Assembly: GCA_028820505.1 (NCBI GenBank)
Contig: JAPPIT010000023.1
Span: 1 to 62,299 of the forward strand
DNA: 62,299 bases
Source of the DNA: Defluviicoccus sp.
Lineage (GTDB): Bacteria > Pseudomonadota > Alphaproteobacteria > MPNO01
Direction: 5' to 3'
Shown: in pieces, positions 1-62,299 of the stretch
Numbering within the stretch: the stretch's first letter is position 1
Layout: every line of letters starts with the position of its first letter
Notes under the pieces: model-generated
Database searches by the model: none
Told to the model about the DNA's origin: nothing
The model's input: only the letters and a program-made list of their open reading frames with translations
Translations under genes and position numbers: made by a program

Positions 1-56
1 AGCAGCAGCGACTTGGCGATGGCCTCGCCCGCGGTCAGTCTCGGGAGTTCGTTCAC
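1..56 (-). CDS. Probable TPP-dependent enzyme (acetolactate synthase-like), N-terminal fragment
   Basis: Only the first 18 codons lie in the window; the gene runs off the left edge. Reading from a GTG at 56-54 gives VNELPRLTAGEAIAKSLL. This resembles the opening of thiamine-pyrophosphate enzymes of the acetolactate synthase type, where a short leader ending in T-x-G-E-A/L precedes the first helix. A GGAAAAGGG purine run upstream of the GTG could be the ribosome binding site, and an ATG at 72-70 is out of frame. The family call rests on a very short stretch and is tentative. Confidence 0.4.
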   Translation of the reverse strand, partial: MNELPRLTAGEAIAKSLL

Positions 57-133
57 GCTCGACCCTTTTCCATGCGTATGCCGGACGCGCCGGTCCGCTA
101 ACCTACTCCCCCGCCCGGTCCGGCGCACCGTCG

Positions 134-440
134 CCCCATCCTTAGGCGCTTATCCAGATCACTTGACAGGCGGTCGGCTGGCGCGGATCGACGAGGGGAA
201 CGCCGCCCGCCGCGACGGGCACACATCTGCCCGGCCGCCATCACGGTTGACGCTCTACCTGCCCCCTTATCGTCATGCCCGGACTTGTTCCGGGCATCCA
301 CGTCCCGCCGCCGCCTCGCCCGTGCCCGGCCTGCACCGCGATGCCGCAAGACGTGGATGCCCGGAACAAGTCCGGGCATGACGGAAGAAACGTCGCGGGC
401 CACCCACCCGTCAAGTGATCTGGATAAGCCCCCATCCTTA
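134..440. mobile_element. MITE-like element with terminal inverted repeats and 11-bp direct repeats
   Basis: A non-coding unit of about 285 bp (145-429) lies between two copies of CCCCATCCTTA at 134-144 and 430-440, which look like a target duplication. Just inside are perfect 19-bp inverted repeats (149-167 CTTATCCAGATCACTTGAC, complement at 410-428). Nested within is a perfect 34-bp inverted repeat (271-304 with 350-383). No transposase is encoded, so any movement would have been in trans. The ends are slightly imperfect: the left end has two extra bases relative to the right. It sits between the left-edge gene and the gene at 501. Confidence 0.6.
271..383. repeat. Long REP-type palindrome, copy 1
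   Basis: Arms of 34 bp (271-304 and 350-383) are perfect reverse complements around a GC-rich spacer of 45 bp. The core GTCATGCCCGGACTTGTTCC resembles intergenic REP sequences common in alphaproteobacteria. A near-identical copy occurs at 3311-3421. As RNA it would fold into a long hairpin. Confidence 0.8.
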
Positions 441-500
441 CCCGAGCCCGGGCGTCCGGCTATTCTGGCGCGATACCGGACGACAGAACGGAGCCTGCCG

Positions 501-1472
501 ATGGGCCACCTGCTGAACGGCGCCTGGACTCACGACGACGTGCTGGTGGAGAACGCCAACGGCCTCTACGTCAAGAAACCGTCGCGGTTCCGCAACCGGA
601 TTACCGCGGACGGATCCTCCGGCTACCCGGCCGAAGCGGGGCGCTACGTGCTCTATTCGTCGGTCTCCTGCCCGTGGGCCCATCGGACGGCGATATTCCG
701 CGTGCTCAAGAAGCTCGAAGGCGCGGTCGAGACGATCGACACCGAGCAGTCGCCCGACGGCCAGGGCTGGGCCTTCGCCGACGGGCCCCACGCGGTCCCC
801 GGCACCGACCGGCGGGTGAGCTACCTGCACGAGATCTACGCGCTGGGCGAGCCCGGATGCACGACCCGCGTGACGGTGCCGATGCTGTGGGACAGCGCGA
901 CGGGGACGGTGGTGAGCAACGAATCCTCCGAGATCGTCCGCATGTTCAACAGCGAGTTCGCCGCCGTCGCGGAGCCCTCGCCCGACTACTACCCGCCGGC
1001 GCTGCGGGGCGAGATCGACGCGATGAACGAAAAGGTGCTGACCGGCGTCAACAACGCGGTCAACGGCTGCGGCCGGTCGTCGACGCAGGAGGCCTACGAG
1101 CAGTCCCTCGACCTCCTGTTCTCGACCCTCGGCGAGCTCGACGCGCTGCTGTCGCGTCGGCGTTATCTCTGCGGCGACGCGCAGACCGAGGCCGACTGGC
1201 GGTTCTATCCCAACCTGATCCGCTTCGACCCGATCTACTATGTCGGTTACAAGTGCAACCTGCGCCGGCTCGAGGACTTCCATCACCTCTCGAACTACCT
1301 GCGCGACCTTTACCGGACGCCCGGCATCGACGCGGTGAGCGATGTCGCCTCGATGAAGCGGCAGGTGTTCTCGCTCGCGGGGCCGATCGGCGCCAACGGC
1401 ATCGTCCCGCGCGGCCCCGTCGTCGACCTCGAGCGTCCGCACGACCGCGACCGGTTCGCCGTCGCGGCCTGA
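501..1472 (+). CDS. Glutathionyl-hydroquinone reductase (YqjG/ECM4-type GST)
   Basis: 323 residues, the usual size for S-glutathionyl-hydroquinone reductases, which remove glutathione from GS-hydroquinones using a single active-site Cys. The signature CPWAHR is at residues 57-62 (Cys57 catalytic), inside a thioredoxin-like N-terminal domain, followed by an all-helical GST C-terminal domain. I chose ATG 501 because the homologous N-terminus begins close to there, shortly before the conserved GLYVKK and R-F-R-N-R segment; the open frame continues upstream into the MITE. It is first of three same-strand GST-family genes (501-2986), which suggests handling of quinones or electrophiles from aromatic catabolism. 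Confidence 0.9.
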   Translation: MGHLLNGAWTHDDVLVENANGLYVKKPSRFRNRITADGSSGYPAEAGRYVLYSSVSCPWAHRTAIFRVLKKLEGAVETIDTEQSPDGQGWAFADGPHAVPGTDRRVSYLHEIYALGEPGCTTRVTVPMLWDSATGTVVSNESSEIVRMFNSEFAAVAEPSPDYYPPALRGEIDAMNEKVLTGVNNAVNGCGRSSTQEAYEQSLDLLFSTLGELDALLSRRRYLCGDAQTEADWRFYPNLIRFDPIYYVGYKCNLRRLEDFHHLSNYLRDLYRTPGIDAVSDVASMKRQVFSLAGPIGANGIVPRGPVVDLERPHDRDRFAVAA

Positions 1473-1513
1473 CCGGGCGGCGCCCTCGACTTTCTTAACC
1501 TCAAGGAGACGTC

Positions 1514-2113
1514 ATGAAACTCTACTACGCCAAGGGCACGTGTTCGTTCGCGCCGCATGTCGGGCTGCGCGAGGCCGGGATGGACTTCGAACTCGCGTCC
1601 GTCGATCTGCGCGAGAAGAAGCTGGAGGACGGGAGCGACTATCTCGCCGTCAACCCGCGCGGCTACGTGCCGCTGCTGGAGCGCGACGACGGCAGCACGC
1701 TGTCGGAATGCGCGGTGATCCTGCAATGGATCGGCGACCGGGCGCCCGAGGCCGGCCTGATCCCCACGGCGGGGACCGACGAACGCTACCGGGTGCAGGA
1801 ATGGCTGAGCTTCGTCGGCGGGGAGCTGCACAAGGGCCTGCCGCCGATCTTCCTGCCGCACATTCCGGACGCCATGCGGCCCATCGCGCGGGCCCGGGTG
1901 GAGCTGAGGCTCAAATTCCTGGACCGGGCGCTGGCGGGCAAGACGTGGCTCACGGGCGAGGCGTTCACCGTCGCCGACGTCTATTGCGGCGCCATCCTCA
2001 ACTGGACCAAGCCGGCTCAATACGACCTCGGCCAGCATCCCAACGTGGCGGGCTTCTACGAGCGGTTCTGCGCGCGCGACAGCGTCGCCGCTGCCCACGC
2101 CGCCGAACGGTAG
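1514..2113 (+). CDS. Glutathione S-transferase, beta-class-like
   Basis: 199 residues, typical of bacterial beta-class GSTs, which conjugate or transfer glutathione in the cytoplasm. Residues 1-10 (MKLYYAKGTC) match the beta-class start, with Cys10 in the catalytic position. The NPRGYVPLL segment with its cis-Pro, and the S-E glutathione-binding pair at LSECAVI, follow. The helical domain runs from about residue 90. AAGGAG lies a few bases before the ATG. It is 41 bp after the hydroquinone reductase gene and 9 bp before the next GST, so the three may be co-transcribed. Confidence 0.9.
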   Translation: MKLYYAKGTCSFAPHVGLREAGMDFELASVDLREKKLEDGSDYLAVNPRGYVPLLERDDGSTLSECAVILQWIGDRAPEAGLIPTAGTDERYRVQEWLSFVGGELHKGLPPIFLPHIPDAMRPIARARVELRLKFLDRALAGKTWLTGEAFTVADVYCGAILNWTKPAQYDLGQHPNVAGFYERFCARDSVAAAHAAER

Positions 2114-2122
2114 GACCGGCGG

Positions 2123-2986
2123 ATGGTCCAGCTGCTGGAGAGCGATATCCGGACGCCCGAGGTGCTCGGCTGGGAGGGCGTGCACCTGTTCCACTTCCAC
2201 GGCTCGTCCTGTTCGCAGAAGACGCGGATCGTGCTCAATCTGAAGAATGTCGACTGGACGTCGCACCATGTCGACATTTCGAAAAGCGAGAACATCGGCG
2301 AGCGGTATCTCGGCATCAATCCGCGCGGGCTGGTGCCGACGCTCGTCATCGACGGCGAGGTCCATATCGAGAGCAACGACATCGTCTCGCTGCTGGATGC
2401 GCGGTTTCCCGAGCCGCGCCTGATCCCCGAGGGCCGCGAGGCGGAGATGGCCGACCTGCTGCGCCACGAGGACGATCTGCACCTCGATCTGCGCACGGTC
2501 TCCTTCCGCTTCACCCAGCCGAGGGGGCGGGCGCCCAAGTCGGAAGACGTCCTCGCCGACTACCGCGCCGGCGGGAGCGGAACGGTGCTGGGGCAACCCG
2601 ATCCCAACAAGAAGGTGGAGATCGGCTTCTGGGAACGGATCGCGCGCGACGGCATTACAGACGAGGCGGTCCGGGCGTCGGCGGGGCGTTTCCGCGAGTC
2701 GTTCGAGGACCTCGACCGCCGGCTGGAGGCGGCGCCCTACATCATGGGCGAGCGCTTGAGCATGGCCGACATCGCGTGGTTCATCTACGTGAACCGGCTG
2801 ATCCGCTGCGGCTATCCGGTGGGACGGCTGCATCCCAACCTGTTCGCATGGTTCGCGCCGCTCCGCGCCCGCGACGACTTCGCCCGCGAGGTCGAGGTCT
2901 CGCCGGAGATCCGGAAGGCGGTCGAGGAAAACCACCGCCGGCAGCGCGAAGCCGGCCAGACGCTGATCGACGTCGCCGGGCTTTAG
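2123..2986 (+). CDS. Glutathione S-transferase family protein
   Basis: 287 residues, longer than a standard GST because of a 20-residue N-terminal leader and an insertion in the helical domain. The thioredoxin-like motif FHGSSCSQK (Cys30) and NPRGLVPTLV with the following E-S-N-D-I place it in the GST superfamily. A C-terminal helical domain spans about 110-280, including the conserved segment LSMADIAWF. The ATG is 9 bp after the previous stop. The substrate is unknown; its position suggests work alongside the two upstream GSTs, for example in ether cleavage or dehalogenation. Confidence 0.85.
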   Translation: MVQLLESDIRTPEVLGWEGVHLFHFHGSSCSQKTRIVLNLKNVDWTSHHVDISKSENIGERYLGINPRGLVPTLVIDGEVHIESNDIVSLLDARFPEPRLIPEGREAEMADLLRHEDDLHLDLRTVSFRFTQPRGRAPKSEDVLADYRAGGSGTVLGQPDPNKKVEIGFWERIARDGITDEAVRASAGRFRESFEDLDRRLEAAPYIMGERLSMADIAWFIYVNRLIRCGYPVGRLHPNLFAWFAPLRARDDFAREVEVSPEIRKAVEENHRRQREAGQTLIDVAGL

Positions 2987-3694
2987 AGAATATCCGTTTC
3001 GGTTGGAACCGCCGCGGTCGTCCGGCTTGAATTCGTGGACAGGGTGCATGACATCGATTCCATTCGCTTCCCGCCGTCGACATAGGCATCGGGTAGGCAA
3101 ATCGCGACAGGGTCGACATTCGCGTCCCGCGGATGCCGAGCGGGAATGTCGACCTTTGCCGACTCGACCGGCTTGTCGGCATTGCCGTCGGCAAATGCCG
3201 ACCGTGCGCGCGCGGCGGGTGACGGCCGGGTCGGTAACGACGATGGCTGCATGCACGATCGTGTCCTCCGCATGGGCGGGCATTCTCCGGCACGCCCCTC
3301 CCTCCCCGCCGTCATGCCCGGACTTGTTCCGGGCATCCACGTCCCTCCGCCGCCTCGCCCGCGCCCGGCTCGCACCGCGATGCCGCAAGACGTGGATGCC
3401 CGGAACGAGTCCGGGCATGACGGCGAGGGAACAGGCAGGGCGGTGTGCCCGGCAACGGAAAGGGGCGCCGGCATCTCCGGCGCCCCCACTTCCCCACTGT
3501 GCGAAATATGGTATCGAACGTGTCCCGGGTCAAGAGTAAATTTCTCTTTTAGATCATTTTTCGGCCGTTTCCGGTTTTCCGCCCACCCCTCTCTCGTCAC
3601 CCCGGACAGCAGTGGAACGAGTCCGGGCGTGGCGGGGAGCCGCTGGTCCTCCAGGGCCTCGTGCTCACACCCGCCTGAGAGGCCCCGCCGCTCC
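2987..3694. other. Non-coding spacer with hairpins and REP sequences
   Basis: No credible gene lies in these 708 bp between a plus-strand GST and the end of a minus-strand oxidoreductase. It holds an 11-bp inverted repeat (GGTCGACATTC at 3111-3121, complement 3144-3154), a second 9-bp one (GTCGGCATT at 3175-3183, complement 3194-3202), the long REP at 3311-3421, and a degenerate half-REP around 3600-3635. Around 3530-3575 it becomes AT-richer than its surroundings. Confidence 0.7.
3311..3421. repeat. Long REP-type palindrome, copy 2
   Basis: The 33-bp arms 3311-3343 and 3389-3421 are reverse complements except for one G/T mismatch. The sequence is nearly the same as at 271-383, including most of the spacer. 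Unlike copy 1 it lacks the outer 19-bp terminal repeats, so the hairpin core exists independently of the MITE-like shell. Confidence 0.8.
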
Positions 3695-5767
3695 TCAGGC
3701 CGGACGCACCCAGACTGCGGTGTCGTGATAGACGGCGCCGCCGAACGGCGGGCCGGGTTCGGCGCTTACCAGCGCGTTGACGCCGAGCCCTTCCTCGAAG
3801 GCGGCGTTGGGCCAGATGCCTTCGACGATCGCCACGCCGCGCTGCAGGCCGTCGAACGCCTCGGCGTGGACGACGATGCTGGCCCGCCGGTTGCCGACCC
3901 GCAGCCGGTCGCCGTCCGAGGCGCCGACGGCTTCGAGGTCCTCGGGGTGGAGCTTGACCGTCGGCCGCCCTTCGCGCTCACGCGAGCCCGGCGTCTCGGT
4001 GAAGCTCGAGTTGAGATAGCCCCGCGACGGCGCGGTCACGAGGCGGAAGGGGCGTTCGTCGTCGGCTTCGTCCACGATCGCGAAATGGTCCGGCAGTGCG
4101 GGCATCCGCTCCGCGTCGCGCCCGACCGAGGACCAGTCGGGGCGGAAACGGAACCTGCCGTCCGGATGGCCGAAACCGTCGAGGAAACGCATCCCTTCCG
4201 ATGCCTTGGCGCAGTCGATCCAGCGCCCGTCCGCCGCCGTCTCGGCGTCGCCGAGCCCGGAGGCCCTGAGCGTGGCGTCGATCATCTCCCATTCGGTCAT
4301 CCGGAAGCCCGGGTGGTCGGCGCCGAGGCGTTCCGCCAGGCCGCACAGGACCTCGTGGTTCGACCGGCACTCGCCGAGCGGCTCGATGACCCGGCGCGCA
4401 ATCTGGAGGTATGTGTGGCCGCCGGCGAGGTAGATGTCGTCATGTTCCAGGAAGGTCGTCGCCGGCAGGACGATATCGGCCATCGCCGCGGTCTCGGTCA
4501 TGAACTGCTCGTGGACGCAGACGAACAGATCGTCGCGCAGCAAGCCCTCGCGAACCTTCGTCGTTTCCGGCGCGACCATCATCGGGTTGGTGTTCTGGAC
4601 GAACATCGCCTTCACCGGCCGCCGGTCGGTCCCGTCGCGTGGATCGCCGGTCAGGATCGGGCCGATCCGCGCCTGGTCGAGCACACGGGTGGACTTGTCC
4701 ATCGCGTCGAGGCCGCGGATCAGCGTGAAATCGACCGGAAACAGGTCGGCGTTCGAATAGAGCGCCCCGCCTCCGGGATGGCGCCACTTGCCCGCGACGG
4801 TCGGAATGCAGGTCACGGCGTGCATGTTGGCCGCGCCGTTGCGCGAGCGGGTGAAGCCGTATCCGACGCGCATATAGGCGCGCTCGGTCCGGCCGTAGAG
4901 CGCGGCGAAGGCCTCGATCTCGTCGGCGGACAGGCCGGTGATGCCGGCGGCCCAATCGGGTCCGCGGGATTGCAGGTGGGCTTCGAGGTCGGCCGGACAG
5001 TCGGCGTATTTCGCCATGAACTCCCGGTCGGCGTAGCCGTCGCGGAACAGGACATGCATCACGGCGCAGGCGAGCGCGCCGTCGGTGCCGGGCCTGAGCG
5101 CCAGATGCAGGTCCGCCTGCTCGGCCGTGCCCGTGCGGTAGGGATCGACGACCGCGAGCTTCGCCCCCCGGTTCTTGCGCGCCCGCGCGATATGGGTCAT
5201 CACGTTGACCTGGGTGTTCACCGGGTTGCCGCCCCAGACCACGATCAGGTCGGCATCCTGCATCTCGCGCGAATCCGTGCCGTACTTCACGCCCACCCCG
5301 GCGCGCCAGCCGGCGTCGGCGAGCGCGACGCAGAAGGTGGAATGCTGGCGCGCATAGCGCATGGCGTGGCGCAGCCGGTCGATCCCGTCGCGCTGCACGA
5401 GGCCCATCGTGCCGGCGTAGAAATAGGGCCAGACCGACTCGCTGCCCCATCGGTCCGCCGCGGTCTTCAGCCGGTCCGCGACCTCGTCGAGCGCCTCGTC
5501 CCAGCGGATCGGGGCGAACGCCTCGATCCCCTCTCCCTTGGCGCCGACGCGGCGCAGCGGGCGCGTCAGGCGGGCCGGATGGTGCACCCGCTCGGCGTAG
5601 CGGGCGACCTTGGCGCAGACGACTCCGGCGGTGTAGGGGTTGCTCTTCGCGCCGTGGACCCGGCCGATGGTGCGCGCGTCCAGCCGTTCGACGTCGAGCG
5701 CGCAGGCGCTCGGGCAATCGTGCGGGCAGGTCGAGGGAACGATCTCGGGCGCGGCGTCGAGCGGCAT
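3695..5767 (-). CDS. Molybdopterin-containing oxidoreductase with one 4Fe-4S cluster
   Basis: 690 residues of the DMSO reductase/formate dehydrogenase alpha superfamily. Near the N-terminus, CPHDCPSAC gives Cys14, Cys18 and Cys22, and Cys51 completes a 4Fe-4S site. The remainder follows the bis-MGD fold, with the molybdopterin dinucleotide-binding C-terminal domain over about the last 120 residues (for example KLHPEDLEAVGASDGD). There is no twin-arginine leader, so it should act in the cytoplasm. I place the start at ATG 5767; the frame is open further upstream, but that part overlaps the divergent promoter and start of dctP. No partner subunits are adjacent. The substrate is not predictable. 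Confidence 0.88.
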   Translation of the reverse strand: MPLDAAPEIVPSTCPHDCPSACALDVERLDARTIGRVHGAKSNPYTAGVVCAKVARYAERVHHPARLTRPLRRVGAKGEGIEAFAPIRWDEALDEVADRLKTAADRWGSESVWPYFYAGTMGLVQRDGIDRLRHAMRYARQHSTFCVALADAGWRAGVGVKYGTDSREMQDADLIVVWGGNPVNTQVNVMTHIARARKNRGAKLAVVDPYRTGTAEQADLHLALRPGTDGALACAVMHVLFRDGYADREFMAKYADCPADLEAHLQSRGPDWAAGITGLSADEIEAFAALYGRTERAYMRVGYGFTRSRNGAANMHAVTCIPTVAGKWRHPGGGALYSNADLFPVDFTLIRGLDAMDKSTRVLDQARIGPILTGDPRDGTDRRPVKAMFVQNTNPMMVAPETTKVREGLLRDDLFVCVHEQFMTETAAMADIVLPATTFLEHDDIYLAGGHTYLQIARRVIEPLGECRSNHEVLCGLAERLGADHPGFRMTEWEMIDATLRASGLGDAETAADGRWIDCAKASEGMRFLDGFGHPDGRFRFRPDWSSVGRDAERMPALPDHFAIVDEADDERPFRLVTAPSRGYLNSSFTETPGSREREGRPTVKLHPEDLEAVGASDGDRLRVGNRRASIVVHAEAFDGLQRGVAIVEGIWPNAAFEEGLGVNALVSAEPGPPFGGAVYHDTAVWVRPA

Positions 5768-5927
5768 CGCGCGGGTCTCCGGGCGGCGGCCTGAACCTGG
5801 GAAACTAAGGCCGGCCGCGCGGGGGGGCAACACGGCCGGCGCGGCGCTCCCAAGATTGACAGCGAGTCTCTCGTTCGGCACCGTTTCGTTCGTAAAGGCA
5901 AAGCGAACCGTTCCAAGGGAGGAAGGA

Positions 5928-6905
5928 ATGAGATCAGCGATTACCGCCGCGATAGCGGCCGGTGCCGTTTGCGTCGCGGCGACCGTCGCCACGGCCGCCG
6001 AGACCTCGTTCAAGGCGGGCTACTTCATCAGCAACAAGCAGTCGCTCACCCGTCAGGCCTTCGACGCCTTCGTCGCCAAGGTCAACGCCGACGGCAAGGG
6101 GTCGATCCAGATCGGGTCCGTCGTGGGGCCGGAAGCGATCCCGTCGCGCCAGCTCGGCAACGCGGTCAAGACCGGGCTGCTCGACCTCGCCGGCACGCCG
6201 CCGGCCTACATGGCGAACCTGGTCAAGCTCGCGACCGGGTTCACGCCGACCACCAAGTCGGCGCCCGAGATGCGCAAGAACGGCGCCTGGGACATCTTCA
6301 AGGATCTGTTCGCCAAGCAGGCCAACATGCATCTCCTGTCGATGTACGGCGGCGACATCGTCTTCCACATTTATTCCAACACGGAGATCAAGTCGCTCGC
6401 CGACTTCAAGGGCCTCAAAATGCGCACGTCGAACACCTACAAGGCGTTCTTCGACGCACTCGGCGCGCGGACCCTGAACATGCCGCGGCGCGAGATCTTC
6501 ACCGCCATGGAGCGCGGCGCGGTCGACGCCTATGCCAACCTCGACAGCGAGGTGATGGCGCTGGGCTGGTTCGAGGTCTCGAAGTACAAGCTGCTGCCGG
6601 GCTTCTACCACCCGATCATCGTGGTCGGCGTCAATATGGGCAAATGGAAGAAGCTGAACGCCAAGCAGCAGGACGTGCTGACCAAGACTGGGCTCTATCT
6701 GGAAAACGAGCTTTCCGCCGATCTCGGCAGGAAGGACCGGGCGATCGGCGGCAGGCTGATCAGCGAGAAGGGGATGAAGCTCCTCAAGCTGTCCGACGCC
6801 GAAACGAAGAAGTTCCTCGATATCGCCTACACCGCGCAATGGGACGTGGTGGAGAAGCGCGATCCGGTGGTCGGCAAGAAGCTGCGCGCCCTGATCGGCA
6901 AGTAG
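5928..6905 (+). CDS. dctP: TRAP transporter substrate-binding protein DctP (system 1)
   Basis: 325 residues with a Sec signal peptide (about 1-24, ending near T-A-A). It is the periplasmic binding protein that delivers an organic acid to the DctQM permease. The conserved region F-K-G-L-K-M-R-T carries the Arg that normally pairs with the ligand carboxylate, followed by MERGAVDAY typical of DctP. A clean AAGGGAGGAAGGA precedes ATG 5928. It heads an operon with dctQ (6978) and dctM (7506), and a strong hairpin sits immediately after it. The SDR and VOC genes downstream suggest that the imported ligand is oxidised in several steps. Confidence 0.92.
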   Translation: MRSAITAAIAAGAVCVAATVATAAETSFKAGYFISNKQSLTRQAFDAFVAKVNADGKGSIQIGSVVGPEAIPSRQLGNAVKTGLLDLAGTPPAYMANLVKLATGFTPTTKSAPEMRKNGAWDIFKDLFAKQANMHLLSMYGGDIVFHIYSNTEIKSLADFKGLKMRTSNTYKAFFDALGARTLNMPRREIFTAMERGAVDAYANLDSEVMALGWFEVSKYKLLPGFYHPIIVVGVNMGKWKKLNAKQQDVLTKTGLYLENELSADLGRKDRAIGGRLISEKGMKLLKLSDAETKKFLDIAYTAQWDVVEKRDPVVGKKLRALIGK

Positions 6906-6917
6906 CGTTGCGGACAG

Positions 6918-6957
6918 GGCGGCGGAGCGCGGGCATTCCCGTCTGCGCTCCGCCGCC
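6918..6957 (+). terminator. Hairpin between dctP and dctQ (system 1)
   Basis: A perfect 13-bp stem (GGCGGCGGAGCGC at 6918-6930, complement 6945-6957) encloses a 14-nt loop. There is no T-run, so it is more likely an attenuator or a 3'-end protector than a full terminator. This allows more dctP than dctQM product. Confidence 0.65.
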
Positions 6958-6977
6958 GATGGCGCCGGGGCGGTCGG

Positions 6978-7502
6978 ATGTGGAAAACCGGCGGTCTGTT
7001 TGACCGGCTGCTCGGGCTGACCGGGGTCCTGCCGGGCATCATCGTGGCCCTGCTGGCGGTCGGCGTCGCCGCCGAGGTGGTGGCGCGCAACTTCGGCCTG
7101 TCCGGCTTCTACTGGATGCTGGAGGCGGTCGAGTACGGGCTGCTCACCCTCACCATGGTGGGCGCCGCCTACATCCTCAGCATCGGGCGCCACGTCACCG
7201 TCGACCTCGTGCTCGGCGCCCTGCCGCCCCGCGCCTACCGGCGATTCCGGATCGGCATCAATCTGGTCATCGTCTTGGCCGCGGCGGTCATCGTCTATTA
7301 CGGCGCGGTCACCACCCATCTCGCCTGGGTCGAGGACTCCACGCTCTACAAGTCCTTCGACATCAAGGAATGGATCCCGATGGCCGTGGTGCCGGGCGGG
7401 ATGGCGCTGTTCCTGATCGAGGCGGTGCGCCAGCTGATCCGCTCGCTCGGACCCGACGCCGGCGACGGGACACCGCGCGGCGAGCGGCCGGAGGCGTTCT
7501 GA
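6978..7502 (+). CDS. dctQ: TRAP transporter small permease DctQ (system 1)
   Basis: 174 residues with four membrane segments at about 15-33, 52-68, 92-112 and 132-150. The conserved R-H-V-T-V-D (71-76) between segments 2 and 3 is the family signature. It acts in the inner membrane with DctM to take up the ligand presented by DctP, driven by a cation gradient. It lies 72 bp after dctP, across the hairpin, and 3 bp before dctM. Confidence 0.9.
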   Translation: MWKTGGLFDRLLGLTGVLPGIIVALLAVGVAAEVVARNFGLSGFYWMLEAVEYGLLTLTMVGAAYILSIGRHVTVDLVLGALPPRAYRRFRIGINLVIVLAAAVIVYYGAVTTHLAWVEDSTLYKSFDIKEWIPMAVVPGGMALFLIEAVRQLIRSLGPDAGDGTPRGERPEAF

Positions 7503-7505
7503 GCG

Positions 7506-8822
7506 ATGGAGTGGTACTGGGCGCTCCTCTTCCTGCTCGGCATGGTGCTGGTGCCGATGTTCCTCGGCGTGCCGGTGGCGATCGCCTTCTTCTCCGCCAA
7601 CATCATCGGCGCGATCCTGTTCCTCGGCGGCGGGGCGGGGCTGATCCAGCTGGAGCGCAACGTGGTCGACGGGCTGGTGCGCTTCGCGCTGGCGCCGGTC
7701 GCCATGTTCATCCTGATGGGCGAGATCCTGTTCCACACCGGGGTCGCGATACGCGCGATCGACGCGGTCGACCAGCTGATCGCCCGGGTGCCGGGACGGC
7801 TGTCGCTGGTGGCGGTCGCGGGCGGCACGGTGTTCTCGACGCTGTCCGGATCGAGCATGGCGAACACGGCGCTGCTCGGCACCACGCTGATGCCCGAGAT
7901 GCGCCGCCGCGGCTATCACAACTCGATGGCGATGGGTCCGATCCTGGGGACCGGCGGGATCGCCATGCTGATCCCGCCGTCGAGCCTCGCGGTGCTGCTC
8001 GGCAGCCTGTCCGGAATCTCGATCGCCGCCATCCTGATCGCCGGCGCGATCCCGGGGCTGATCATGGCCGCGGTCCACTTCTCCTACGTGATGATCCGCT
8101 GCCGGCTCAACCCGTCGCTCGCGCCGCGTTACGACATGCCCGACATAGGCCTGTGGCAGCGCGTGCGACCGGTGCTGATCTACGTGGTCCCGCTGCTCGG
8201 CCTGTTCGCGGTGGTCGTCGGCAGCATCCTGACCGGGGTCGCGACCCCGACCGAGTCGGCTTCGCTCGGCGCGATCGGGGCGGTGCTGGCGGCGCTCTGC
8301 TACCGCTCGCTCAGCTGGAAGGGTCTGTGGACCGCGATGGTGGAGACCGGAAAGCTCGCGGTGATGATCTATTTCATCATCGCGGCCTCGCTCACCTTCT
8401 CGCAGATCCTGTCGTTCTCCGGCGCGACTACCGGGCTGCTCTCCCTGATCCAGCAGATCGACCCGACGCCGCTTTCGCTCCTGATCGCGATGATGGCGCT
8501 GATGCTGCTGATGGGCTGCTTCATGGATCCGGTCAGCATCATGCTGATCACGCTGCCGTTCTTCATTCCGCTGGCCGAACTGATCCGGATCGACCTGATC
8601 TGGTTCGGCGTTCTGATGCTGCTGGCGCTCGAGATCGGCCAGACCACGCCGCCCTTCGGGATGCTGTTGTTCGTGATGCGCGGCGTCGCCCCGCCCGACA
8701 CCACGATGGGCCAGATCTACGCCGCCGTCGCACCCTTCGTGTTGCTGGAAATCGGCATCCTCGCCTTCCTGATGGCGGTTCCCGCCGCGGTCACCTGGCT
8801 GCCGCAGCTCATGGCCGGGTAG
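7506..8822 (+). CDS. dctM: TRAP transporter large permease DctM (system 1)
   Basis: 438 residues, hydrophobic throughout, with about 12 membrane segments, matching the usual DctM length. Characteristic stretches include MGEILFHTG, the S-G-S-S-M-A-N-T region and the inverted-repeat glycine-rich loops. It is the ion-coupled transmembrane core of the system. The start ATG follows the dctQ stop by 3 bp, implying translational coupling. It is followed at 8901 by an SDR gene on the same strand. Confidence 0.92.
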   Translation: MEWYWALLFLLGMVLVPMFLGVPVAIAFFSANIIGAILFLGGGAGLIQLERNVVDGLVRFALAPVAMFILMGEILFHTGVAIRAIDAVDQLIARVPGRLSLVAVAGGTVFSTLSGSSMANTALLGTTLMPEMRRRGYHNSMAMGPILGTGGIAMLIPPSSLAVLLGSLSGISIAAILIAGAIPGLIMAAVHFSYVMIRCRLNPSLAPRYDMPDIGLWQRVRPVLIYVVPLLGLFAVVVGSILTGVATPTESASLGAIGAVLAALCYRSLSWKGLWTAMVETGKLAVMIYFIIAASLTFSQILSFSGATTGLLSLIQQIDPTPLSLLIAMMALMLLMGCFMDPVSIMLITLPFFIPLAELIRIDLIWFGVLMLLALEIGQTTPPFGMLLFVMRGVAPPDTTMGQIYAAVAPFVLLEIGILAFLMAVPAAVTWLPQLMAG

Positions 8823-8900
8823 GCGGCGCGGCGGTTGCCAGCGCGGGTCCGGACGGGCAACCTGACGGCGGCGAAGCCCTGACCGGGGGAGCGGATTTCC

Positions 8901-9632
8901 ATGCAGCTCGAAGGCAAGGTCGCCGTCGTTACCGGCGCGGCCTCGGGATTCGGCGAGGGCATCGCGCGGCGCTATGCGAAGGAAGGCGCCCGCGTCGTCC
9001 TCGCCGACCTGAACGACCAGATGGGGGGCAGGATCGCGGACGAGATCGGCGGCATCTATGTCCACGCCGACGTTTCCGACCGGGACGACGTGCGGACCAT
9101 GGTGCGGACGGCGGTCGATGCCTACGGCCGGCTCGACACGATGGTCAACAATGCGGGCGTCACCCACGTCAACCGCCCGATGCTGGAAGTGGGGGAAGAG
9201 GAGTTCGACCGGATCTTCGAGGTCAACGTGAAGGCGATCTATCTCGCCGCGATGGAGGTCGTGCCGCTGATGCGCGAGCAGGGCGGCGGCTGCATCGTCA
9301 ACACCGCATCGACGGCGGGGCTCCGCCCGCGTCCCGGGCTGACCTGGTACAACGCGTCCAAGGGCGCGGTGATCACCATGACCAAGTCGATGGCGGCCGA
9401 GCTCGGCCCGGACAATATCCGGGTCAACGCGCTCTGCCCGGTCGCCGGCGACACGCCGCTATTGCCGTCCTTCCTCGGCGCCAACACCCGCGAGGCGTTC
9501 GAGGCGACGGTGCCGCTCGGCCGCCTGTCGACGTCCGAGGACGTCGCCAGGGCGGCGCTCTGGCTGGCGAGCGACGAGGCGAGCTTCATCACCGGCGTCG
9601 CGCTGGAGGTGGACGGGGGCCGCTGCGTCTGA
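8901..9632 (+). CDS. SDR family NAD(P)-dependent oxidoreductase
   Basis: 243 residues, a classical short-chain dehydrogenase. The cofactor motif T-G-A-A-S-G-F-G lies at 11-18, NNAG at 83-86, the catalytic Ser at about 137 and Y150-x3-K154. An acidic residue (Asp36) after the second strand favours NAD(H). The C-terminus resembles glucose-1-dehydrogenase/FabG-type enzymes. It lies 78 bp after dctM and 38 bp before another SDR, so it is probably co-expressed to oxidise the hydroxy-acid or ketone imported by the TRAP system. The exact substrate is unknown. Confidence 0.9.
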   Translation: MQLEGKVAVVTGAASGFGEGIARRYAKEGARVVLADLNDQMGGRIADEIGGIYVHADVSDRDDVRTMVRTAVDAYGRLDTMVNNAGVTHVNRPMLEVGEEEFDRIFEVNVKAIYLAAMEVVPLMREQGGGCIVNTASTAGLRPRPGLTWYNASKGAVITMTKSMAAELGPDNIRVNALCPVAGDTPLLPSFLGANTREAFEATVPLGRLSTSEDVARAALWLASDEASFITGVALEVDGGRCV

Positions 9633-9670
9633 CGGGCCGGTCCGTCGGGTCACGGGGAAGGACACGAGGC

Positions 9671-10528
9671 ATGATCGAGGCTTCGCCAGGCGGCAGGGTG
9701 GCCATCGTGAGCGGGGCGGGCGGCGGGCTCGGCCGCGCGATGACCCTTGCGCTCGTCGAGGCCGGCGCGCGGGTTGCCGCGGTGGATGCGAACCGCGGCC
9801 TCGCGGAGCGCATCGCCGCGGACGCGCGAAAGGCGGCGGGCGAGGATTGCGCGGTTCCGATATGCCGAGACCTGCGCGATCCGGACGGCTGCGCCGCCGT
9901 CGTCGACGAGACCCTGTCGGCGTTCGGCGGCGTCCATGCCGTCGTCAACAATGCCGGGATCGGCATGGCGACGATCCGCGAGAATTTCTGGGCCGACAAC
10001 GTGAAGTTCTGGGACGTTCCGACCGACAAATGGCAGGCTGTCTTCGACGTCAACGTCAAGGCGCCCTTCATGCTGGCCAAGGCCGCCGCGCCCCGCATGA
10101 TCGCCGGGGGCTGGGGCCGGATCGTCAACGTGACCACCAGCCTCGATACGATGATCCGGCCGGCCTGGACGCCCTACGGCCCGTCGAAGGCGGCGCTCGA
10201 AGCGTCGTCCGCCAATTGGGCGGGCGATTTCGACGGGACGGGGGTGACGGTCAACGTGCTGATCCCCGGCGGTCCCGCCGACACGCCCTTCGTGACGCTC
10301 GCCTCGCAGCCCGACCGTTCGCGGCTGATCCGGCCGGAGCGGATGGCGGCCCCTGTCGTGTGGCTGCTTTCCGACGCATCCGACGGCGTCAACGGCCGTC
10401 GCTTCGTCGCCAACGACTGGGACCCGGATCTTCCGGCGGACGAGGCGGCGGAGGCGGCGTCCGCGCCGATCGCCTGGAAGGGCTTCGGACGGCAGGCCGC
10501 CTCGCAACCCGTGCCAGGGTCCGCGTGA
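9671..10528 (+). CDS. SDR family oxidoreductase
   Basis: 285 residues. The dinucleotide motif S-G-A-G-G-G-L-G is at 14-21, NNAG at 93-96, and the Y169-x3-K173 pair follows a T-T-S that supplies the catalytic Ser/Thr. The C-terminal 40 residues extend beyond the core SDR fold, as in a subgroup of larger SDRs. It is the second of three SDRs in the cluster. The next gene, a VOC protein, begins 31 bp later behind a good AGGGAGG ribosome site. The function is inferred only at family level. Confidence 0.88.
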   Translation: MIEASPGGRVAIVSGAGGGLGRAMTLALVEAGARVAAVDANRGLAERIAADARKAAGEDCAVPICRDLRDPDGCAAVVDETLSAFGGVHAVVNNAGIGMATIRENFWADNVKFWDVPTDKWQAVFDVNVKAPFMLAKAAAPRMIAGGWGRIVNVTTSLDTMIRPAWTPYGPSKAALEASSANWAGDFDGTGVTVNVLIPGGPADTPFVTLASQPDRSRLIRPERMAAPVVWLLSDASDGVNGRRFVANDWDPDLPADEAAEAASAPIAWKGFGRQAASQPVPGSA

Positions 10529-10559
10529 ACGCGGGCAACAACCAGGGAGGAAACAACCG

Positions 10560-11015
10560 ATGATCGAGACCAGGGGCGTCGTGCACTTCACCATCCCGGT
10601 CACGGATCCGGAGAGGAGCGAGAAGTTCTACCGCGAGGTGCTCGGGCTCGAGACGGTGCAGGTGGTGCCGCCGATCGGCATGGTGTTCATGAAGTCCGGC
10701 GACGACCATGTGATCCTGACCCGGAGCAAGACGCCGGTCGATCCCAACCCCGGCAACGACTTCCTGATCCACCACGCGTTCCGCGTCGACCTCGACGCCT
10801 ATGACGACGCCAAGCGCCAGCTCGGCGAGCACGGGATCGAGATCATCTTCGAGGAGGAACGGCACGAGGGCGTGTTCCACGGCCGGCAGTGCTACTTCCA
10901 CGATCCGGACCGCAACGTGCTCGAGATCATCGCGCTCGAGAAGATCGGCGAGGGTTTCGGCGACGCCGCAAGGCAGCCCGGGTTTTCGCCCTTCTCGTCG
11001 AAAGAAGCCGGCTAG
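10560..11015 (+). CDS. VOC (glyoxalase/bleomycin resistance/dioxygenase) superfamily protein
   Basis: 151 residues, one complete pair of beta-alpha-beta-beta-beta modules. Probable metal ligands are His9, a His of the HH pair at 71-72, and Glu122 in VLEII, with the typical FHDPDRN turn at 113-119 just before it. The family includes glyoxalase I, epimerases and extradiol dioxygenases. Its place between SDR genes and downstream of a TRAP operon favours a role in carbon catabolism rather than drug resistance. AGGGAGG is well placed before the ATG. Confidence 0.85.
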   Translation: MIETRGVVHFTIPVTDPERSEKFYREVLGLETVQVVPPIGMVFMKSGDDHVILTRSKTPVDPNPGNDFLIHHAFRVDLDAYDDAKRQLGEHGIEIIFEEERHEGVFHGRQCYFHDPDRNVLEIIALEKIGEGFGDAARQPGFSPFSSKEAG

Positions 11016-11035
11016 ACCGCGGGACGGACGGCACC

Positions 11036-11869
11036 GTGAGCGGAAAGCTGCGCGACCGGGTCGTCATCGTCGTCGGCGCCGGCTCGGTCGGGCCGGGCTG
11101 GGGCAACGGCAAGGCGGCGGCGGTGCTGTTCGCCCGCGAGGGGGCCAAGGTGCTGGCGGTCGACATCGACGCGGACGCCGCCGCCGAGACCGCCGGCATC
11201 GTCGCCCGGGAAGGGGGGACGGCCGAGACCTTCGTCGCCGACGTCAGCAACGCGGACCGGGTGGATGCCATGGTCGCGGCCTGCCTGGACCGGTTCGGGC
11301 GTGTCGACGTGCTGCACAACAATGTCGGGATCGTCGCGCCCCGGCCCACCGTCGAGGTCGACGAGGCGGAATGGGACCGGATCGCCGCGGTCAACCTGAA
11401 GAGCATGTTCCTGACCTGCCGCGCCGTGTTGCCGGCGATGGAGCGGAACGCGTTCCGCGTCGATGCCGACGGCCGCAAGATCGGCCGGGGCGCCATCGTC
11501 AACGTCTCGTCGGTCTCCGGCATCCGCTGGACCGGCATTCCCTACGTCACCTACTCGGTGACCAAGGGCGCCGTCCTGCCGCTGACCCGTTCGATCGCGC
11601 TGGAATACGCGGAGAAGGGCATCCGCGCCAACGCGATCCTGCCCGGGCTGATGAACACCCCGATGATCGTCGAGCCGCTCAAGGAGGCCTATGGCGGCGG
11701 CGATGTCGACAAAATGGTCGAGGCCCGAGACGCCCAGTGCCCCACCGGCTATATGGGCGACGGCTGGGACGTCGCCCACGCCGCGCTGTTCCTCGCCAGC
11801 GACGACGCGCGCTACGTCACCGGGGCCGAGCTGACGGTGGACGGTGGGATCAGCGCCAAGCTGGTGTGA
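11036..11869 (+). CDS. SDR family oxidoreductase (GTG start)
   Basis: 277 residues. The nucleotide loop is the unusual G-A-G-S-V-G-P-G-W-G-N-G (14-25), with extra residues compared with TGxxxGxG. NNVG (95-98) replaces NNAG, and Y173-x3-K177 and Ser158/159 complete the active site. I chose GTG 11036 because it starts just before the first beta strand; no ATG is suitably placed. It is the last gene of the run dctPQM-SDR-SDR-VOC-SDR, 20 bp after the VOC stop, so the whole group 5928-11869 may be a single transcription unit for uptake and stepwise oxidation of one substrate. Confidence 0.85.
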   Translation: MSGKLRDRVVIVVGAGSVGPGWGNGKAAAVLFAREGAKVLAVDIDADAAAETAGIVAREGGTAETFVADVSNADRVDAMVAACLDRFGRVDVLHNNVGIVAPRPTVEVDEAEWDRIAAVNLKSMFLTCRAVLPAMERNAFRVDADGRKIGRGAIVNVSSVSGIRWTGIPYVTYSVTKGAVLPLTRSIALEYAEKGIRANAILPGLMNTPMIVEPLKEAYGGGDVDKMVEARDAQCPTGYMGDGWDVAHAALFLASDDARYVTGAELTVDGGISAKLV

Positions 11870-11929
11870 ACGACGTCCGAAGACGCCGCCACCGGACCCT
11901 CCGTTTCGTCTGGACGGTGCACTCAGGAA

Positions 11930-12274
11930 TCAAACAGCAGCCACAAGCATGATCTCGACCTGCGTGCCGGGCGTCAATTCGACGCCGACGGCGGCGCGCG
12001 CGGGCAGGCAGGCGGGGTCGAGCCAGGCCATCCAGACCTCGTTCATCGCGTCCTTCTGCGAAAGATCGGCCATGTAGACCGTCGCGGAGAGAATGCGCGA
12101 CTTGTCGGTGCCCGCTTCCGCAAGAAAGCCGTCGATCTGCGCGAGCACCTGCTCGGTCTGGCCCTTGACGTCCGCTGTCTTGTCCTGGGCGACGATGCCC
12201 GAAAGATAGGCCAGGCCGCCATGCACGACCGCGCGGGCGTTCCAGGCGCCCGGCTTTATTCTGTCGATGGTCAT
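11930..12274 (-). CDS. ridA: RidA family protein
   Basis: 114 residues. RidA-type enzymes deaminate reactive enamine/imine intermediates such as 2-aminoacrylate; related members act in catabolic pathways. The fold markers G-L-A-Y-L-S-G, the R-I-L-S-A-T-V-Y-M-A-D-L strand and the final V-G-V-E-L-T-P-G-T-Q-V-E-I are visible. The Arg that contacts ligand carboxylates (near R97 of this protein, in LPARAAVGV) is present. ATG 12274 has GAAAGGAG upstream. It is convergent with the SDR cluster; RidA-fold proteins are common next to catabolic operons. Confidence 0.88.
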   Translation of the reverse strand: MTIDRIKPGAWNARAVVHGGLAYLSGIVAQDKTADVKGQTEQVLAQIDGFLAEAGTDKSRILSATVYMADLSQKDAMNEVWMAWLDPACLPARAAVGVELTPGTQVEIMLVAAV

Positions 12275-12584
12275 CGCTCGCTCCTTTCCTGTGCGCTTGC
12301 AATCGATGGTAGCCAACATCGGCCCGGATCGCGAACGCGGGTCGGCCGAGTCGATGCCGAACGCCGACATGTAGAGCTCGCCGCCGTCCTCGTCGTCCTT
12401 TTCGATCTTCGTCCTGGCGATGGCTCCTACCCGGTTACGCTCACGCGATCGAATTTGTTCGGCCAAACGGCGATCTCGCGCTGTACACGATGGCCGCGGT
12501 GTGGGATGACTCCGACGTCGTTCTGCAACCGGTTTGTCCCAGATGCAGTTCCCCCGAAACAGCACGAGCCGGCAGTAAGGATCG
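12275..12584. other. Spacer between ridA and pit
   Basis: 310 bp separating divergent genes, so it should contain both promoters. No convincing gene is present. The ridA frame stays open upstream to about 12565, but that stretch starts without a ribosome site and has no recognisable domain. No confident -35/-10 pair was found. Confidence 0.5.
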
Positions 12585-14078
12585 TTGAACGCGCCGAGAA
12601 GAAACTCCGCGGCCCGCTACGTCAACGACCTGAGGCGATACGGGTTTAGCCAATCCCAGTTCTACAGCCTGCGCGGTACCGTCGTTCCGCTGGGCTTGGC
12701 GATCGTCTTTCTGGCGACGGTCAGCCTTCTCGTCGCCGGGTCTCACAGCACCTTTGGCGAGGACTGGCTGATTGTCGCCATCGGGGCGGTGATCGGCGGC
12801 TACATGGCGCTGAATATCGGCGCCAATGACGTTGCCAACAACATGGGTCCGGCCGTCGGCGGCAAGGTTCTGACGGTTACGGCCGCCATCCTGATCGCTG
12901 CGGTGTGCGAGGCCGCGGGCGCCTTGCTCGCCGGTGGCGATGTCGTCAGAACGATCTCCAAAGGAATCATTGCGCCGGGCGACGAAGTCGGCGTCGGCGC
13001 ATTCAGAGACTTGATGCTGAGCGCGCTGTTCGCAGCCGCCCTGTGGATAAACCTGGCGACCGTGCTGAATGTCCCGGTTTCGACGACGCACTCGATCGTC
13101 GGGGGTGTGCTCGGCGCCGGGGTCGCCGCGGCGGGTCCCGGGCTGGTCAACTGGATAACGATGGCGAATATTGCCGCCAGCTGGGTGATTTCGCCCGTCG
13201 TCGGCGCGCTCATTGCCGCCTCGTTTCTGTACTTCATCAAGGCCCGCGTGCTGAACGTGGAGAACCGGCTGGAAGCCGCCAACAAATGGGTGCCGCTCCT
13301 GATCGCGACGATGGCCGCCGCGTTCGCCGCTTACATGGCGATGAAAGGGCTCAAAAAGGTCTGGAGGCCCTCGGATGTCGAAATCATCCTGTTTTCCGGC
13401 GGCGCGTTCCTGGTCGCATACCTATTGTCGCGCCCCTATATCGCCAAGCGCGTCGAACGTCTGGAAAACCGCAAGAAGGATATTTACAGCCTGTTCGACG
13501 TTCCCCTGATCGGGGGCGTCGCCTTGTTGTCTTTTGCCCATGGCGCCAACGACGTTGCCAACGCCGTGGGCCCATTGGCCGCCCTCGTTTCGACGGTCGG
13601 CGAGCAAGGGGAAATCGCCGGCAAGGTAACGATACCGCTCTGGGTCATGGCGGTGGGGGCATTCGGAATTGCCCTTGGCCTCGGCCTGTTCGGGCCGAGG
13701 CTGATCACCGTAGTCGGAGAGAAGATAACGCGCCTGAATTCGCCCAGGGCCTATTGCGTCGCGCTGTCCGCGGCTATTACCGTTTTGATTGCGACGACCC
13801 TGGGACTGCCCGTGAGCTCGACCCATATCGCCCTTGGCGCGATCTTCGGTGTCGGTTTCCTGCGTGAGATTCTCGAGAACCCGAACAGGCGAAAGCTCCG
13901 TCCTGGGCACAAGCTGAATGCGACGTCTCACGACGCATTCAACAGTCGGGGCCGCCGTTCCGTTCGCCGGCTGGTGCGGCGGCGGTACGTTTTTTCGATT
14001 GCTGCTGCCTGGGTGATTACAGTGCCGGCTTCGGCGGCGTTGGCGGCTACGATCTACGGGCTACTGCAGATTCTCTGA
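12585..14078 (+). CDS. Inorganic phosphate transporter, PiT family (TTG start)
   Basis: 497 residues with about 10-11 membrane segments. The two duplicated PiT signatures are GANDVANNMGP (79-89) and GANDVANAVGP (about 320-330), which form the phosphate/cation pathway. A cytoplasmic loop separates the halves (about 220-270). PiT proteins take up phosphate as a metal-phosphate complex with protons or sodium. TTG 12585 is the best start: GTAAGG precedes it, and the next Met (about residue 74) would remove the first segment. Its 3' end overlaps the convergent NUDIX gene by 32 bp. Base composition is slightly lower in GC than that of its neighbours. Confidence 0.9.
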   Translation: MNAPRRNSAARYVNDLRRYGFSQSQFYSLRGTVVPLGLAIVFLATVSLLVAGSHSTFGEDWLIVAIGAVIGGYMALNIGANDVANNMGPAVGGKVLTVTAAILIAAVCEAAGALLAGGDVVRTISKGIIAPGDEVGVGAFRDLMLSALFAAALWINLATVLNVPVSTTHSIVGGVLGAGVAAAGPGLVNWITMANIAASWVISPVVGALIAASFLYFIKARVLNVENRLEAANKWVPLLIATMAAAFAAYMAMKGLKKVWRPSDVEIILFSGGAFLVAYLLSRPYIAKRVERLENRKKDIYSLFDVPLIGGVALLSFAHGANDVANAVGPLAALVSTVGEQGEIAGKVTIPLWVMAVGAFGIALGLGLFGPRLITVVGEKITRLNSPRAYCVALSAAITVLIATTLGLPVSSTHIALGAIFGVGFLREILENPNRRKLRPGHKLNATSHDAFNSRGRRSVRRLVRRRYVFSIAAAWVITVPASAALAATIYGLLQIL

Positions 14079-14568
14079 TCCAGGGCTTCAGCCGTTCGAA
14101 TTGATGGATGAGAAACAGGTAATCCTCGCTATAGGCGACACGCGCTGAATCTTCGATCAGCGCCCAATGGCGCTGACGCTTTTCCATTTCCGGCCACTCG
14201 TCGATCTGCTCGGTCACGAGGAACGGGTAGTAGGTCACGGGAACGAGGTCCTTGCCGCGTTCGGTTTGCTTCGTGATCGTGACGGTGAAGGGATAGTCCT
14301 CAAGCACGGATCCACGCACGCCCGCTTCCTCAAATCCCTCGCGGCAACATGTTTCTACGTGGGTTTCATCCGGCTTCTGGCTGCCTTTCGGCAATATCCA
14401 TCGGCCCCGGGTTTGCGACGTAACGAACAGCAGGGCGATCGCTTCGCCCCGCATATCGAAGGGAATGATGCCAATTCTGTGCATGTCGGCCTCTGCGGAC
14501 TTCAGTACGCCGGGTCGTGTCAGCTTAACCGGTTTCGACGCACGCGCTACCGAGAGGGCAACAGGCAT
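14047..14568 (-). CDS. NUDIX hydrolase
   Basis: 173 residues. The NUDIX box is present: G-x5-E-x7-R-E-x2-E-E-x-G-V, within the segment GSQKPDETH...REGFEEAGV. It is preceded by R-W-I-L-P-K-G, as in diadenosine/diphosphoinositol polyphosphate hydrolases (DIPP-like). Such enzymes hydrolyse nucleoside diphosphates linked to another moiety. ATG 14568 is chosen; a GTG two codons earlier (14574) is an alternative. The gene overlaps the end of the phosphate permease gene by 32 bp on the opposite strand, so a functional link to phosphate metabolism is possible but unproven. Confidence 0.87.
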   Translation of the reverse strand: MPVALSVARASKPVKLTRPGVLKSAEADMHRIGIIPFDMRGEAIALLFVTSQTRGRWILPKGSQKPDETHVETCCREGFEEAGVRGSVLEDYPFTVTITKQTERGKDLVPVTYYPFLVTEQIDEWPEMEKRQRHWALIEDSARVAYSEDYLFLIHQFERLKPWIRESAVARRS

Positions 14569-14591
14569 CGACACGGACCCGCGGCGGGCGG

Positions 14592-15470
14592 TCATTCTCC
14601 CCGGTAACGGAACGCGAAGGCGTCGTCCTGCGGAACGATGTAACCCGCGCTCGGGTTGGGGAAGTGCGACGGGAGGACGGTCACGTCCGTCTCGGCGTAG
14701 CGGTCGAGGAAGGCCTTCCGGGTCGCCCGTGCGGCCGCCCGGTCGGCGCAGGCGATCGTGCTCCAGTCGGGAATGTGGCACTGGATCATGTGGTGCATCA
14801 GGTCGCCGCAGAGCAGCGCTTCCTCACCGCCCGAGTCGATGCGAAGGCCGACCTGGCCCGGGGTGTGGCCGGGAAGGGGGGCGAGCACGATCCCGTCCTC
14901 GATCTGATGGTCCATCTCGACCAGCAGTTCGCGCTTCGCCTCCAGGATCGGAATCACGCTGTCGGCGACGTAGTCCCCGGTCCGGGTCATCAGCCCCTGT
15001 TCCGACTGGTCCAGCCAGAAATCGAGCTCGGTGCGGGCGAAGATGTATCTCGCGTTGGGGAAGGTCGGCACCCAGCGCCCGTCCTCGAGCCTTGTGTTCC
15101 AGCCGACATGATCGACATGCAGATGGGTGCACAGGACGAAGTCGACATCTTCCGGCCGCGTCCCGGTCGCGAGAAACCGGTCCATCCACGGGAACTCCGC
15201 GTCGTTGAAGAATTCCCGGTTGCGCGGCTTTCGGTTGCCGACGCAGCTGTCGACCAGGATGGTGTGGCGGGGCGTCCTGATCAGGAAGGCCTGGATCGCG
15301 ATCACCACCAGCCCGCTGTCGGGCCTGTAGTGCCGGGGAACCATCCAGTCCGCGTGCGCGGCGACGGCCGCCTCGTCCCAATCGGGAAAGAACGCCCTGG
15401 CTTCGAGCAGGGGCATTTCCATCTCGACGATCCGGGTCAGGCTCACGTCGCCGAAGGTAAAGTCGTGCAT
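14592..15470 (-). CDS. MBL-fold metallo-hydrolase
   Basis: 292 residues. The zinc motif T-H-L-H-V-D-H (115-121) supplies His116, His118, Asp120 and His121; further ligands are the His of PLPGHTPGQ and Asp of LLCGDLMHH. This combination is typical of the AHL lactonase/glyoxalase II-like branch. No signal peptide is present, so it is cytoplasmic. It lies 12 bp downstream of the Rieske oxygenase gene on the same strand, suggesting that it hydrolyses a lactone or ester made in that pathway. Lactonase activity is inferred from fold only. Confidence 0.87.
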   Translation of the reverse strand: MHDFTFGDVSLTRIVEMEMPLLEARAFFPDWDEAAVAAHADWMVPRHYRPDSGLVVIAIQAFLIRTPRHTILVDSCVGNRKPRNREFFNDAEFPWMDRFLATGTRPEDVDFVLCTHLHVDHVGWNTRLEDGRWVPTFPNARYIFARTELDFWLDQSEQGLMTRTGDYVADSVIPILEAKRELLVEMDHQIEDGIVLAPLPGHTPGQVGLRIDSGGEEALLCGDLMHHMIQCHIPDWSTIACADRAAARATRKAFLDRYAETDVTVLPSHFPNPSAGYIVPQDDAFAFRYRGE

Positions 15471-15482
15471 GGTCTCTCCGTC

Positions 15483-16496
15483 CTACCGCTCGCCGCGCAG
15501 TTCCGCGATGCGCTTGTGGACCGCGATCAGGAACTTGTCGGCTTGGCCGGGCACGTCGACCGGGTCGCCGAAGGCGATCCTGTTGCGCTGCTGCGCCTCG
15601 ACCATCGGAATGTCCTCGGTCCGGATCGTCGTCTCCTGCTCGCGCCGCATGTCCTCGTCGTTGGGATAGCCGCCGTCCAGCGCGAAGTCGCGGGTGAACG
15701 CGAAGAAGTAGTGGCTCGAGGTCTCGGTCTCCGGCGTCATGATGTGGTCGTGGTTGATGACGATCCGGTTCTCCCGGTTTTCCATCGCCAGCTCGATGTT
15801 GATCGTGTTCGTCGGCCGCCAGTTCTGCGAGGTCGTCCGCGTGACCGGCTCGGTGAACCCGCCCCAGGCCGCGGCCATCGGCCCCAGCGCCACGTTCTTC
15901 AGCACCCGCCGGCTGTGCACCGAGCCCGGCTTGGTCCAGGTTTCCATCTCCTGGCGGACGGTGTCGGTCTCGCCTCTCTGCCCGGCGCGCGAGCCGAAGC
16001 TGCCGGCGTGGAGAAAATCGGCGTGGCTGACGTCCAGCAAATTGTCCGCCATGAGCTGGTCGTTGGCCCGGGCGTGGAACCGGCTGAGGATCGACGAGCG
16101 GTCGTCAGCCACCAGCCACGGCATCTCCGGGATCGCTGCCGGATCGGCTTTCGACGGATCGCCCAGCCAGGCCCAGACGAACCCCTCGCGCGACGCCGCC
16201 GGGTAGCTCCTGACCCGCGCGTTGCGCGAGACAGTCTCCTGATGCGGGACGTGGACGCAGCGCCCGTCGGCGGCCATCACCCAGCCGTGATAGCCGCACA
16301 TGATCTCGTCGCCGATCACCCGGCCCATCGACAGCGGCGCCTGGCGATGCGGACAGCGATCCTCCAGCGCCACCAGCGTTCCCGACTTCGCGGTCTGGAA
16401 CAGGACGATCGGCCGGTCGCACACGACGCGCCGGATCGGCCGGCTCGAAATCTCCGAGGCGAGCGCCACGCAGTACCAGATGTCTTCGAAGAACAT
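15483..16496 (-). CDS. Rieske non-haem iron oxygenase (VanA-like)
   Basis: 337 residues, alpha subunit of the vanillate O-demethylase/phenoxybenzoate type. The Rieske cluster is bound by C48-x-H50 and C67-x2-H70 with 16 residues between pairs. The mononuclear iron site is D-V-S-H-A-D-F-L-H (D-x2-H-x4-H) at about 150-160. Such enzymes demethylate methoxy-aromatics or hydroxylate rings and need a separate reductase, which is not in the window. It forms a two-gene unit with the downstream MBL hydrolase and is divergent from the GST at 16573. Confidence 0.9.
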   Translation of the reverse strand: MFFEDIWYCVALASEISSRPIRRVVCDRPIVLFQTAKSGTLVALEDRCPHRQAPLSMGRVIGDEIMCGYHGWVMAADGRCVHVPHQETVSRNARVRSYPAASREGFVWAWLGDPSKADPAAIPEMPWLVADDRSSILSRFHARANDQLMADNLLDVSHADFLHAGSFGSRAGQRGETDTVRQEMETWTKPGSVHSRRVLKNVALGPMAAAWGGFTEPVTRTTSQNWRPTNTINIELAMENRENRIVINHDHIMTPETETSSHYFFAFTRDFALDGGYPNDEDMRREQETTIRTEDIPMVEAQQRNRIAFGDPVDVPGQADKFLIAVHKRIAELRGER

Positions 16497-16572
16497 GTCC
16501 GCGATCCCGTCCCAGGGCTCCGCCCGGCAATCGTTGGCGTGCTATTTTAGCCGCCGGGAGTTGGGAGGGGCC

Positions 16573-17388
16573 ATGCTGACGCTGTACCACCAGGGAAGCT
16601 CGGTCTGCGCGGCCAAGGTGCGGATCGTGCTCCACGAAAAGGAGGCCGAGTGGACGGGCGAGGTCGTGGACGTGCTGAGGGGCGAGCAGTTCCAGGACTG
16701 GTACCTCAAGCTCAATCCCAACGCAGTCGTGCCCACCCTGGTCGACGGCGGCCGGCCGATCGTCGAATCGACGGTTATCTGCGAATATCTCGACGACATC
16801 CTGCCCGATCCGCCGCTCCGATCCGCCGACCCGTACGACCTCGCCGCGATGCGGATCTGGACCAAGCGGATCGACGAGCGGCTGCACCCGATGACCAGCG
16901 TGCTGACCTATTCGGCCTCGCACCGGTTCACCATCCTCGACAACAACACGCCCGAGCAGGTCGAGGCGATCATCGAGGAGACCCGCGACCCCGTGAAACG
17001 CCAGCGCAAGCGCGAATGGATCGAGCTCGGCATCGAAGCGCCCAGCGCACGCGCCGCCGTCGTCGAGTTCGAGAAGACCCTCGCCGACATGGAGGAGACG
17101 CTTTCGCGGACGCCGTGGCTTGCCGGCGATGTCTATTCGCTCGCCGATGTCGGCATGACGCCCTACGTCAACCGGCTGTCGATGATGCGGATGGAGGGGT
17201 TCTGGAACGGCCGCCCCAATGTCGAGGACTGGTTCGCCCGGGTGCGCGGCCGCGCGAGCTTCGTGCCCGCGCTTATCGACGCGGTTCCCGAAGACCTGAC
17301 GGAATCGCTCGCCGCCAACGGCGGGCGGAGCTGGCCCAGGGTCGAGGAAATCCTGGAGACCGCTCGCGCGGCCTCCGCCTCAGCCTGA
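16573..17388 (+). CDS. Glutathione S-transferase family protein
   Basis: 271 residues. The N-terminal thioredoxin-like domain starts MLTLYHQGSSVCAAKV, with Ser9/Ser10 and Cys12 near the catalytic position. N-P-N-A-V-V-P-T-L with cis-Pro and V-E-S-T-V-I bind glutathione. The helical domain contains L-A-G-D-V-Y-S-L-A-D-V-G-M-T-P. It resembles GSTs of beta-etherase/dehalogenase-like type (longer helical domain). GGGAGGGG precedes the ATG. It is divergent from the Rieske gene, and its last 9 bp overlap the end of the AhpD-like gene on the other strand. Confidence 0.88.
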   Translation: MLTLYHQGSSVCAAKVRIVLHEKEAEWTGEVVDVLRGEQFQDWYLKLNPNAVVPTLVDGGRPIVESTVICEYLDDILPDPPLRSADPYDLAAMRIWTKRIDERLHPMTSVLTYSASHRFTILDNNTPEQVEAIIEETRDPVKRQRKREWIELGIEAPSARAAVVEFEKTLADMEETLSRTPWLAGDVYSLADVGMTPYVNRLSMMRMEGFWNGRPNVEDWFARVRGRASFVPALIDAVPEDLTESLAANGGRSWPRVEEILETARAASASA

Positions 17389-18507
17389 CCGACCCGGCGG
17401 AGACGGCCGCCGCCACACGTCGATGCCGAGCTCGGCGCGCAGATCCGCCGTTCCCGACTCTTTCGCCGGTTCCAGCGGGATCCCGGTAGCGTCGGCGACC
17501 CGGTCGAGCGCCGAATAGTTGGCGATCACGGCCGCCGCATCGACCAGCGCCGCATCGCCAAGCGTATCCCGCACGCGTTGGCGGGTGTCGTCCAGCAGGA
17601 TCTCGTCATCGCCCAGCGCCGCTTCGGCGAAAGTCGTGAGCAGGCCGCCGTGCGGGACGCCCCCGTCGCCCGCGTCGTCGTCCACGATCGCGGTCAGGTC
17701 GATGCTGGTTCCCGTCGCCGTCGCGCTCGCACGGAGCATCTCCGCATGGGTGACGGTTCAGTAGAAACACCCGTTGACGGCCGAGACCCGTCCGGCGATC
17801 AGCTCCATCTGGGCGCGGTCGATGGCACGGTGCCGGCCCGCGACGTCGGGAATCAGCCGGCCCGGCAAGTACTGGGCGTCCACCATGTCGAACAGTCCGC
17901 TGGCTTCCCGGGGCACCAGGCTGAGCGCGCGCCGGACGAAGGTCGGGTCCGGCGAGACATAGACATTGTCGAGGCACGATTCGTCCGCCGTCCTGTCGTC
18001 GGGCGCCAGCATGGGTACCCATGCGGGTCCCGGTTTCGCGCCCGCCGGCCGCCGCCGCGACGGCTCGCCCGGTTCGGGGTCGGGCAGGGGGTGCGGGGGA
18101 GCCCCGATCGCGTGGCAGAACATGTCCACCGCGACGGTCGTCACGACGACGCCGACCGTCTCGACGAACGCCGCATCGCCGATGCCGCTCTCCCTCGCGC
18201 GGTCGAACCAGGCGCGGGTCAGGCGGCCGGGATCGGTGGCGATCCGGTGAACGACCTCGACAAGGTTATCCGGCAGGTCGGTCCCCGCACGGTGCGATCC
18301 CTCGACGGCATAGGGAGACAACGCGGCCTTGCATTCCGCGCAGTAGGCGCAATCCCGGGTCGCTCTCGTCTCGGCCGCGATCGCCAGGCGGCGCTCCGCC
18401 CGGAACCACGTGCCCGGTTGTCCGATCCTTTGCCATGCGCGCCGGTGGGCGGCGGCCAGATCCTCGCGGATAAAGATATCCGCAGTTTCGTATGAGAGCA
18501 GGCCCAT
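17380..18507 (-). CDS. AhpD/CMD-like peroxidase, candidate selenoprotein (in-frame UGA = Sec250)
   Basis: 375 residues if the TGA at 17760-17758 is read as selenocysteine. Without readthrough the frame would stop after 249 residues, directly after N-G-C-F-Y. With it, C247-F-Y-U250-T-V-T-H254 reproduces the AhpD motif C-x2-C-x3-H, and Glu235 lies 12 residues before Cys247. Thus all four catalytic positions known for AhpD (Glu, Cys, Cys, His at spacing 12-3-4) are present, with Sec in place of the resolving/peroxidatic Cys. The frame continues for 125 plausible residues after the TGA. The N-terminal half (about 20-135) is a second CMD-like domain with C53-x2-C56-x2-C59. A SECIS-like hairpin lies at 17730-17746. 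ATG 18507 is the only good start. The gene is divergent from tauD. An alternative is a nonsense mutation or base error. Confidence 0.82.
17730..17746 (-). promoter_or_regulatory. Candidate bacterial SECIS hairpin
   Basis: On the mRNA the stem is UGCGGAG/CUCCGUG (7 bp, two of them G-U pairs) closing an AUG loop. If the top G-C pair opens, the loop is GAUGC with a G at its first position, as bacterial SECIS elements prefer. The loop begins 18 nt after the UGA, inside the 16-37 nt window usual for SelB-binding hairpins. It lies within the coding sequence, as in bacteria. Confidence 0.6.
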
Positions 18508-18589
18508 GCAGGCGATCCCGGTCGGTCGGCTCCCAGAATACCCTGTATCCGCCGTGCAGCGGGGCGCTATCGGCACTACTATTGCCGCC

Positions 18590-19447
18590 ATGTCCATCGA
18601 GATCGTGGCGCTGTCGTCCGACATGGGCGCCGAAATCCGCGGCGTGGACCTTTCCCGCCCGCTCGATCCCGCGGTCGCCTCGGCCCTGCGCACGGCCTGG
18701 CTGGATCGCGTGGTGCTGGTTTTCCGCGGCCAGACGCTCGACGACGACGCGCTAAGGCGGAGCGCGGACTGGCTGGGCGAGGCGGCGGATATCTCGATGC
18801 CGGTGGACCGGCGCGGAGACGACGACAGTTCGATCGCGTTGATCTCCAATATTCGGGACGAAACCGGCGCGCCCATCGGGGCGCTCGGCGACGGCGACAT
18901 GTGGTTCCACCACGACAACAGCTTCACCGCGGCGCCCGACAAGGCGACGTGGCTCTACGCCGTCGAGCTGCCGGGAAGCGGCGGGAACACCCTGTTCGGC
19001 AACTGCTACCGCGCCTACGAGGCGCTGCCCGAGAGGCTGCGCCGGTCGCTGGCCGGAAGAAGGGTCCTTCAGGTCTACGACTACACGCTCAAGGAGCGTC
19101 CCGACATCGCGGACCTCGGCGGAATCCCCCACTACTGGCAGCCGGCGGTGATCGTCCATCCCGCGACGCGCAAGAAAGCGCTCTATGTCGACCGGCTGAT
19201 GACCGCGGCGGTCGAAGGCTATGACCGCGCGGCGGGCGAAGCGCTGATCGAGGAGGTCTGCGCCTATGTCGAGCGGGTCGACTACGAGCATGTCTGGCGG
19301 GCGGGCGACTACGTGATCTGGGACAACCGCTGCTCGGTGCATGCGCGCACCGATTTCCCGGCCGACGAGCGCCGCCTGCTGAAGCGGGGCAAGGTTGCGG
19401 GCGAGCCCCTGCTGGCGGAAATCCGGGCTGCGCCGGAGGTTCACTGA
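18590..19447 (+). CDS. TauD/TfdA family 2-oxoglutarate dioxygenase
   Basis: 285 residues. The iron triad is H107-x-D109 (in MWFHHDNSF) and His251 (in CSVHARTDF), and the Arg of the RRLLKRG segment is placed to bind 2-oxoglutarate. The W-H-H-D/T-D-x-S-F context is typical of TfdA (2,4-D dioxygenase) and taurine dioxygenase relatives, which hydroxylate ethers or sulfonates to release an aldehyde. It is divergent from the candidate selenoprotein (82 bp between starts) and convergent with an LLM oxidoreductase gene, overlapping it by 7 bp. Confidence 0.9.
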   Translation: MSIEIVALSSDMGAEIRGVDLSRPLDPAVASALRTAWLDRVVLVFRGQTLDDDALRRSADWLGEAADISMPVDRRGDDDSSIALISNIRDETGAPIGALGDGDMWFHHDNSFTAAPDKATWLYAVELPGSGGNTLFGNCYRAYEALPERLRRSLAGRRVLQVYDYTLKERPDIADLGGIPHYWQPAVIVHPATRKKALYVDRLMTAAVEGYDRAAGEALIEEVCAYVERVDYEHVWRAGDYVIWDNRCSVHARTDFPADERRLLKRGKVAGEPLLAEIRAAPEVH

Positions 19448-20448
19448 CCGGCGCGGATCGCCGGCAGGACGTGCTCCCCGAACAGTTCCACCGTCCCCGC
19501 CGGGTCCGAGGCGACGCTGACGGTGAACATCACGCGCTTCAGGCCCGCCGCCCCGGCGGCGCGCAGCTGATCGAGGCACTGCTCCGGCGTGCCGTAAACC
19601 GCGAAGCGTCCCGCGAGGTAATCGAACAGCCCCAGCTCGTCGACCAGCCGCGCGTCGGCCTCTCCCGGCCGGGTGCTGTAGCGCCGGCGCAGCTCCCGGA
19701 CCGGCTCGTGGTATTCCGCCGGCACCCCGCGCTCCGCCAGATCGTCGCCGGCGAGAATGTAGCCGCCCGCCATGAAGGCCAGGATCGCGCCGGCCCTCTG
19801 CCTCGCGGCATCGCCGTCGCGGTTGCAGTCGAGGCTCGCGATCTGCCAGGTCTCCACCCCGTCCGCCGCGCGCCCGCCTTCCCGCGCGCCTTCGGCGACC
19901 AGGGACTCGGAATAGCGGAGATTGTCGGGGGCGATGCCGAAATTGACGAAGGCGCCGTCCGCGATCCTGCCGGCAAGTCCCAGGGTTCGCCGGCCGGAGG
20001 CGGCCAGGAAAACGCTTACGCCGCCGCGCGCCCAGGGTATATGAGCTTCCGCCTCGCCGAGCGACGCCGGTGCGCCGGAGGTCAGCGTCTTTACGAAGCG
20101 CATCCCGTCATCGAGCTCGCCAAGACCGGAACTGGCCAATCCTAGGTTCCGCGTCCCGCTGTGTCCCGCGCCCAACCCCAGGACCAGACGATCTGGCGCC
20201 AGAAGCTCCAGGGACGAAACGGCGGCGGCGGAGACCGCCGGATGGCGCGAGGACAGGTTGGTGACGCAGAGCGCTATCCGGGCCTCGCGCACCTCGCGGG
20301 CGACGATCGTGGCCGCGACCCACGGATCCATCGCGTTGCCGGGGGTATCGGCGATGCCGATCATGTCGTAGCCCCAGCGGTCGGCGGCTTCCGCCATGCG
20401 TCCGGTCAGCTCCGGCGTGTAGGGCCAGAAGAAGAATCCGATTTCCAT
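19441..20448 (-). CDS. LLM-class flavin-dependent oxidoreductase
   Basis: 335 residues, a luciferase-like TIM barrel beginning MEIGFFFWPY. Characteristic parts are the G-I-A-D-T-P strand, V-A-R-E-V-R-E-A-R-I-A-L-C-V-T-N, and L-V-L-G-L-G-A-G-H-S-G. Members use FMN or F420; the cofactor cannot be decided here. The later segment VYGTPEQCLDQLRAAGAAGLKR is a typical LLM C-terminal helix. I chose ATG 20448; a second ATG five codons upstream is possible. It is convergent with tauD. The enzyme may oxidise the product of that dioxygenase or a sulfonate, but this is only context. Confidence 0.88.
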   Translation of the reverse strand: MEIGFFFWPYTPELTGRMAEAADRWGYDMIGIADTPGNAMDPWVAATIVAREVREARIALCVTNLSSRHPAVSAAAVSSLELLAPDRLVLGLGAGHSGTRNLGLASSGLGELDDGMRFVKTLTSGAPASLGEAEAHIPWARGGVSVFLAASGRRTLGLAGRIADGAFVNFGIAPDNLRYSESLVAEGAREGGRAADGVETWQIASLDCNRDGDAARQRAGAILAFMAGGYILAGDDLAERGVPAEYHEPVRELRRRYSTRPGEADARLVDELGLFDYLAGRFAVYGTPEQCLDQLRAAGAAGLKRVMFTVSVASDPAGTVELFGEHVLPAIRAGQ

Positions 20449-20749
20449 TTCTCCGTCCCGCAATCCGTGAAGGAGTCCGCATATCCGCTCGGCGAGAAGG
20501 CCGTCTTCGCCCGCCCGTCCGCACCCGACCCGGCATCGGACAGGGTAACCGAAAGACGTTGCGGAACGGAGTGCCCGAATTGCCCTTGGCTTTTGAGCCC
20601 AAAGACTGCACGATCCAACGTTAAATGACGAATGTCTTCGGCAAGTCGAGAACGAGTAGAGGAATGTCGCGCGGCGTATCGGGGACGAACGATTACTTAG
20701 CGATCCCTGTACCAGTATCCGGGAGAAGCCCGATCAGGACAAGAAGACG
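20449..20749. other. Spacer between LLM and STAS genes
   Basis: 301 bp between divergent genes. No gene, repeat or clear promoter could be supported. The region around 20610-20700 is less GC-rich than the genes on either side and probably carries the promoter of the STAS gene. Confidence 0.4.
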
Positions 20750-21088
20750 ATGGACCTGACCACCGAACGGCACGACAACGTCTTGTCCATAGGCGTTAGA
20801 GGGCGGTTGGACTGGTCCAACTCTGACACGTTCAAGGACGCGATCAAGGACACGATCGAGGAGACCGACCGCGCGGTGATCATGGATTTCGCCGAGCTCG
20901 ACTTTATCGGCAGCGCCGGGCTCCGCGTTGTCCTTCTGGCCGCCAAATCCCTGTTCGAGCGGGATGCCAAGCTGTTGTTGTGCAGCCTCTCCGATCCGGT
21001 CCGCGAGGTGTTCAGGGTCACCGGCTTCGAGCGACTCCTGCCCATACACGAGACCCCGGCGGAGGCACGCGCCTCGTTGGACAGGTAA
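20750..21088 (+). CDS. STAS-domain anti-sigma factor antagonist
   Basis: 112 residues, a single STAS domain of the SpoIIAA/RsbV type. The signature D51-F-I-G-S55-A-G-L-R contains the serine that a partner kinase would phosphorylate. Such proteins bind anti-sigma kinases in partner-switching cascades controlling stress or surface behaviour. No HPK/RsbW-type kinase, PP2C phosphatase or sigma factor is encoded in the window, so its partners lie elsewhere. The next gene starts 123 bp downstream on the same strand. Confidence 0.92.
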   Translation: MDLTTERHDNVLSIGVRGRLDWSNSDTFKDAIKDTIEETDRAVIMDFAELDFIGSAGLRVVLLAAKSLFERDAKLLLCSLSDPVREVFRVTGFERLLPIHETPAEARASLDR

Positions 21089-21211
21089 TCCCGCCAAGGC
21101 CACCCGCCGCGAAAAATCTTGGTCCTGCGCGGACGAAAAAGGGTACCCTTCGAACTCGGCGACCCGGACGGCGAGACCGGCTCGCGCCAACGGAATCGGG
21201 AAGAACGCGCG

Positions 21212-21763
21212 ATGACATACACGCTCGAACAGTTTTGCGACGACTGCCGGACGGCGCTCGGCGCCGATGACGGCGATGGCGGACGCGAAATCGTGCGCGC
21301 CAATCTGGGACGGCTGCTGGGCAACGAGGACTTCGTCGCCGCCCATTGCGGACCGGATGCCGAACGCGGCATTCACCGGCTTTACGAAGATCCCGATCTC
21401 GGTTTCATGGTGCTGGCCCATATCTACGAAAAGGGCGTCGAGTCGCCGCCGCACGACCACGGCCCCTCCTGGGCGATCTACGGACAGGCGGTGGAGCACA
21501 CCGACATGACGGTGTGGCGGGAGACCGGGAAGACGCCGGGCGGGTCCGAGCCCATCGTCGAGCCGGCGGAGCGCTACCGCCTCGATCCCGGCATGGTCGG
21601 CGTCTTCCACCCGAGCGACATCCACTCGATCGGGTTTCCCGACGGCGCGCGCTTCGTGCGGGTGACCGGTACCGATCTCGACAACGTCGTTCAGCGCCGC
21701 TTCAACCTCAGGGAAAACACCGTCGACGGTACCAAGCCGGTGCCCGACCCGGTCGACGCCTGA
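21212..21763 (+). CDS. Cupin-fold metalloprotein, cysteine dioxygenase-like
   Basis: 183 residues. The first cupin motif P-P-H81-D-H83-G-P-S-W-A-I-Y-G and the later F-H133-P-S-D-I-H138-S-I-G supply histidines for one metal. The PPHDHG...W-A-I-Y-G arrangement resembles thiol dioxygenases (cysteine or 3-mercaptopropionate dioxygenase), which are about 200 residues. The substrate is not certain. ATG 21212 is chosen because MTYTLEQFCDDC opens like the family; the frame is open 31 codons further upstream. It lies 25 bp before the MBL gene, so they may be co-transcribed. Confidence 0.8.
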   Translation: MTYTLEQFCDDCRTALGADDGDGGREIVRANLGRLLGNEDFVAAHCGPDAERGIHRLYEDPDLGFMVLAHIYEKGVESPPHDHGPSWAIYGQAVEHTDMTVWRETGKTPGGSEPIVEPAERYRLDPGMVGVFHPSDIHSIGFPDGARFVRVTGTDLDNVVQRRFNLRENTVDGTKPVPDPVDA

Positions 21764-21788
21764 GCGCCGCCGCCGAGATAGGTCCGCG

Positions 21789-22808
21789 ATGAGCACGGCC
21801 CGTCAGACCCCGTTCAGGGCACCTGCGGTGGACAGCCTTTCGGTCCGGGTGGTGGTCGATTCCCACTACGAGAGGTTCCTGCCGCGCGCCGAGCACGAGC
21901 ACGTCGCGATCGAGCATGTCGGCAGCATCCCCGGCCGGCCGATGTCCACGCTGGCCGGCGAATGGGGTCTCGCGCTCCATCTCGAATCGCGGGCGGACGG
22001 GGCGGGCGCCCAGTTCATGCTGGACTTCGGCTACACGCCCGAAATCCTCAACCGCAACGTCTCCCTGCTCGATATCGACCCGGCCAGGCTCGACGGGCTG
22101 ATCCTGAGCCACGGCCACCGCGATCATTACGGCGGGCTGGACGGGTTCGTGACCGAACACCGGAGAGCGATGAAGGGCGATCTCTCGCTCTATGTGGGCG
22201 CGGAGGAGGCGTTCTCGGTCCGCTGGGTGCCGGCGGGGCCGCCCAAGCCCGGTGCCGAGCGGGAATTCGTCTGCTGGGGCGCGCCCGACCGGACGAGCCT
22301 GGTGTCGCAGAACGTGGTGCCGGTCTGCTGCCCGCATCCGCATGCGCTGCCGGGGCCGTTCACCACCGGCTACATCGCCCGCGATACCTTCGAGAAGGTC
22401 ACGGGAGGCTCGATGCTCGCGCCCTACGATCACTTCTCCGAGTCCGAACGGCGCGGCGAGTTGGTCGCCGACAGTCACCCCGAGGAGCACGCGACCTGCT
22501 ATATCGTCAAGGGGCGCGGCCTGGTGGTGATTTCGTCCTGCGGACATGTCGGGATCGTCAACTCGGTAAAGACGGCGATGGCGGTTTCGGGTATCGACAA
22601 ATTGCACGCGGTCATCGGCGGTTTCCACCTGACGACGGCGAAGCCCGACTATATCGAGCACACCGTCGACGAGTTGGAACGCCTGTCTCCCGACGTGGTC
22701 GTTCCGATGCACTGCACCGGCGTCGGTTTCATCGAGGCCATGCGCCGGCGGATGCCGGACAAGCTGGTCGCCTCCAACCTCGGCAGCCGCTTTACCTTCG
22801 GCGTCTAG
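21789..22808 (+). CDS. MBL-fold protein, COG1237-like
   Basis: 339 residues. The metal motif S-H108-G-H110-R-D112-H113-Y-G-G is followed by a long insert with C-C-P-H-P-H-A-L, then I-S-S-C-G-H-V-G-I-V-N, V-I-G-G-F-H-L and V-P-M-H-C-T-G. This order (S-G-H-x-D-H, C-G-H-x-G, G-G-F-H, H-C-T-G) matches the family related to beta-ribofuranosylaminobenzene-derived dihydropterin synthase, whose bacterial members are mostly uncharacterised. No signal peptide is present. It lies directly downstream of the cupin gene. The molecular role remains open. Confidence 0.85.
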   Translation: MSTARQTPFRAPAVDSLSVRVVVDSHYERFLPRAEHEHVAIEHVGSIPGRPMSTLAGEWGLALHLESRADGAGAQFMLDFGYTPEILNRNVSLLDIDPARLDGLILSHGHRDHYGGLDGFVTEHRRAMKGDLSLYVGAEEAFSVRWVPAGPPKPGAEREFVCWGAPDRTSLVSQNVVPVCCPHPHALPGPFTTGYIARDTFEKVTGGSMLAPYDHFSESERRGELVADSHPEEHATCYIVKGRGLVVISSCGHVGIVNSVKTAMAVSGIDKLHAVIGGFHLTTAKPDYIEHTVDELERLSPDVVVPMHCTGVGFIEAMRRRMPDKLVASNLGSRFTFGV

Positions 22809-22983
22809 CGCCCCCGTCCGCGGAAATCGTTCCGGCCGGCGGTTCCGGCGAAATCCGTTTCGTCCCGGCCCCCGCCGATGCAACGGAAGCGTTGTCCCGG
22901 ACGCGATGCAGGGGTCATACTCTTCCCTGGAGGGAAACGTCCGGGCACGACGACATCGCCCGGCGCAACAGGGAGACAGCACG

Positions 22984-24054
22984 ATGAAGACGCTTACCCG
23001 ATTCCCCGGCCGAGCGGCGCTCGTTGCCGCTTGCGTCCTTGCGGCGCTTGCCGTGCACCCGGCCTCGGCCCAGCATACCCACGAGATCAAGATCGGCTTC
23101 GTGACGGTCAACGATTCAAACCACGTCTCGTCGAAGTGGCTCAAGGAGGCGCTGGAGAAACGGACCGGGGGGAAGCTGAAGGTCAGCATCTTCCCGGCGG
23201 CCCAGCTCGGGATCATTCCGCGCCAGCTCGAGGGGATCCAGCTCGGCACGCAGGCCTTCTTCTTCACACCGCCCGGATTCTTCCAGGGCGTCAATCCGGC
23301 CTTCCAGGCGCCCGACGCGCCCGGCATGTTCGATTCGCACTGGCACCAGCATCTGACGATGAACCACCCGAGCGTGCGACCCGCGTGGGACAAGCTCGGC
23401 GAGAAGGCAGGCATCGTCCCGGCCTATATCTGGAGCGCCGGCGTCGGCGCGATCGCCTCGCGCGAGCCGATCCGCACCCTCGGCGATCTCGAAGGGAAGA
23501 AGCTTCGCGTGCTCGCGACCAAGATGGAGATCGCGTTGATGAAGGTGTTCGGCGCGGCCGGCATTCCGATTCCCTACTCGCAGGTCGTTCCGTCGATCCA
23601 GAAGCGGGTCGTCGACGGCGCGCGCAGCGCGATCATCGTCATGGGGCCGTCCAAGTTCTACACCGTGGCGAAGTACCTGACGCGGACGGCCGGCGGCTAT
23701 ATCCCGGTCGGCGCCTATGCCAGCCTGGCGCGGATAAAGAAGCTGCCCAAGGACCTCCAGACCGCGATCTGGGAGGAAGCCGCGAAACTCACCGATCCGA
23801 CGGTGGAGGTCGCGATCGAGATCACCCACCATTGGGAGAGGCAGTGGGTCAAGGAAGGCGGAGAGGTGATCGATCTCTCCGATGCCGACCGCAAGGAGTT
23901 CTTCCGCCGCGCGAAGCCGCTCGGCGACAAGATTCTGGGCGCCAATCCCAAGATCGCGCCCATGTACAACCTCATAAAGGCGGCCGCGGAGAAGACCCGC
24001 GCGGCGGCGGCCGAGAAGCACAAGGCCACGATGATGAGGCTCGACAAGAAGTAA
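22984..24054 (+). CDS. dctP: TRAP transporter substrate-binding protein DctP (orphan)
   Basis: 356 residues with a clear signal peptide ending P-A-S-A at residue 29. The DctP signatures are present: L-E-G-K-K-L-R-V-L-A-T-K-M and a later V-D-G-A-R-S-A. It lacks an adjacent dctQ or dctM; the next gene is a PBP-fold protein without a signal peptide. A 10-bp hairpin follows at once. Possibly it feeds a DctQM pair elsewhere, such as those at 32859 or 45656. The sequence before ATG 22984 reads GGGAGACAGCACG, giving a good ribosome site. Confidence 0.9.
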   Translation: MKTLTRFPGRAALVAACVLAALAVHPASAQHTHEIKIGFVTVNDSNHVSSKWLKEALEKRTGGKLKVSIFPAAQLGIIPRQLEGIQLGTQAFFFTPPGFFQGVNPAFQAPDAPGMFDSHWHQHLTMNHPSVRPAWDKLGEKAGIVPAYIWSAGVGAIASREPIRTLGDLEGKKLRVLATKMEIALMKVFGAAGIPIPYSQVVPSIQKRVVDGARSAIIVMGPSKFYTVAKYLTRTAGGYIPVGAYASLARIKKLPKDLQTAIWEEAAKLTDPTVEVAIEITHHWERQWVKEGGEVIDLSDADRKEFFRRAKPLGDKILGANPKIAPMYNLIKAAAEKTRAAAAEKHKATMMRLDKK

Positions 24055-24071
24055 CGTAGTCGGCGGACGAT

Positions 24072-24097
24072 CCGGCCGGGGCCGATGCCCCGGCCGG
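24072..24097 (+). terminator. Hairpin after orphan dctP
   Basis: A perfect 10-bp stem CCGGCCGGGG (24072-24081) with CCCCGGCCGG (24088-24097) encloses the loop CCGATG. No T-run follows. It occupies the same relative place as hairpins behind the other three dctP genes. Confidence 0.6.
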
Positions 24098-24126
24098 TGG
24101 CGCGCAAGGTAAGAAAGGAACGGACG

Positions 24127-25014
24127 ATGTCCCAACCGATACACGTCCGCGTGGCCCCCAAGGGCATGGGCATCAACGAGTTCGTCGCCATGGAGGAGGG
24201 CTTCTTCCAGGACGAAGGACTCGACGTCGAATTCGACATGCAGGTGTTCCGCGGAACCCAGTCGAGCTGGAAAGGGCTGGAATATTTCGACCGGCCGCAG
24301 GACCGCCCGTTCGCGGAAAACAGCGCCGAAAACCTGATCCAGTGCGCCTGCCAATGGGGAACGGTCAGCAATGCGGCGTCCGGCATGGGCAAGGCCGTGC
24401 GCGACTGCTACGGCGTGTCGCCCTGGGGAATCTTCGTTCGCCCCGATTCCGACATCCGGACGCCAGAGGATCTGGCGGACGTGCCGATCGCCGTCGGGAT
24501 GCGCGCCGGCAGCCACTTCAACGTGCCCTACCGGCTGGAAAAATACCTGCCGCTCGGGCGGATAAACTGCCTCAATATCGGCGGCTTTTCGGCGCGCCTG
24601 GAAGCCCTGCTCTCGGGCGAGGTCGAGGCGGCGAGCCTGCTGCCCCCTCAAATCGACATGGCCAAGCAGCTCGGCATGCGGGCGGTCATAGAGGACGAGT
24701 TCATGACCATCTGGTGGGTCCCGGAAACCATGCCCCGCGCGGCGGTGCGCGGCTACATCGACGCGCTCGCCCGGGCGGAGCGGCTCATCGAGGCCGATCT
24801 CGGGAAGTACCTGCCGACATGGCGGCACTGCATCCCCGATTCCTTCGCGGACCGCGCGTGGGATTTCGCCGGCTTCAGCCGCGGCGAACGGTTCGTCAGG
24901 GCGCCGCTTCCGGACGGGCTCATCGAGGAAATCTTCGAGCAGGTGGACCGCTGGGATCTCGCCCAGTACATCGCGGATCGCGCGCCCGACCGGCTGCTCT
25001 ACGCGGCGGAATAG
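24127..25014 (+). CDS. PBP-type-2-fold protein without signal peptide (NMT1/THI5-like or DHP decarboxylase-like)
   Basis: 295 residues. The fold resembles ABC sulfonate/thiamine-precursor binding proteins: early [15 protein letters not shown], then [16 protein letters not shown] and [18 protein letters not shown]. There is no export signal, and no permease or ATPase gene nearby. A cytoplasmic PBP-fold enzyme such as 4,5-dihydroxyphthalate decarboxylase is therefore as plausible as a transporter subunit. GAAAGGAACGG precedes ATG 24127. It lies between the orphan dctP and a macrodomain gene 13 bp downstream. Confidence 0.75.
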
Positions 25015-25027
25015 GGCCGGCGGCGGG

Positions 25028-25549
25028 ATGCGGGACCGGGTAGAGGTCTTCGAGGGCGACATCACGATGCTCGCGGTCGACGCGATCGTGAACGCGGCCA
25101 ACAACGCGCTTCTCGGGGGCGGCGGCGTCGACGGCGCCATCCATCGGGCGGCGGGGCCGCGCCTGCTGGAAGAGTGCCGCGCCCTCGGCGGATGCGAGAC
25201 CGGCGATGCCAAGCCGACCGGGGGCTACGACCTCCCGGCCCGCTACGTGATCCATACCGTAGGCCCGGTCTGGCAGGGCGGGGATCGCGGAGAACCAGAC
25301 CTCCTCGCGCGCTGCTACCGCCGCTGTTTCGAGATCGCCGCAGAGAACGGGGTCGCGTCCATCGCCTTTCCGGCGATAAGCACGGGCATCTATGGATATC
25401 CTCTCGAGCGTGCCACCCGGATCGCGGTGACCGAGACCAGGGAGCATCTCACGGAAGGCAGCGCACTCGACAGGGTCGTATTCGCCTGTTTCGGTGCCGA
25501 GGTCCGGGAGATGTACGCCGCCGTCATCGACGAAGTGTTTCCCCACTGA
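25028..25549 (+). CDS. Macrodomain protein, O-acetyl-ADP-ribose deacetylase-like
   Basis: 173 residues, a single macrodomain of the YmdB/MacroD class. Key motifs: G10-D11-I-T, V-N22-A-A-N25, the G-G-G-G-V-D-G-A-I loop (30-38) and S-T-G-I-Y-G-Y-P near residue 120, which together hold ADP-ribose. The Asn25/Asp35 pair fits hydrolase activity towards O-acetyl-ADP-ribose or mono-ADP-ribosylated protein. It acts in the cytoplasm. It starts 13 bp after the PBP-fold gene and is followed by tctA 74 bp later. Confidence 0.93.
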
Positions 25550-25623
25550 CCGCGAGCCCGTCCAGTGCGTTACGTCCGCGTGGGCGCTCCCCGGGATAGA
25601 CGCAATCGCCCGGAGTCCGGCCG

Positions 25624-27603
25624 ATGATCGACGCCGTTCTGGATGGCCTCGTGCTGGTGTTCCAGTGGCCGGCGATCGGATTCCTGGCGCTCGGCGTCCT
25701 CCTCGGAATCTGGCTCGGCGCGGTGCCGGGTCTCGGCGGCATCATCGGACTGGTGATCCTGCTGCCCTTTACCTACGGGATGGACCCGGTCTCCGCCTTC
25801 GCGCTCCTGCTGGGGATGTTCGCGGTGACCTCCACCAGCGACACCATCGCCTCGGTGATGCTGGGCATTCCGGGGACCGCCGCGTCCCAGGCGACGATCC
25901 TCGACGGCTACCCCATGGCGCAGCAGGGCAAGGCCGCCCGCGCGTTCGGCGCCGCATTCACCGTTTCCGCCTTCGGCGGAGTGTTCGGTGCGCTGATCCT
26001 GGCGGTGTCGATCCCCTTGGTGCTCCCCATCATCCTCGCCTTCAACTCGCCCGAACTGCTGATGCTGGGGGTGCTCGGTCTCGCGATGGTCGGTTCTCTG
26101 AGCGGCGGCTCGATCCTCAAGGGGCTGATCGTGGCCTTGCTCGGGCTGATGATGTCGATGATCGGCTACGCCGAAATGGCGGCGATCCCGCGTTACTGGA
26201 TGGGAACCACCTACCTGCTCGACGGGCTGCCGCTGATCCCCGTGGTCCTCGGCCTGTTCGCGATTCCCGAACTGATGGAGCTCGCGATTCGGGATTCCTC
26301 GATCGCCCGGATCCCGAAGGAACAGACGCAGGGCGGCGGGATGCTGGAAGGGATCAAGGACGCCTTCCGGCACTGGTGGCTGACGCTCCGCTGCGCCGCG
26401 CTCGGCACCTATGTCGGCATGCTGCCGGGACTCGGCGCGGCGGTGGTCGATTGGTTCGCCTACGGGCACGCCGTCCAGTCGGCCAAGGACGCATCGATGT
26501 TCGGGCGCGGCGACGTTCGCGGCGTCATCGCGCCCGAGGCGGCGAACAACGCCACCCGCGGCGGCGCCCTGCTTCCCATGGTGGCGTTCGGCATTCCGGG
26601 CAGCCTCGGGACCGCGATCCTGATGGGGGCGCTCCTGATCCAGGGCCTCAAGCCCGGTCCCGAGATGCTGACCGACAAGCTCGACCTCACCTTCAGCATG
26701 ATCTGGACGATCGTCGTCGCGAACATCCTGGTTGCCGGGCTGCTGATGATCTGGAGCAACCAGGTCGCCAAGGTCGCGTTCATCCGCGGCCACCTGATCG
26801 TCCCCGGCGTGATCCTGTTCGTGTTCATGGGCGCATGGCTCGGCGGGGCGTCGATGGGCGACTGGATCGCCTGCCTGGCGCTCGGGGTCGTCGGGTTCTT
26901 CATGAAACGCGGCGGGTGGCCGCGGCCGCCGCTGGTTCTCGCGCTGATCCTTGGACCCATCCTGGAGAACGCCTTCCATATCAGCATGCGGGTCCATGGA
27001 GGCGCGGGTTGGCTCGGCCGGCCGATCGTGCTGGTGATCGCCGCCCTGGTCGTCCTGACGCTGGCGCTGTCCGCCTGGCGATACGCGACATCGAAGCGCC
27101 GGCCAGACGGCGCTTCCATCGGCGAGGGTACGGAACGGAACCTCACCATTTCCGTCCCACTGGCCTTCGCGATGACCGCACTGTTCGCCTGGGCCGCGGT
27201 CGAGTCGCTGGCCTGGCCCAATATGGTGCGGCAGTTCCCGCTGACCGCCGCGGTCCCCGCGGCAGCGCTGTCGTTTGCCGTTCTGTGGATCGAGGGTCGC
27301 GACCTGCGCGCCACCCTGCGAGAGGCTGGGAGCTTCCGTGCCGTCGCCGCGGCCGATGCGCAAACCGCGGCGCTCGGGCGGGCGACGGTTTTCTTCGGCT
27401 ACCTGATCGCTCTGCTCGCGGTCGGCTACCTGTTCGGTCAGATGGTGGCCTTGCCGCTGTTCATCGCGGCGTATCTGTGGCGCTGGGGCGGGTACGGGTG
27501 GGCCGTGTCGCTCGGCTACGCGGCCGCCGGCTGGGCGTTTCTCTACCTCTTCTACGGCAAGGTGATGAACGTCTTCTGGCACCAGCCGCTGCTGTTCGGC
27601 TGA
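25624..27603 (+). CDS. tctA: Tripartite tricarboxylate transporter, TctA-TctB fusion
   Basis: 659 residues, about 150 longer than a normal TctA (about 500). Residues 1 to about 500 are TctA: the opening G-A-V-P-G-L-G-G-I-I-G signature, M-L-G-I-P-G-T, L-P-G-L-G-A-A-V-V-D-W and G-I-P-G-S-L-G-T. From about 510 to the end are four more hydrophobic segments in the arrangement of the small TctB subunit. The fused protein would form the whole membrane part of a TctABC system; the matching TctC lies convergently at 27671. Substrates of such systems are citrate-like or other carboxylates. Confidence 0.9.
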   Translation: MIDAVLDGLVLVFQWPAIGFLALGVLLGIWLGAVPGLGGIIGLVILLPFTYGMDPVSAFALLLGMFAVTSTSDTIASVMLGIPGTAASQATILDGYPMAQQGKAARAFGAAFTVSAFGGVFGALILAVSIPLVLPIILAFNSPELLMLGVLGLAMVGSLSGGSILKGLIVALLGLMMSMIGYAEMAAIPRYWMGTTYLLDGLPLIPVVLGLFAIPELMELAIRDSSIARIPKEQTQGGGMLEGIKDAFRHWWLTLRCAALGTYVGMLPGLGAAVVDWFAYGHAVQSAKDASMFGRGDVRGVIAPEAANNATRGGALLPMVAFGIPGSLGTAILMGALLIQGLKPGPEMLTDKLDLTFSMIWTIVVANILVAGLLMIWSNQVAKVAFIRGHLIVPGVILFVFMGAWLGGASMGDWIACLALGVVGFFMKRGGWPRPPLVLALILGPILENAFHISMRVHGGAGWLGRPIVLVIAALVVLTLALSAWRYATSKRRPDGASIGEGTERNLTISVPLAFAMTALFAWAAVESLAWPNMVRQFPLTAAVPAAALSFAVLWIEGRDLRATLREAGSFRAVAAADAQTAALGRATVFFGYLIALLAVGYLFGQMVALPLFIAAYLWRWGGYGWAVSLGYAAAGWAFLYLFYGKVMNVFWHQPLLFG

Positions 27604-27621
27604 TCCCGACCCGGAAACTGA

Positions 27622-27644
27622 GGCGGGGCCGCGCGGGCCCCGCC
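27622..27644. terminator. Symmetric hairpin between convergent tctA and tctC
   Basis: The stem GGCGGGGCC (27622-27630) pairs with GGCCCCGCC (27636-27644) around GCGCG. It lies midway between two converging genes and could serve both directions. No T-run is present, so factor-independent termination would be weak. Confidence 0.55.
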
Positions 27645-27670
27645 GATCTGCAGAACCGGAGAAACGTCCC

Positions 27671-28747
27671 TCAGTTCTGCCCGATCTTGCTCACTTTCTT
27701 CAACGTCGCCAGGATTTCGTCATCGACGTTGCGGTACGTCGACTGGATCTTGAGCGCGTCCTCGGTGCTGACGAAGTTGACCCCAGTGCCGCCCAGTCGC
27801 TTCTTCTCAGGGACGACATAGGCGGGGTCCTTCGCCGCCGCCTGGTAAGCCGCGCGCAGGATATCGGCGGCTTCCTTGGGCGTCTTTGGCGCGGCGAACA
27901 CGGTCATGGTCGCATTGCTGAGCGCCGTGGAGTACCACTTGTAGGTCTTCCACAAGGGGCCGCCCGGCATCTTCCCGTGCACCTCCTTGTAGACCTCCTC
28001 GAAGCTCGGCACGCCCGGGAAGGATGTCGCCTTCACGAGGTTCCCGTCCTTGTCGAAGTTCGGGTGCGACCACAGCGCGATCGCCGAGCCGTCCTTCAGC
28101 ATGGTGTCCTTGAAAAAGACGTAATACCCGATGCTGCCGCTGTTGGCGGCCTGCACCTCGTTGGACATGAAGGCCGGGCGGATCTTGGCCATGCCGCGAT
28201 AGCCGCCGATGAAGCGGTAGTTGGCGCCGATCATCTCCATGGAGAGGTTGCCGAGGAAGTCCAGCATCTGATCGGGCCGGCGCCCGCCGACATTGAACGA
28301 TTCGACCTTCATCACGTCGGCCGGTTTCTTGATTCCCGGCGCAACGTCGGTGCGCATAAGCGTGACGCGATCGAGACCGCCCGCGCCGATCATCACCAGC
28401 TCCTCCGGCACGTAGCGCAGCGCCGGATCGCCGGCGATGATTCCAGGCGCCGCCCAGGGACCCAGATACAGCGTCAACCCGTCGGGCCGGGCACGCTCCT
28501 GCAGGAAATTCAGCGCCTTGGCGCCACCCGCGCCGGGCATGTTCTTCACGATCACCTTGGGCTCGCCCGGGATGTGCTTCGGCCAGTGCCTGACGAAAGC
28601 GCGCGTCAGCCGGTCCAGCCCGCTGCCGCCCGGCACCGGGCTGAGGACGGTGATCGTCTTGCCCTCGAAATAGTCGGCGGCCTTGGATACGCCGCTTGCC
28701 ATGACCAGAGTGGCGGTGGCAATAACCGCCAGAACGCGATTTACCAT
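27671..28747 (-). CDS. tctC: Tct-type periplasmic substrate-binding protein (Bug family-like)
   Basis: 358 residues with a signal peptide ending S-K-A at about residue 23. The mature part begins with D-Y-F-E-G-K-T-I-T-V-L-S-P-V-P-G-G-S-G-L, followed by V-K-N-M-P-G-A-G-G, the ligand-binding features of Bug/TctC proteins. At 358 residues it is longer than usual (about 320), with an extra segment near 210-250. GGGAGGAGTAG precedes the ATG. It is convergent with the TctA-TctB fusion, an unusual layout that separates binding-protein and permease transcription. Confidence 0.85.
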   Translation of the reverse strand: MVNRVLAVIATATLVMASGVSKAADYFEGKTITVLSPVPGGSGLDRLTRAFVRHWPKHIPGEPKVIVKNMPGAGGAKALNFLQERARPDGLTLYLGPWAAPGIIAGDPALRYVPEELVMIGAGGLDRVTLMRTDVAPGIKKPADVMKVESFNVGGRRPDQMLDFLGNLSMEMIGANYRFIGGYRGMAKIRPAFMSNEVQAANSGSIGYYVFFKDTMLKDGSAIALWSHPNFDKDGNLVKATSFPGVPSFEEVYKEVHGKMPGGPLWKTYKWYSTALSNATMTVFAAPKTPKEAADILRAAYQAAAKDPAYVVPEKKRLGGTGVNFVSTEDALKIQSTYRNVDDEILATLKKVSKIGQN

Positions 28748-28883
28748 CTACTCCTCCCGGATTGTTCTGATTACGCAGGCGTTGTGGCATCAATCCGCCG
28801 GTTGCGCTAGGGGGTGGGGGCAATCGTTGGCTTCGGTGCCGCCCGAGACGGGGCAGTCCGCAAAGAAGGTCAGTGGGGGAAGT

Positions 28884-30434
28884 ATGAAATTCTTGTCTGC
28901 ACCGGCGATCTCGGCTAATCCCAACCCGCGCGTTCCGCTTGCCGCGGTGCTCGAATTCGCCACCGACGCTCCAACGCGCGCGATTGTCGAAGTATCGGGC
29001 CCGGGCCGGAGCTGGCAAGCCCGCGTGGACGAGGGGATGCGCACCGGACACCGGGTTCCTCTGGTCGGCATGCGCCCCGGCGAGACCTGCGCCGTCCGCG
29101 TCGCCGCAGAGGACCGGGACGGAAACCGCGCCGAGGCTCCGGAGCCCCTGTCCGTCACCGCGCCGCCGCTTCCCGACGATTTCCCTCCGTTCGAGGTCAC
29201 CGCCTGCGTGCCGGAGAAGCGGGAACCGGGCGCGATGATGTTCAACATCCGGCATTCGCCGGCCGCCGAGCACCTCCCCGACTACGGAGTCATCGTCGCC
29301 GTCGACCGCGAGGGCGAGGTGGTCTGGTACTACCGGATCGACGAAGCCGTCGGCGACGTGCGCCGGCTGGCGAACGGCAACGTCCTCTACGTCGCCGACG
29401 GGCGGATATGCGAGATCGACCCGCTCGGCGACACCGTCGCCGAATGGTACGCCGAGGGACGCTGGCGGGATAAGACCCCGCCGGCCGGAGCCGTTCCGGT
29501 CGCGACCGGCATGTTCCACCACGCCGCCATCGAGCTGCCTTCGGGGAACATTGCCGTGTGCAGCATGGAGATCCGCGACATCGAGGGGTTCCCACTGTCG
29601 GAGGAAGACCCGCACGGGGAAACCGAAACGGCGCGCGTGGTCGGGGACGTGATCGTCGAGTTCGCGCGCGACGGGTCGGTCGTCAACGAGTACCGGCTGT
29701 TCGACCTGCTCGACCCGCGGCGCGTCTGCTACGGCAGCCGCGCCGCCTACTGGGTGCACCGCGGCTATCCCGACACCTGCGACTGGAGCCACACGAACGG
29801 GCTCGCCTGGGACGGAAGCGGCTTCATCGCCTCGCTGCGCCATCAGGACTGCCTGATCCGGATCGACCGGGAGAGCGGCGCGCTCGACTGGATCCTCGGA
29901 ACTCCCGCCAATTGGCGCCCGCCTTGGTCCGACCGTCTGCTGCGGCCGGCCGATGGGCTGGAATGGCAATATCACCAGCACGACTGCTCCGTGACCCCGG
30001 CCGGCACCCTCATGTGTTTCGACAACGGCAACCACCGCACCACGCCTCCCGACGCCAAGCCGGACGACGCTGATTGCTACAGCCGTGCCGTCGAGTTCGC
30101 CATCGACCGGGAGACGCGAACCGTGAGGCAGGTCTGGTCTCGCGGGCCGCGGCACGATCGCATCTACTCCACTTTTCAGAGCGGCTCGTATCGCCTGCCG
30201 GCGACCGGAAACACTTTCATCAACTATGGCGGGTTGTGCACCGTGGACGGGGTTCCGTCCGGCAAGGTCTTTGCCGGCCACTGCAAGGCCCGGCTGATCG
30301 AGGTTACGCCGGGATCGCCAGGCGAGACGGTGTTCGAGCTGATCGTTGACGATCGTTCGAGCGAGGACCCGGTCCCCTGGTCGTCGTTCAGGACCGAACA
30401 TTTCCCGGATTTCGGCGCCTCGCCGGCAACCTGA
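28884..30434 (+). CDS. Arylsulfotransferase (ASST) family protein
   Basis: 516 residues. An N-terminal beta domain (about 1-95) precedes a six-bladed propeller, as in arylsulfate sulfotransferases. D-W-S-H303-T-N-G-L-A-W-D is the likely active-site blade: in the family a His at this place carries the sulfuryl group. Further blades contain H-Q-H-D-C-S and D-N-G-N-H-R-T. Unlike the periplasmic E. coli-type enzyme there is no signal peptide in this reading. PAPS-independent transfer between phenolic sulfates is the family reaction; the actual substrate is unknown. AGTGGGGGAAGT precedes ATG 28884. It is divergent from tctC. Confidence 0.85.
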   Translation: MKFLSAPAISANPNPRVPLAAVLEFATDAPTRAIVEVSGPGRSWQARVDEGMRTGHRVPLVGMRPGETCAVRVAAEDRDGNRAEAPEPLSVTAPPLPDDFPPFEVTACVPEKREPGAMMFNIRHSPAAEHLPDYGVIVAVDREGEVVWYYRIDEAVGDVRRLANGNVLYVADGRICEIDPLGDTVAEWYAEGRWRDKTPPAGAVPVATGMFHHAAIELPSGNIAVCSMEIRDIEGFPLSEEDPHGETETARVVGDVIVEFARDGSVVNEYRLFDLLDPRRVCYGSRAAYWVHRGYPDTCDWSHTNGLAWDGSGFIASLRHQDCLIRIDRESGALDWILGTPANWRPPWSDRLLRPADGLEWQYHQHDCSVTPAGTLMCFDNGNHRTTPPDAKPDDADCYSRAVEFAIDRETRTVRQVWSRGPRHDRIYSTFQSGSYRLPATGNTFINYGGLCTVDGVPSGKVFAGHCKARLIEVTPGSPGETVFELIVDDRSSEDPVPWSSFRTEHFPDFGASPAT

Positions 30435-30544
30435 TGGCCACCGACGAGCCGATCGCCGGCGTTGCCATCCTCTCCATCATGGGTCTGACGGTGAACTGGC
30501 TGATTGCCCGGGCGAAACGCTTTCTGGTCAGGTGGCGCCTGTAA
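30434..30544 (+). pseudogene. 36-codon remnant resembling the C-terminus of an ABC permease
   Basis: A short frame starts at an ATG that overlaps the arylsulfotransferase stop codon (TGATG). It encodes one hydrophobic segment followed by A-R-A-K-R-F-L-V-R-W-R-L. Membrane permeases of the SsuC/TauC type end in just such a helix and basic R-W-R tail. It may be the relic of a lost ABC permease, or a small translationally coupled membrane peptide. Confidence 0.35.
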
Positions 30545-30577
30545 CCGTCGACGCCCCTCCGGACTTGCTGCACGCGG

Positions 30578-31510
30578 TCAGCGCGCCCGTTCCGAGGCGA
30601 CCTGCTTCAGGATCTCGCGCAGGTGCCGGAACGGAGCGAGGCCTTCGGCGGATCGGCGCCACACGATTCCGGTGCGATAGCTGTACCGACCCAGGTCGAC
30701 CGGCAGGGGCCTGAGCTCCGGTTCGCGAATGCTGGCGAGGAACTGCAGGGGCAGCCAGGAGAGGTAGGGTCCCCTTCCCAGCATGAAGAGCCCGACCGCC
30801 TTGGTACGGACGACGGTCTTCACCCGCCTGCTCGTCCGCCGGTAAAGCTCTTCCATGACCTTGGCGACGGACGGCCGGCCGTTCAGGCGGTCGGAGAGCC
30901 CCGGAACGGGTCCCTCATAGTCGATCCAAGGGTAATTCGCGAGATCCGTCAGCGCCACGGACCCATCGTGGAGCGGATGATCCTTGTGGGCGACGATGCC
31001 CGAAGCGACCTTCAGGAATCCCCGGCATGCCAGAAACGGGGGAAAGGGGTCGTGGACATCGACACCCCCGCAGTGCAGGTCGCTTTCGCCTTCGGTCAGA
31101 TGGCGTATGCCTTCGCTTGCGCTTGCCGTCCGAAGCTTGAGTTCGATGCCGGGATAGACCTCGTGAAACCGGGCGACCGCGTCGGGCAGGACGGCGTACA
31201 TCCAGGTAGGCCCTGCCGTGATCTGCAGACAACCCGTGCGGCCGGAAACGGTGTCCTGGACCTTGCCTTCCGCGATTTCGATTTCCCTGAGGATGTTGCG
31301 CGCCAGGCCGGCGACCGTGGTCCCGAGCTCGGTGAGGCGGACGCCCGTCGGGATGCGCTCGAAGAGCCGGCCTCCGAACTGGTCCTCGAGTTTGGCGATC
31401 ACGCGGGAGAGCGCCGGCTGGGTGATCCCGAGCCGGTCCGCCGCGGCGAGGATCTTGCTCGTTTCCGCGACCGTCAGGAACTTGATCAGATCGCTCCGCT
31501 TTTCGAACAT
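30578..31510 (-). CDS. LysR-type transcriptional regulator
   Basis: 310 residues. The N-terminal winged helix-turn-helix contains T-S-K-I-L-A-A-A-D-R-L-G-I-T-Q-P-A-L-S-R (about 18-37), and a periplasmic-binding-like effector domain follows from about 95. ATG 31510 gives the standard LysR N-terminus; the frame continues upstream without a domain. It is divergent from the amidohydrolase gene at 31733, with a 6-4-6 palindrome between them, so it probably controls that gene and itself. Its 3' end faces the arylsulfotransferase gene. Confidence 0.92.
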   Translation of the reverse strand: MFEKRSDLIKFLTVAETSKILAAADRLGITQPALSRVIAKLEDQFGGRLFERIPTGVRLTELGTTVAGLARNILREIEIAEGKVQDTVSGRTGCLQITAGPTWMYAVLPDAVARFHEVYPGIELKLRTASASEGIRHLTEGESDLHCGGVDVHDPFPPFLACRGFLKVASGIVAHKDHPLHDGSVALTDLANYPWIDYEGPVPGLSDRLNGRPSVAKVMEELYRRTSRRVKTVVRTKAVGLFMLGRGPYLSWLPLQFLASIREPELRPLPVDLGRYSYRTGIVWRRSAEGLAPFRHLREILKQVASERAR

Positions 31511-31597
31511 GGTGCCGGGCCTCGTTTTCAGGTCGTGGAACGCGCGTTTGTGACATTCATCTGGGGATTTCCGGTCGCTTTCTCCCATACCGTTTTC

Positions 31598-31613
31598 GTT
31601 ATGTTTTCATAAC
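31598..31613. promoter_or_regulatory. Probable LysR operator
   Basis: A perfect inverted repeat GTTATG-TTTT-CATAAC sits 88 bp before lysR and 119 bp before the amidohydrolase gene. It contains a T-N11-A spacing (T31600 to A31612), the core of LysR-type recognition sites. It is AT-rich amid GC-rich DNA. Confidence 0.6.
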
Positions 31614-31732
31614 ACTGTGTAATGCTGGTGGCGCCGGGTCGCTCCATGCATCGCGGAAACCGCTGCCCGGCGGGCGCCAATATCGGATAGGTTTGGCAAG
31701 CGCATCCCCAACGCCGGAAGGGAAACAGGATC

Positions 31733-32848
31733 ATGACGGTTGCCTCCGCAGCGCCGGCAAAGGAGCGTCCGACGACGGTCGACTATCTCGCGATCGACGC
31801 GGACGGGCACGTCCACGAGGAAGACTCGCTGTTCAGCGACTATCTGGAGCCCGAATACCGGGATCGCACGCGCGGATGGGCACTCAACGCCGACAGGAAC
31901 CGCCGGTTCGTCGTCGACGGCGGGGAACACCCGCCCTTTCCGAAGGAAATCTCGGTGCGCAAGCCGATGCCGCCGGAGAGCCGCATCAAGGTCCTCGACA
32001 AGGAACGCATCCGTCTCGCGGTGCTCTACCCGTCGGCCGCCCTGGTGGCCGGTTACCTGGAACCCGACTTCAGCCACGCGGCGATGCGTGCTTACAACAG
32101 CTGGATGGCGGACTGGTGTGGCGCCTTTCCCGACCGCCTGAAATTTGCGGCTTCCGTGGCGTTGCACGATATCGACGAAGCGGTTCGCGAGGCGCGTCGC
32201 GCGGTTGCCGATCTGGGCGCCGTAGCGGTTACGATTCGCCCCAACCCGGTTGGAGGAAAGCGGATCGACCATCCCGACCGGGAGCCGCTCTACGCCGCCG
32301 TCGAGGAGCTCGGCGTGCCGCTGGTCGTGCACGAATCGACCGGCGATCCGTCGACCGCGGGCGGCGACCGGTATGGCGGGATGATGCGTCCCGAAAGCTA
32401 TCTCTTCCACCACGTCATCTCGCATCCCTTCGAGCAGATGATGGCGATGATGGCGCTGGTCTGCGGCGGCGTGCTGGAGCGGCATCCGACGCTCAAGGTC
32501 GGTTTTTTCGAGGCGGGCTGCTCGTGGGCGCCCTACTGGGTCGCCCGCCTCGACGACCATTTCGAGCATCCGAGGCTCGGCGGGTACATGGAAGGCCTCA
32601 CCATGCGCCCGAGCGAGTATTTCCAGCGGCAATGCGTCGTGACCTGCGATCCGGGGGATCCCACCGTCGCCCTCGCGGTGGAGGGACTCGGCGCGGACAA
32701 GATCCTGTTCGCGACCGACTACCCGCACTTCGATTCCGGCGCCGGACCGGTCGGGGAATTTCTGGAGGCGGCGGCACTGGACGAAGAGGCGCAGCGGCGG
32801 ATCCTGTGGAGCAATACTCTCGAATTCTACGGCTTGTCCGTGAATTGA
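31733..32848 (+). CDS. Amidohydrolase family 2 protein (ACMSD-like)
   Basis: 371 residues. The metal motif D-A-D-G-H26-V-H28-E is near the N-terminus, later L-V-V-H-E-S-T and F-A-T-D-Y-P-H-F-D supply a His and the catalytic Asp. This is the pattern of metal-dependent decarboxylases/hydrolases related to aminocarboxymuconate semialdehyde decarboxylase and resorcylate decarboxylase. It may remove a carboxyl group from an aromatic or muconate intermediate. It is divergently controlled by the LysR gene at 30578 and convergent with dctM at 32859. GGAAGGGAAACAGG precedes ATG. Confidence 0.87.
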   Translation: MTVASAAPAKERPTTVDYLAIDADGHVHEEDSLFSDYLEPEYRDRTRGWALNADRNRRFVVDGGEHPPFPKEISVRKPMPPESRIKVLDKERIRLAVLYPSAALVAGYLEPDFSHAAMRAYNSWMADWCGAFPDRLKFAASVALHDIDEAVREARRAVADLGAVAVTIRPNPVGGKRIDHPDREPLYAAVEELGVPLVVHESTGDPSTAGGDRYGGMMRPESYLFHHVISHPFEQMMAMMALVCGGVLERHPTLKVGFFEAGCSWAPYWVARLDDHFEHPRLGGYMEGLTMRPSEYFQRQCVVTCDPGDPTVALAVEGLGADKILFATDYPHFDSGAGPVGEFLEAAALDEEAQRRILWSNTLEFYGLSVN

Positions 32849-32858
32849 GAGGCGCCGC

Positions 32859-34172
32859 TCAATCCATCAGCCCCGGGAGCCAGAGGACGGTTCCGGGAAA
32901 GGCGATCATCACCGCCATGACGATCAGGTTCAGCCCGACGAACGGGAGCGCCGCGCGGTAGACGTCGTTCATCGTCGTGCTCGGCGACGCGATGCCCTTC
33001 ATCACGAAGAGCGAGAGGCCGAAAGGCGGCGAGATGGTCGCCATCTCCAGGTTCAGCACCATGATCGCGCCGAACCAGACCGGGTCCCAGCCCATCGCGG
33101 CGACGATCGGCATGAAGATCGGGATCGTGACCATGACGATGGAGGTCTGCTCGATGAACATGCCGAGAAAGATCACCGCGAGCTGCATCAGGATCAGGAT
33201 GACGATGGGATGAACCGGCAGGTCGGTGGCGAGACGGGTGATCGCTGGAGTGACGCCGGAGAAGCTGAGCAGCTGACCGAAGGCCGCCGAGCCCGTGAGG
33301 ATCAACAGCACCATGACCGATAGCGAGGTCGCCGAGCCCACGGCCTTCTTCATGACCTCCCAGGTCAGGCGGCCGTAAAGCGCGGCGACGACGAGGCTCA
33401 GGAGCGCGCCGACCGCCGCGGCCTCGGTCGGCGTGGCGATGCCGAGAAAGATCGCGCCGATCACGAGCAGGATCACCGAGACCGGCGGCAGCACGTAGCG
33501 AACGGTTTCCGCGAGTCGGCGCGGCAACGGCGTGGGCTCGACGGTGTAGGCTGGAGCCAGCGACGGCTGCAGGTGGCAGCGGATGACGATGTAGGCGACA
33601 TAGATCAGCGCCAGCAGCAGCCCCGGCACGACGATGGCGATCAACAGCTTGCCCACCGAGAACCGGCCGAGGCTCGCAAGGATGACGGCGAGCGCGCTCG
33701 GCGGGATCATGATTGCGAGGCTCCCGCTCGCGAGGATCGGGCCGAGCGACATCGATTTCGCGTAGCCGCGCCGTTCCATGTCGGGGGCCAGCGTCGAGCC
33801 CAGCATGGCGACGCTTCCCATCGCGACGCCGGTGAGCGTCGCGAACAGCGCGCCCGCGCCCACGGCCAGCACGGCCAACCGTCCCGCAATACGGCCGAGC
33901 CACTGGTCGAGCACGTCGATCATCCTGAACGCGACCCCGGAATGGAACATCACCGTCCCCATCAGGATGAACATGGGGAGCGGCACCAGGACGAAGGTCG
34001 AGACCGAGCTGTCGATCGAGAGGATCAGCTGGTTCAGCCCCATCGCGCCGCCCCAGAACACGTAGACGCCGATCAGGTTCACGAGCATGAAGGCGACCGC
34101 CACCGGGAGGCCGACGAGCAGCAGCGCACCCAGGCCCCCGAAGAAACACAGCAGATAGAACCACCACTCCAT
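32859..34172 (-). CDS. dctM: TRAP transporter large permease DctM (system 2)
   Basis: 437 residues, about 12 membrane segments. It starts MEWWFYLLCFFGG, like the other two DctM proteins here, and has the conserved M-G-T-V-M-F-H-S-G, L-T-G-V-A-M-G-S-V-A and I-P-P-S-A-L-A-V regions. It lies 6 bp after dctQ. Its own binding protein is not adjacent; the most likely partner is the dctP at 40420, on the same strand beyond the putative inserted element. Confidence 0.92.
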   Translation of the reverse strand: MEWWFYLLCFFGGLGALLLVGLPVAVAFMLVNLIGVYVFWGGAMGLNQLILSIDSSVSTFVLVPLPMFILMGTVMFHSGVAFRMIDVLDQWLGRIAGRLAVLAVGAGALFATLTGVAMGSVAMLGSTLAPDMERRGYAKSMSLGPILASGSLAIMIPPSALAVILASLGRFSVGKLLIAIVVPGLLLALIYVAYIVIRCHLQPSLAPAYTVEPTPLPRRLAETVRYVLPPVSVILLVIGAIFLGIATPTEAAAVGALLSLVVAALYGRLTWEVMKKAVGSATSLSVMVLLILTGSAAFGQLLSFSGVTPAITRLATDLPVHPIVILILMQLAVIFLGMFIEQTSIVMVTIPIFMPIVAAMGWDPVWFGAIMVLNLEMATISPPFGLSLFVMKGIASPSTTMNDVYRAALPFVGLNLIVMAVMIAFPGTVLWLPGLMD

Positions 34173-34178
34173 CGCGGC

Positions 34179-34730
34179 TCAACCGATCCCTGCGGGCGGC
34201 GCGGACGCCATCCGCCGCCAATGGCGCCAGGCGCGGCGCGCGAACTGAAGGCCGAGGAACAGGCAGCCGATAGGGATCACCACGAGGTTGATGGCACGCG
34301 GCATCTCGAGCTCGGCCGGTATCCGGATTCCCCTTTGCCACGACGACACGGTCTCGAAAGCGCCGAAGCCCGTCACCGCGAAACAAACCGCCATCCCCGC
34401 GATCGAGCCCCAGATCAGGAATTGCCGTCGGACCTCGGGTCCGATCCGGCCGACCAGCAGATCCAGCGTCACGTGCTCCTCGCGGCGCAGTACCCAGGCG
34501 GCCCCGAGGAAGGTTATGTAGAGCAGCATCGTGCCGCTGATCTGGTCGATCCCGATCAGGCCTTCGTGAAGGCCGTAGCGGAAGACGACCTTGACGGTCG
34601 TTGTCAGCATGACCGCGACCATGAGAACCGCGGCCAATATCGCGCCGCCGTCGACAATCAGGTCGAAGACCCGCTCCGCGCGCGAGCCGCGCGAACCCGC
34701 TTCCCGCCCGTCAGCGAAACCGTCGTTCAA
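34179..34730 (-). CDS. dctQ: TRAP transporter small permease DctQ (system 2, TTG start)
   Basis: 183 residues, four membrane segments, with the family motif R-E-E-H-V-T-L-D-L-L-V-G between segments 2 and 3. TTG 34730 is the only suitable start: an in-frame TGA lies two codons upstream, and the first downstream ATG falls inside the first membrane helix. The start codon is only 8 bp from the left direct repeat of the element at 34739, so its original leader, including part of its ribosome site, may have been replaced by insertion. Confidence 0.85.
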   Translation of the reverse strand: MNDGFADGREAGSRGSRAERVFDLIVDGGAILAAVLMVAVMLTTTVKVVFRYGLHEGLIGIDQISGTMLLYITFLGAAWVLRREEHVTLDLLVGRIGPEVRRQFLIWGSIAGMAVCFAVTGFGAFETVSSWQRGIRIPAELEMPRAINLVVIPIGCLFLGLQFARRAWRHWRRMASAPPAGIG

Positions 34731-34738
34731 GGGTCAGA

Positions 34739-34748
34739 GACCTGGTGT
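34739..34748 (+). repeat. Left att-like direct repeat
   Basis: GACCTGGTGT lies 8 bp upstream of the dctQ start. It matches 39103-39112 in the same orientation and is followed by a partly conserved AT-richer stretch ending CGAAA. Confidence 0.5.
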
Positions 34749-34941
34749 AGAATTCTTCGAAAAACTGAGGTGGTATGTTTGGGTTGGGTTGGGTCGTTCT
34801 CTCTCCTTGAATGGTTGTTACTTTAGAATGGGTTAGGTGGTTTGTCGAGGATTTCTTGGGGTTTTTCTGTTTGTCATACGATTGGTGGTTTTGGGGGGTT
34901 CTGGTGGTCTTGGGGGAAGTGTTGGGTGTGCGTATGTCGTT

Positions 34942-34960
34942 GGGTGGGTGCTGGGGTGGG
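34942..34960 (+). promoter_or_regulatory. G-quadruplex motif
   Basis: GGGTGGGTGCTGGGGTGGG has four G-runs with loops of 1, 4 and 1 nt, which strongly favours a stable parallel quadruplex on the plus strand. The role is unknown; near an element end it might affect replication or recombination. Confidence 0.6.
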
Positions 34961-35252
34961 AACCTTTCTCATGACTAGACGGAAACGGGGGAAGCCCGGG
35001 GTGGCAGGCTCCGCCCTCCGATTGTGAGGAACATAGAAGGTGTTTCCGGCCCGTCCGTGCTCTCCGGGGCTGCCTGTGTCGCGGCGGGAGGGGCGGCCCC
35101 CATTCGCCACTTATGTTGAACTTGTTGCTTATTTTTAGACCCGCGCCGATCACGGCATCTATTTAGGTTGTATATAATTCCCTGTATAGGAACCGTATAA
35201 GATGAGACGAAAACTTGGACTCCCGCGCTTGAGGTTCGCTCCCGCGACGGTC

Positions 35253-35293
35253 GGCCGGGTAGGGGAGCGTTGCCGAGCCCCTCCTACCCGGCC
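35253..35293. repeat. Large GC hairpin A
   Basis: GGCCGGGTAGG (from 35253) pairs with CCTACCCGGCC (to 35293), extended inward by GG/CC pairs with a small bulge. It is 20 bp from hairpin B and lies within the non-coding part of the element. Confidence 0.6.
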
Positions 35294-35313
35294 CATCGAA
35301 TGAGACCGGGGTC

Positions 35314-35350
35314 GGCCTTGTGCGGTTTTTCGCAGTTCCCGCACAAGGCC
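35314..35350. terminator. Large hairpin B downstream of the lipoprotein gene
   Basis: A perfect 12-bp stem GGCCTTGTGCGG (35314-35325) with CCGCACAAGGCC (35339-35350) around a 13-nt loop. It lies about 75 bp after the minus-strand lipoprotein stop, so it may end that transcript, although no U-run follows on that strand. Confidence 0.45.
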
Positions 35351-35424
35351 AAAAGGATAGCTCCGGCGTCACCCGTCGCGAATGCGTCGCGCGTTGTACA
35401 TCCCTCCTCCGGCTTCGCCTGCGG

Positions 35425-36426
35425 CTATTGCCGCTTCACGCCGTAGGTTCCGGTCATCCGGCCGATATTCGTGTACTGCGCATGGAACCCGCCAATGGCA
35501 CCCATGGTCTCGTCCGTCCGGTCCTCGAACAAGAACCCATTCCACCAATTGCCTTGGCTGTTCCCGGGCGTGGTCTGGTCGGCGGATATCGTCCATTGGA
35601 CCTCCGCACGACCGTTGCCGGGGGCGCTGACAAATCCCGGGAAACCGCGGTCGGGGTCGAATTCCTGGCGGAGCAGCGAAACCGTCCATTCCTTCGGGTC
35701 GCCGGCCGCAACGAAGTTGTCGATGGTGCCGGTCGCGCTACCGTCCGCAATGTCGATGGTAAGCGAAGCGTCCGCGGTGAACTCCCCGCCTTCGTTCTGT
35801 CCTTCGGCGGGGTTGGAAATCGCGTAGATGCCGGCGGCGTGGCCCTCGAAGATCGCCCGGCCTTGCAGCCCCGTGATATCCCGGACAAGGGGAAGATCGC
35901 CTGTTACCGTGAAGAGTTGACCGTAATCGTCGAACCAGCTTCTTCCAGAACTGTTGGACATCTCGGTCTGCCACCACCCGTAGACAAGGTGGCCCTCCGC
36001 TCCCAGCGGGGTCCGGTAGAGGACCGCGACGTTCTTGGCCGAGGGGTCGGCCTGCGGATCGCCAGCGCGCTCGAACCGTTCACCCCGCCACTCGCCGAAT
36101 TGCGGCGGATCGTCTGCCGCACGGTCGAGAACGAGATCCGGACGATCCGCGTGCCGGTTTTGAAACTCGATCGTCAAGGTCGAGCCATCGTCGGCACGGA
36201 ATTCTCGGGTATCGGCCGAAGAAATGCGGTTGGAAGAGTGGAGACCCGAATATTGCAGCCATGCGGTCCCTTCGGCGCGAAGGTCCGAAAGCGCTCGTTC
36301 TGCCGCTTCCAGGTCGGCCTCCAGGTTACTGACCTTGGCGCTGTCGTCGCCGTTGTCGTTCGAGCTGCACGCGCCAAGCAGGAGGGCGGCAGCGGCGATG
36401 GCTGCGATGGTTCCGATTCTGTGCAT
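35425..36426 (-). CDS. Surface lipoprotein with TbpB-like barrel domain
   Basis: 333 residues. A lipoprotein signal ends L-L-G-A-C20, followed by an acidic linker and a coiled coil (about 30-52, V-S-N-L-E-A-D-L-E-A-A-E-R-A-L-S-D-L). The C-terminal half has the repeated G-T/F-x-A-x-x-x-I-D strands and closes with G-R-M-T-G-T-Y-G-V-K-R-Q, the ending typical of transferrin-binding protein B-type beta barrels that are exported to the cell surface by Slam proteins. ATG 36426 fits the signal peptide; ATG 36444 is an alternative. It is the only non-recombinase gene in the putative element. Base composition is somewhat lower in GC than that of the neighbours. The ligand is unknown. Confidence 0.7.
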   Translation of the reverse strand: MHRIGTIAAIAAAALLLGACSSNDNGDDSAKVSNLEADLEAAERALSDLRAEGTAWLQYSGLHSSNRISSADTREFRADDGSTLTIEFQNRHADRPDLVLDRAADDPPQFGEWRGERFERAGDPQADPSAKNVAVLYRTPLGAEGHLVYGWWQTEMSNSSGRSWFDDYGQLFTVTGDLPLVRDITGLQGRAIFEGHAAGIYAISNPAEGQNEGGEFTADASLTIDIADGSATGTIDNFVAAGDPKEWTVSLLRQEFDPDRGFPGFVSAPGNGRAEVQWTISADQTTPGNSQGNWWNGFLFEDRTDETMGAIGGFHAQYTNIGRMTGTYGVKRQ

Positions 36427-36711
36427 GTTATCGGTCTTTCCCATGTTGTTGCCTTCGCCCGGGGTGCCGGGCGTTGCACACATCACCGGAAAGTGAAGTC
36501 CCCGCCTATTTGCCAAGCGCGGGGAGCTACCCCTCGCCGGGTATCAGGCTCTTGTATTCAGCGGGCCGCCCGACTCGGCGGACTCCGGCTGATGTGTGCG
36601 AGGAGAAGCTAAGCAGGATCCGGACATTCTGGCAATGCTCTGCAGCTGCTCTACAGCGGCTCGGCATGTGCTGTGCCGACCGAATGACGACGATGACGTG
36701 CGCCAGGCGGT

Positions 36712-37857
36712 CTAGAGGCCCATCAGGTTGGCCACGGCGTGCCCCACGCGTTCGGCGGCCCGTTCGATGTCGCGGTCGCCGAGATGCGCGTATCTGAGCG
36801 TCATTCGGGTATTGGAATGACCGAGCAGGCGGGAGACCACGGGCACCGGCACGCCGTTCATCACCGCGTGGCTGGCGTGCGTATGCCGGAGATCGTGAAG
36901 CCTGACGTCCTCGATGCCGGCCTCCCTGCGCGCCCGGTACCAGAGCCCGATGTCGGGCCCTCTCGGCCGCGACGGGTCGCGGGGCGAGGGGAACACGAAC
37001 GGGCTGTCTCCCCGGGGCTGGCGTTCGAGGATGGCCCGCGCCCGTGCGTTGAGCGGAACCTCCCTCGGCCCGGTCTTGGTATCCGCCATGACGAGCGTGT
37101 CGCCGCGTACCTCGGCCCAGCGCAGCCGGACGATCTCGTTTCTGCGGCACCCGGTGAGCAGCAGCAGCCGGATGATGTCGGCCTGGGCCGCATCGCGCCT
37201 GCCCGAGTGCGCATCGAGCACGCCGTGGAGGCGGGCGATTTCTTCGCTGGACAGGAAGCGGGTCATCTTGCGTCGGCGGTTGGGTCTGATGTCCCGCGCG
37301 GGGTTGGTGTCGAGATGACCCTTGGCGGCGGCGAAATTGAGGATCTGGCGCAGCAGCCTGAGCGCGTTGTTGGCGTTGCCGGGCGCGGTGCGGCTCCATG
37401 CGTCGAACCGGCGCCTGAGCTCGGCGGGGGCGATGCGGTCGAGCTGCTTCTCCCCGAAGGCGGGGAGCAGGCGGGCGTCGAGCAGCCAGCGATAGGTCTT
37501 CCTGGTGGCGGGCTTGCAGCGCTCGAAATGCGCTTCTTTCCACTCGCCCTCCACGAACTCGCGGAACAGGGGCACGGCGCGCACCGGACCGGCGGGCTCC
37601 GCCGTCTCCGGATTTACCCTCCGCTCAAGGCACGCCCGCCGCGCCTCCCCCACGGTCATGGTCGAGACCGGGCCGAGCGAGACGCGTCTGGATGTTCCCC
37701 CCGCATCCTCCAGCATGACCCAGGTCATCCCGCCGGTCGGGCGGACCCGCACTCCGAGCCCGGGCACGCTCCTGTCCCAGACGGTATATTCCCGCGCACG
37801 GGGCCGCAGACGCGCGATTGCGGCGTCGGTAAGCCTGCTCCGTTCCCTTGCCGGCAT
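36712..37857 (-). CDS. Tyrosine recombinase (phage-type integrase), second of pair
   Basis: 381 residues. N-terminal DUF4102-like arm (1-85), core-binding SAM-like domain (about 95-185) and catalytic domain. All catalytic residues are visible: Arg238 (T-G-C-R), Lys261, His321-x2-Arg324 (H-D-L-R-H-T-H-A-S), His347 (L-L-G-H) and Tyr356. It begins 3 bp after the stop of the other recombinase gene, so the two are translationally coupled. The sequences differ clearly, arguing against a recent duplication. Tandem recombinases are often needed together for movement of small elements. Confidence 0.93.
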   Translation of the reverse strand: MPARERSRLTDAAIARLRPRAREYTVWDRSVPGLGVRVRPTGGMTWVMLEDAGGTSRRVSLGPVSTMTVGEARRACLERRVNPETAEPAGPVRAVPLFREFVEGEWKEAHFERCKPATRKTYRWLLDARLLPAFGEKQLDRIAPAELRRRFDAWSRTAPGNANNALRLLRQILNFAAAKGHLDTNPARDIRPNRRRKMTRFLSSEEIARLHGVLDAHSGRRDAAQADIIRLLLLTGCRRNEIVRLRWAEVRGDTLVMADTKTGPREVPLNARARAILERQPRGDSPFVFPSPRDPSRPRGPDIGLWYRARREAGIEDVRLHDLRHTHASHAVMNGVPVPVVSRLLGHSNTRMTLRYAHLGDRDIERAAERVGHAVANLMGL

Positions 37858-37860
37858 GGT

Positions 37861-39036
37861 TCAGCCTCCGAGTACATTGCCGAGAGTTTCAGCGGCCTCT
37901 CTTGCCATCGCGCCGGCGGGATGCGTGTATTTGAGGGTGGTCTCGGCGCTGGCGTGACCGAGCAGTCGGCCGATGGCGAGCACGGTCTCGCCCTGCCTCA
38001 GCGCGATGCTGGCATGGGTATGCCGGAGATCGTGAAGACGGACATCGGCGATGCCGGCCTCGGCGCGGACCTCCCACCAGAAGCGGTTGAGCCAGTGCTC
38101 GCCGCAGGGGCGGTCGGCGCGCGGCGACGGGAAGACCCAGCGGCTGGTCCGTTCAAGACCGTCGAGCACCGCCCGGGCCGGGGTCGACAGCCACACCGTC
38201 CGGGGACCGGCCTTGCCGTCGCGGAGGAACAGGTTACCCTCGCGGTAGTCGGACCAGCGCAGCGTCAGGATCTCGCCCTTGCGGCACCCGGTCAGCAGAA
38301 GAAGGCGGATGACGGCGACCTGTCGGGGGTATCGCAAGGCATGATCCGACAGGACCCCGGACAGTCGTCGTATCTCGTCGTCCGACAGGAACCGCTCGCG
38401 GCCCTTGCGGCGGTAGCGCCTTATCCCCCGGCACGGGTTGGAGCCCTCCGGCCGGAGCCCCATCCGCTCCGCCTCGCGCATGACGACGGAGAGCACCGGC
38501 TTGGAGCGGTCGGCGGCGACCGGGGTAGCGGCCAGCGAAGCGAACCAGCCGCGCACCTCGCGGGCGTCGATCTCGGCGACGGGGCGCCCGGCGAAACGCG
38601 GCAGTATCTGATTCTTGAGGTAGCTCCGGTTCACCTCCAGCGTGCGCGGCTTCCAGAGCCGCTCGTACTGGCGGAACACGGTCTCGGCGACGGCCTCGAA
38701 CAGCGTCTCCTCGGGCCGGGCCAGCGCGACCTCGCCCCGCCTGATGGCCGCGAGCATGCCTCCCGCGCGCGAGCGCGCCTCGTCGATGCCGATGGCGTCG
38801 AAATCGCCCACGATCTTCCAGACGCGCTCTCCGTTGCGCTGGCAGTGGACGAAGAAGCGCTTGCGCCCGGAGGGCGTCACCCGGACGCCGAAGCCCCTGA
38901 GTCTGGCGTCGCGGATCTCGTAGGGGGTCTTGCGTGGAACGAGCGCCCCGATTCGGGCGTCGGTGAGGTTGGTTCTGACCAAGTTCGCTTCTCCCGGTTT
39001 CGGTTGCACCGGGGAAGTAACGGCTGCGCGTTCCAT
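37861..39036 (-). CDS. Tyrosine recombinase (phage-type integrase), first of pair
   Basis: 391 residues with an arm-binding domain containing L-R-G-F-G-V-R-V-T-P-S-G, a core-binding domain (about 110-200) and a full catalytic set: Arg252, Lys275, His335, Arg338, His361 and Tyr370. It lies 67 bp inside the right direct repeat at 39103, the usual position of an integrase gene next to its att site. ATG 39036 gives a basic/neutral N-terminal tail of 20 residues before the domain; a later TTG is possible. The downstream recombinase follows after 3 bp. Confidence 0.93.
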   Translation of the reverse strand: MERAAVTSPVQPKPGEANLVRTNLTDARIGALVPRKTPYEIRDARLRGFGVRVTPSGRKRFFVHCQRNGERVWKIVGDFDAIGIDEARSRAGGMLAAIRRGEVALARPEETLFEAVAETVFRQYERLWKPRTLEVNRSYLKNQILPRFAGRPVAEIDAREVRGWFASLAATPVAADRSKPVLSVVMREAERMGLRPEGSNPCRGIRRYRRKGRERFLSDDEIRRLSGVLSDHALRYPRQVAVIRLLLLTGCRKGEILTLRWSDYREGNLFLRDGKAGPRTVWLSTPARAVLDGLERTSRWVFPSPRADRPCGEHWLNRFWWEVRAEAGIADVRLHDLRHTHASIALRQGETVLAIGRLLGHASAETTLKYTHPAGAMAREAAETLGNVLGG

Positions 39037-39102
39037 TCCCCAGTTGCAGCGTTGCGAGAGAAAAAACGACCCTATATCAATCGGTTAGCACCGCAGGTGC
39101 GC

Positions 39103-39112
39103 GACCTGGTGT
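39103..39112 (+). repeat. Right att-like direct repeat
   Basis: GACCTGGTGT repeats the sequence at 34739-34748. It lies 42 bp beyond the 3' end of the Rieske oxygenase gene, between that gene and the first recombinase. Confidence 0.5.
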
Positions 39113-39153
39113 GCAGTTCACGAAAGCGACTTCCTTTCAAGAAATGGGGCGGT

Positions 39154-40341
39154 CTATTCCGCGGCCGTTTCCAGCCTCAACCCGGCCGCGCCTTCGTCAC
39201 CGGTGATGGCAGGACGGCGCGCGTTCTCCACCATGAATTTTCGCCAGGCGACAACGCCGACATCGCTCCGCGACAGTTGCTCGGCATTCGAGCGCACACC
39301 CTCGACGATTCTCTTGTCCTGGTCCGAGAACACCCAGTCATGGGCCCACGACTGCCACAGCGCCCAGCCGATCCTGTCGAGCAGGGTCCCCAGGGCGTGG
39401 CGGCGGCGGAACGCGTTCAACGAGTAGAACAGCGTCGTCTCCGCATCGACGGGCGTGACCCAGCGGCACATGAAGTAGTCTCCCGCGGGACGCCCTACCA
39501 GCGTCACCGCCGGCAGGAGCGACATGTGCCGGTATCTGATGCCGTACCGCTTTACCGCCTGCGATGTCTCCGGATCCATTTCCTTGCCGCGGCCGCGCGG
39601 TTTCAGCCTGCGCCAGAACGTCTCCCGGGGCGGCGGGAAATGTCCCAGGCCGGGGTAGCGGGCCTCCGTGATGCCATCGCGCGCGGCGTAGCCGAGCCCC
39701 TTCGAGTCTTCCAGCGGGGCGGTCGCGATCCGACTCGCGAAGGGGAAGACCGGCTGGAAAACCAGCTCCGGTGAGTTCCTGTGCACGAACGGCGCGTGCA
39801 GGTCGTAACAGAGATTGTCGTTCAGAACCCGCCAGTTGCAGCGATAGGTCCGCCAGGTCGAGATCGTGTGCCACTCATCGGTGTCCGCCAGGCATTCCGG
39901 CAGGTCTTCCTCCAGCGGCACGGCGTCCATGTCGCCGACGAACAGCCAGATCACGCCGCGATGCTCGCGAACCGCATAGGACTTGACCTTCGCCTCCGCA
40001 GGTATGGCGGTGTCGGGTCCTTCCATCAGCTTGGCGACGCACTTGCCGGTCTCGCCCGAGTAGGTCCAGCCATGATAGGGGCAGGTGAGCGTCCCGGTGC
40101 CGGGATAGAGGCATCTCCCCTGCGACAGCCGCGCGCCGCGATGCGCGCATTGATCCCGGAGGGCATGAATCCGACCGCTGTCGCGAAATAGAACGACCTC
40201 CTCGCCGAGCAGCCGGACCGTCTTCGGGCGTCGGCGGAGCCGCCACGCGGCCAGCGCCGGATACCAGTAATTCCGGAGACCCAGTTCAGGCAGGCCGGTC
40301 CCGGCGTAGACATCGGTCTCCGTCGGGATGTGTGCGGTCAT
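39154..40341 (-). CDS. Rieske oxygenase large subunit
   Basis: 395 residues. Rieske ligands are C65-A-H67 and C87-P-Y-H90, with 19 residues between pairs, slightly more than the usual 16-17 because of a C-L-Y-P-G-T-G-T insert. The catalytic iron ligands are in N-D-N-L-C-Y-D-L-H-A-P-F-V-H (H-x4-H). It resembles aromatic-ring or choline/carnitine-type oxygenases with N-terminal Y-W-Y-P-A-L. It sits 78 bp downstream of dctP on the same strand, so its substrate is probably the compound imported by that TRAP system. No reductase is near. Confidence 0.88.
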   Translation of the reverse strand: MTAHIPTETDVYAGTGLPELGLRNYWYPALAAWRLRRRPKTVRLLGEEVVLFRDSGRIHALRDQCAHRGARLSQGRCLYPGTGTLTCPYHGWTYSGETGKCVAKLMEGPDTAIPAEAKVKSYAVREHRGVIWLFVGDMDAVPLEEDLPECLADTDEWHTISTWRTYRCNWRVLNDNLCYDLHAPFVHRNSPELVFQPVFPFASRIATAPLEDSKGLGYAARDGITEARYPGLGHFPPPRETFWRRLKPRGRGKEMDPETSQAVKRYGIRYRHMSLLPAVTLVGRPAGDYFMCRWVTPVDAETTLFYSLNAFRRRHALGTLLDRIGWALWQSWAHDWVFSDQDKRIVEGVRSNAEQLSRSDVGVVAWRKFMVENARRPAITGDEGAAGLRLETAAE

Positions 40342-40376
40342 TCGGACCTCGCGCGGGGAAGCCGCCCCGGAGCCGC

Positions 40377-40399
40377 GGGCCGGCGCGTCGCGCCGGCCC
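40377..40399 (-). terminator. Hairpin between dctP and the Rieske gene (system 2)
   Basis: A perfect 10-bp stem GGGCCGGCGC (40377-40386) and GCGCCGGCCC (40390-40399) around a 3-nt loop, 21 bp after the dctP stop. It parallels the hairpins behind the other dctP genes. Confidence 0.6.
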
Positions 40400-40419
40400 G
40401 TCGACTTACCGTTCGACGC

Positions 40420-41433
40420 TTACTTGTATCCCAGCAGACGCCGGGCGGTCGCGTACTCGTCCGCGCTCATCACCGACTTGAACTGGGCCCAGAGCGCCTC
40501 GTTGGCGGTGTTCTCCCACTGCGCGGCCTCCTTGTCGGAGAAGGTCACGAGCTTCATGCCGCCCTTCAGCATCGCCTTGAGCTGCTGTGCCTGGAAGGCC
40601 GACACCCAGCCCGCCGTCCAACCCTGGACCGGACCGACCGCATCCAGCATCACCTTCTTCGCATCGCCCGACAGTTTGTTCCACTTGGCGAGGTTCATCA
40701 TGATGCTGACGCCATCGCGGTAGAGCGGATGACCGATGACGAACTTTGATATCTTGTGCCATCCGAACGCCGTAAAGCCGTCGTAATAGGGCCAGGTGAA
40801 GCCCTCGACGGTGCCGCGTTCAAGCGCCAGGTACACCTCGCTCGGCGGAAGCGTCACCGGCTCGGCGCCGATCTTCTTGACGAAGAACCGGGTCAGCGGA
40901 GGCACGCGGATTTTCCGTCCCTTGAGATCGCCGATACCCTGGATCTTCTTCTGCGTGTACATGAAATGGTTGCCGGTGCTCGGCTCGCCGCAGAAATGGC
41001 CGACATAGCGAACGCCTTTCTTCTCGTACATCTTGACGATGAAGTTGTAGAGATCGCTGCCCGGCCCCTTGTCCGGGACGTCATAGGGCGACAGCTCGAA
41101 GAAATAACCGCCCGGCACGACTCCCGCCCAGTAATTGGGCGCGCCGTACCAGACGTCGAACAGGCCGCGGACCAGCGCTTCGGGCTGATCGAACGTGGGC
41201 ACCACGTCGCGCGATCCCTTGAAGGTGATCTCGACCGTGCCCTTTCCCATCTTGTTGACGGTGTCCAGGTACTTGATGCCGATATCGGCTGCCGAGGACA
41301 CCTTGGGCGGCCAGGATCCGACCATGGTCAGCTTGGTCGGCGCGGCGCTCAGACCGGCGCCGCCCACCGCCATGACGGCGAGAGCCAGCAGACCGGTTCC
41401 GGCCCAGTTCGTAATACGCCTTGCATATTTCAT
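40420..41433 (-). CDS. dctP: TRAP transporter substrate-binding protein DctP (system 2)
   Basis: 337 residues. The signal peptide ends near G-L-S-A/A-P (residue 30). The mature protein has the DctP elements D-L-K-G-R-K-I-R-V-P-P-L and L-A-L-E-R-G-T-V-E-G-F-T-W-P. GGGAGGGAAATCG precedes the ATG. It heads a minus-strand unit: dctP, Rieske oxygenase, then beyond the putative element dctQ and dctM. It is divergent from the TPP decarboxylase pair at 41584, sharing a 150-bp promoter region. Confidence 0.92.
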   Translation of the reverse strand: MKYARRITNWAGTGLLALAVMAVGGAGLSAAPTKLTMVGSWPPKVSSAADIGIKYLDTVNKMGKGTVEITFKGSRDVVPTFDQPEALVRGLFDVWYGAPNYWAGVVPGGYFFELSPYDVPDKGPGSDLYNFIVKMYEKKGVRYVGHFCGEPSTGNHFMYTQKKIQGIGDLKGRKIRVPPLTRFFVKKIGAEPVTLPPSEVYLALERGTVEGFTWPYYDGFTAFGWHKISKFVIGHPLYRDGVSIMMNLAKWNKLSGDAKKVMLDAVGPVQGWTAGWVSAFQAQQLKAMLKGGMKLVTFSDKEAAQWENTANEALWAQFKSVMSADEYATARRLLGYK

Positions 41434-41583
41434 CGATTTCCCTCCCAGTGACCCGTTCCACCGGATCGTTAATGCAACGGTCGAAGTCTAGTGCCGCCCA
41501 ATTCGCGCCAGCAAGCGTTTTCCCTTTCGGCAAACCTCGCGGGATCGCTTGACGACACCCTCCGCCGGTTGTCTTGTAACGGA

Positions 41584-42090
41584 ATGAACGCCGTGCACCG
41601 CCCATCGGAGGTTCTGGAAACGCTCGAGCGCATCGGCGTGACGGTCGCGGTGACGGTGCCGGACGGTTGGCTGGGCGAGTTCCTGGTCAGGATCGAACGG
41701 GCGCCGTGGATTACGCTCGTCCGCGCGACCCACGAGGAGGAGGCGCTCGCGATTTCCTGCGGGGCGAGGCTCGGCGGGGCGCGCACGGCGCTGGTGATCC
41801 AGAATGTCGGGTTGCTGAGCATGGGCGCGGGCATGGTGTGCCTTGCCCAGCGCTACCAGTTTCCGCTGCTGATCCTCGCATCGTACCGGGGAACGCCCGA
41901 CGATCCGGTTTTCTATCATGTGCCCAAGGGGCGCGCGACGGAGCCCGTCCTTCGCGGCCTCGGCCTCGGCTACGCCGTCGCCGACCGCGACCGGCCGATC
42001 GGCCCCCAGGTGGAAAGCGCGGCCACCTATGCCGAGGAGGCGTCGTGCCCGTTCGTTCTGCTGCTGGGCCGGGAGGACGTGCAGTGGTGA
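41584..42090 (+). CDS. TPP-dependent decarboxylase, alpha subunit (ComD-like, Pyr domain)
   Basis: 168 residues, equal to the N-terminal (pyrimidine-binding) domain of TPP enzymes as found in the two-subunit sulfopyruvate decarboxylase. R-A-T-H-E-E-E-A contains the conserved Glu that activates TPP, and V-I-Q-N-V-G-L-L-S-M-G-A-G follows as in ComD. It needs the PP-domain subunit encoded immediately downstream, whose start overlaps this stop codon. Candidate substrates are sulfopyruvate, phosphonopyruvate or a similar 2-oxo acid. Confidence 0.85.
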   Translation: MNAVHRPSEVLETLERIGVTVAVTVPDGWLGEFLVRIERAPWITLVRATHEEEALAISCGARLGGARTALVIQNVGLLSMGAGMVCLAQRYQFPLLILASYRGTPDDPVFYHVPKGRATEPVLRGLGLGYAVADRDRPIGPQVESAATYAEEASCPFVLLLGREDVQW

Positions 42091-42707
42091 CGACGCGCGA
42101 GGCCTATTTCCGCGCGATGGCCGACGCCCTGCCGGCGGAGACGCTGGTCGTCACCTCGCTCGGCAACGCATCCTATCTGTGGGCGGCGATCCGCGACCGG
42201 CCCGAGAATTTCTATGTCGAGGACGCGATGGGCCTTGCTTTGCCGCTCGCGCTGGGTGTGGCGGTCGCTCGGCCCGATCGTCAAGTCGTCGTGGTCGAGG
42301 GCGATGGCGGACTGCTCATGCACATGGGCGGGCTGATAACCGTCGGTGCGGCCGCGCCTTCGAATTTGACCGTGTTGCTGATCCAGAACGGGGTGCACGC
42401 GGCCTCGGGTGGACAGGCCCTGACCAACGCGGGGCTCGACTTCGCCGCGCTCGGCCTCGCGGCGCGTCTCAAGGGCGCGCGCAATATCGAAACGGCGGAT
42501 TCCCTGCGGCCCGCGCTCGCCGAAGCGCTGGAGGGTTCCGGCCCGATGCTTCTCGCGCTCGCCACCGCACCCGATCCTGAAGTCGTGGTTCCGCCGGCGG
42601 GGTTCGATCCGGTGGCGACCAAGCGCCGTTTCCAGGACGCCATCGAGGCGCCCCGCTACGTCCCCATCCTGTTCGGCGGTGGGCGGCTGGAACCGCGGCG
42701 GCGGTAG
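42087..42707 (+). CDS. TPP-dependent decarboxylase, beta subunit (ComE-like, PP domain)
   Basis: 206 residues from GTG 42087 (GTG 42084 is equally possible), overlapping the alpha subunit by 4-7 bp. The Mg-TPP motif starts at G-D-G-G (72-75) and ends about 28 residues later in L-L-I-Q-N. V-T-S-L-G-N-A-S-Y-L-W and V-E-D-A-M-G-L-A-L-P-L-A-L-G are the usual active-site strands. It completes the decarboxylase with the preceding gene. An acyl-CoA synthetase gene follows after 11 bp, which could activate the acid obtained after oxidation of the resulting aldehyde. Confidence 0.87.
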   Translation: MTTREAYFRAMADALPAETLVVTSLGNASYLWAAIRDRPENFYVEDAMGLALPLALGVAVARPDRQVVVVEGDGGLLMHMGGLITVGAAAPSNLTVLLIQNGVHAASGGQALTNAGLDFAALGLAARLKGARNIETADSLRPALAEALEGSGPMLLALATAPDPEVVVPPAGFDPVATKRRFQDAIEAPRYVPILFGGGRLEPRRR

Positions 42708-42718
42708 CCCGCGGACGC

Positions 42719-44332
42719 ATGATCGTCGACCGCCGCGACACCTGGGAAGAGGTGAGAGCCGCGTTCCGCTGGCGGCTGCCCGACCGCTACAACATCGCCG
42801 AGCATGTCTGCGAGCGCCATGTCGCCAGCACCCGCCCGGCGCTGATCTGTCCCGACCCGGCGGGGGGCGATCCGCGCGAGTGGTCGTTCCGCGAACTCTC
42901 CCGGCTTTCGAACCGTCTGGCCAATGCGCTCGCGGCGGCCGGCGTCGGCCGCGGCGACCGGGTGGCGGTGCTTCTGGGTCAGGGCGTCGAGACCGGGCTC
43001 GCTCATCTCGCGGCCTACAAGCTGGGCGCGGTGGCGCTGCCGCTGTTCACGCTGTTCGGCGCCGAAGCACTCGAACACCGGCTGCTTGATTCGGGCGCGA
43101 AGGCGCTGATTACCGATACGGAAGGGCGGGACAAGACGGCCGCGCTGGATCTGCCCGAGCTCTCGCTGACGGTGGCCGAGGATTTCTGGGACCTGCTGGA
43201 GCGCGGCTCCGACCGGTTCGAGACCGCGGCGACCGGCCCGGACGACCCGGCGCTACTGATGTACACCTCCGGCACCACCGGACCGCCCAAGGGTGCGCTG
43301 CACGGCCACCGGGTGCTGCCGGGGCACCTGCCGGGCGTCGCCCTGCCGCACGAATTCTTTCCCCAACCGGGCGACCTGTTCTGGACGCCGGCGGACTGGG
43401 CCTGGGCCGGCGGGCTGCTCGACGTCCTGCTGCCCGCCTGGGCGGCGGGGGTGCCGGTGCTGGTCGAGCGCCCGGGCAAGTTCGACCCGGAGGAGGCCTT
43501 CGCGACTCTCGCCCGTTACCGCGTGCGCAACGCCTTCCTGCCGCCGACCGCGCTCAAGATGATGCGCCAGGTCTCCGAGGCCCGTCGCCCGTCCGGCCTG
43601 GACCTGCGCAGCGTCGGCAGCGGCGGGGAGAGCGTCGGTGAGGAGCTTCTCGCCTGGGGGCGCGAGGTCTTCGGGCTGACGATCAACGAGTTCTACGGCC
43701 AGACCGAATGCAATCTCGTGCTCGGCAATTGCGCCGGGCTGTTTCCGGTCCGGCCCGGCTGGCTGGGGCGCGCGATCCCCGGCCACGAGGTCGCGGTTCT
43801 CGACGGGAACGGCCGCGAATTGCCGCCCGGCGAGACCGGCGAGATCGCGGTGCGCAGCCCCGACCCCGTGATGTTCCTCGGCTACTGGCGGAACGAGGAA
43901 GCGACGGCGGCGAAGTTCGTCGGCGACTGGCTGCTCACGGGCGACCTCGGCGTCCGCGACGACGACGGCACGTTCCGCTTCGTCGGGCGCGAGGACGACG
44001 TGATCTCCTCGGCCGGCTACCGCATCGGCCCGGGCGAGATCGAGGAATGCCTGATGGGCCACAAGGCGGTCGCGATGGCAGCGGCGGTCGGCGTGCCGGA
44101 CCCGGTGCGCGGCGAGATCGTCAAAGCGTTCGTGGTGCTGCGCGAGGGCGAGACGCCGTCGGGCGATCTGGAGGCGGCGCTTCGCGCCCATGTCCGCGAG
44201 CGCCTCTCTGCGCACGAATATCCCCGCGCGGTCGCGTTCGTCGACGCGCTTCCGATGACCGCCACCGGCAAGATCCGCCGCCGCGACCTGCGCCAGCGGG
44301 AACGCGAGAAGGCGAGCCTCCCTGCGAACTAG
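42719..44332 (+). CDS. AMP-dependent acyl-CoA synthetase
   Basis: 537 residues of the ANL superfamily. The P-loop-like T-S-G-T-T-G-P-P-K-G is at 183-192, F-Y-G-Q-T-E at about 325, the hinge L-T-G-D-L-G followed by D-D-G-T-F-R-F-V-G-R, and the catalytic Lys in T-G-K-I-R-R-R near the C-terminus. It resembles acetyl/propionyl or medium-chain acyl-CoA synthetases; chain preference cannot be read off. It is in line with the TPP decarboxylase genes. The stop TAG overlaps the stop of convergent sbmA (44329-44332). Confidence 0.92.
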   Translation: MIVDRRDTWEEVRAAFRWRLPDRYNIAEHVCERHVASTRPALICPDPAGGDPREWSFRELSRLSNRLANALAAAGVGRGDRVAVLLGQGVETGLAHLAAYKLGAVALPLFTLFGAEALEHRLLDSGAKALITDTEGRDKTAALDLPELSLTVAEDFWDLLERGSDRFETAATGPDDPALLMYTSGTTGPPKGALHGHRVLPGHLPGVALPHEFFPQPGDLFWTPADWAWAGGLLDVLLPAWAAGVPVLVERPGKFDPEEAFATLARYRVRNAFLPPTALKMMRQVSEARRPSGLDLRSVGSGGESVGEELLAWGREVFGLTINEFYGQTECNLVLGNCAGLFPVRPGWLGRAIPGHEVAVLDGNGRELPPGETGEIAVRSPDPVMFLGYWRNEEATAAKFVGDWLLTGDLGVRDDDGTFRFVGREDDVISSAGYRIGPGEIEECLMGHKAVAMAAAVGVPDPVRGEIVKAFVVLREGETPSGDLEAALRAHVRERLSAHEYPRAVAFVDALPMTATGKIRRRDLRQREREKASLPAN

Positions 44333-45546
44333 CCCACCGGCAACTGCGTGCCGGTCTCGAACTCGATCGCGGCCTGCTCGTCGCCGGCGATCGCGCGTTC
44401 GAAGGCGGCGAGACGCTTGTAGATCGACATCAGCTCGACGATCGTCGTCCACGAGTTGACGAGGAACTGGAACGAGTTCTCCACCCTGCCGAAGGCGCGG
44501 ATGATCTGCTGCATCACCCCCAGCGTGACGGCCGCGGAGACGATGGTGGGGCCCAGCGCGATATAGGGCAGGATCACCCCTGCTTGCAGGTACCCGTACC
44601 GGACGACGTTGAAATAGAGATAGTTGAGGTAGAGGCGGAAATAGTTGCGCCGCACGTTGGCGAACAGCTCGTTCAGTGTCGGCGGCTGCGCCCGATCCTC
44701 GCGGTCTTCGCCGATCACCAGCTCCTTGCGGAAGGCGGCCTCGACCCGCTGGTTGCGGAACTCGAGCCCCGGCAGGCGGTAGCCCGCGAGCGCGAGTATC
44801 CCGGTCCCGAAGACCGACCAGAGTATGGCCACCCAGACCAGCGCATAGGCGATCTCGCCGACGACGGGGATCTCCTTGATGTGCGAGGAAAGCCCCCAGA
44901 GGATCGGCAGGAAGGCGATCAGCGTCATCACCGCATCGATGAACCTGACGCCGAGCGACTCCACGATGCCGGCAAACCGCATCGTGTCCTCCTGCACGCG
45001 CTGCGAGGCCCCCTCGATATGCCGGACTCGCTGCCACAATTCGACATAGCGGTCGTTCATCGCGGTGCGCCAGCGGAAGACGAAATGGCTGGTGAAGAAC
45101 GCGTTGAGGACGGCGGTCACGATGAAGACCATCGCGATGATCAGGAACGTGGCGAGCTGCGCGTAGTATTCCTCCGCCGTTACCGCGCCCGGCTTGGCGA
45201 GCGCCTTCTGGATCATGTCGTAGAAGGTGCCGAACCACTGGTTGATCATCACGTCGAGCTGGACCTGGAACCAGGTGACGAAGACGATCAGCGCCGATCC
45301 CGCGACCGACCAGAGCGACCATTTGTGCGGGCTGTACCGCATCCAGAAGATCGCGAAGCCGGCATAGCAGAGAAAGACGTAGACATAGCCCCAGACGGTC
45401 TCCTCCTCGACGCCGAGGAGCCCGGCGAGACCGGTGGGATCGCCCCAGTCGACCGCGACCAGGTACCAGAAGAGGACCGCGGCCAGCCCCCAGCCGGCCG
45501 CGGAAAGGAAGAAGACGCGCGGGTTGGGAAAGAAACATCCGAACAT
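44329..45546 (-). CDS. sbmA: Peptide transporter SbmA/BacA-like
   Basis: 405 residues, essentially the length of E. coli SbmA (406), with about seven to eight membrane segments and no ATPase domain. The start M-F-G-C-F-F-P-N-P-R-V-F-F and Q-W-F-G-T-F-Y-D-M-I-Q-K-A-L, F-R-W-R-T-A-M-N-D-R-Y, and Q-R-V-Q-E-D-T-M-R-F-A are close to known SbmA proteins. It is a proton-driven inner-membrane importer of peptide antibiotics, and in symbionts BacA allows survival of host peptides. It stands alone on this strand, between the acyl-CoA synthetase and TRAP system 3. Confidence 0.95.
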   Translation of the reverse strand: MFGCFFPNPRVFFLSAAGWGLAAVLFWYLVAVDWGDPTGLAGLLGVEEETVWGYVYVFLCYAGFAIFWMRYSPHKWSLWSVAGSALIVFVTWFQVQLDVMINQWFGTFYDMIQKALAKPGAVTAEEYYAQLATFLIIAMVFIVTAVLNAFFTSHFVFRWRTAMNDRYVELWQRVRHIEGASQRVQEDTMRFAGIVESLGVRFIDAVMTLIAFLPILWGLSSHIKEIPVVGEIAYALVWVAILWSVFGTGILALAGYRLPGLEFRNQRVEAAFRKELVIGEDREDRAQPPTLNELFANVRRNYFRLYLNYLYFNVVRYGYLQAGVILPYIALGPTIVSAAVTLGVMQQIIRAFGRVENSFQFLVNSWTTIVELMSIYKRLAAFERAIAGDEQAAIEFETGTQLPVG

Positions 45547-45655
45547 TCCGGATTCCTTTCGGTAGGACGGTCGATCCCGGGAGGCCGGGTGCTATCGGAG
45601 GACTATACGGAAGGGCGGCCCCGATTCCTGCCGCCCGCATGCGTCAGGCGGCCTG

Positions 45656-46963
45656 CTAAAGCAAATTCGGCAGCCAGGTCACCACGCCGGGGAACGCGGC
45701 GAAGATCAGCATCCCGATCAGGAAGATGAACACGAAGGGCCATGACGCGTTGTAGATGTCCGTCATCGGCACGGTCGGCTGTACCCCCTTGAAGGCGAAC
45801 ATGGTGTAGCCGAACGGCGGCGTGATCCCTCCCAGCGTGATGTTGATGAGGAACAGCAGCCAGAACCATATCGGGTCGAAGCCCAGCGGCTGCAACAGCG
45901 GCATGTAGATCGGGATCACCACCAACATCAGCGCGACCTGGTCGATGAACAGGCAGAGCAGGAACGGCACCGCCATCAGGATGAACAGGAGGAACCACCG
46001 GTTCACTTCGATGTCGCTGATGAAGCCGACCAGCGCGGTGGTGGAGCCGGAAAAGGCCAGCAGTTGCCCGAACATCTTCGAGCTCATCATGATCGCCAGG
46101 ATCATGGCGGTGATACGCGCCGTCGAATCGCAGGCTTCCTTGATCAGCCCGAAATTCAGCCGCCCGTAGATCCAGGCGACGATCAGCGTTCCCAGCACCC
46201 CGGTACCCGCCGATTCCTCGGGCGTCGCGATGCCGGCCATGATGGTGCCGAGAACGCCGAGGATGATGATGGTGAAGGGGATCATCTTCAGCACGGCAAT
46301 CCCCCGGTCGCCCCAGGTCACCTCGCCGATGTCATCCGCCACCGCCGGCGCCCGGCTGGGTTCGAGCTTCACCCGGATCATGATGTAAGCGAGGAACAGC
46401 CCCGCCAGGATCAGTCCCGGGATGATCCCCGCGATCAGCAGCCTGGCGATCGAGACCTGGGCGAGGCTGCCGATGATGATCACCAGGATGCTGGGCGGGA
46501 TGATCGGCGCGAGGCTGGCGCCGGCGAGGATCGTGCCGGTCGAGATCCCCCGGTCGTAGCCGCGCGCGATCAGCCCCGGGAACAGGGACCGGCCGAGCAT
46601 CGCGACCACCCCCATCGCGGCGCCCGAGAGCGCGCCGAACATCGTCGAGAGTGCGATGGAGAGGTAGTAGAGCCTGAGCCGCGAGCGCCCCACCAGCTTG
46701 TCGAGCGAGTTGTAGAGCACGTCCATCGCGCCCGAGCGGAACAGGAACTCGCCCATCAGGATGAACAGGGGGACCGCGATCAGCGTCGGAAACGTGGTCG
46801 TGTCATAGAGGCTGTTGGCGAACATGCCGAAGCCCGCCGGACCGAAATAGACCAGCGTGCCGACCACGTTGATGATCATGAAGGCGATGAAGATCGGCGC
46901 GCCCGAGAGGAACAGACCCAGCAGCAGCGTGAGGCCGACGATCAGGACGACATACCACTCCAT
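45656..46963 (-). CDS. dctM: TRAP transporter large permease DctM (system 3)
   Basis: 435 residues with about 12 membrane helices, starting M-E-W-Y-V-V-L-I-V. Conserved M-G-E-F-L-F-R-S-G-A, L-S-G-A-A-M-G-V-V-A-M-L-G, and I-P-P-S-I-L-V-I regions are present. The true start is ATG 46963, 7 bp after dctQ, rather than the longer open frame that runs into dctQ. It is the last gene of the dctP-dctQ-dctM unit transcribed leftward. Confidence 0.92.
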   Translation of the reverse strand: MEWYVVLIVGLTLLLGLFLSGAPIFIAFMIINVVGTLVYFGPAGFGMFANSLYDTTTFPTLIAVPLFILMGEFLFRSGAMDVLYNSLDKLVGRSRLRLYYLSIALSTMFGALSGAAMGVVAMLGRSLFPGLIARGYDRGISTGTILAGASLAPIIPPSILVIIIGSLAQVSIARLLIAGIIPGLILAGLFLAYIMIRVKLEPSRAPAVADDIGEVTWGDRGIAVLKMIPFTIIILGVLGTIMAGIATPEESAGTGVLGTLIVAWIYGRLNFGLIKEACDSTARITAMILAIMMSSKMFGQLLAFSGSTTALVGFISDIEVNRWFLLFILMAVPFLLCLFIDQVALMLVVIPIYMPLLQPLGFDPIWFWLLFLINITLGGITPPFGYTMFAFKGVQPTVPMTDIYNASWPFVFIFLIGMLIFAAFPGVVTWLPNLL

Positions 46964-46970
46964 CGCCGGA

Positions 46971-47456
46971 TCAGATCCCGGCCTGGGGTATGCGGTTGTA
47001 GGTGCGCACGAAATAGAGCGCGGCGTTGGCGAGGCCATAGGGGATGAACGACGTCACCCACCATTTCGGGATCGCCGTGGTGGTGTTGGTCAGGATATCG
47101 TTGGCGATCTGTCGCCCCGCCTCCTCGAACGCCATGTAGGCGGCGATCGCACAGACGATGGCGCCGGCGATCGCGGTGATCCGGGCGACCCAGAGCGCGA
47201 CCCCGGGCGTCGAGTACTGGAAGATGATGGTCACCGCGACATGTCCGCCGTCTTTCACCAACTGCGGGATGCAGAGGAAGGTGGCGACCGAGAGCATGAA
47301 GCTCGAGGTGTCGTTGCCCCAGTCGGTCGGCGCGTTCAGGAAATAGCGCGACGCGACCTCGTAGACGTAAAGCACGCCGATCAGCGCGATCAGGATCACG
47401 CCGAGCGAGAACAGCACGTAGGTGATCCGGTCGTGGATGCGGAGGACGGCGCTCAT
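46971..47456 (-). CDS. dctQ: TRAP transporter small permease DctQ (system 3)
   Basis: 161 residues, four predicted membrane segments, with the loop motif D-G-G-H-V-A-V in the position of the R-x-H-V-x-V-D signature of other DctQ proteins. It lies 70 bp downstream of dctP, beyond a hairpin, and 7 bp upstream of dctM. Confidence 0.88.
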   Translation of the reverse strand: MSAVLRIHDRITYVLFSLGVILIALIGVLYVYEVASRYFLNAPTDWGNDTSSFMLSVATFLCIPQLVKDGGHVAVTIIFQYSTPGVALWVARITAIAGAIVCAIAAYMAFEEAGRQIANDILTNTTTAIPKWWVTSFIPYGLANAALYFVRTYNRIPQAGI

Positions 47457-47481
47457 GCCTGCTCACACTCTACGAGCGCGG

Positions 47482-47511
47482 GCAGGCAGCCGGGAAAATC
47501 CGGCTGCCTGC
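47482..47511 (-). terminator. Hairpin between dctP and dctQ (system 3)
   Basis: A perfect 12-bp stem GCAGGCAGCCGG (47482-47493) and CCGGCTGCCTGC (47500-47511) with loop GAAAAT, 15 bp after the dctP stop. It lies in the same place as the hairpins of the other TRAP operons. Confidence 0.65.
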
Positions 47512-47526
47512 ACCGGTTTCGTCAGG

Positions 47527-48537
47527 TTACTCGGCGACCATGTTGGCCGCGCGCGCCATGTCGACGAACTTCTGCCCGTCGGCCTTGGAGTACTTCACGA
47601 CGAGATCCAGAACCCCCTCGTTGAACCACTTGCGGACATGCGGGCGGAACTTCTCGGGATAGTCGTGATAGGTGACGCCCTTGGTCTTGAGCACCTTTTC
47701 TTCCTCGGCGATGAAGTCGTCGAAGAACTTGATCGACCAGTATTCGACCTTCTTGCCTTCCTCCACCATGATGGTCTGGAGCTTCTTCGGCAGTTTGTTG
47801 AAGGCCTTTGCGTTGATCGCCGTGAAGCTGCGCGACACGCCGAGCGTCGGCCGCATGACGTACTTCGCGCCGGCCTCGTAGAACTTCGTCGCCAACAGCC
47901 CGTAGACCGGCCAGCAATAGCCGTCGACCACGCCCTTCTCCAGCGCGGTGTAGATCTGGCCGAAGGTGAGCACCACCGGCGAGCCGCCGAGCTTTTTGAT
48001 CAGCGGATGGTAGGTCGCGGTGCCGCGGATCTTGCGTCCCTTCAGCCCGGTCTCCGGATCGGGCAGCGCCTTGAGCACCATGTGGTAGCCGTCATGCCCC
48101 GTCGGCGTCAGCGCCAGAAGCTTGAGACCGTGCCGTTTTTCGTAATTGTCGCTGATGTAGCCGAACAGCCCCGTGTCGCGCAGCTTCTTGGGATCGAGCT
48201 TGAGCGCATCCACCCCCATCAGCAGCCCGTTGCTGCCGGCGTGGTACGCGCCGTGGCTGAACAGCAGGTCGAACACCCCCGTCGAGACCGGGTTGAGCTG
48301 CTCCAGCGGCGGCACCACCTCGGGCCCCACCTCGGAAACGTCGAGCTCGCCCGCGGCGGCCTTTTCCACCTGCCTGTGATACTGCTCGATGCTGCGCACG
48401 GCTTCGATGACCGGCGGCCAGCTTCTCAGAATTTTCAGGCTCGATCCGGCGACCGCTTCGGACGCGGACATCGCGAACACGCCGGTGGCCGCGATAAGGG
48501 CCGCGGCGAACGAAATCAGCACTCGTCTGGCAGACAT
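47527..48537 (-). CDS. dctP: TRAP transporter substrate-binding protein DctP (system 3)
   Basis: 336 residues with an N-terminal signal peptide ending about A-V-A-G/S (28-30). L-K-G-R-K-I-R-G-T and L-E-K-G-V-V-D-G-Y-C-W-P are the DctP ligand-binding and closing segments. GGGGAGGACCTAG precedes the ATG. It heads system 3 (dctP-dctQ-dctM) on the minus strand, divergent from the yghU-like gene at 48726. The ligand is unknown. Confidence 0.92.
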   Translation of the reverse strand: MSARRVLISFAAALIAATGVFAMSASEAVAGSSLKILRSWPPVIEAVRSIEQYHRQVEKAAAGELDVSEVGPEVVPPLEQLNPVSTGVFDLLFSHGAYHAGSNGLLMGVDALKLDPKKLRDTGLFGYISDNYEKRHGLKLLALTPTGHDGYHMVLKALPDPETGLKGRKIRGTATYHPLIKKLGGSPVVLTFGQIYTALEKGVVDGYCWPVYGLLATKFYEAGAKYVMRPTLGVSRSFTAINAKAFNKLPKKLQTIMVEEGKKVEYWSIKFFDDFIAEEEKVLKTKGVTYHDYPEKFRPHVRKWFNEGVLDLVVKYSKADGQKFVDMARAANMVAE

Positions 48538-48725
48538 CTAGGTCCTCCCCATTTGGCTCCCTGCGCACGGCAGCCGAGCCCCCCATCCCGCGGCATCCTG
48601 CCGGGGCGAGCGTTGATGGTACGGCAGGCGTCGCAAAAATCAACCGAGCGGAGGTTCACCGCGGCCGGTCCATGCGGTAAGAGATCCGCCGAACGCAGAC
48701 GCACCCCGCGACGGAGGACAGGACC

Positions 48726-49601
48726 GTGACCGACGCACCCGCCTACGAGCCGCCCAGGGTCTGGACATGGGAACGCGAGAACGGCGGCCGGTTCGCCTCG
48801 ATCAACCGTCCGGTATCCGGCGCGACGCACCAAGCCGAACTCCCGCGCGGGAAGCATCCGCTTCAGCTCTACTCGCTGGCGACGCCCAACGGCGTGAAGG
48901 TCACCGTGATGCTGGAGGAGCTGCTGGCGGCGGGGCACGCCGGCGCGGAATACGATGCGTATGTCGTCAACATCCGCGAGGGCGACCAGTTCGGCTCCGG
49001 CTTCGTTTCGATCAACCCCAACTCGAAGATCCCGGCGCTGGTGGACTACTCCCTGCCCGAGCCGACCCGCGTCTTCGAATCGGGCGCGATCCTGCTCTAT
49101 CTCGCGGAGAAGTTCGGCGCCTTCCTGCCCGACGACCCGTCGGAACGGGCGGAGTGCCTGTCATGGCTGTTCTGGCAGATGGGCTCCGCGCCCTATCTGG
49201 GCGGCGGTTTCGGCCATTTCTACGCCTATGCGCCCTACAAGATGGAATACCCCATCGACCGCTTCACGATGGAAGTGAAGCGCCAGCTCGACGTGCTCGA
49301 CAAGCGGCTTGCGGACAAGCCCTACGTGGCGGGCGATGCCTATACCATCGCTGACATGGCGATCTGGCCCTGGTATGGCGTGCTGACCACCGGGAAGCTC
49401 TATGACGCGGCGGAGTTCCTCGCCGCGGAAGAGTACCGGAACGTCGTGCGCTGGTACGAAGAGATCGGGTCCCGCGACGCGGTGATCCGGGGACGCAAGG
49501 TCAACCGGATCAACGGGCCGCTGGAAGACCAGCTCCACGAACGCCACGACGCGTCCGACTTCGATCTGCGCACGCAGGACAAGCTCGAGGCGGCGGAGTA
49601 G
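48726..49601 (+). CDS. yghU: YghU-type glutathione transferase (disulfide-bond oxidoreductase)
   Basis: 291 residues, the length of YghU proteins, larger than plain GSTs because of an N-terminal extension. The glutathione site is formed by S-L-A-T-P-N-G-V-K-V-T and N-P-N-S-K-I-P-A-L-V with cis-Pro, then F-E-S-G-A-I-L-L-Y-L. A thiol is absent at the catalytic start, as in YghU, where two glutathiones bind. GTG 48726 has CGGAGGACAGGACC upstream. The reaction is glutathione-dependent disulfide reduction or organic hydroperoxide reduction. It is the fifth GST-family gene in the window. Confidence 0.92.
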   Translation: MTDAPAYEPPRVWTWERENGGRFASINRPVSGATHQAELPRGKHPLQLYSLATPNGVKVTVMLEELLAAGHAGAEYDAYVVNIREGDQFGSGFVSINPNSKIPALVDYSLPEPTRVFESGAILLYLAEKFGAFLPDDPSERAECLSWLFWQMGSAPYLGGGFGHFYAYAPYKMEYPIDRFTMEVKRQLDVLDKRLADKPYVAGDAYTIADMAIWPWYGVLTTGKLYDAAEFLAAEEYRNVVRWYEEIGSRDAVIRGRKVNRINGPLEDQLHERHDASDFDLRTQDKLEAAE

Positions 49602-49672
49602 GACGGCCGGCGTCCGGACGTTCTCCCGTTTCGCAGCCGATCCGGACACCCGGGTAGCGGCTGGAGGTCGCG

Positions 49673-51379
49673 ATGTTTCCCGAACACGATCTGATCCTCC
49701 ATGGCGGGAACGTGATCACGCTGGATGGCGGTTCGCGGTTGGCGAGCGCCGTGGCGGCCTCGGCGGGGCGCATTTCGGCGGTGGGCACCGACGAAGAGGC
49801 GCTCGCGGGGCGCGGCCGCGGCACGCGGGTAATCGATCTCGACGGGCGCACGGTATGTCCCGGTTTCATCGACACCCACGCCCACATGGACCGCGAGGGG
49901 CTGAAGGCGCGCGGCGGTTACTCGCTCGCCGGGCGGCACTCGGTGGCGGCGATCGTCGATGCGGTGGCGAGCGCCTGCGCCCGGACGCCGAAGGGCGAGT
50001 GGGCGGTCTTCATGCCCATGGGCACGCCCAAGCTCAGCTACATCAGCCGGCCCGACCAGCTCGAGGAAGGCCGGTTCCCGACCCGCCACGACCTCGACGT
50101 GGTCTCGCCCGACAACCCGGTCTATATCCGCGTCCCCTGGGGATGGTGGGTCCACCGCCCGTTCGTCGCGGTCGCCAACTCGGCGGCGCTCAGGCTGTGC
50201 GGCATCGACCGCGATACGCCCGCGCCCTACAACGTCGAGATTCTCACCGACGCCGACGGAGAGCCGAACGGCGTGTTTCTCGACCGCTCCTACGCCTCGG
50301 TGATCGAGTACACGCTGATGCGCAAGGCGCCCCGGATTACCTTCGAGGACCGGGTGGCGGGCTGCCGGCTGGGCGCCGCCGCCTACGCGGCGGCCGGAAC
50401 CACCAGCATCTACGAAGGCCACGGGCTGACGCCGGCGATCCTGGAGGCCTATCGCCGGGTCCATGAGGACGGCGACCTCGTGGTGCGGGCCCATCTGCCG
50501 CTCAGCGTGCCGGGCGCCTCGGTCGACGACCGCAGGATGGCGGGCATCCTCGACGAGTGGGCGACGCGGCTGGCCGGACGCGGCAGCGGCGACGAGATGC
50601 TGCGCTTCGAAGGCGTGTGCGTCGACGTCGCCAACGAGCAGGCCGCCGAGATCATCGGCGCGGACTATCCCTACGAAGCGTGGGCCGGGCATTTCTACCA
50701 CTCGCTGTCGCACGACCGGTTCGTCGAGATCGGCATCCACGCCGCCCGGCTCGGCATCCGGCTGAGCTGCCTGATCTGTTACGACCTCGAACGGGTGCTC
50801 CGCGCCTACGAGGCGATCGACGCCCGGGTGTCGATCCGCGGCCGGCGCTGGGTGATGATCCACGTGATCGAGGCGAATGCCGACCAGATCCGGCGTATGA
50901 AGGCGCTCGGCGTGATCGCGACGGTGACCCCCAACTTCATGTACATGGCCTCCGACCGGTTCAATTTGCACGAGATCGGCGAACGCGCGATGCCGATTCG
51001 CGCCCTGGTCGACGCCGGCGTGCCCGTAGCGCTGTCGTCGGACAACGTGCCCTATTCCATGCTGTGGACCATGTGGGAGGCGCTCGCCCGCTACGACGCC
51101 GATTCCGGGCGGACGCTCGGCGAGAGCCATCTCACCCGGGAGGAGGCGCTGCGCATGATCTGCCAGACCGGCGCCTTGGTCACCTGGGAGGAAGACGTGA
51201 AGGGCGCGCTGGAGGTGGGCAGGATGGCCGACATGGCGGTGCTGGACGGCGATCCGCTGAGCTGTACTGAGGACGCGCTGAAGGACATCCGCGTCGAGCG
51301 CACCTTCCTCGGCGGACGCGAGGTCTTCGGCCCCGGCATCGCCGACCCCGGCCCGGTCGACGGCATGGACCCCGGCTGA
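49673..51379 (+). CDS. Amidohydrolase family 3 protein (YtcJ-like)
   Basis: 568 residues. An N-terminal composite beta domain (1-60) leads to C-P-G-F-I-D-T-H69-A-H71, the first metal ligands; later H-V-I-E-A-N-A-D-Q and A-L-S-S-D-N-V-P supply a His and the catalytic Asp. The C-terminal G-A-L-E-V-G-R-M-A-D-M-A-V-L-D-G-D-P closes the composite domain. Such enzymes hydrolyse N-acyl or cyclic amides; substrates are rarely known. ATG follows GGAGGTCGCG. It lies downstream of yghU and is convergent with the hydratase gene. Confidence 0.9.
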   Translation: MFPEHDLILHGGNVITLDGGSRLASAVAASAGRISAVGTDEEALAGRGRGTRVIDLDGRTVCPGFIDTHAHMDREGLKARGGYSLAGRHSVAAIVDAVASACARTPKGEWAVFMPMGTPKLSYISRPDQLEEGRFPTRHDLDVVSPDNPVYIRVPWGWWVHRPFVAVANSAALRLCGIDRDTPAPYNVEILTDADGEPNGVFLDRSYASVIEYTLMRKAPRITFEDRVAGCRLGAAAYAAAGTTSIYEGHGLTPAILEAYRRVHEDGDLVVRAHLPLSVPGASVDDRRMAGILDEWATRLAGRGSGDEMLRFEGVCVDVANEQAAEIIGADYPYEAWAGHFYHSLSHDRFVEIGIHAARLGIRLSCLICYDLERVLRAYEAIDARVSIRGRRWVMIHVIEANADQIRRMKALGVIATVTPNFMYMASDRFNLHEIGERAMPIRALVDAGVPVALSSDNVPYSMLWTMWEALARYDADSGRTLGESHLTREEALRMICQTGALVTWEEDVKGALEVGRMADMAVLDGDPLSCTEDALKDIRVERTFLGGREVFGPGIADPGPVDGMDPG

Positions 51380-51391
51380 GCCCGGCCGGCC

Positions 51392-52177
51392 CTATTTCCC
51401 GAAACGGACTTCCACCTCGCCCAGGGGACCGAAATCGGCGGTCACCGCGTCGCCCGGCCGGCAGCGGACGATGTCGGTCGCGCTGCCGGTGGTGACGATA
51501 TGGCCTGCTTCCAGGGTCGCGTTTCGCGCGCTCAGATGGTTGGCGAGCCAGACCAGCACGTTCCACGGATCGCCGAGGACGTTGCGGCCCGCGCCTTCGC
51601 TCGCCGGGGCGCCGTTGACCCGCACGATGACGGGCTGGGCGGCGAGATCGTGGGTGAGTCCGCCCTCCGCCGCCGGGCCGAGGCAGAGCAGGCCCGCGAT
51701 CGCGTTGTCGGCGATCAGGTCCGCCGCGCTCATCGAGAGCCAGTCCGTGTAGCGCGAATCCGGCACCTCGATCGCGGGATGGACGCTCGCGACCGCTTCC
51801 CGCACCTCTTCGCGAGTGTAGGGCGCGGCGCGGGGAGCGAGCGCGCGGCCCATGACGAAATCGAACTCCGGCTCGATGGTATGGAAATTGACGCGCCCCG
51901 GCGGCACGTGGAGAGGACTCTCGCCCACGAAGTCGGCGAACAGGCGGCCCGAGAAGGGGGCATCCACACCGAACCGCGCCTGCACCCGGGCGTTGGTCGC
52001 TCCGATCTTGTAGCCCGCGACCGCCAGCCCCGCGCGCGCCGCGAGTCCGTCCTGCACCGCGTAGGCCTCGCCGATCGTTCCCGGACGGCAGTCGGACGGC
52101 AGCGCGTCGATCTGCCTGCCGTCTTGCCAGGCTTCCCACAAGGCCGCACCGCCGCGCATCGCCTTCTGACGGTCCAT
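51392..52177 (-). CDS. 2-keto-4-pentenoate hydratase/FAH-family protein
   Basis: 261 residues, the size of 2-hydroxypenta-2,4-dienoate hydratase (MhpD/XylJ) and oxalocrotonate decarboxylase. Visible family parts: G-Y-K-I-G-A-T-N near 70, I-E-P-E-F-D-F-V-M-G (metal-binding acidic residues) and V-H-P-A-I-E-V-P-D-S-R. ATG 52177 has GGGAGAGGGGAGCG upstream. With the tautomerase at 53140 it suggests a meta-cleavage branch for aromatic breakdown, although no extradiol dioxygenase of the classical kind is here. It is the last of three minus-strand genes from 53502. Confidence 0.88.
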   Translation of the reverse strand: MDRQKAMRGGAALWEAWQDGRQIDALPSDCRPGTIGEAYAVQDGLAARAGLAVAGYKIGATNARVQARFGVDAPFSGRLFADFVGESPLHVPPGRVNFHTIEPEFDFVMGRALAPRAAPYTREEVREAVASVHPAIEVPDSRYTDWLSMSAADLIADNAIAGLLCLGPAAEGGLTHDLAAQPVIVRVNGAPASEGAGRNVLGDPWNVLVWLANHLSARNATLEAGHIVTTGSATDIVRCRPGDAVTADFGPLGEVEVRFGK

Positions 52178-52209
52178 GCCGTCGCTCCCCTCTCCCTTCA
52201 CGGCACCGT

Positions 52210-53127
52210 TCAACTGGTCTCCGGCCGCGAGCCGATGCAATCGACCAGCACCTCTTCGAGCGGCACGGGGCGGATGTCCAGGTCGATCAGGGTCCACGCC
52301 CGTTCGCTGACGACGTTGTCGCGTTTCATCAGCTTCACCTGATCGCGGGTCAAGGGCGATTCAGGGAGCAATGTCATCGCGACCGCCAGCATGTCCCACA
52401 CGGGAAAGGGAACCGGAACCGCCGCCGGTCGCTTGCCGATCCGTTCGGCCACCAGCCTCACCAGGTCCTTGTAGGCATAGATTCTCGGTCCTCCAAGTTC
52501 GTATACCCGGCATCGGGTGGCGGAATCGGTCAGGACTTTCAGGCACGTTTCCGCCACGTTTTCGACGAACACCGGCTGGAGCCTGGTAAGCCCCCTTCCG
52601 AACAGCGGCAGAACCGGGGATCGCCGTGCCATGCCCGCGATCCGGTTCAGGAAGTAATCGTCCGGTCCGAATATCGCGCTCGGGCGCAGGATGGTGACGC
52701 TCTCGAAGGCTTCCCCGACGAGCCTCTCTCCGATTCCCCGGGCGCGGACATAGGGCGAGTCCGAGGCTGAATCGGCGCCCAGGCCCGAGACATGGATCAG
52801 CCGCTCCGCTCCCGCCCGCTTCGCCTGCCGGGCGACGTTGAGCGCGCCCTGCCCGTGGATCGTCCCGAACGTCGCGCCGCGCTTCTCGACATAGTGGCCG
52901 ACGGTATTGACGACCCAGGCCGAGTCCTTCACCGCCCGTGCGACCGACGCCTCGTCCGATACATCGGCGCGCACGGCCTCGATCCGGCCCGGCCCGGGGT
53001 GAAAGGTTGCGCGCTCCGGATGGCGCGCGCCCACGCGCACATCGTTCCCCGCGCCCGCCAGCCATTCCGCGATCCGGCGGCCGAGGAACCCGGTCCCCCC
53101 GAACACCGTTACAGGTCTGGATGTCAA
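52210..53127 (-). CDS. NAD(P)-binding protein, NDUFA9-like extended SDR (TTG start)
   Basis: 305 residues. V-T-V-F-G-G-T-G-F-L-G-R-R-I begins at residue 6: a Rossmann G-G-T-G-F-L-G motif. Features such as V-N-T-V-G-H-Y, R-L-I-H-V-S-G-L-G-A and I-L-R-P-S-A-I-F-G-P match the complex I NDUFA9-like family of alphaproteobacteria. No ATG is well placed; TTG 53127 follows an in-frame TAG by four codons and gives the standard start. It could assist assembly of respiratory complex I or act as a ubiquinone-linked reductase. It sits 12 bp after the tautomerase gene. Confidence 0.86.
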   Translation of the reverse strand: MTSRPVTVFGGTGFLGRRIAEWLAGAGNDVRVGARHPERATFHPGPGRIEAVRADVSDEASVARAVKDSAWVVNTVGHYVEKRGATFGTIHGQGALNVARQAKRAGAERLIHVSGLGADSASDSPYVRARGIGERLVGEAFESVTILRPSAIFGPDDYFLNRIAGMARRSPVLPLFGRGLTRLQPVFVENVAETCLKVLTDSATRCRVYELGGPRIYAYKDLVRLVAERIGKRPAAVPVPFPVWDMLAVAMTLLPESPLTRDQVKLMKRDNVVSERAWTLIDLDIRPVPLEEVLVDCIGSRPETS

Positions 53128-53139
53128 TGTCGCACGAGA

Positions 53140-53502
53140 CTATGCGTCGGCCGGCACCCAGGGAGGGAGCGGCGTGCCGCCGCAATAGTGATTCTCCGCC
53201 GGGTTCTCGCGAAACAGGACGTATATGTCGGCGGCCTCCACGCCCATCGTCTCGTTCAGGATTTCCGCGATGGCGTCGACCAGCGCCTTCTTGCGCTCCG
53301 GTCGGCGGCCCGGCCGCAGGTCGATCTCGACCAGGGGCACGCCGTCGCCGATCTCGCCCACCACCTCGCGCACCGCCACATAGTCGTATTTGGTTTCCTT
53401 GGGCGCGAGGGTCTTTAGCACCGCCGCCTTGACCGCGGTGCGGATGGATTTCTGCGTTTCGGCGGGCGTTCCCGAGGGGACTTCGACTCGAATGACGGGC
53501 AT
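53140..53502 (-). CDS. Tautomerase family protein
   Basis: 120 residues. After Met removal Pro1 is exposed (M-P-V-I-R-V-E-V), the catalytic base of 4-oxalocrotonate tautomerase-like enzymes. A second half with R-K-A-L-V-D-A-I-A-E-I and E-A-A-D-I-Y-V-L-F-R-E repeats the beta-alpha-beta pattern; total length suits the cis-CaaD/MSAD-like or tautomerase_3 group. AGGAGAGCCCACC precedes the ATG. The adjacent FAH-type hydratase suggests isomerisation of 2-hydroxymuconate-like intermediates. Confidence 0.88.
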   Translation of the reverse strand: MPVIRVEVPSGTPAETQKSIRTAVKAAVLKTLAPKETKYDYVAVREVVGEIGDGVPLVEIDLRPGRRPERKKALVDAIAEILNETMGVEAADIYVLFRENPAENHYCGGTPLPPWVPADA

Positions 53503-53544
53503 GGTGGGCTCTCCTGCTCTGGCGGTTGACGAGCCGGGCGCTCT

Positions 53545-54765
53545 TTATCGCGACCGTGCCAGGTCTCCCCGTTGGGCGACGATTTCACCGTTCTGAAAAA
53601 CCGTCACGATGCGCTCGGGGGCGCAGAGGACGGAGATGTCTTCCAGCGGATCGCCGTCGACGACGAGAATATCGGCGGCCTTCCCGGCCTCCACCGTCCC
53701 CAGCCGGTCGGACAGTCCGAGAAGTTCCGCGCCCCGGATCGTGGTCGCCTGGATCGCGTCCATCGGGCTCATGCCGAGCGACACCAGCGCGACCATCTCC
53801 TGCGCGTTTTCACCGTGCCGGTTCCAGGGGGTGCCCGCATCGGTGCCCATCGCGACTCGCACGCCTGATCGCAGCGCCCTGGCGCAAGACGCGCGCTGGT
53901 TCTCGATGGCGGCTTCCGCTTTCTCCACCACGTCGGGCTGGATGCCGGACTCGATACCGTTTTTGACCACCAGGTCGACCGCGGCCGCGGTGGGGACCAG
54001 CCAGACGTCGCGCTTCAGCATCATTTCGATGCCCTCGTCGTCGAGAAAATAGGCATGTTCGACGCTCTGCACGCCGGCCCGGATGCCGTTCTTGATCCCG
54101 GACGCGCCATGCGCGTGAACGGCGGTCAGCTTGCCCGCCTTGTCGGCTTCCTCGATCGCCGCGCGCATCTCCGCCTCCTCGAGCTGCGCCGCGCCGATCT
54201 CGTTGCCCTGGGTCAGGATACCGCCCGTCGCCATCAGCTTGACGCAGTCGGCGCCCGCTCGGATCTGTTCCCGGGCCGCCCGGCGCACATCGTCCGCCCC
54301 GTCGGCCTGACGGCCGAACTGCCAGCAATGGCCGCCGGTCATCGTCACCGGCTGGCCGCTCAGGATCAGCCGCGGCGCGGCCGTCGCCAGGCCTTCGTCG
54401 AGCGCCCGCCGGAAGGAAATGTCGATATGGTCCTTGGCGCCCAGATCGCGCACCGTGGTAACGCCCGCCGCGAGCGTCCGTTCGGCATTCCTCGCCATGC
54501 GCAGGACCGACATTGCCGCGGTGTCGCCCACGACCTGAGCGATGGGATCGGCGTCGCCGTCGATGGACAGATGGACGTGGCAGTCGATCATGCCCGGCAT
54601 GACGGTCCGGCCCGCAACGTCGACGACTTCCCCGTCCGGCGTGTCGGGGAAATCCGACATCGGCCGAATGTCGGCGATGGACCCGCCTTCGACGACGATG
54701 AACCGGTCGGGCAGGACCTGCCCGGTCCCGTCTACGATGCGGGCGTTGGAGAGGATGCGTCGCAT
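53545..54765 (-). CDS. Metal-dependent amidohydrolase (Xaa-Pro dipeptidase/imidazolonepropionase-like)
   Basis: 406 residues. The metal motif M-P-G-M-I-D-C-H63-V-H65 is followed by K-L-M-A-T-G-G-I-L-T (a Lys that may be carboxylated), V-H-A-H-G and V-E-H-A-Y-F-L, then A-M-G-T-D-A-G-T-P with the catalytic Asp. This is the set seen in bacterial prolidase/ochratoxinase-type amidohydrolases. No signal peptide is present. It starts at ATG 54765, divergent from the M24 peptidase gene (54954), and its products may be connected with small peptides or cyclic amides. Confidence 0.9.
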   Translation of the reverse strand: MRRILSNARIVDGTGQVLPDRFIVVEGGSIADIRPMSDFPDTPDGEVVDVAGRTVMPGMIDCHVHLSIDGDADPIAQVVGDTAAMSVLRMARNAERTLAAGVTTVRDLGAKDHIDISFRRALDEGLATAAPRLILSGQPVTMTGGHCWQFGRQADGADDVRRAAREQIRAGADCVKLMATGGILTQGNEIGAAQLEEAEMRAAIEEADKAGKLTAVHAHGASGIKNGIRAGVQSVEHAYFLDDEGIEMMLKRDVWLVPTAAAVDLVVKNGIESGIQPDVVEKAEAAIENQRASCARALRSGVRVAMGTDAGTPWNRHGENAQEMVALVSLGMSPMDAIQATTIRGAELLGLSDRLGTVEAGKAADILVVDGDPLEDISVLCAPERIVTVFQNGEIVAQRGDLARSR

Positions 54766-54953
54766 GCCGATGCGTCCACCGGATTGCGGGCGCCGTCGCG
54801 GCGAACCGCGACCGCGCCGCCCTTGACGAAGACCGTTTTCATGACGGAATCCTTATCATCCGCCAACGGGCGGGGAAAGACGCCCTGACGGCAACCCGGA
54901 CCGACGGGTAAGCTCGGTGTCGCGATAGAAAAACAATGCGAGCGAGGTGTCTC

Positions 54954-56105
54954 ATGGCCGCCCCGGCGCAGGAATATGAGAGCCGGAAGGAACGCGCGCG
55001 CGACCTCATGAGGGAACGTGGGATCGACGGCCTCGTGGTGACCGATCCGACGACCTTCTTCTACTTCAGCGGCCAGAGGGCGCCCGCGTGGATGAAGCAG
55101 CGTCCGAACGCGTTCGTCCTTCCGCTGGAAGGGGAGCCCGCGATAATCAGCTGGTCGGGCCCCGGCATGTTCGCGCGGCTTTACGGCCGGCCCTACCCGT
55201 CCTGGGTCGAAGACCGGCGCATCTATCCCGAGGTGCCGTTCGGCACCGACGAACGCGTCGACTGGGGGATTCGCGGGGTTCTGGAGGACCGCGGGCTCGC
55301 GAACGCAACCGTCGCGATCGAGCTCGGCCGCGATACCTGGCTCGGCATTCCGCATGGCGATTTCGTCCGGTTGCAGGACGATCTGCCCGGTGTCCGGTTC
55401 GTGGAATCGGGGCCCGTCATCTGGGGCTGCCGGATGATCAAGTCGGAATGGGAGATCGAGGCGCAGCGCGCGGCCTGCGCCATCGGCGGCCGGGCCTGGA
55501 AGCGCTGTCTGGAAGAGCTCCGCGTCGGCATTTCGTCGACCGAGATCCAGAAGCGCATCGTGACCTATTACATGGACGAGGGCGCGGATCTCGGCTCCGG
55601 TCCGCCGATCGCGCTCGGCGCGACGGGGCCGGGCGGCACGTTCCGGGTCGGCGACGTGCTCTATCTCGACGGCGGCTGCGGTTTCGAGGGCTACCAGATG
55701 GATTTCACCCGCCGGGCGGTGTTCGGCGCGCCGAGCGACCGCCAGCGCCGCGAGCATGACGACATGTGGGAGATCCTGTTCAAGGTCATGGACCGCATGG
55801 TCCCTGGGACCGGCATGGCCGAGATTTTCGAATACTCCCAGTCGCTGCTGGCCGCGACCGGTTTCGTCAACTATTCCGACCACCCGGCGAAGCGCATCGG
55901 CCACGGCATCGGCCTGGAGACCGAGCCGCCGTCGATCAACGCCTTCGACCCCAACGTCCTGCAGGTCGGCATGACGCTGACCCCGGAACCGAAGATCGAG
56001 AGTCCGGACGGGCTGGTGAATCCCGAGGAGCACGTGGTCATACGCGAGCACGGGTGCGAAATACTGTCGACCGAGCCCGGCTGGGAGCTGTTCGTCGTCG
56101 AATGA
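54954..56105 (+). CDS. M24-family aminopeptidase/creatinase-like protein
   Basis: 383 residues: a creatinase-type N-terminal domain (1-150) and a pita-bread catalytic domain. Expected metal ligands: Asp in Y-L-D-G-G-C, Asp in Q-M-D-F-T-R, His in G-H-G-I-G-L, Glu in T-P-E-P, and Glu of E-E-H-V-V-I. These fit Xaa-Pro aminopeptidase or related hydrolases. ATG 54954 is preferred because GCGAGG lies just upstream; an ATG six codons earlier is possible. The stop overlaps the start of the ornithine cyclodeaminase-like gene (ATGA), so the two are coupled. Confidence 0.9.
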   Translation: MAAPAQEYESRKERARDLMRERGIDGLVVTDPTTFFYFSGQRAPAWMKQRPNAFVLPLEGEPAIISWSGPGMFARLYGRPYPSWVEDRRIYPEVPFGTDERVDWGIRGVLEDRGLANATVAIELGRDTWLGIPHGDFVRLQDDLPGVRFVESGPVIWGCRMIKSEWEIEAQRAACAIGGRAWKRCLEELRVGISSTEIQKRIVTYYMDEGADLGSGPPIALGATGPGGTFRVGDVLYLDGGCGFEGYQMDFTRRAVFGAPSDRQRREHDDMWEILFKVMDRMVPGTGMAEIFEYSQSLLAATGFVNYSDHPAKRIGHGIGLETEPPSINAFDPNVLQVGMTLTPEPKIESPDGLVNPEEHVVIREHGCEILSTEPGWELFVVE

Positions 56106-57094
56106 CCGTCATGACGTCGCGGCCTCCCCAACTGCTCCTTCTCGATCGCGCCGACATCGAGGCGGTGGCGCCGCCGCTCGAGCAGATCGTCGAGATCGTC
56201 GAAGAGACCTACCGCATGGACGGCCGCGGCGAGGTCGAGGTGCCGGTAAAGGCGGGCGTGCACCCCGGCCGTCCGCACAGCTTCCTGCACGCCATGCCCG
56301 CCTGGGTCGCCGGCGGGAAGGCGCTCGGGATGAAGTGGATTTCCTACTATCCGGACAATGCCGGGTTTCCCGATTCCTCCGGCCTGATCGTGCTCAACGA
56401 TCCCGCGCACGGGCATCCGGTGGCGATCATGGAGGGGATGTGGATCACCCTGGTGCGGACGGCGGCCTGCGGCGCCGTCGCGGCCAGGCATTGCGCGCGG
56501 CGGAACCCGGTTCGGCTCGGGCTCGTCGGATGCGGCGGACTCGGAAAGTGGTCGCTCAGGGTCCTGTCCGCGCTGTTTCCCACCCTGACGGAGGTGTTCG
56601 TCGCGTCTCGGACGCGGGAGAGCCGGGAGGGATTTTGCGCCGCCATGGGGGATGAGGGGCCCTGGACGCTGACCCCGGCGGAGTCCGCCGAGAATGCGGT
56701 TCGCGACATGGACATCGTCGTCTCGTCGATACCGCAAGGCTCGGAACGCCCGCTGAAGGCCGGCTGGTGGACGCCCGGAATGCTGGCCATCCCTCTCGAC
56801 GTCCTGACCGCCTGGGACGACGAGGCGTTCGAAACGATCGACTGCCTGGTGGCGGACAACGACGCGGGGCTGAGAGCCGCCGCGGCGCAGAGGCGGCCCG
56901 ATTTGCGCCTGCCCGACAGCTTCGTGTCCTTCGGCGACATCGTGCTTGGGAACCGCTCCGGGCGCCTCAGCGACGAGGACCGCATCATGGCGATCCCGAC
57001 CGGGCTCGGGAGCGTCGACATGCCCCTTGCGTGGTCGATCTACCGGCGCGCCCGGGAGGCCGGAATCGGGACGGAGATGGATCTGATGTCCTGA
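56102..57094 (+). CDS. Ornithine cyclodeaminase/mu-crystallin family protein
   Basis: 330 residues. The N-terminal dimer domain includes A-L-G-M-K-W-I-S-Y-Y-P (Lys close to the active site) and the Rossmann domain begins L-G-L-V-G-C-G-G-L-G-K-W (about 140). Family members are NAD(P)-dependent: ornithine cyclodeaminase, imine reductases and alanine dehydrogenases. The start overlaps the previous stop (ATGA). Coupled to a prolidase-like gene, it could reduce or cyclise imino acids released from Pro-containing peptides; that is inference. Confidence 0.88.
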   Translation: MTVMTSRPPQLLLLDRADIEAVAPPLEQIVEIVEETYRMDGRGEVEVPVKAGVHPGRPHSFLHAMPAWVAGGKALGMKWISYYPDNAGFPDSSGLIVLNDPAHGHPVAIMEGMWITLVRTAACGAVAARHCARRNPVRLGLVGCGGLGKWSLRVLSALFPTLTEVFVASRTRESREGFCAAMGDEGPWTLTPAESAENAVRDMDIVVSSIPQGSERPLKAGWWTPGMLAIPLDVLTAWDDEAFETIDCLVADNDAGLRAAAAQRRPDLRLPDSFVSFGDIVLGNRSGRLSDEDRIMAIPTGLGSVDMPLAWSIYRRAREAGIGTEMDLMS

Positions 57095-57108
57095 ACGCCG
57101 GAGTCCGG

Positions 57109-58107
57109 TTACGCCTCCTCCTCCGCGATCCGGCTGCTGAGCACCTTTTCGAAGCGGTAGTCGCCGTAGATCACCGGCGGGTACCCGATCGGGTTATCGG
57201 GGCCGTGGCAGGTCTCGATGCAGCGGATCTCGATATCGTGGCCGGGCTGATGGAAGAACGCGATCGAGAGCCGTTCGGCCCGGTCCTCGCTGCGCGGCGG
57301 GTTGACCACCCGATGGAGCGTCGAGACCCAGCGGTCGTTGGTCCAGCGCGCCATCATGTCGCCGATATTGACCACGAAGGCGCCCGGCGGCGGCCGCACG
57401 TCGATCCACTCCCCCTCCGGGGAGAAGGCCTGCAGGCCGCCCGGCCTGTCCTCGCCGTAGAGGATGGTCAGCGTTCCGTAGTCGGTGTGGGCGCCGGCGC
57501 GCAGCTGGCCGGGCAGCGGCGCCTCCTTCTGGGCCATGTACTTGTTGAAGCGGATATGGCTGATCGAGCGCGCGATCTTGTCGTCGAACCAGCGCTCGTC
57601 GATCCCGAGCGCGAGCGCGAAGACGCGCATCAGCTCGTCGCCGATGCCGCTCAGCGCCCGGTAGTAGGTCTCGAAGGCCTTGCGCATCCCGGCCGGGCGT
57701 TCCGGCCACAGATTAGGCGAGAAGAAGTCCCTGCCGTGACCCTCGGTGTAGTAGGGCTCGTCCGGCAGGTCGAAATCGCCCATGCCGAACATTTCCTGGA
57801 GGTCGGGCGGAGACTCGTTGCCGAGGGTCGCCGCGAGCTTCTGGTTCGCCGGCGGGTCGTAGCCCCTGGTCGCTGCGACGGTCGGGCGCGGCACGCGCAT
57901 CTTCTCTTCCAGCGGCAAGGCGAAGAACTCGTAGGCGAGATCGCGCGACTCGCGGACGACGCGGTCGGGGACGCCGTGGCCCACGATGGTGAAAAAGCCG
58001 ATCGTCTCCAGCGCGTCCCCGACCCGTTCGGCGATGCGCCGCTTTCCCGCCGGGTCGCCCGCGAGCATCGGCGCGATGTCGATCTCGGGAATGCCGTTCG
58101 ATGCCAT
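57109..58107 (-). CDS. Isopenicillin N synthase-like 2OG-Fe(II) oxygenase
   Basis: 332 residues. The iron triad is H207-x-D209 (A-H-T-D-Y-G) and H265 (T-L-H-R-V), with R279-x-S281 for 2-oxoglutarate. The N-terminal DIOX_N region (P-E-I-D-I-A-P-M-L-A-G) is complete. Such enzymes oxidise small metabolites in the cytoplasm; the bacterial clade is often annotated as IPNS-family without known substrate. ATG 58107 is chosen from family alignment. It is convergent with the cyclodeaminase-like gene (14 bp apart) and divergent from the MFS gene. Confidence 0.92.
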   Translation of the reverse strand: MASNGIPEIDIAPMLAGDPAGKRRIAERVGDALETIGFFTIVGHGVPDRVVRESRDLAYEFFALPLEEKMRVPRPTVAATRGYDPPANQKLAATLGNESPPDLQEMFGMGDFDLPDEPYYTEGHGRDFFSPNLWPERPAGMRKAFETYYRALSGIGDELMRVFALALGIDERWFDDKIARSISHIRFNKYMAQKEAPLPGQLRAGAHTDYGTLTILYGEDRPGGLQAFSPEGEWIDVRPPPGAFVVNIGDMMARWTNDRWVSTLHRVVNPPRSEDRAERLSIAFFHQPGHDIEIRCIETCHGPDNPIGYPPVIYGDYRFEKVLSSRIAEEEA

Positions 58108-58230
58108 CGGTAGTCTCTCTCGCGTCACCCACGGATCGAACCACGGCCGCCGGAGGCGGCGCAAGGGCCGCACCGTCCGAATCCGCTAAACTCCGGCACC
58201 GCGCCCCACCCGGGAGGCCCGTCGCTCGGC

Positions 58231-59418
58231 ATGAAGCTGCACTCCGTTCTCCTCGGTATCACGCTGACCATGCTGATGGCGCTGCACGCGTCCACGATCG
58301 ACACGCTGTTTCCCGGGATCCCCGACATCCGTTCGGAGTTCGCGGTCGGCACGGGCGCGGGACAGCTTTCGATGAGCGCGTTCGTCTATGCCTTCGCGGC
58401 GGTCCAGCTGGTTTACGGTCCGCTGTCCGATCGTTTCGGCCGACGGTCCGTTTTGCTGTGGTCGATGAGCGTGTTCACGCTCGGCGCGGCGATGGCCGTC
58501 GTCGCCGATTCGTTCGAGACGCTGGTGGCGTCCCGCATAATTCAGGGGATCGGCGCGGGCGCCGCGCCGGCGGTTGCCCGCGCCGTGGTCCGCGACATCT
58601 ACGGGCCGGAGCGGTCCGGGCAGGTCTTCAGCTACATCATGGCGGCATTCGGCATCGTCGCGGTCGCCAACCCGATCGCCGGCGGCGTGCTCACCGACTG
58701 GTTCGGCTGGCGCGCGATCTTCGTCTACATGGCGGCCTACGGGGCGATCGTCGTCGTCCTGGTGTGGTATCGCCTCGTCGAGACGCTGCCGGCCCGGGAT
58801 CCGGAAGAGCGGGGCCGGAGGCGCCTGCTGCCCAACTACGGCGTGCTGTTCACCGACCGCCGCTTCGTCGCGATTACCGTCAGCACGTGCTGCATCCACG
58901 CCGCGATGTTCGGTTGGCTGTCGGGCAGCATCCTCGTTTTCATCGACTCCTACGGCGCCACGCCGAGCCTCGCGGGGACGCTGATCTCGGTCTCGCTCGG
59001 GGGGTTCATTCTCGGGTCCATGGTTGCGGGACGGATTTCGAACCGCGTGGGCAGCCTGCGCCTGATCGGCGCCGGCCACCTGATATGTCTCGCCTCGGCG
59101 GCGCTCGCCCTGGTGCCCGCCCATGCCGGGGTTCCGTCCGCGCCGTTCACGGTCCTGCCCGTCATAGTTTTCATGTTCGGGGTCGGCTTCGTGATACCGC
59201 CGGGCTCCGCCGCCGCGATCGCGCCCTTCCCGTCTATGGCGGGCGCGGCGTCGTCGTTTCTGGGATTCAGCCAGATCACCGCCAGCTCCACCGTCATATT
59301 GATCAGCGGGTATCTCTATGACGGGACGATGCGGCCGGTCGCGCTGACGATGACCGTCCTGGCGGCGCTGGGGCTCTCCGTGTTCTTCGCCTGGATGCGC
59401 CGGCAGCCGGCGCGGTAG
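58231..59418 (+). CDS. MFS transporter, Bcr/CflA type
   Basis: 395 residues with 12 membrane segments. The motif G-P-L-S-D-R-F-G-R-R between segments 2 and 3 is the MFS motif A, and G-I-G-A-G-A-A-P-A-V-A-R-A-V-V-R-D resembles motif C of drug/H+ antiporters of the Bcr/CflA (DHA1) group. It probably exports drugs or small metabolites in exchange for protons. It ends 1 bp before the end of the convergent methyltransferase gene. Confidence 0.9.
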   Translation: MKLHSVLLGITLTMLMALHASTIDTLFPGIPDIRSEFAVGTGAGQLSMSAFVYAFAAVQLVYGPLSDRFGRRSVLLWSMSVFTLGAAMAVVADSFETLVASRIIQGIGAGAAPAVARAVVRDIYGPERSGQVFSYIMAAFGIVAVANPIAGGVLTDWFGWRAIFVYMAAYGAIVVVLVWYRLVETLPARDPEERGRRRLLPNYGVLFTDRRFVAITVSTCCIHAAMFGWLSGSILVFIDSYGATPSLAGTLISVSLGGFILGSMVAGRISNRVGSLRLIGAGHLICLASAALALVPAHAGVPSAPFTVLPVIVFMFGVGFVIPPGSAAAIAPFPSMAGAASSFLGFSQITASSTVILISGYLYDGTMRPVALTMTVLAALGLSVFFAWMRRQPAR

Positions 59419-59419
59419 C

Positions 59420-60082
59420 TCAGGACCGGCTCGGAACGGGTTGCGCCTTGCGCCAGACGCTGGCCAGCCAGGGTTGCCGGTGGCGCGGCTTTCCCGGCGG
59501 CCGGTAATAGTGATCGACCTCCGCGAAGCCCGCCACGTTCATCCGGCCGCGCCATGTCTCCAGATCGAGGAAGCATCCGAACCGCCCGCCGACCCAGCCC
59601 TCCTCGTTGCCGCCCCGCGGGTTCGAGCTGAACAGCACGCCGCGCGGCTTCAGCGCCTCGCGCAACTGTCCGAGCACCCGGGGCAGTTCCTGGCGCGGCA
59701 CGTGGAACAGCGATGCGTTGGCGAAGATGCCGTCGAACCGCGCGGCGGGCAGGTCCAGCGCGAGGAAATCCTGGTGCAGAACCTCGCAACCCGCCGCGCG
59801 CCGGGCCATCGCGACGAACGCCGCCGCGCCGTCGAGGCCGACCGCCTCGTGGCCCGCCTCGCGGAACGCCATCAGGTCGCGCCCCGGCCCGCAGCCGAGA
59901 TCGAGGATCGAATACGGTGCCTCGCCCTCGATCGCATCGATCAGGGCCGACCGGTTCTGGCTCACGTCGTGGTTCTGCGTGCCCGCCCGGTAGTCGTCGG
60001 CCATCCGGTCGTAGTGACCGATGGTGACGCCGGCGATCTCGCGCAGCGCCGCGTCGTCGTAATGCCCGGGCGGTCGGGTCAT
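59420..60082 (-). CDS. Class I SAM-dependent methyltransferase
   Basis: 220 residues. Motif I is Y-S-I-L-D-L-G-C-G-P-G-R-D (about 55-67), then V-G-L-D-G-A-A-A-F-V (acidic residue binding the ribose), H-Q-D-F-L-A-L-D-L and F-D-G-I-F-A-N-A-S-L-F-H (motif IV). It is a Methyltransf_25/11-like enzyme of unknown acceptor. It begins 27 bp after the rhodanese gene on the same strand. Confidence 0.9.
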   Translation of the reverse strand: MTRPPGHYDDAALREIAGVTIGHYDRMADDYRAGTQNHDVSQNRSALIDAIEGEAPYSILDLGCGPGRDLMAFREAGHEAVGLDGAAAFVAMARRAAGCEVLHQDFLALDLPAARFDGIFANASLFHVPRQELPRVLGQLREALKPRGVLFSSNPRGGNEEGWVGGRFGCFLDLETWRGRMNVAGFAEVDHYYRPPGKPRHRQPWLASVWRKAQPVPSRS

Positions 60083-60109
60083 TCGGTCCGGCCCGCGCGC
60101 GGCGCGCCG

Positions 60110-60520
60110 TCAGGGATAGGGAATTGTCGGCCGCTTCGCCGCGATCCACCCGGCGACGCCGTCCCGCACGTCGTAGACGCGCCGGTACCCGATTTCCCGG
60201 TGCAGGAAGCGGCTCAGCAGGCGGCTCCGCCCGCCGCTGTGGCAGATTATCGCGACCTCCCGGTCCCCGGCCGCGACGGGCGTCAGCTTCGCCATCCAGG
60301 CCCTGACGTCGTAGTTCCCCCTGGCGTCGAAGAAGGTCATCAGGCGGGTCCCCTCGATGACCCCGGTGCGGCGCCACTCGTCCGGCCGCCGGATGTCGAT
60401 GACCTCGACATGCTCCGCCATGAGCCGGGGCAGCGCGCCGCTGTCGACCGCGACCACCTGCGCGCGGAGCGGCGCGATGCACGCCAGCAGCACGACGATC
60501 GAAAGGATGGTTCTCGGCAT
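60110..60520 (-). CDS. Exported rhodanese-like protein
   Basis: 136 residues. A signal peptide (about 1-20, M-P-R-T-I-L-S-I-V-V-L-L-A) precedes one rhodanese domain. The active loop C-H-S-G-G-R-S-R contains the catalytic Cys that forms a persulfide, and I-D-I-R-R-P-D-E-W is the typical D-x-R-x-x-x-E-W motif. It would act in the periplasm as a sulfurtransferase or redox protein. ATG 60520 gives the signal peptide; the frame extends upstream without support. Confidence 0.87.
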   Translation of the reverse strand: MPRTILSIVVLLACIAPLRAQVVAVDSGALPRLMAEHVEVIDIRRPDEWRRTGVIEGTRLMTFFDARGNYDVRAWMAKLTPVAAGDREVAIICHSGGRSRLLSRFLHREIGYRRVYDVRDGVAGWIAAKRPTIPYP

Positions 60521-60609
60521 GGCCGTTTCCCCGCGAACCCGCGTCCCCGAAGTCTCGCACAGGCGCGGCGGAGACGCCATCGCGTCCCGCGTCCGGACCC
60601 GGACGGGTC

Positions 60610-60639
60610 AAAAAAGAAGGGCGGCTCGCGCCGCCCTTC
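60610..60639 (-). terminator. Intrinsic terminator of the porin gene
   Basis: On the minus strand a 10-bp stem GAAGGGCGGC/GCCGCCCTTC closes a GCGA (GNRA) tetraloop and is followed by six T. It lies about 50 bp after the porin stop and is the clearest rho-independent terminator in the window. Confidence 0.93.
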
Positions 60640-60687
60640 GAGTCCGGTCCGGGGCCGGCCGCGCCGGTCCCGGGAAAGCGTCGGACG

Positions 60688-61971
60688 CTAGAACACCACC
60701 TTGATGCCGGTGACCAGCGCAATGCCGGAGTTCTCGTCTTGGTTGACTTGCTGGTATCCGGCGTCGGTCTGGGTTGCCAGCGCCGCCCCGTCGGTACCGT
60801 AGCGCGTGCCGTTCGACTTGGCCGACTCCGAGTCCATCCAGATGACGTTGGCGTGCCACTTCACGCCCGGGCCGAGCGCCCGCGCGTAGGAGCCCATCAC
60901 CGCCGTGTACGAGGCGTCGGTGTTCTTCATCTCGCCGAGCACGCCCGCGAGGCTGAACGAGTTGGCGCCCTGGACGAACCGCACGCCGGCATCGGTCAGG
61001 TTGCCCTGGTTCATCTTGTTGTCGTCGGTCACCCGCTTGTGCGCGACCGCGGCGCGGAATCCGCCGGCGAAGTCGATGCGGGCCGCGACGAGCCAGTCGC
61101 TCATGTCCTTGCCGTCGCACATGTTGGTCGCCACCTTGGGCTTGTTGCAGCCGGCATACCTGGTCATGCCGCCGCCGACGCCGAAGCCCACATCGCCGAA
61201 CTTGCCGGTGTAGCTGACCGCGCCTTCGATGCCGTCATGGAGGCTTTTTTCCGCGTTGATCCGCAAGTTGTCGTCGTTGTTCATGCGGTTCGGCGAGTAG
61301 GTCATGCCGACCTGGAAGCCGCCGAGCTTCGGCGAGATGTAGGTCACCTTCTCCGCGTCGCCGGTGTCCAGACGCGAGTGCTGGATCTGGTAGAAATTGG
61401 CCGGAGACGCCGGGTTGAGCCAGTTGTTGACGTCGAAGCTGAGCGTCTCGCCCACCCCCGTCGCCCACGATCCCGAGAGCCCGGTCAGCATCTTCACCGG
61501 GGCGCCGCCGGTGCCGCCGAGGATGATCCGGCCGAACGTGCCGGAGACCGACAGGAAATACTCGTCGATCGGATCGCCGGCCTGACTGTGGTGGTTCTGG
61601 CCCTCCAGCTCGACGCGCGCGTGGATCTTCATGCCGCTGTCGAGCGTCGCGCGGCCGTTGAAGTGGATCTCCGCGTCGGTCTTGGTGTCCAGCGCCGACG
61701 TGTCGGTCTTGTTGTTCGTTGTCGACGGAGTCGCGGCGGTGCGGGTGAGGGCATCCGTCGGAGCGGTGGTATTGCCGTCGTCGCTCCCCACCGCCTTGTA
61801 GCTGTGCTTGGTTTCCATGGTGTTGTCGAGGACCCCGCCGACGACACCCTCGTAGTAGCCGTTCACCGAGATGGACGGCTTCATCATCTTCTTGTCCTGG
61901 GCGGCCGCGCCCCCCGCCGCGAGCATCGTCGCGGCGACGAGGGCCGTACCGGCCATCAAATGCGTTCTCAT
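60688..61971 (-). CDS. Outer-membrane porin
   Basis: 427 residues. A signal peptide ends G-G-A-A-A/Q at about residue 24. The mature protein has alternating amphipathic beta strands and ends in I-K-V-V-F; a terminal Phe is required for barrel insertion. Family features are the G-Y-Y-E-G first strand and the F-G-R-I-I-L-G-G-T-G-G region typical of alphaproteobacterial trimeric porins. An unusual Thr/Lys/Asp-rich loop (about 60-95) follows the first strand. GGAGGGGCT sits before ATG 61971, and the gene has its own terminator, suggesting a strongly expressed monocistronic gene. It lets small polar substrates reach the TRAP and Tct binding proteins. Confidence 0.92.
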   Translation of the reverse strand: MRTHLMAGTALVAATMLAAGGAAAQDKKMMKPSISVNGYYEGVVGGVLDNTMETKHSYKAVGSDDGNTTAPTDALTRTAATPSTTNNKTDTSALDTKTDAEIHFNGRATLDSGMKIHARVELEGQNHHSQAGDPIDEYFLSVSGTFGRIILGGTGGAPVKMLTGLSGSWATGVGETLSFDVNNWLNPASPANFYQIQHSRLDTGDAEKVTYISPKLGGFQVGMTYSPNRMNNDDNLRINAEKSLHDGIEGAVSYTGKFGDVGFGVGGGMTRYAGCNKPKVATNMCDGKDMSDWLVAARIDFAGGFRAAVAHKRVTDDNKMNQGNLTDAGVRFVQGANSFSLAGVLGEMKNTDASYTAVMGSYARALGPGVKWHANVIWMDSESAKSNGTRYGTDGAALATQTDAGYQQVNQDENSGIALVTGIKVVF

Positions 61972-62242
61972 AGCCCCTCCATGGAGTTAAGCGATCGCTG
62001 CAACTGCGCAGAAAGACATGGAGAGGAACTGCATGCCCAAGTTGCATACTCGGGCCGTGAAAATCGCGGAGGAGATTTACTTAGTTTGTTGTTTTATCGA
62101 GTCTTTTCTTGTTTTCCGATATGCCGTTTCGGCACTTGCGGGACCGCCTTCCATTGGTTTCAATAAGTATCTACCCGATGCCCGAATCGCTCCGGTTTGA
62201 TGACGGCCCGGCGGGTGCGGCGAGGTTGGCGGAAGCGTCCGA
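61972..62242. other. Porin upstream region
   Basis: Non-coding, lower in GC than average (especially 62065-62115), as expected for the promoter and leader of a strongly expressed minus-strand porin gene. No confident promoter boxes could be named. Confidence 0.4.
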
Positions 62243-62299
62243 ATGAAAGCGTTCGTTCACGCAGTGATGAGAGTGGTGGATTCAGCGATTGAGCGTTCG
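62243..62299 (+). CDS. Possible start of a gene running off the right edge
   Basis: An ATG at 62243 preceded by GGAAGCG opens a frame (MKAFVHAVMRVVDSAIERS) that stays open to the end. Only 19 codons are visible, so no family can be named and it may be chance. Confidence 0.3.
   Translation, partial: MKAFVHAVMRVVDSAIERS

Follow-up and report, generated by a model that had tools for sequence, protein, structure and literature searches.

An open reading frame interrupted by a single TGA codon

The window analysed here is the whole 62,299-nucleotide stretch of Defluviicoccus sp. contig JAPPIT010000023.1. On its reverse strand, positions 17380 to 18507 hold a coding sequence for a 375-residue protein, which matches the family model NF041238 (AhpD_rel_CFYUT) with 466.7 bits for a cut-off of 175, over model positions 1-355 of 357 and residues 13-365 of the protein. 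Translation of this frame bore out what an initial annotation of the sequence had described, namely one interruption by TGA at 17760-17758 (codon 250, reverse strand), in the context N-G-C-F-Y-U-T-V-T-H. This is the CFYUT-type CxxU motif of the family (NGCFYUTVTH), with UGA at the U. Apart from codon 250, the reverse-strand frame from 17380 to 18507 is free of interrupting stops, and it ends with a second TGA used as terminal stop (codon 376, bases 17382-17380). A gene caller based on codon usage and blind to selenocysteine (Sec) placed coding regions of a single frame on both sides of the TGA, at 17758-18507 and 17380-17739.

Several genes for oxidoreductases and related proteins surround this frame. 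A TauD/TfdA-family dioxygenase gene lies divergently at 18590-19447 (forward strand), followed upstream by a gene for a luciferase-like (LLM) flavin oxidoreductase at 19441-20463 (reverse strand). On the other side, a glutathione S-transferase-like (GST) gene at 16573-17388 (forward strand) converges on the selenoprotein gene, their 3′ ends overlapping by 9 bases, and a Rieske/VanA-type oxygenase gene is found nearby at 15483-16496 (reverse strand). In all five same-genus loci, the LLM gene adjoins the selenoprotein gene or sits one gene off, its identity outside the window locus being judged by a shared start sequence. In one of these loci (L125), it ends 14 bases upstream of the selenoprotein gene, on the same strand.

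Conservation of the in-frame codon

Homologues were then collected from 97 related genomes. Full-length copies turned up across most of the order, and several further families of the class have them too; essentially all of these copies read through one TGA. In the extracted homologues, the codon 250 column is TGA in 65 cases out of 65, and Glu235, Cys247, Thr251 and His254 are invariant. The initial annotation had placed Glu235, Cys247, UGA250 and His254 correctly, and all four are invariant in the 65 homologues. Where additional TGAs were examined in some homologues, they proved to be terminal stops or to lie before the gene. One homologue lacking the TGA (L033) runs into unrelated sequence near the edge of its contig; being uninformative, it was left out.

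When 385 genomes were sampled evenly across the class, with membership defined as a score over the NF041238 cut-off, 27 were carriers; they hold 52 genes, and all of these (52/52) contain exactly one TGA within the matched region. In a phylum-wide draw of 398 genomes, the cut-off was exceeded by the present genome only; weaker matches covered the C-terminal half alone and had no TGA. Among the single-domain relatives that gave these weaker matches, E-x11-C-x2-C-x3-H was present in 19 of 19 sequences read, so that the Sec position is occupied by Cys. Neither the 385-genome nor the 398-genome draw yielded a full two-half protein with Cys in place of Sec, and the Sec/Cys interchange is therefore visible only in the single-domain relatives. 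A search for relatives on plasmids found none. A further protein from the class, distinct from this family and with a single AhpD-like domain (L036:214-585, G053:C141), carries the motif DCFYUTQSH; it is apparently the single-domain AhpD-like selenoprotein.

These counts bear on the trivial explanation that the TGA arose through faulty sequencing or assembly, or through a recent nonsense mutation, in what would be a Cys250 gene or a pseudogene. The window does come from a draft assembly of 228 contigs. Nevertheless, the TGA recurs in 65/65 homologues, which stem from numerous different assemblies, as well as in the five paralogues of this genome (see below), and the frame contains no further stop, which makes this explanation extremely unlikely for the present gene. 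As an explanation for the family, sequencing error is refuted by the conservation of the TGA in independent genomes.

Selenocysteine machinery and its link to the family

All four genes of the Sec machinery, whose presence the initial annotation had proposed to verify, were detected above their cut-offs. The selA (565.8 bits), selB (468 bits) and selC (73.4 bits) genes are together on one contig (C102), and selD (309.1 bits) is on another (C56). ARAGORN identified selC as a tRNA-SeC with anticodon tca (UCA).

Across the 385-genome class draw, selB was present in 55 genomes: 27 of the 27 family carriers, versus 28 of the 358 non-carriers. The Fisher test gives p 1.6e-26 for this co-occurrence, a value that is merely indicative because related genomes were counted as if they were independent. 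In 6 of the 27 carriers (G033, G117, G148, G210, G303 and G380) selB and a family gene are no more than about 4 kb apart, the smallest distance being about 350 bases (G033:C741).

A genome-wide reassignment of TGA, for example to Trp or Cys, would also produce readthrough at codon 250. We found nothing in favour of it; TGA serves as terminal stop of this very gene and of some homologues, the genome holds a complete Sec machinery, and the carriers all have selB. The probability that we grant to reassignment is practically nil.

A SECIS-like hairpin downstream of UGA250

We examined the RNA following the UGA codon for a bacterial SECIS element, and found a conserved SECIS-like hairpin at the level of the family. 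Counting from the U of UGA, nucleotides 21-27 pair with 33-39 in the homologues, around a five-base apical loop, CGUGC, in which the G at nucleotide 29 is invariant. In the window, the corresponding core (nucleotides 21-39) occupies 17722-17740 of the reverse strand and reads GAUGCUC, loop CGUGC, GAGCGCG.

In 259 scored columns, synonymous constraint was measured as codon choice relative to family-wide usage. Arg+9 and Leu+8 come out as the two most constrained: the former is encoded by CGT in 61 of 64 genes, compared to 10% for Arg elsewhere, and the latter by CTC in 64 of 64. Ala+10 (GCG in 45/45) ranks third, and Ser+11 (AGC or AGT in 62/62) fifth. In the family helix, 84.6% of the cells pair and the outer stem pairs covary; the helix covariation is 0.199, versus 0.121 (sd 0.018) in shuffled alignments and 0.019-0.120 when the helix is slid along. 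RNAalifold, run on the family, retained no more than three pairs, the inner ones, which are mostly invariant.

In the window copy itself, the inner 5 of the 7 family pairs form, the two outermost being absent, and when folded alone its minimum free energy structure is a different pairing, with an unremarkable z of -1.2. The case for a SECIS element therefore rests on the family rather than on the window copy alone. A scan of the window with Rfam yielded no matches at gathering scores.

Could UGA250 simply be a stop, releasing a 249-residue product that ends just after Cys247, with a separate open reading frame downstream? This is what a standard gene caller proposes, as it terminates the frame at UGA250. 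Against it, the 125 downstream residues are conserved and align without gaps, across the stop, to the C-terminal portion of AhpD-like proteins; the shortened product would lose residue 250 and His254, which are invariant in all homologues; and the synonymous constraint is located just after the UGA. We consider a true stop very unlikely.

The proposal that UGA250 is decoded as Sec, also made from the start, is upheld by the presence of the machinery, the conservation of the hairpin and the Cys found in single-domain relatives. SelB and the tRNA-Sec would decode UGA250, aided by the hairpin that follows the codon, a scheme that these sequence comparisons strongly support. The gene offers a clean and well-controlled example of a locus where standard annotation would make two genes of one.

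Paralogues and host

Five NF041238 copies are present in this genome, all with the UGA. On a maximum-likelihood tree they fall on five separate branches; four of them group with genes of the same genus, and the fifth (L050) with a gene from another family of the order. This most divergent paralogue (L050:3480-7002) lies between GST-like genes and a gene for a CMD-domain protein. Another paralogue (L047:6421-9568) is found just downstream of genes for the beta and alpha subunits of a ring-hydroxylating dioxygenase.

The named congeners are Defluviicoccus sp. metagenome-assembled genomes. One congener, bin129 (MPNO), came from the sponge Aplysina aerophoba (PMC5649159), and the present genome may be of sponge origin as well. 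In that study, SelA and SelB co-occurred in most symbiont bins, and the majority of close reference genomes lacked them (PMC5649159). The paralogue set described here is a concrete candidate for the reason why sponge symbionts, where these genes are reported to be enriched (PMC5649159), keep selA and selB. The presence of five old paralogues, the restriction of the family to selB genomes and its frequent proximity to selB suggest that it is among the main Sec clients in these alphaproteobacteria.

Two halves and a putative Cys-Sec active site

The protein is made of two halves. The C-terminal one (residues 185-362, 17422-17955 on the reverse strand) is related to AhpD and peroxidase-related proteins, with 99.1% and an E of 6.7e-19 in an hhalign comparison made against single-domain Cys relatives. 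It carries Glu235, Cys247, Tyr249, Sec250 and His254. The proton relay of AhpD consists of five residues, Glu118, Cys130, His132, Cys133 and His137 (PMC3141380), and its spacing is the same, UGA250 falling at the position of AhpD Cys133. From this identical spacing, Cys247 and Sec250 are expected to be the redox-active pair, the proton relay being supplied by Glu235, Tyr249 and His254. A Tyr at the third relay place is also found in the AhpD-like protein PA0269 (PMC3141380).

The N-terminal half (residues 16-150, 18058-18462 on the reverse strand) is CMD-like, with modest support (hhalign 48-54%, E about 1e-4). When it was aligned with the C-terminal half and with single-domain relatives (48% and 54%), its CxxC fell on CxxU. 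The relay Glu and His are absent from it, Leu41 and Lys60 standing at the places that match Glu235 and His254 in spacing. The C-x2-C-x2-C motif first noted in this half is present as Cys53, Cys56 and Cys59, and its first two members are largely kept, each in 56 of the 63 homologues having a residue there; the third occurs in only 5 homologues, which are the same-genus orthologues. AlphaFold, run on the five same-genus sequences, returned a pLDDT of 43, too low for the model to be used. The role of the N-terminal half is probably structural or resolving, a proposal for which the support is weak.

We conclude, with high confidence, that this gene encodes a full-length NF041238 selenoprotein, with predicted hairpin-aided incorporation of Sec250, a putative Cys247-Sec250 redox pair that likely makes it a peroxidase or oxidoreductase, and a CMD-like N-terminal half. 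Judging from its sequence, the protein is most likely a selenol/thiol peroxidase or a disulfide-handling oxidoreductase, and its chemistry would be the reduction of peroxides or disulfides through the Cys-Sec pair.

A different activity is conceivable for a true selenoprotein of this type: it might be reductase-, dehalogenase- or isomerase-like, and act in connection with the oxygenases, GST and flavin oxidoreductase encoded around it. The surroundings speak for it, with a Rieske oxygenase, a GST, a TauD-type dioxygenase and an LLM oxidoreductase in the window, and, next to two other paralogues, a ring-hydroxylating dioxygenase pair in one case and GST and CMD protein genes in the other. Moreover, PA0269 has only weak peroxidase activity (PMC3141380). 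On the other hand, the neighbours vary from one paralogue to the next, and the full AhpD proton-relay set is present, with Glu, Cys, Sec and His invariant. We see such a non-peroxidase function as less likely, and the peroxidase or disulfide-handling activity as the better reading. A more ambitious proposal is that the family is Sec-obligate and its two CMD-like halves work as a relay, the bond between Cys247 and Sec250 being resolved by the N-terminal CxxC of the same chain, and that this genus has retained five old, functionally separate Sec paralogues, which would be a main reason for retaining the Sec machinery; taken as a whole, this is speculative and rather unlikely.

Comparison with known systems

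The initial annotation had suggested that the two-half arrangement might be undescribed. This did not hold, as the 357-position model of NF041238 (alkylhydroperoxidase-related (seleno)protein) spans the entire protein and thus both halves. In a review of 2026 the family is entered as "AhpD-related protein (hypothetical protein 1, Sargasso Sea metagenome)" (PMC13188914), and the selenoprotein and its architecture were therefore already catalogued. Our protein resembles NF041238 in the CFYUT motif, the CxxU and both halves; nothing sets it apart, Cys59 being a genus-level addition. The family was first described in 2005 as Sargasso Sea "hypothetical protein 1" (PMC1088965), likewise a CxxU selenoprotein for which a bacterial SECIS was predicted (PMC1088965). 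Those are marine metagenome sequences, and they are equated with the present family through the review's NF041238 assignment. The family is catalogued, but the sources consulted here attach no function to it.

The peroxidase-related enzymes of TIGR01926, and the AhpD-like selenoprotein grouped with them, are homologous to the C-terminal half and share E-x11-C-x2-[C/U]-x3-H. They are single units of about 180-200 residues, without the N-terminal half, and our protein scores 45.2 bits with that model, below its cut-off of 81.8, which makes it a homologue outside the family. It likewise falls outside the AhpD model TIGR00777 (23.2 bits for a cut-off of 191.95). With Mycobacterium tuberculosis AhpD it has in common the relay spacing 12-2-1-4 (PMC3141380), and it differs by Sec in place of Cys133, Tyr in place of His132, the extra N-terminal half and a low overall similarity. 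The protein is a new member of a known family, and what is modestly new lies in the five deep paralogue lineages of this sponge-symbiont-like genome, the proximity to selB and an N-terminal CxxC devoid of the relay Glu and His.

Follow-up and report, generated by a model that had tools for sequence, protein, structure and literature searches.

Within an operon of Defluviicoccus sp., dctP and a Rieske oxygenase gene are separated from dctQ and dctM by several kilobases of DNA that encodes two tyrosine recombinases. The questions raised by this locus are what kind of element occupies the operon and what determines where such elements insert. In the window, i.e. the entire 62,299-nucleotide stretch of DNA analyzed here, the interval 34,739–39,112 represents a 4,364-bp integrative element within the dctP-Rieske-dctQ-dctM operon (Table 1). 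The best explanation, to which we assign a probability of roughly 0.7, is that the window element is a small representative of a family whose elements share one module (the 5′ terminus, IntA and IntB), carry arbitrary cargo and would be directed to their insertion sites by five variable bases (N5).

The interrupted operon

The gene order on the minus strand of the window is dctP, Rieske, element, dctQ, dctM, in agreement with the initial annotation. The sequence GACCTGGTGT is present at both junctions in identical orientation (a sequence match) and, in the sense of the element, which runs 5′ to 3′ on the minus strand from 39102 down to 34744, reads ACACC followed by AGGTC. This 10-mer occurs 12 times in the 5.49-Mb host genome, so that the repeat by itself is weak proof; yet both copies lie at independently defined ends. 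Apart from the repeat, the initial annotation had placed two coupled tyrosine recombinases, a lipoprotein gene and structured DNA inside the interval, and each of these assignments held up, the structured DNA being a conserved folded leader. The spacer that would separate the Rieske stop codon from the start of dctQ after removal of the interval, which the initial annotation put at about 50 bp, measures 59 bp once 4,364 bp (one repeat plus the element) are removed.

All the genomes of the genus that were compared are draft assemblies, with 228 contigs in that of the host. The search for an uninterrupted locus that had been suggested as a check was carried out: DctP, Rieske, DctQ and DctM are encoded in a row in two genomes of the same genus (G004:C261 and G001:C186), and the joined flanks of the window element align with both without gaps across the insertion point. 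The bases at this point in the two relatives are CATCGAGCC, unlike ACACCAGGTC, and thus these empty sites do not reveal the pre-insertion address of the window element. Two other genomes (G002 and G003) are uninformative with regard to the empty site because their Rieske homologue sits in a different neighborhood. Neither of the arrangements that had been named as arguing against an insertion (separation of the same genes by unrelated sequence without the repeat, or recombinases fixed at this position) was encountered: the element is absent from both relatives that have the locus, and the recombinases are not a constant feature of the site. The proposed site-specific insertion into an operon is borne out by the empty sites in two sister genomes, the two recombinases and the many homologous elements elsewhere that have the same two ends. 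The insertion may uncouple the expression of dctQM from that of dctP-Rieske.

Table 1. Features of the window element and the flanking operon genes (positions in the window).
Feature	Coordinates	Strand	Evidence
dctP, flanking host gene	40420..41433	-	Pfam search
Rieske oxygenase, flanking host gene	39154..40341	-	Pfam search
Left junction core: host ACACC + overlap/address AGGTC (element sense)	39103..39112	-	Repeat match; ACACC 6–8 bp before element-anchored 5′ end in 52/55
Element 5′ terminus: inverted repeat (GC)GCACC-TGC-GGTGC	39088..39102	-	Common to copies; short inverted repeat at same place in 8/9 distant relatives
Subterminal inverted repeat, 5′ copy, GGGTCGTTTTTTCTCTC inward; probable integrase arm site	39056..39072	-	Motif at 33/37 5′ ends
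IntA, tyrosine recombinase, 391 aa	37861..39036	-	Pfam Phage_integrase 8e-19, Arm-DNA-bind_3
IntB, tyrosine recombinase, 381 aa	36712..37857	-	Pfam Phage_integrase 3e-22; common sequence of the family stops at IntB 3′ end
Structured leader, ~145 nt, upstream of lipoprotein gene; cargo	36456..36600	-	Conserved fold
Putative lipoprotein gene, 333 aa; cargo	35425..36426	-	Signal peptide + lipobox by eye and regex; without Pfam family
Subterminal inverted repeat, 3′ copy, GGGTCGTTCTCTCTCC	34791..34806	+	Motif at 18/20 3′ ends
Right junction core: element ACACC (34744–34748) + address AGGTC (34739–34743), then host	34739..34748	-	Repeat match; joined-flank alignment; defined right ends
dctQ, flanking host gene	34179..34730	-	Pfam search
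dctM, flanking host gene	32859..34172	-	Pfam search

Recombinases and cargo of the window element

In the window element, the start of IntB lies 3 nt past IntA. The residues R252, H335, R338, H361 and Y370 of IntA are invariant across 14 sequences. The locus thus combines an intact recombinase with catalytic residues, a precise insertion relative to the empty site and matching attL and attR cores. In NCBIfam and PHROGs, IntA and IntB match nothing more specific than generic integrase entries, and their scores with the integron-integrase profile are 32.8 and 37.1 bits, respectively, against a cut-off of 265 bits.

The cargo of the window element includes no recognized defence system and consists of a single lipoprotein gene behind the conserved structured leader. 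The lipoprotein has no Pfam match at E ≤ 0.001, nor any at the curated cut-off when E values up to 10 are admitted. An integron reading of the folded region was considered and rejected, given that the region is a leader directly before genes for secreted proteins or lipoproteins; neither IntI nor attC sites were identified in the element. Against Rfam, the region yields a weak match to sRNA-Xcc1 (E = 0.31, below gathering).

A family with a conserved module and variable cargo

In the host genome, IntA has 60 matches at E ≤ 0.001. At E ≤ 1e-100, IntA copies are present in 7 of the 80 genomes searched: 15 in the host, 2, 10, 6 and 13 in four sister genomes, and 3 and 1 in two more distant genomes. 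Among the 31 copies with a complete core, no pair is more than 88% identical over 2.4 kb, and therefore the family is not a recent burst. Of 230 relatives in the genome contig scan, the 80 that were kept come mostly from metagenome bins that bear the name Defluviicoccus, Rhodospirillales, Boseongicola or simply Alphaproteobacteria; a few are assigned to Gammaproteobacteria, and one is assigned to Chloroflexi. Many of these bins, judging by their names, presumably originate from sponges.

The conserved part is a 2.4-kb module that consists of the 5′ end and two tandem tyrosine recombinase genes, followed by unrelated cargo. Homology between the copies extends from the 5′ end to just past IntB, and the sequence beyond differs in every copy, so that no third or fourth conserved gene was found. 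Gene calls give two recombinases in the window and in most copies. The C129 locus has a cluster of three, which looks like one element within another. The label ‘compact' that was originally attached to the element fits the window member and fails for the family, in which another member, the one with both ends on a single contig (G003:C183), spans about 30.5 kb. One locus (C48) suggested that the elements generally bring a replacement for the gene they disrupt; this idea was dropped, as C48 is the only one of 37 ends at which blastp detects a homologue of the disrupted host gene downstream. In the same comparison, the matches at C129 and C134 are recombinase genes, and that of the window is a distant Rieske gene outside the element.

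The ends of the elements

The insertion pattern is host-ACACC-N5-element-ACACC-N5-host, where N5 denotes five variable bases. Across 55 distinct 5′ ends, anchored on element sequence only, ACACC is found 6–8 bp before the first GCACC in 52, and the N5 positions that follow ACACC are near random, at ~0.0–0.3 bits. After N5, the family starts with (G)CGCACC-TN-GGTGCTAAC. When 11 interrupted loci are aligned with their intact counterparts from sister genomes, homology ends within 2 bp of this GCACC in all 11.

Most copies are cut by contig ends, and the right ends were located via the missing C-terminal halves of interrupted genes and then by a pattern search, from whose 52 matches, many of them chance ones inside genes (10 in the reversed-pattern control), only those resembling verified 3′ ends were kept. 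The 20 right ends defined in this way finish in [CT]ACACC (with one exception), followed by host sequence. A GGTCGTT-type inward repeat is present at 18 of these termini, and its inverted counterpart lies near 33 of 37 left ends. At the right end of the NirK element, ACACCTTCCT occurs twice in tandem. When a matching N5 was sought on the same contig, it was found for the window only, because contigs break. Similarly, a matching right end is present in the flank of only 1 of the 61 genome-contig loci with a defined left end (chance expectation, 0.35), because contigs break there or the elements are long.

Address or duplication

The N5 of 13 of the 20 right ends also occurs at some left end in the same genome. 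This count includes pairing by N5 itself, so we rely on the 14 elements whose ends were paired via the interrupted gene or operon: the window element, those in GCS2 (in G000, the host, and in G003), alcohol dehydrogenase (G000), TauD and NirK, and those in QOR (in G003 and G004), HMGL, two Rieske genes, a 2OG oxygenase, a solute-binding protein and a DUF488 gene; C93/C10, matched by N5 only, was left out. The N5 at the two ends is identical in 12 of these 14 elements and differs by one base in the other two (GTCTT/TTCTT in G003:C183 and CGGGA/CTGGA in the GCS2 element of G003).

A true target-site duplication would make the two ends identical, through a 5-nt staggered cut after which both copies of N5 derive from the target and carry no information from the donor. 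The N5 at both ends indeed equals that of the uninterrupted sister gene for 2OG, SBP, QOR (two elements), TauD and NirK, the five bases are unconstrained family-wide, and many close relatives have very different N5. What makes this explanation unlikely is the relationship between N5 and lineage. Pairs of elements that are at least 80% identical and reside at different targets have N5 with at most one mismatch in 10 cases compared with 2.5 expected (0 of 2000 permutations; 76 distinct elements), a figure that is indicative, given that the permutation treats elements as exchangeable and that the pairs overlap and are not independent. Examples include CCGCT at three different targets in one genome, TTCGT at two, and the one-off pairs AGCTC/CGCTC and ACGCC/CCGCC. 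Furthermore, two elements have unlike ends, and the conserved part encodes only tyrosine recombinases, enzymes that normally do not duplicate their targets and for which the ordinary rule requires matching overlaps in circle and target. Since N5 is free family-wide and yet alike within lineages, we read it as a crossover overlap, or heritable address, and not as a target-site duplication; that it follows the ancestry of the elements points to the overlap-matching rule of tyrosine recombinases. Several close pairs differ at four of the five positions, e.g. the window element and C48 (0.898), with AGGTC and CTGGA, suggesting that the address can change fast or by other routes.

The tandem recombinases in an end-proximal operon, as well as the two elements whose ends are one base apart, would also be expected under a strand-biased copy-out/copy-in mode, as in SE and Tn554, in which the bases of the donor's left flank move to the new right end while those of the target stay on the left. 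The identity of the end bases in 12 of the 14 paired elements, compared with the different 6-bp sequences reported for SE ends in the part of the SE description used here (PMC10214605), together with the lack of a third or fourth conserved gene, renders this mode very unlikely. A chimeric assembly, or unrelated genes flanked by a repeat that arose by chance, might be suspected from the 12 occurrences of the 10-mer and the fragmentation of the host assembly; this is hardly credible in view of the empty operon in two sister genomes, the homologous end families to which both ends belong elsewhere and the recurrence of the architecture on complete plasmids.

Under the preferred reading, in which N5 serves as a heritable address, IntA and IntB together would join the two ends of the element to form a circle that contains ACACC-N5-(G)CGCACC, and this circle would re-insert at a chromosomal ACACC-N5. 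Strand exchange would occur within or adjoining N5, such that the N5 of the circle and of the target must match, perhaps with one mismatch tolerated. The only other fixed feature of the targets that was seen is ACACC. The sequence ACACCAGGTC is found 12, 11, 8, 10 and 9 times in G000–G004, respectively, so that one address offers about 10 sites per genome; N5 would then be a five-letter address that is inherited with the element and drifts one letter at a time. In the window, such an insertion would have split the TRAP/Rieske operon, and the splitting of other operons of this kind could be explained in the same way. For this tandem-integrase family, which transports complete anti-phage systems and reaches high copy numbers in a genome, the outcome is a rule of insertion that is explicit and can be tested. 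Should the five-letter address prove decisive, it would be possible to predict where insertions occur from sequence and to delimit islands of this kind automatically, and IntA and IntB might be developed into a compact insertion tool whose short address can be programmed.

Comparison with known systems

Several types of mobile elements share some of these features. The CTnDOT and Tn916 integrases likewise use a short core and a variable crossover spacer; after insertion, their spacers differ at the two ends, whereas in this family the end bases match. Fungal Starship elements have a 5′ tyrosine recombinase, arbitrary cargo and short direct repeats at a short target motif, but are eukaryotic and encode a single recombinase of another family, so that the likeness is only an analogy.

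Among the known systems, the family seems to work most like GInts, as far as the portion of the GInt report drawn on here describes them (PMC5385486). GInts possess a four-gene operon (ginABCD) that encodes three recombinases and GinD, and share with this family the 5′ position of the recombinase operon, variable cargo that can reach a large size and short terminal repeats (~10–11 nt in GInts, for which circular forms have been reported); their authors proposed that excision alters the attachment site and drives target specificity (PMC5385486). The family described here differs in having two recombinases and no further conserved gene, as well as many ACACC sites and a recognizable 3′ end, in contrast to the few sites and poorly conserved 3′ end of GInts (PMC5385486). 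The SE elements, which have an intA-tfp-intB arrangement, srap and 6-bp sequences that differ from one end to the other (PMC10214605), are similar in that they are small to medium cargo elements with two tyrosine recombinases and lack DDE and HUH enzymes; in this family, IntA and IntB lie side by side, no other gene is conserved, and N5 is identical at both ends in 12 of the 14 paired elements. Tn554-type and RIT elements resemble this family in the adjacency of their tyrosine recombinases and differ from it, by description and not by sequence, in that RIT elements have three adjacent recombinases, compared with two here, and Tn554 has tnpC (PMC10214605). Without a third or fourth conserved gene, the family is not GInt, SE or RIT by the definitions in the parts of these sources considered. 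No description of this two-recombinase family was found in the open-access literature by phrase searches, which miss synonyms. What seems to be new is the combination of two recombinases only, an explicit ACACC + N5 rule, identical ends and many copies per genome.

Defence cargo and distant relatives

These elements possibly belong to an unnamed, widespread two-recombinase superfamily of Alpha- and Gammaproteobacteria that moves defence systems by means of ACACC and a heritable, stepwise-mutating five-letter address, with destinations that would be predictable and perhaps reprogrammable; this broader view is tentative. PADLOC matches at E ≤ 1e-5 were obtained for 14 of 16 cargo proteins from seven elements, which were picked by defence-like names or sizes and do not amount to a survey. 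The complete G003:C183 element encodes DrmD, DrmMI, DrmA and DrmB (DISARM), a ThsB-like protein and AbiEii. In the other six elements, a type IIG enzyme, an HmaA-like helicase, type I restriction, DruE, MzaB and a PDC-S11 protein were detected; none of these six has its right end on the same contig within the stretch analyzed, and we infer that the defence genes belong to the cargo.

A tblastn search of plasmids yields 38 records at E ≤ 1e-30, all with less than 60% identity. Of nine distant loci, eight (1.4 expected), V. europaeus being the exception, have ACACC within 230 bp upstream of the first recombinase and, 3–5 bp beyond this ACACC, a short inverted repeat. Relatives that are about 39% identical, on complete Shewanella plasmids, obey the same insertion rule. 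The empty plasmid pS18501 contains a single ACACCCCACG, and in pS22301 and pSBAL17501 the recombinase pair lies between two exact copies of ACACCCCACG that are 9,301 and 6,834 bp apart, respectively. The cargo of these two differs: one carries genes for type I modification and specificity, the other a system of the BstXI type. The megaplasmid of Shewanella oneidensis MR-1 has the same recombinase pair and left end, with other genes behind. Among eight further plasmid loci, no ACACC-containing direct repeat was found within ~14–15 kb in six, and two have such repeats: one of 15 bp in N. humi, which spans ~14.6 kb, and one of 14 bp in Novosphingobium P6W, which spans ~10.3 kb and encloses Drt3a/b.

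A conserved folded leader upstream of signal-peptide genes

The putative lipoprotein gene of the window element lies behind a conserved folded leader (see table), which is also present at loci L047, L053, L054, L315, L042, L309, L317, L041 and L287. The genes located directly 3' of the leader encode signal peptides, and several of the products are lipoproteins. A covariance model of the leader yields 13 hits (E<=0.05) among the 91 loci, a count that includes duplicates from overlapping loci, and 11 of the 13 score above 100 bits. Compensatory changes are found in 6 of the 30 pairs, in an alignment of six sequences only, and Rfam contains no match to the leader at the gathering level. The leader could represent a new cis-regulatory RNA.

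Position of the folded leader in the window
Feature	Coordinates	Strand	Description
Folded leader	36456-36600	-	conserved, ~145 nt

In the last part of the same element, before its 3' end (34749-35110), G and T are unusually abundant on the plus strand, and this part has no assigned gene.

Insertion sites, right ends and nested elements

Related elements occupy the same site of the QOR gene in different species (sister genomes G003 and G004), and the same holds across species for the alcohol dehydrogenase and GCS2 genes (host genome G000 and G003); these elements were either inherited or inserted through repeated use of one address. The G000:C48 element (L031) interrupts a GCS2 carboxylate-amine ligase gene and carries, just after the recombinase gene IntB, an intact GCS2 paralogue with 54% identity (about 34.2-35.4 kb), as if to replace the disrupted gene. 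Within the first 80 bases of G000:C33 (L237), close to the contig end, the right end in a nitrite-reductase-like gene contains two tandem copies of ACACCTTCCT.

At G000:C129 (L042, about 8.5-11.9 kb), the left end of one element, adjoining ACACG rather than ACACC, lies inside the IntA recombinase gene of another, at the point where the conserved RHTHA motif is encoded; the elements are apparently nested, which places three recombinases in a row. At G004:C162 (L146, about 5.2-11 kb in locus coordinates), IntA is separated from an IntB-like gene by an inserted stretch that holds a large predicted gene (gene call only).
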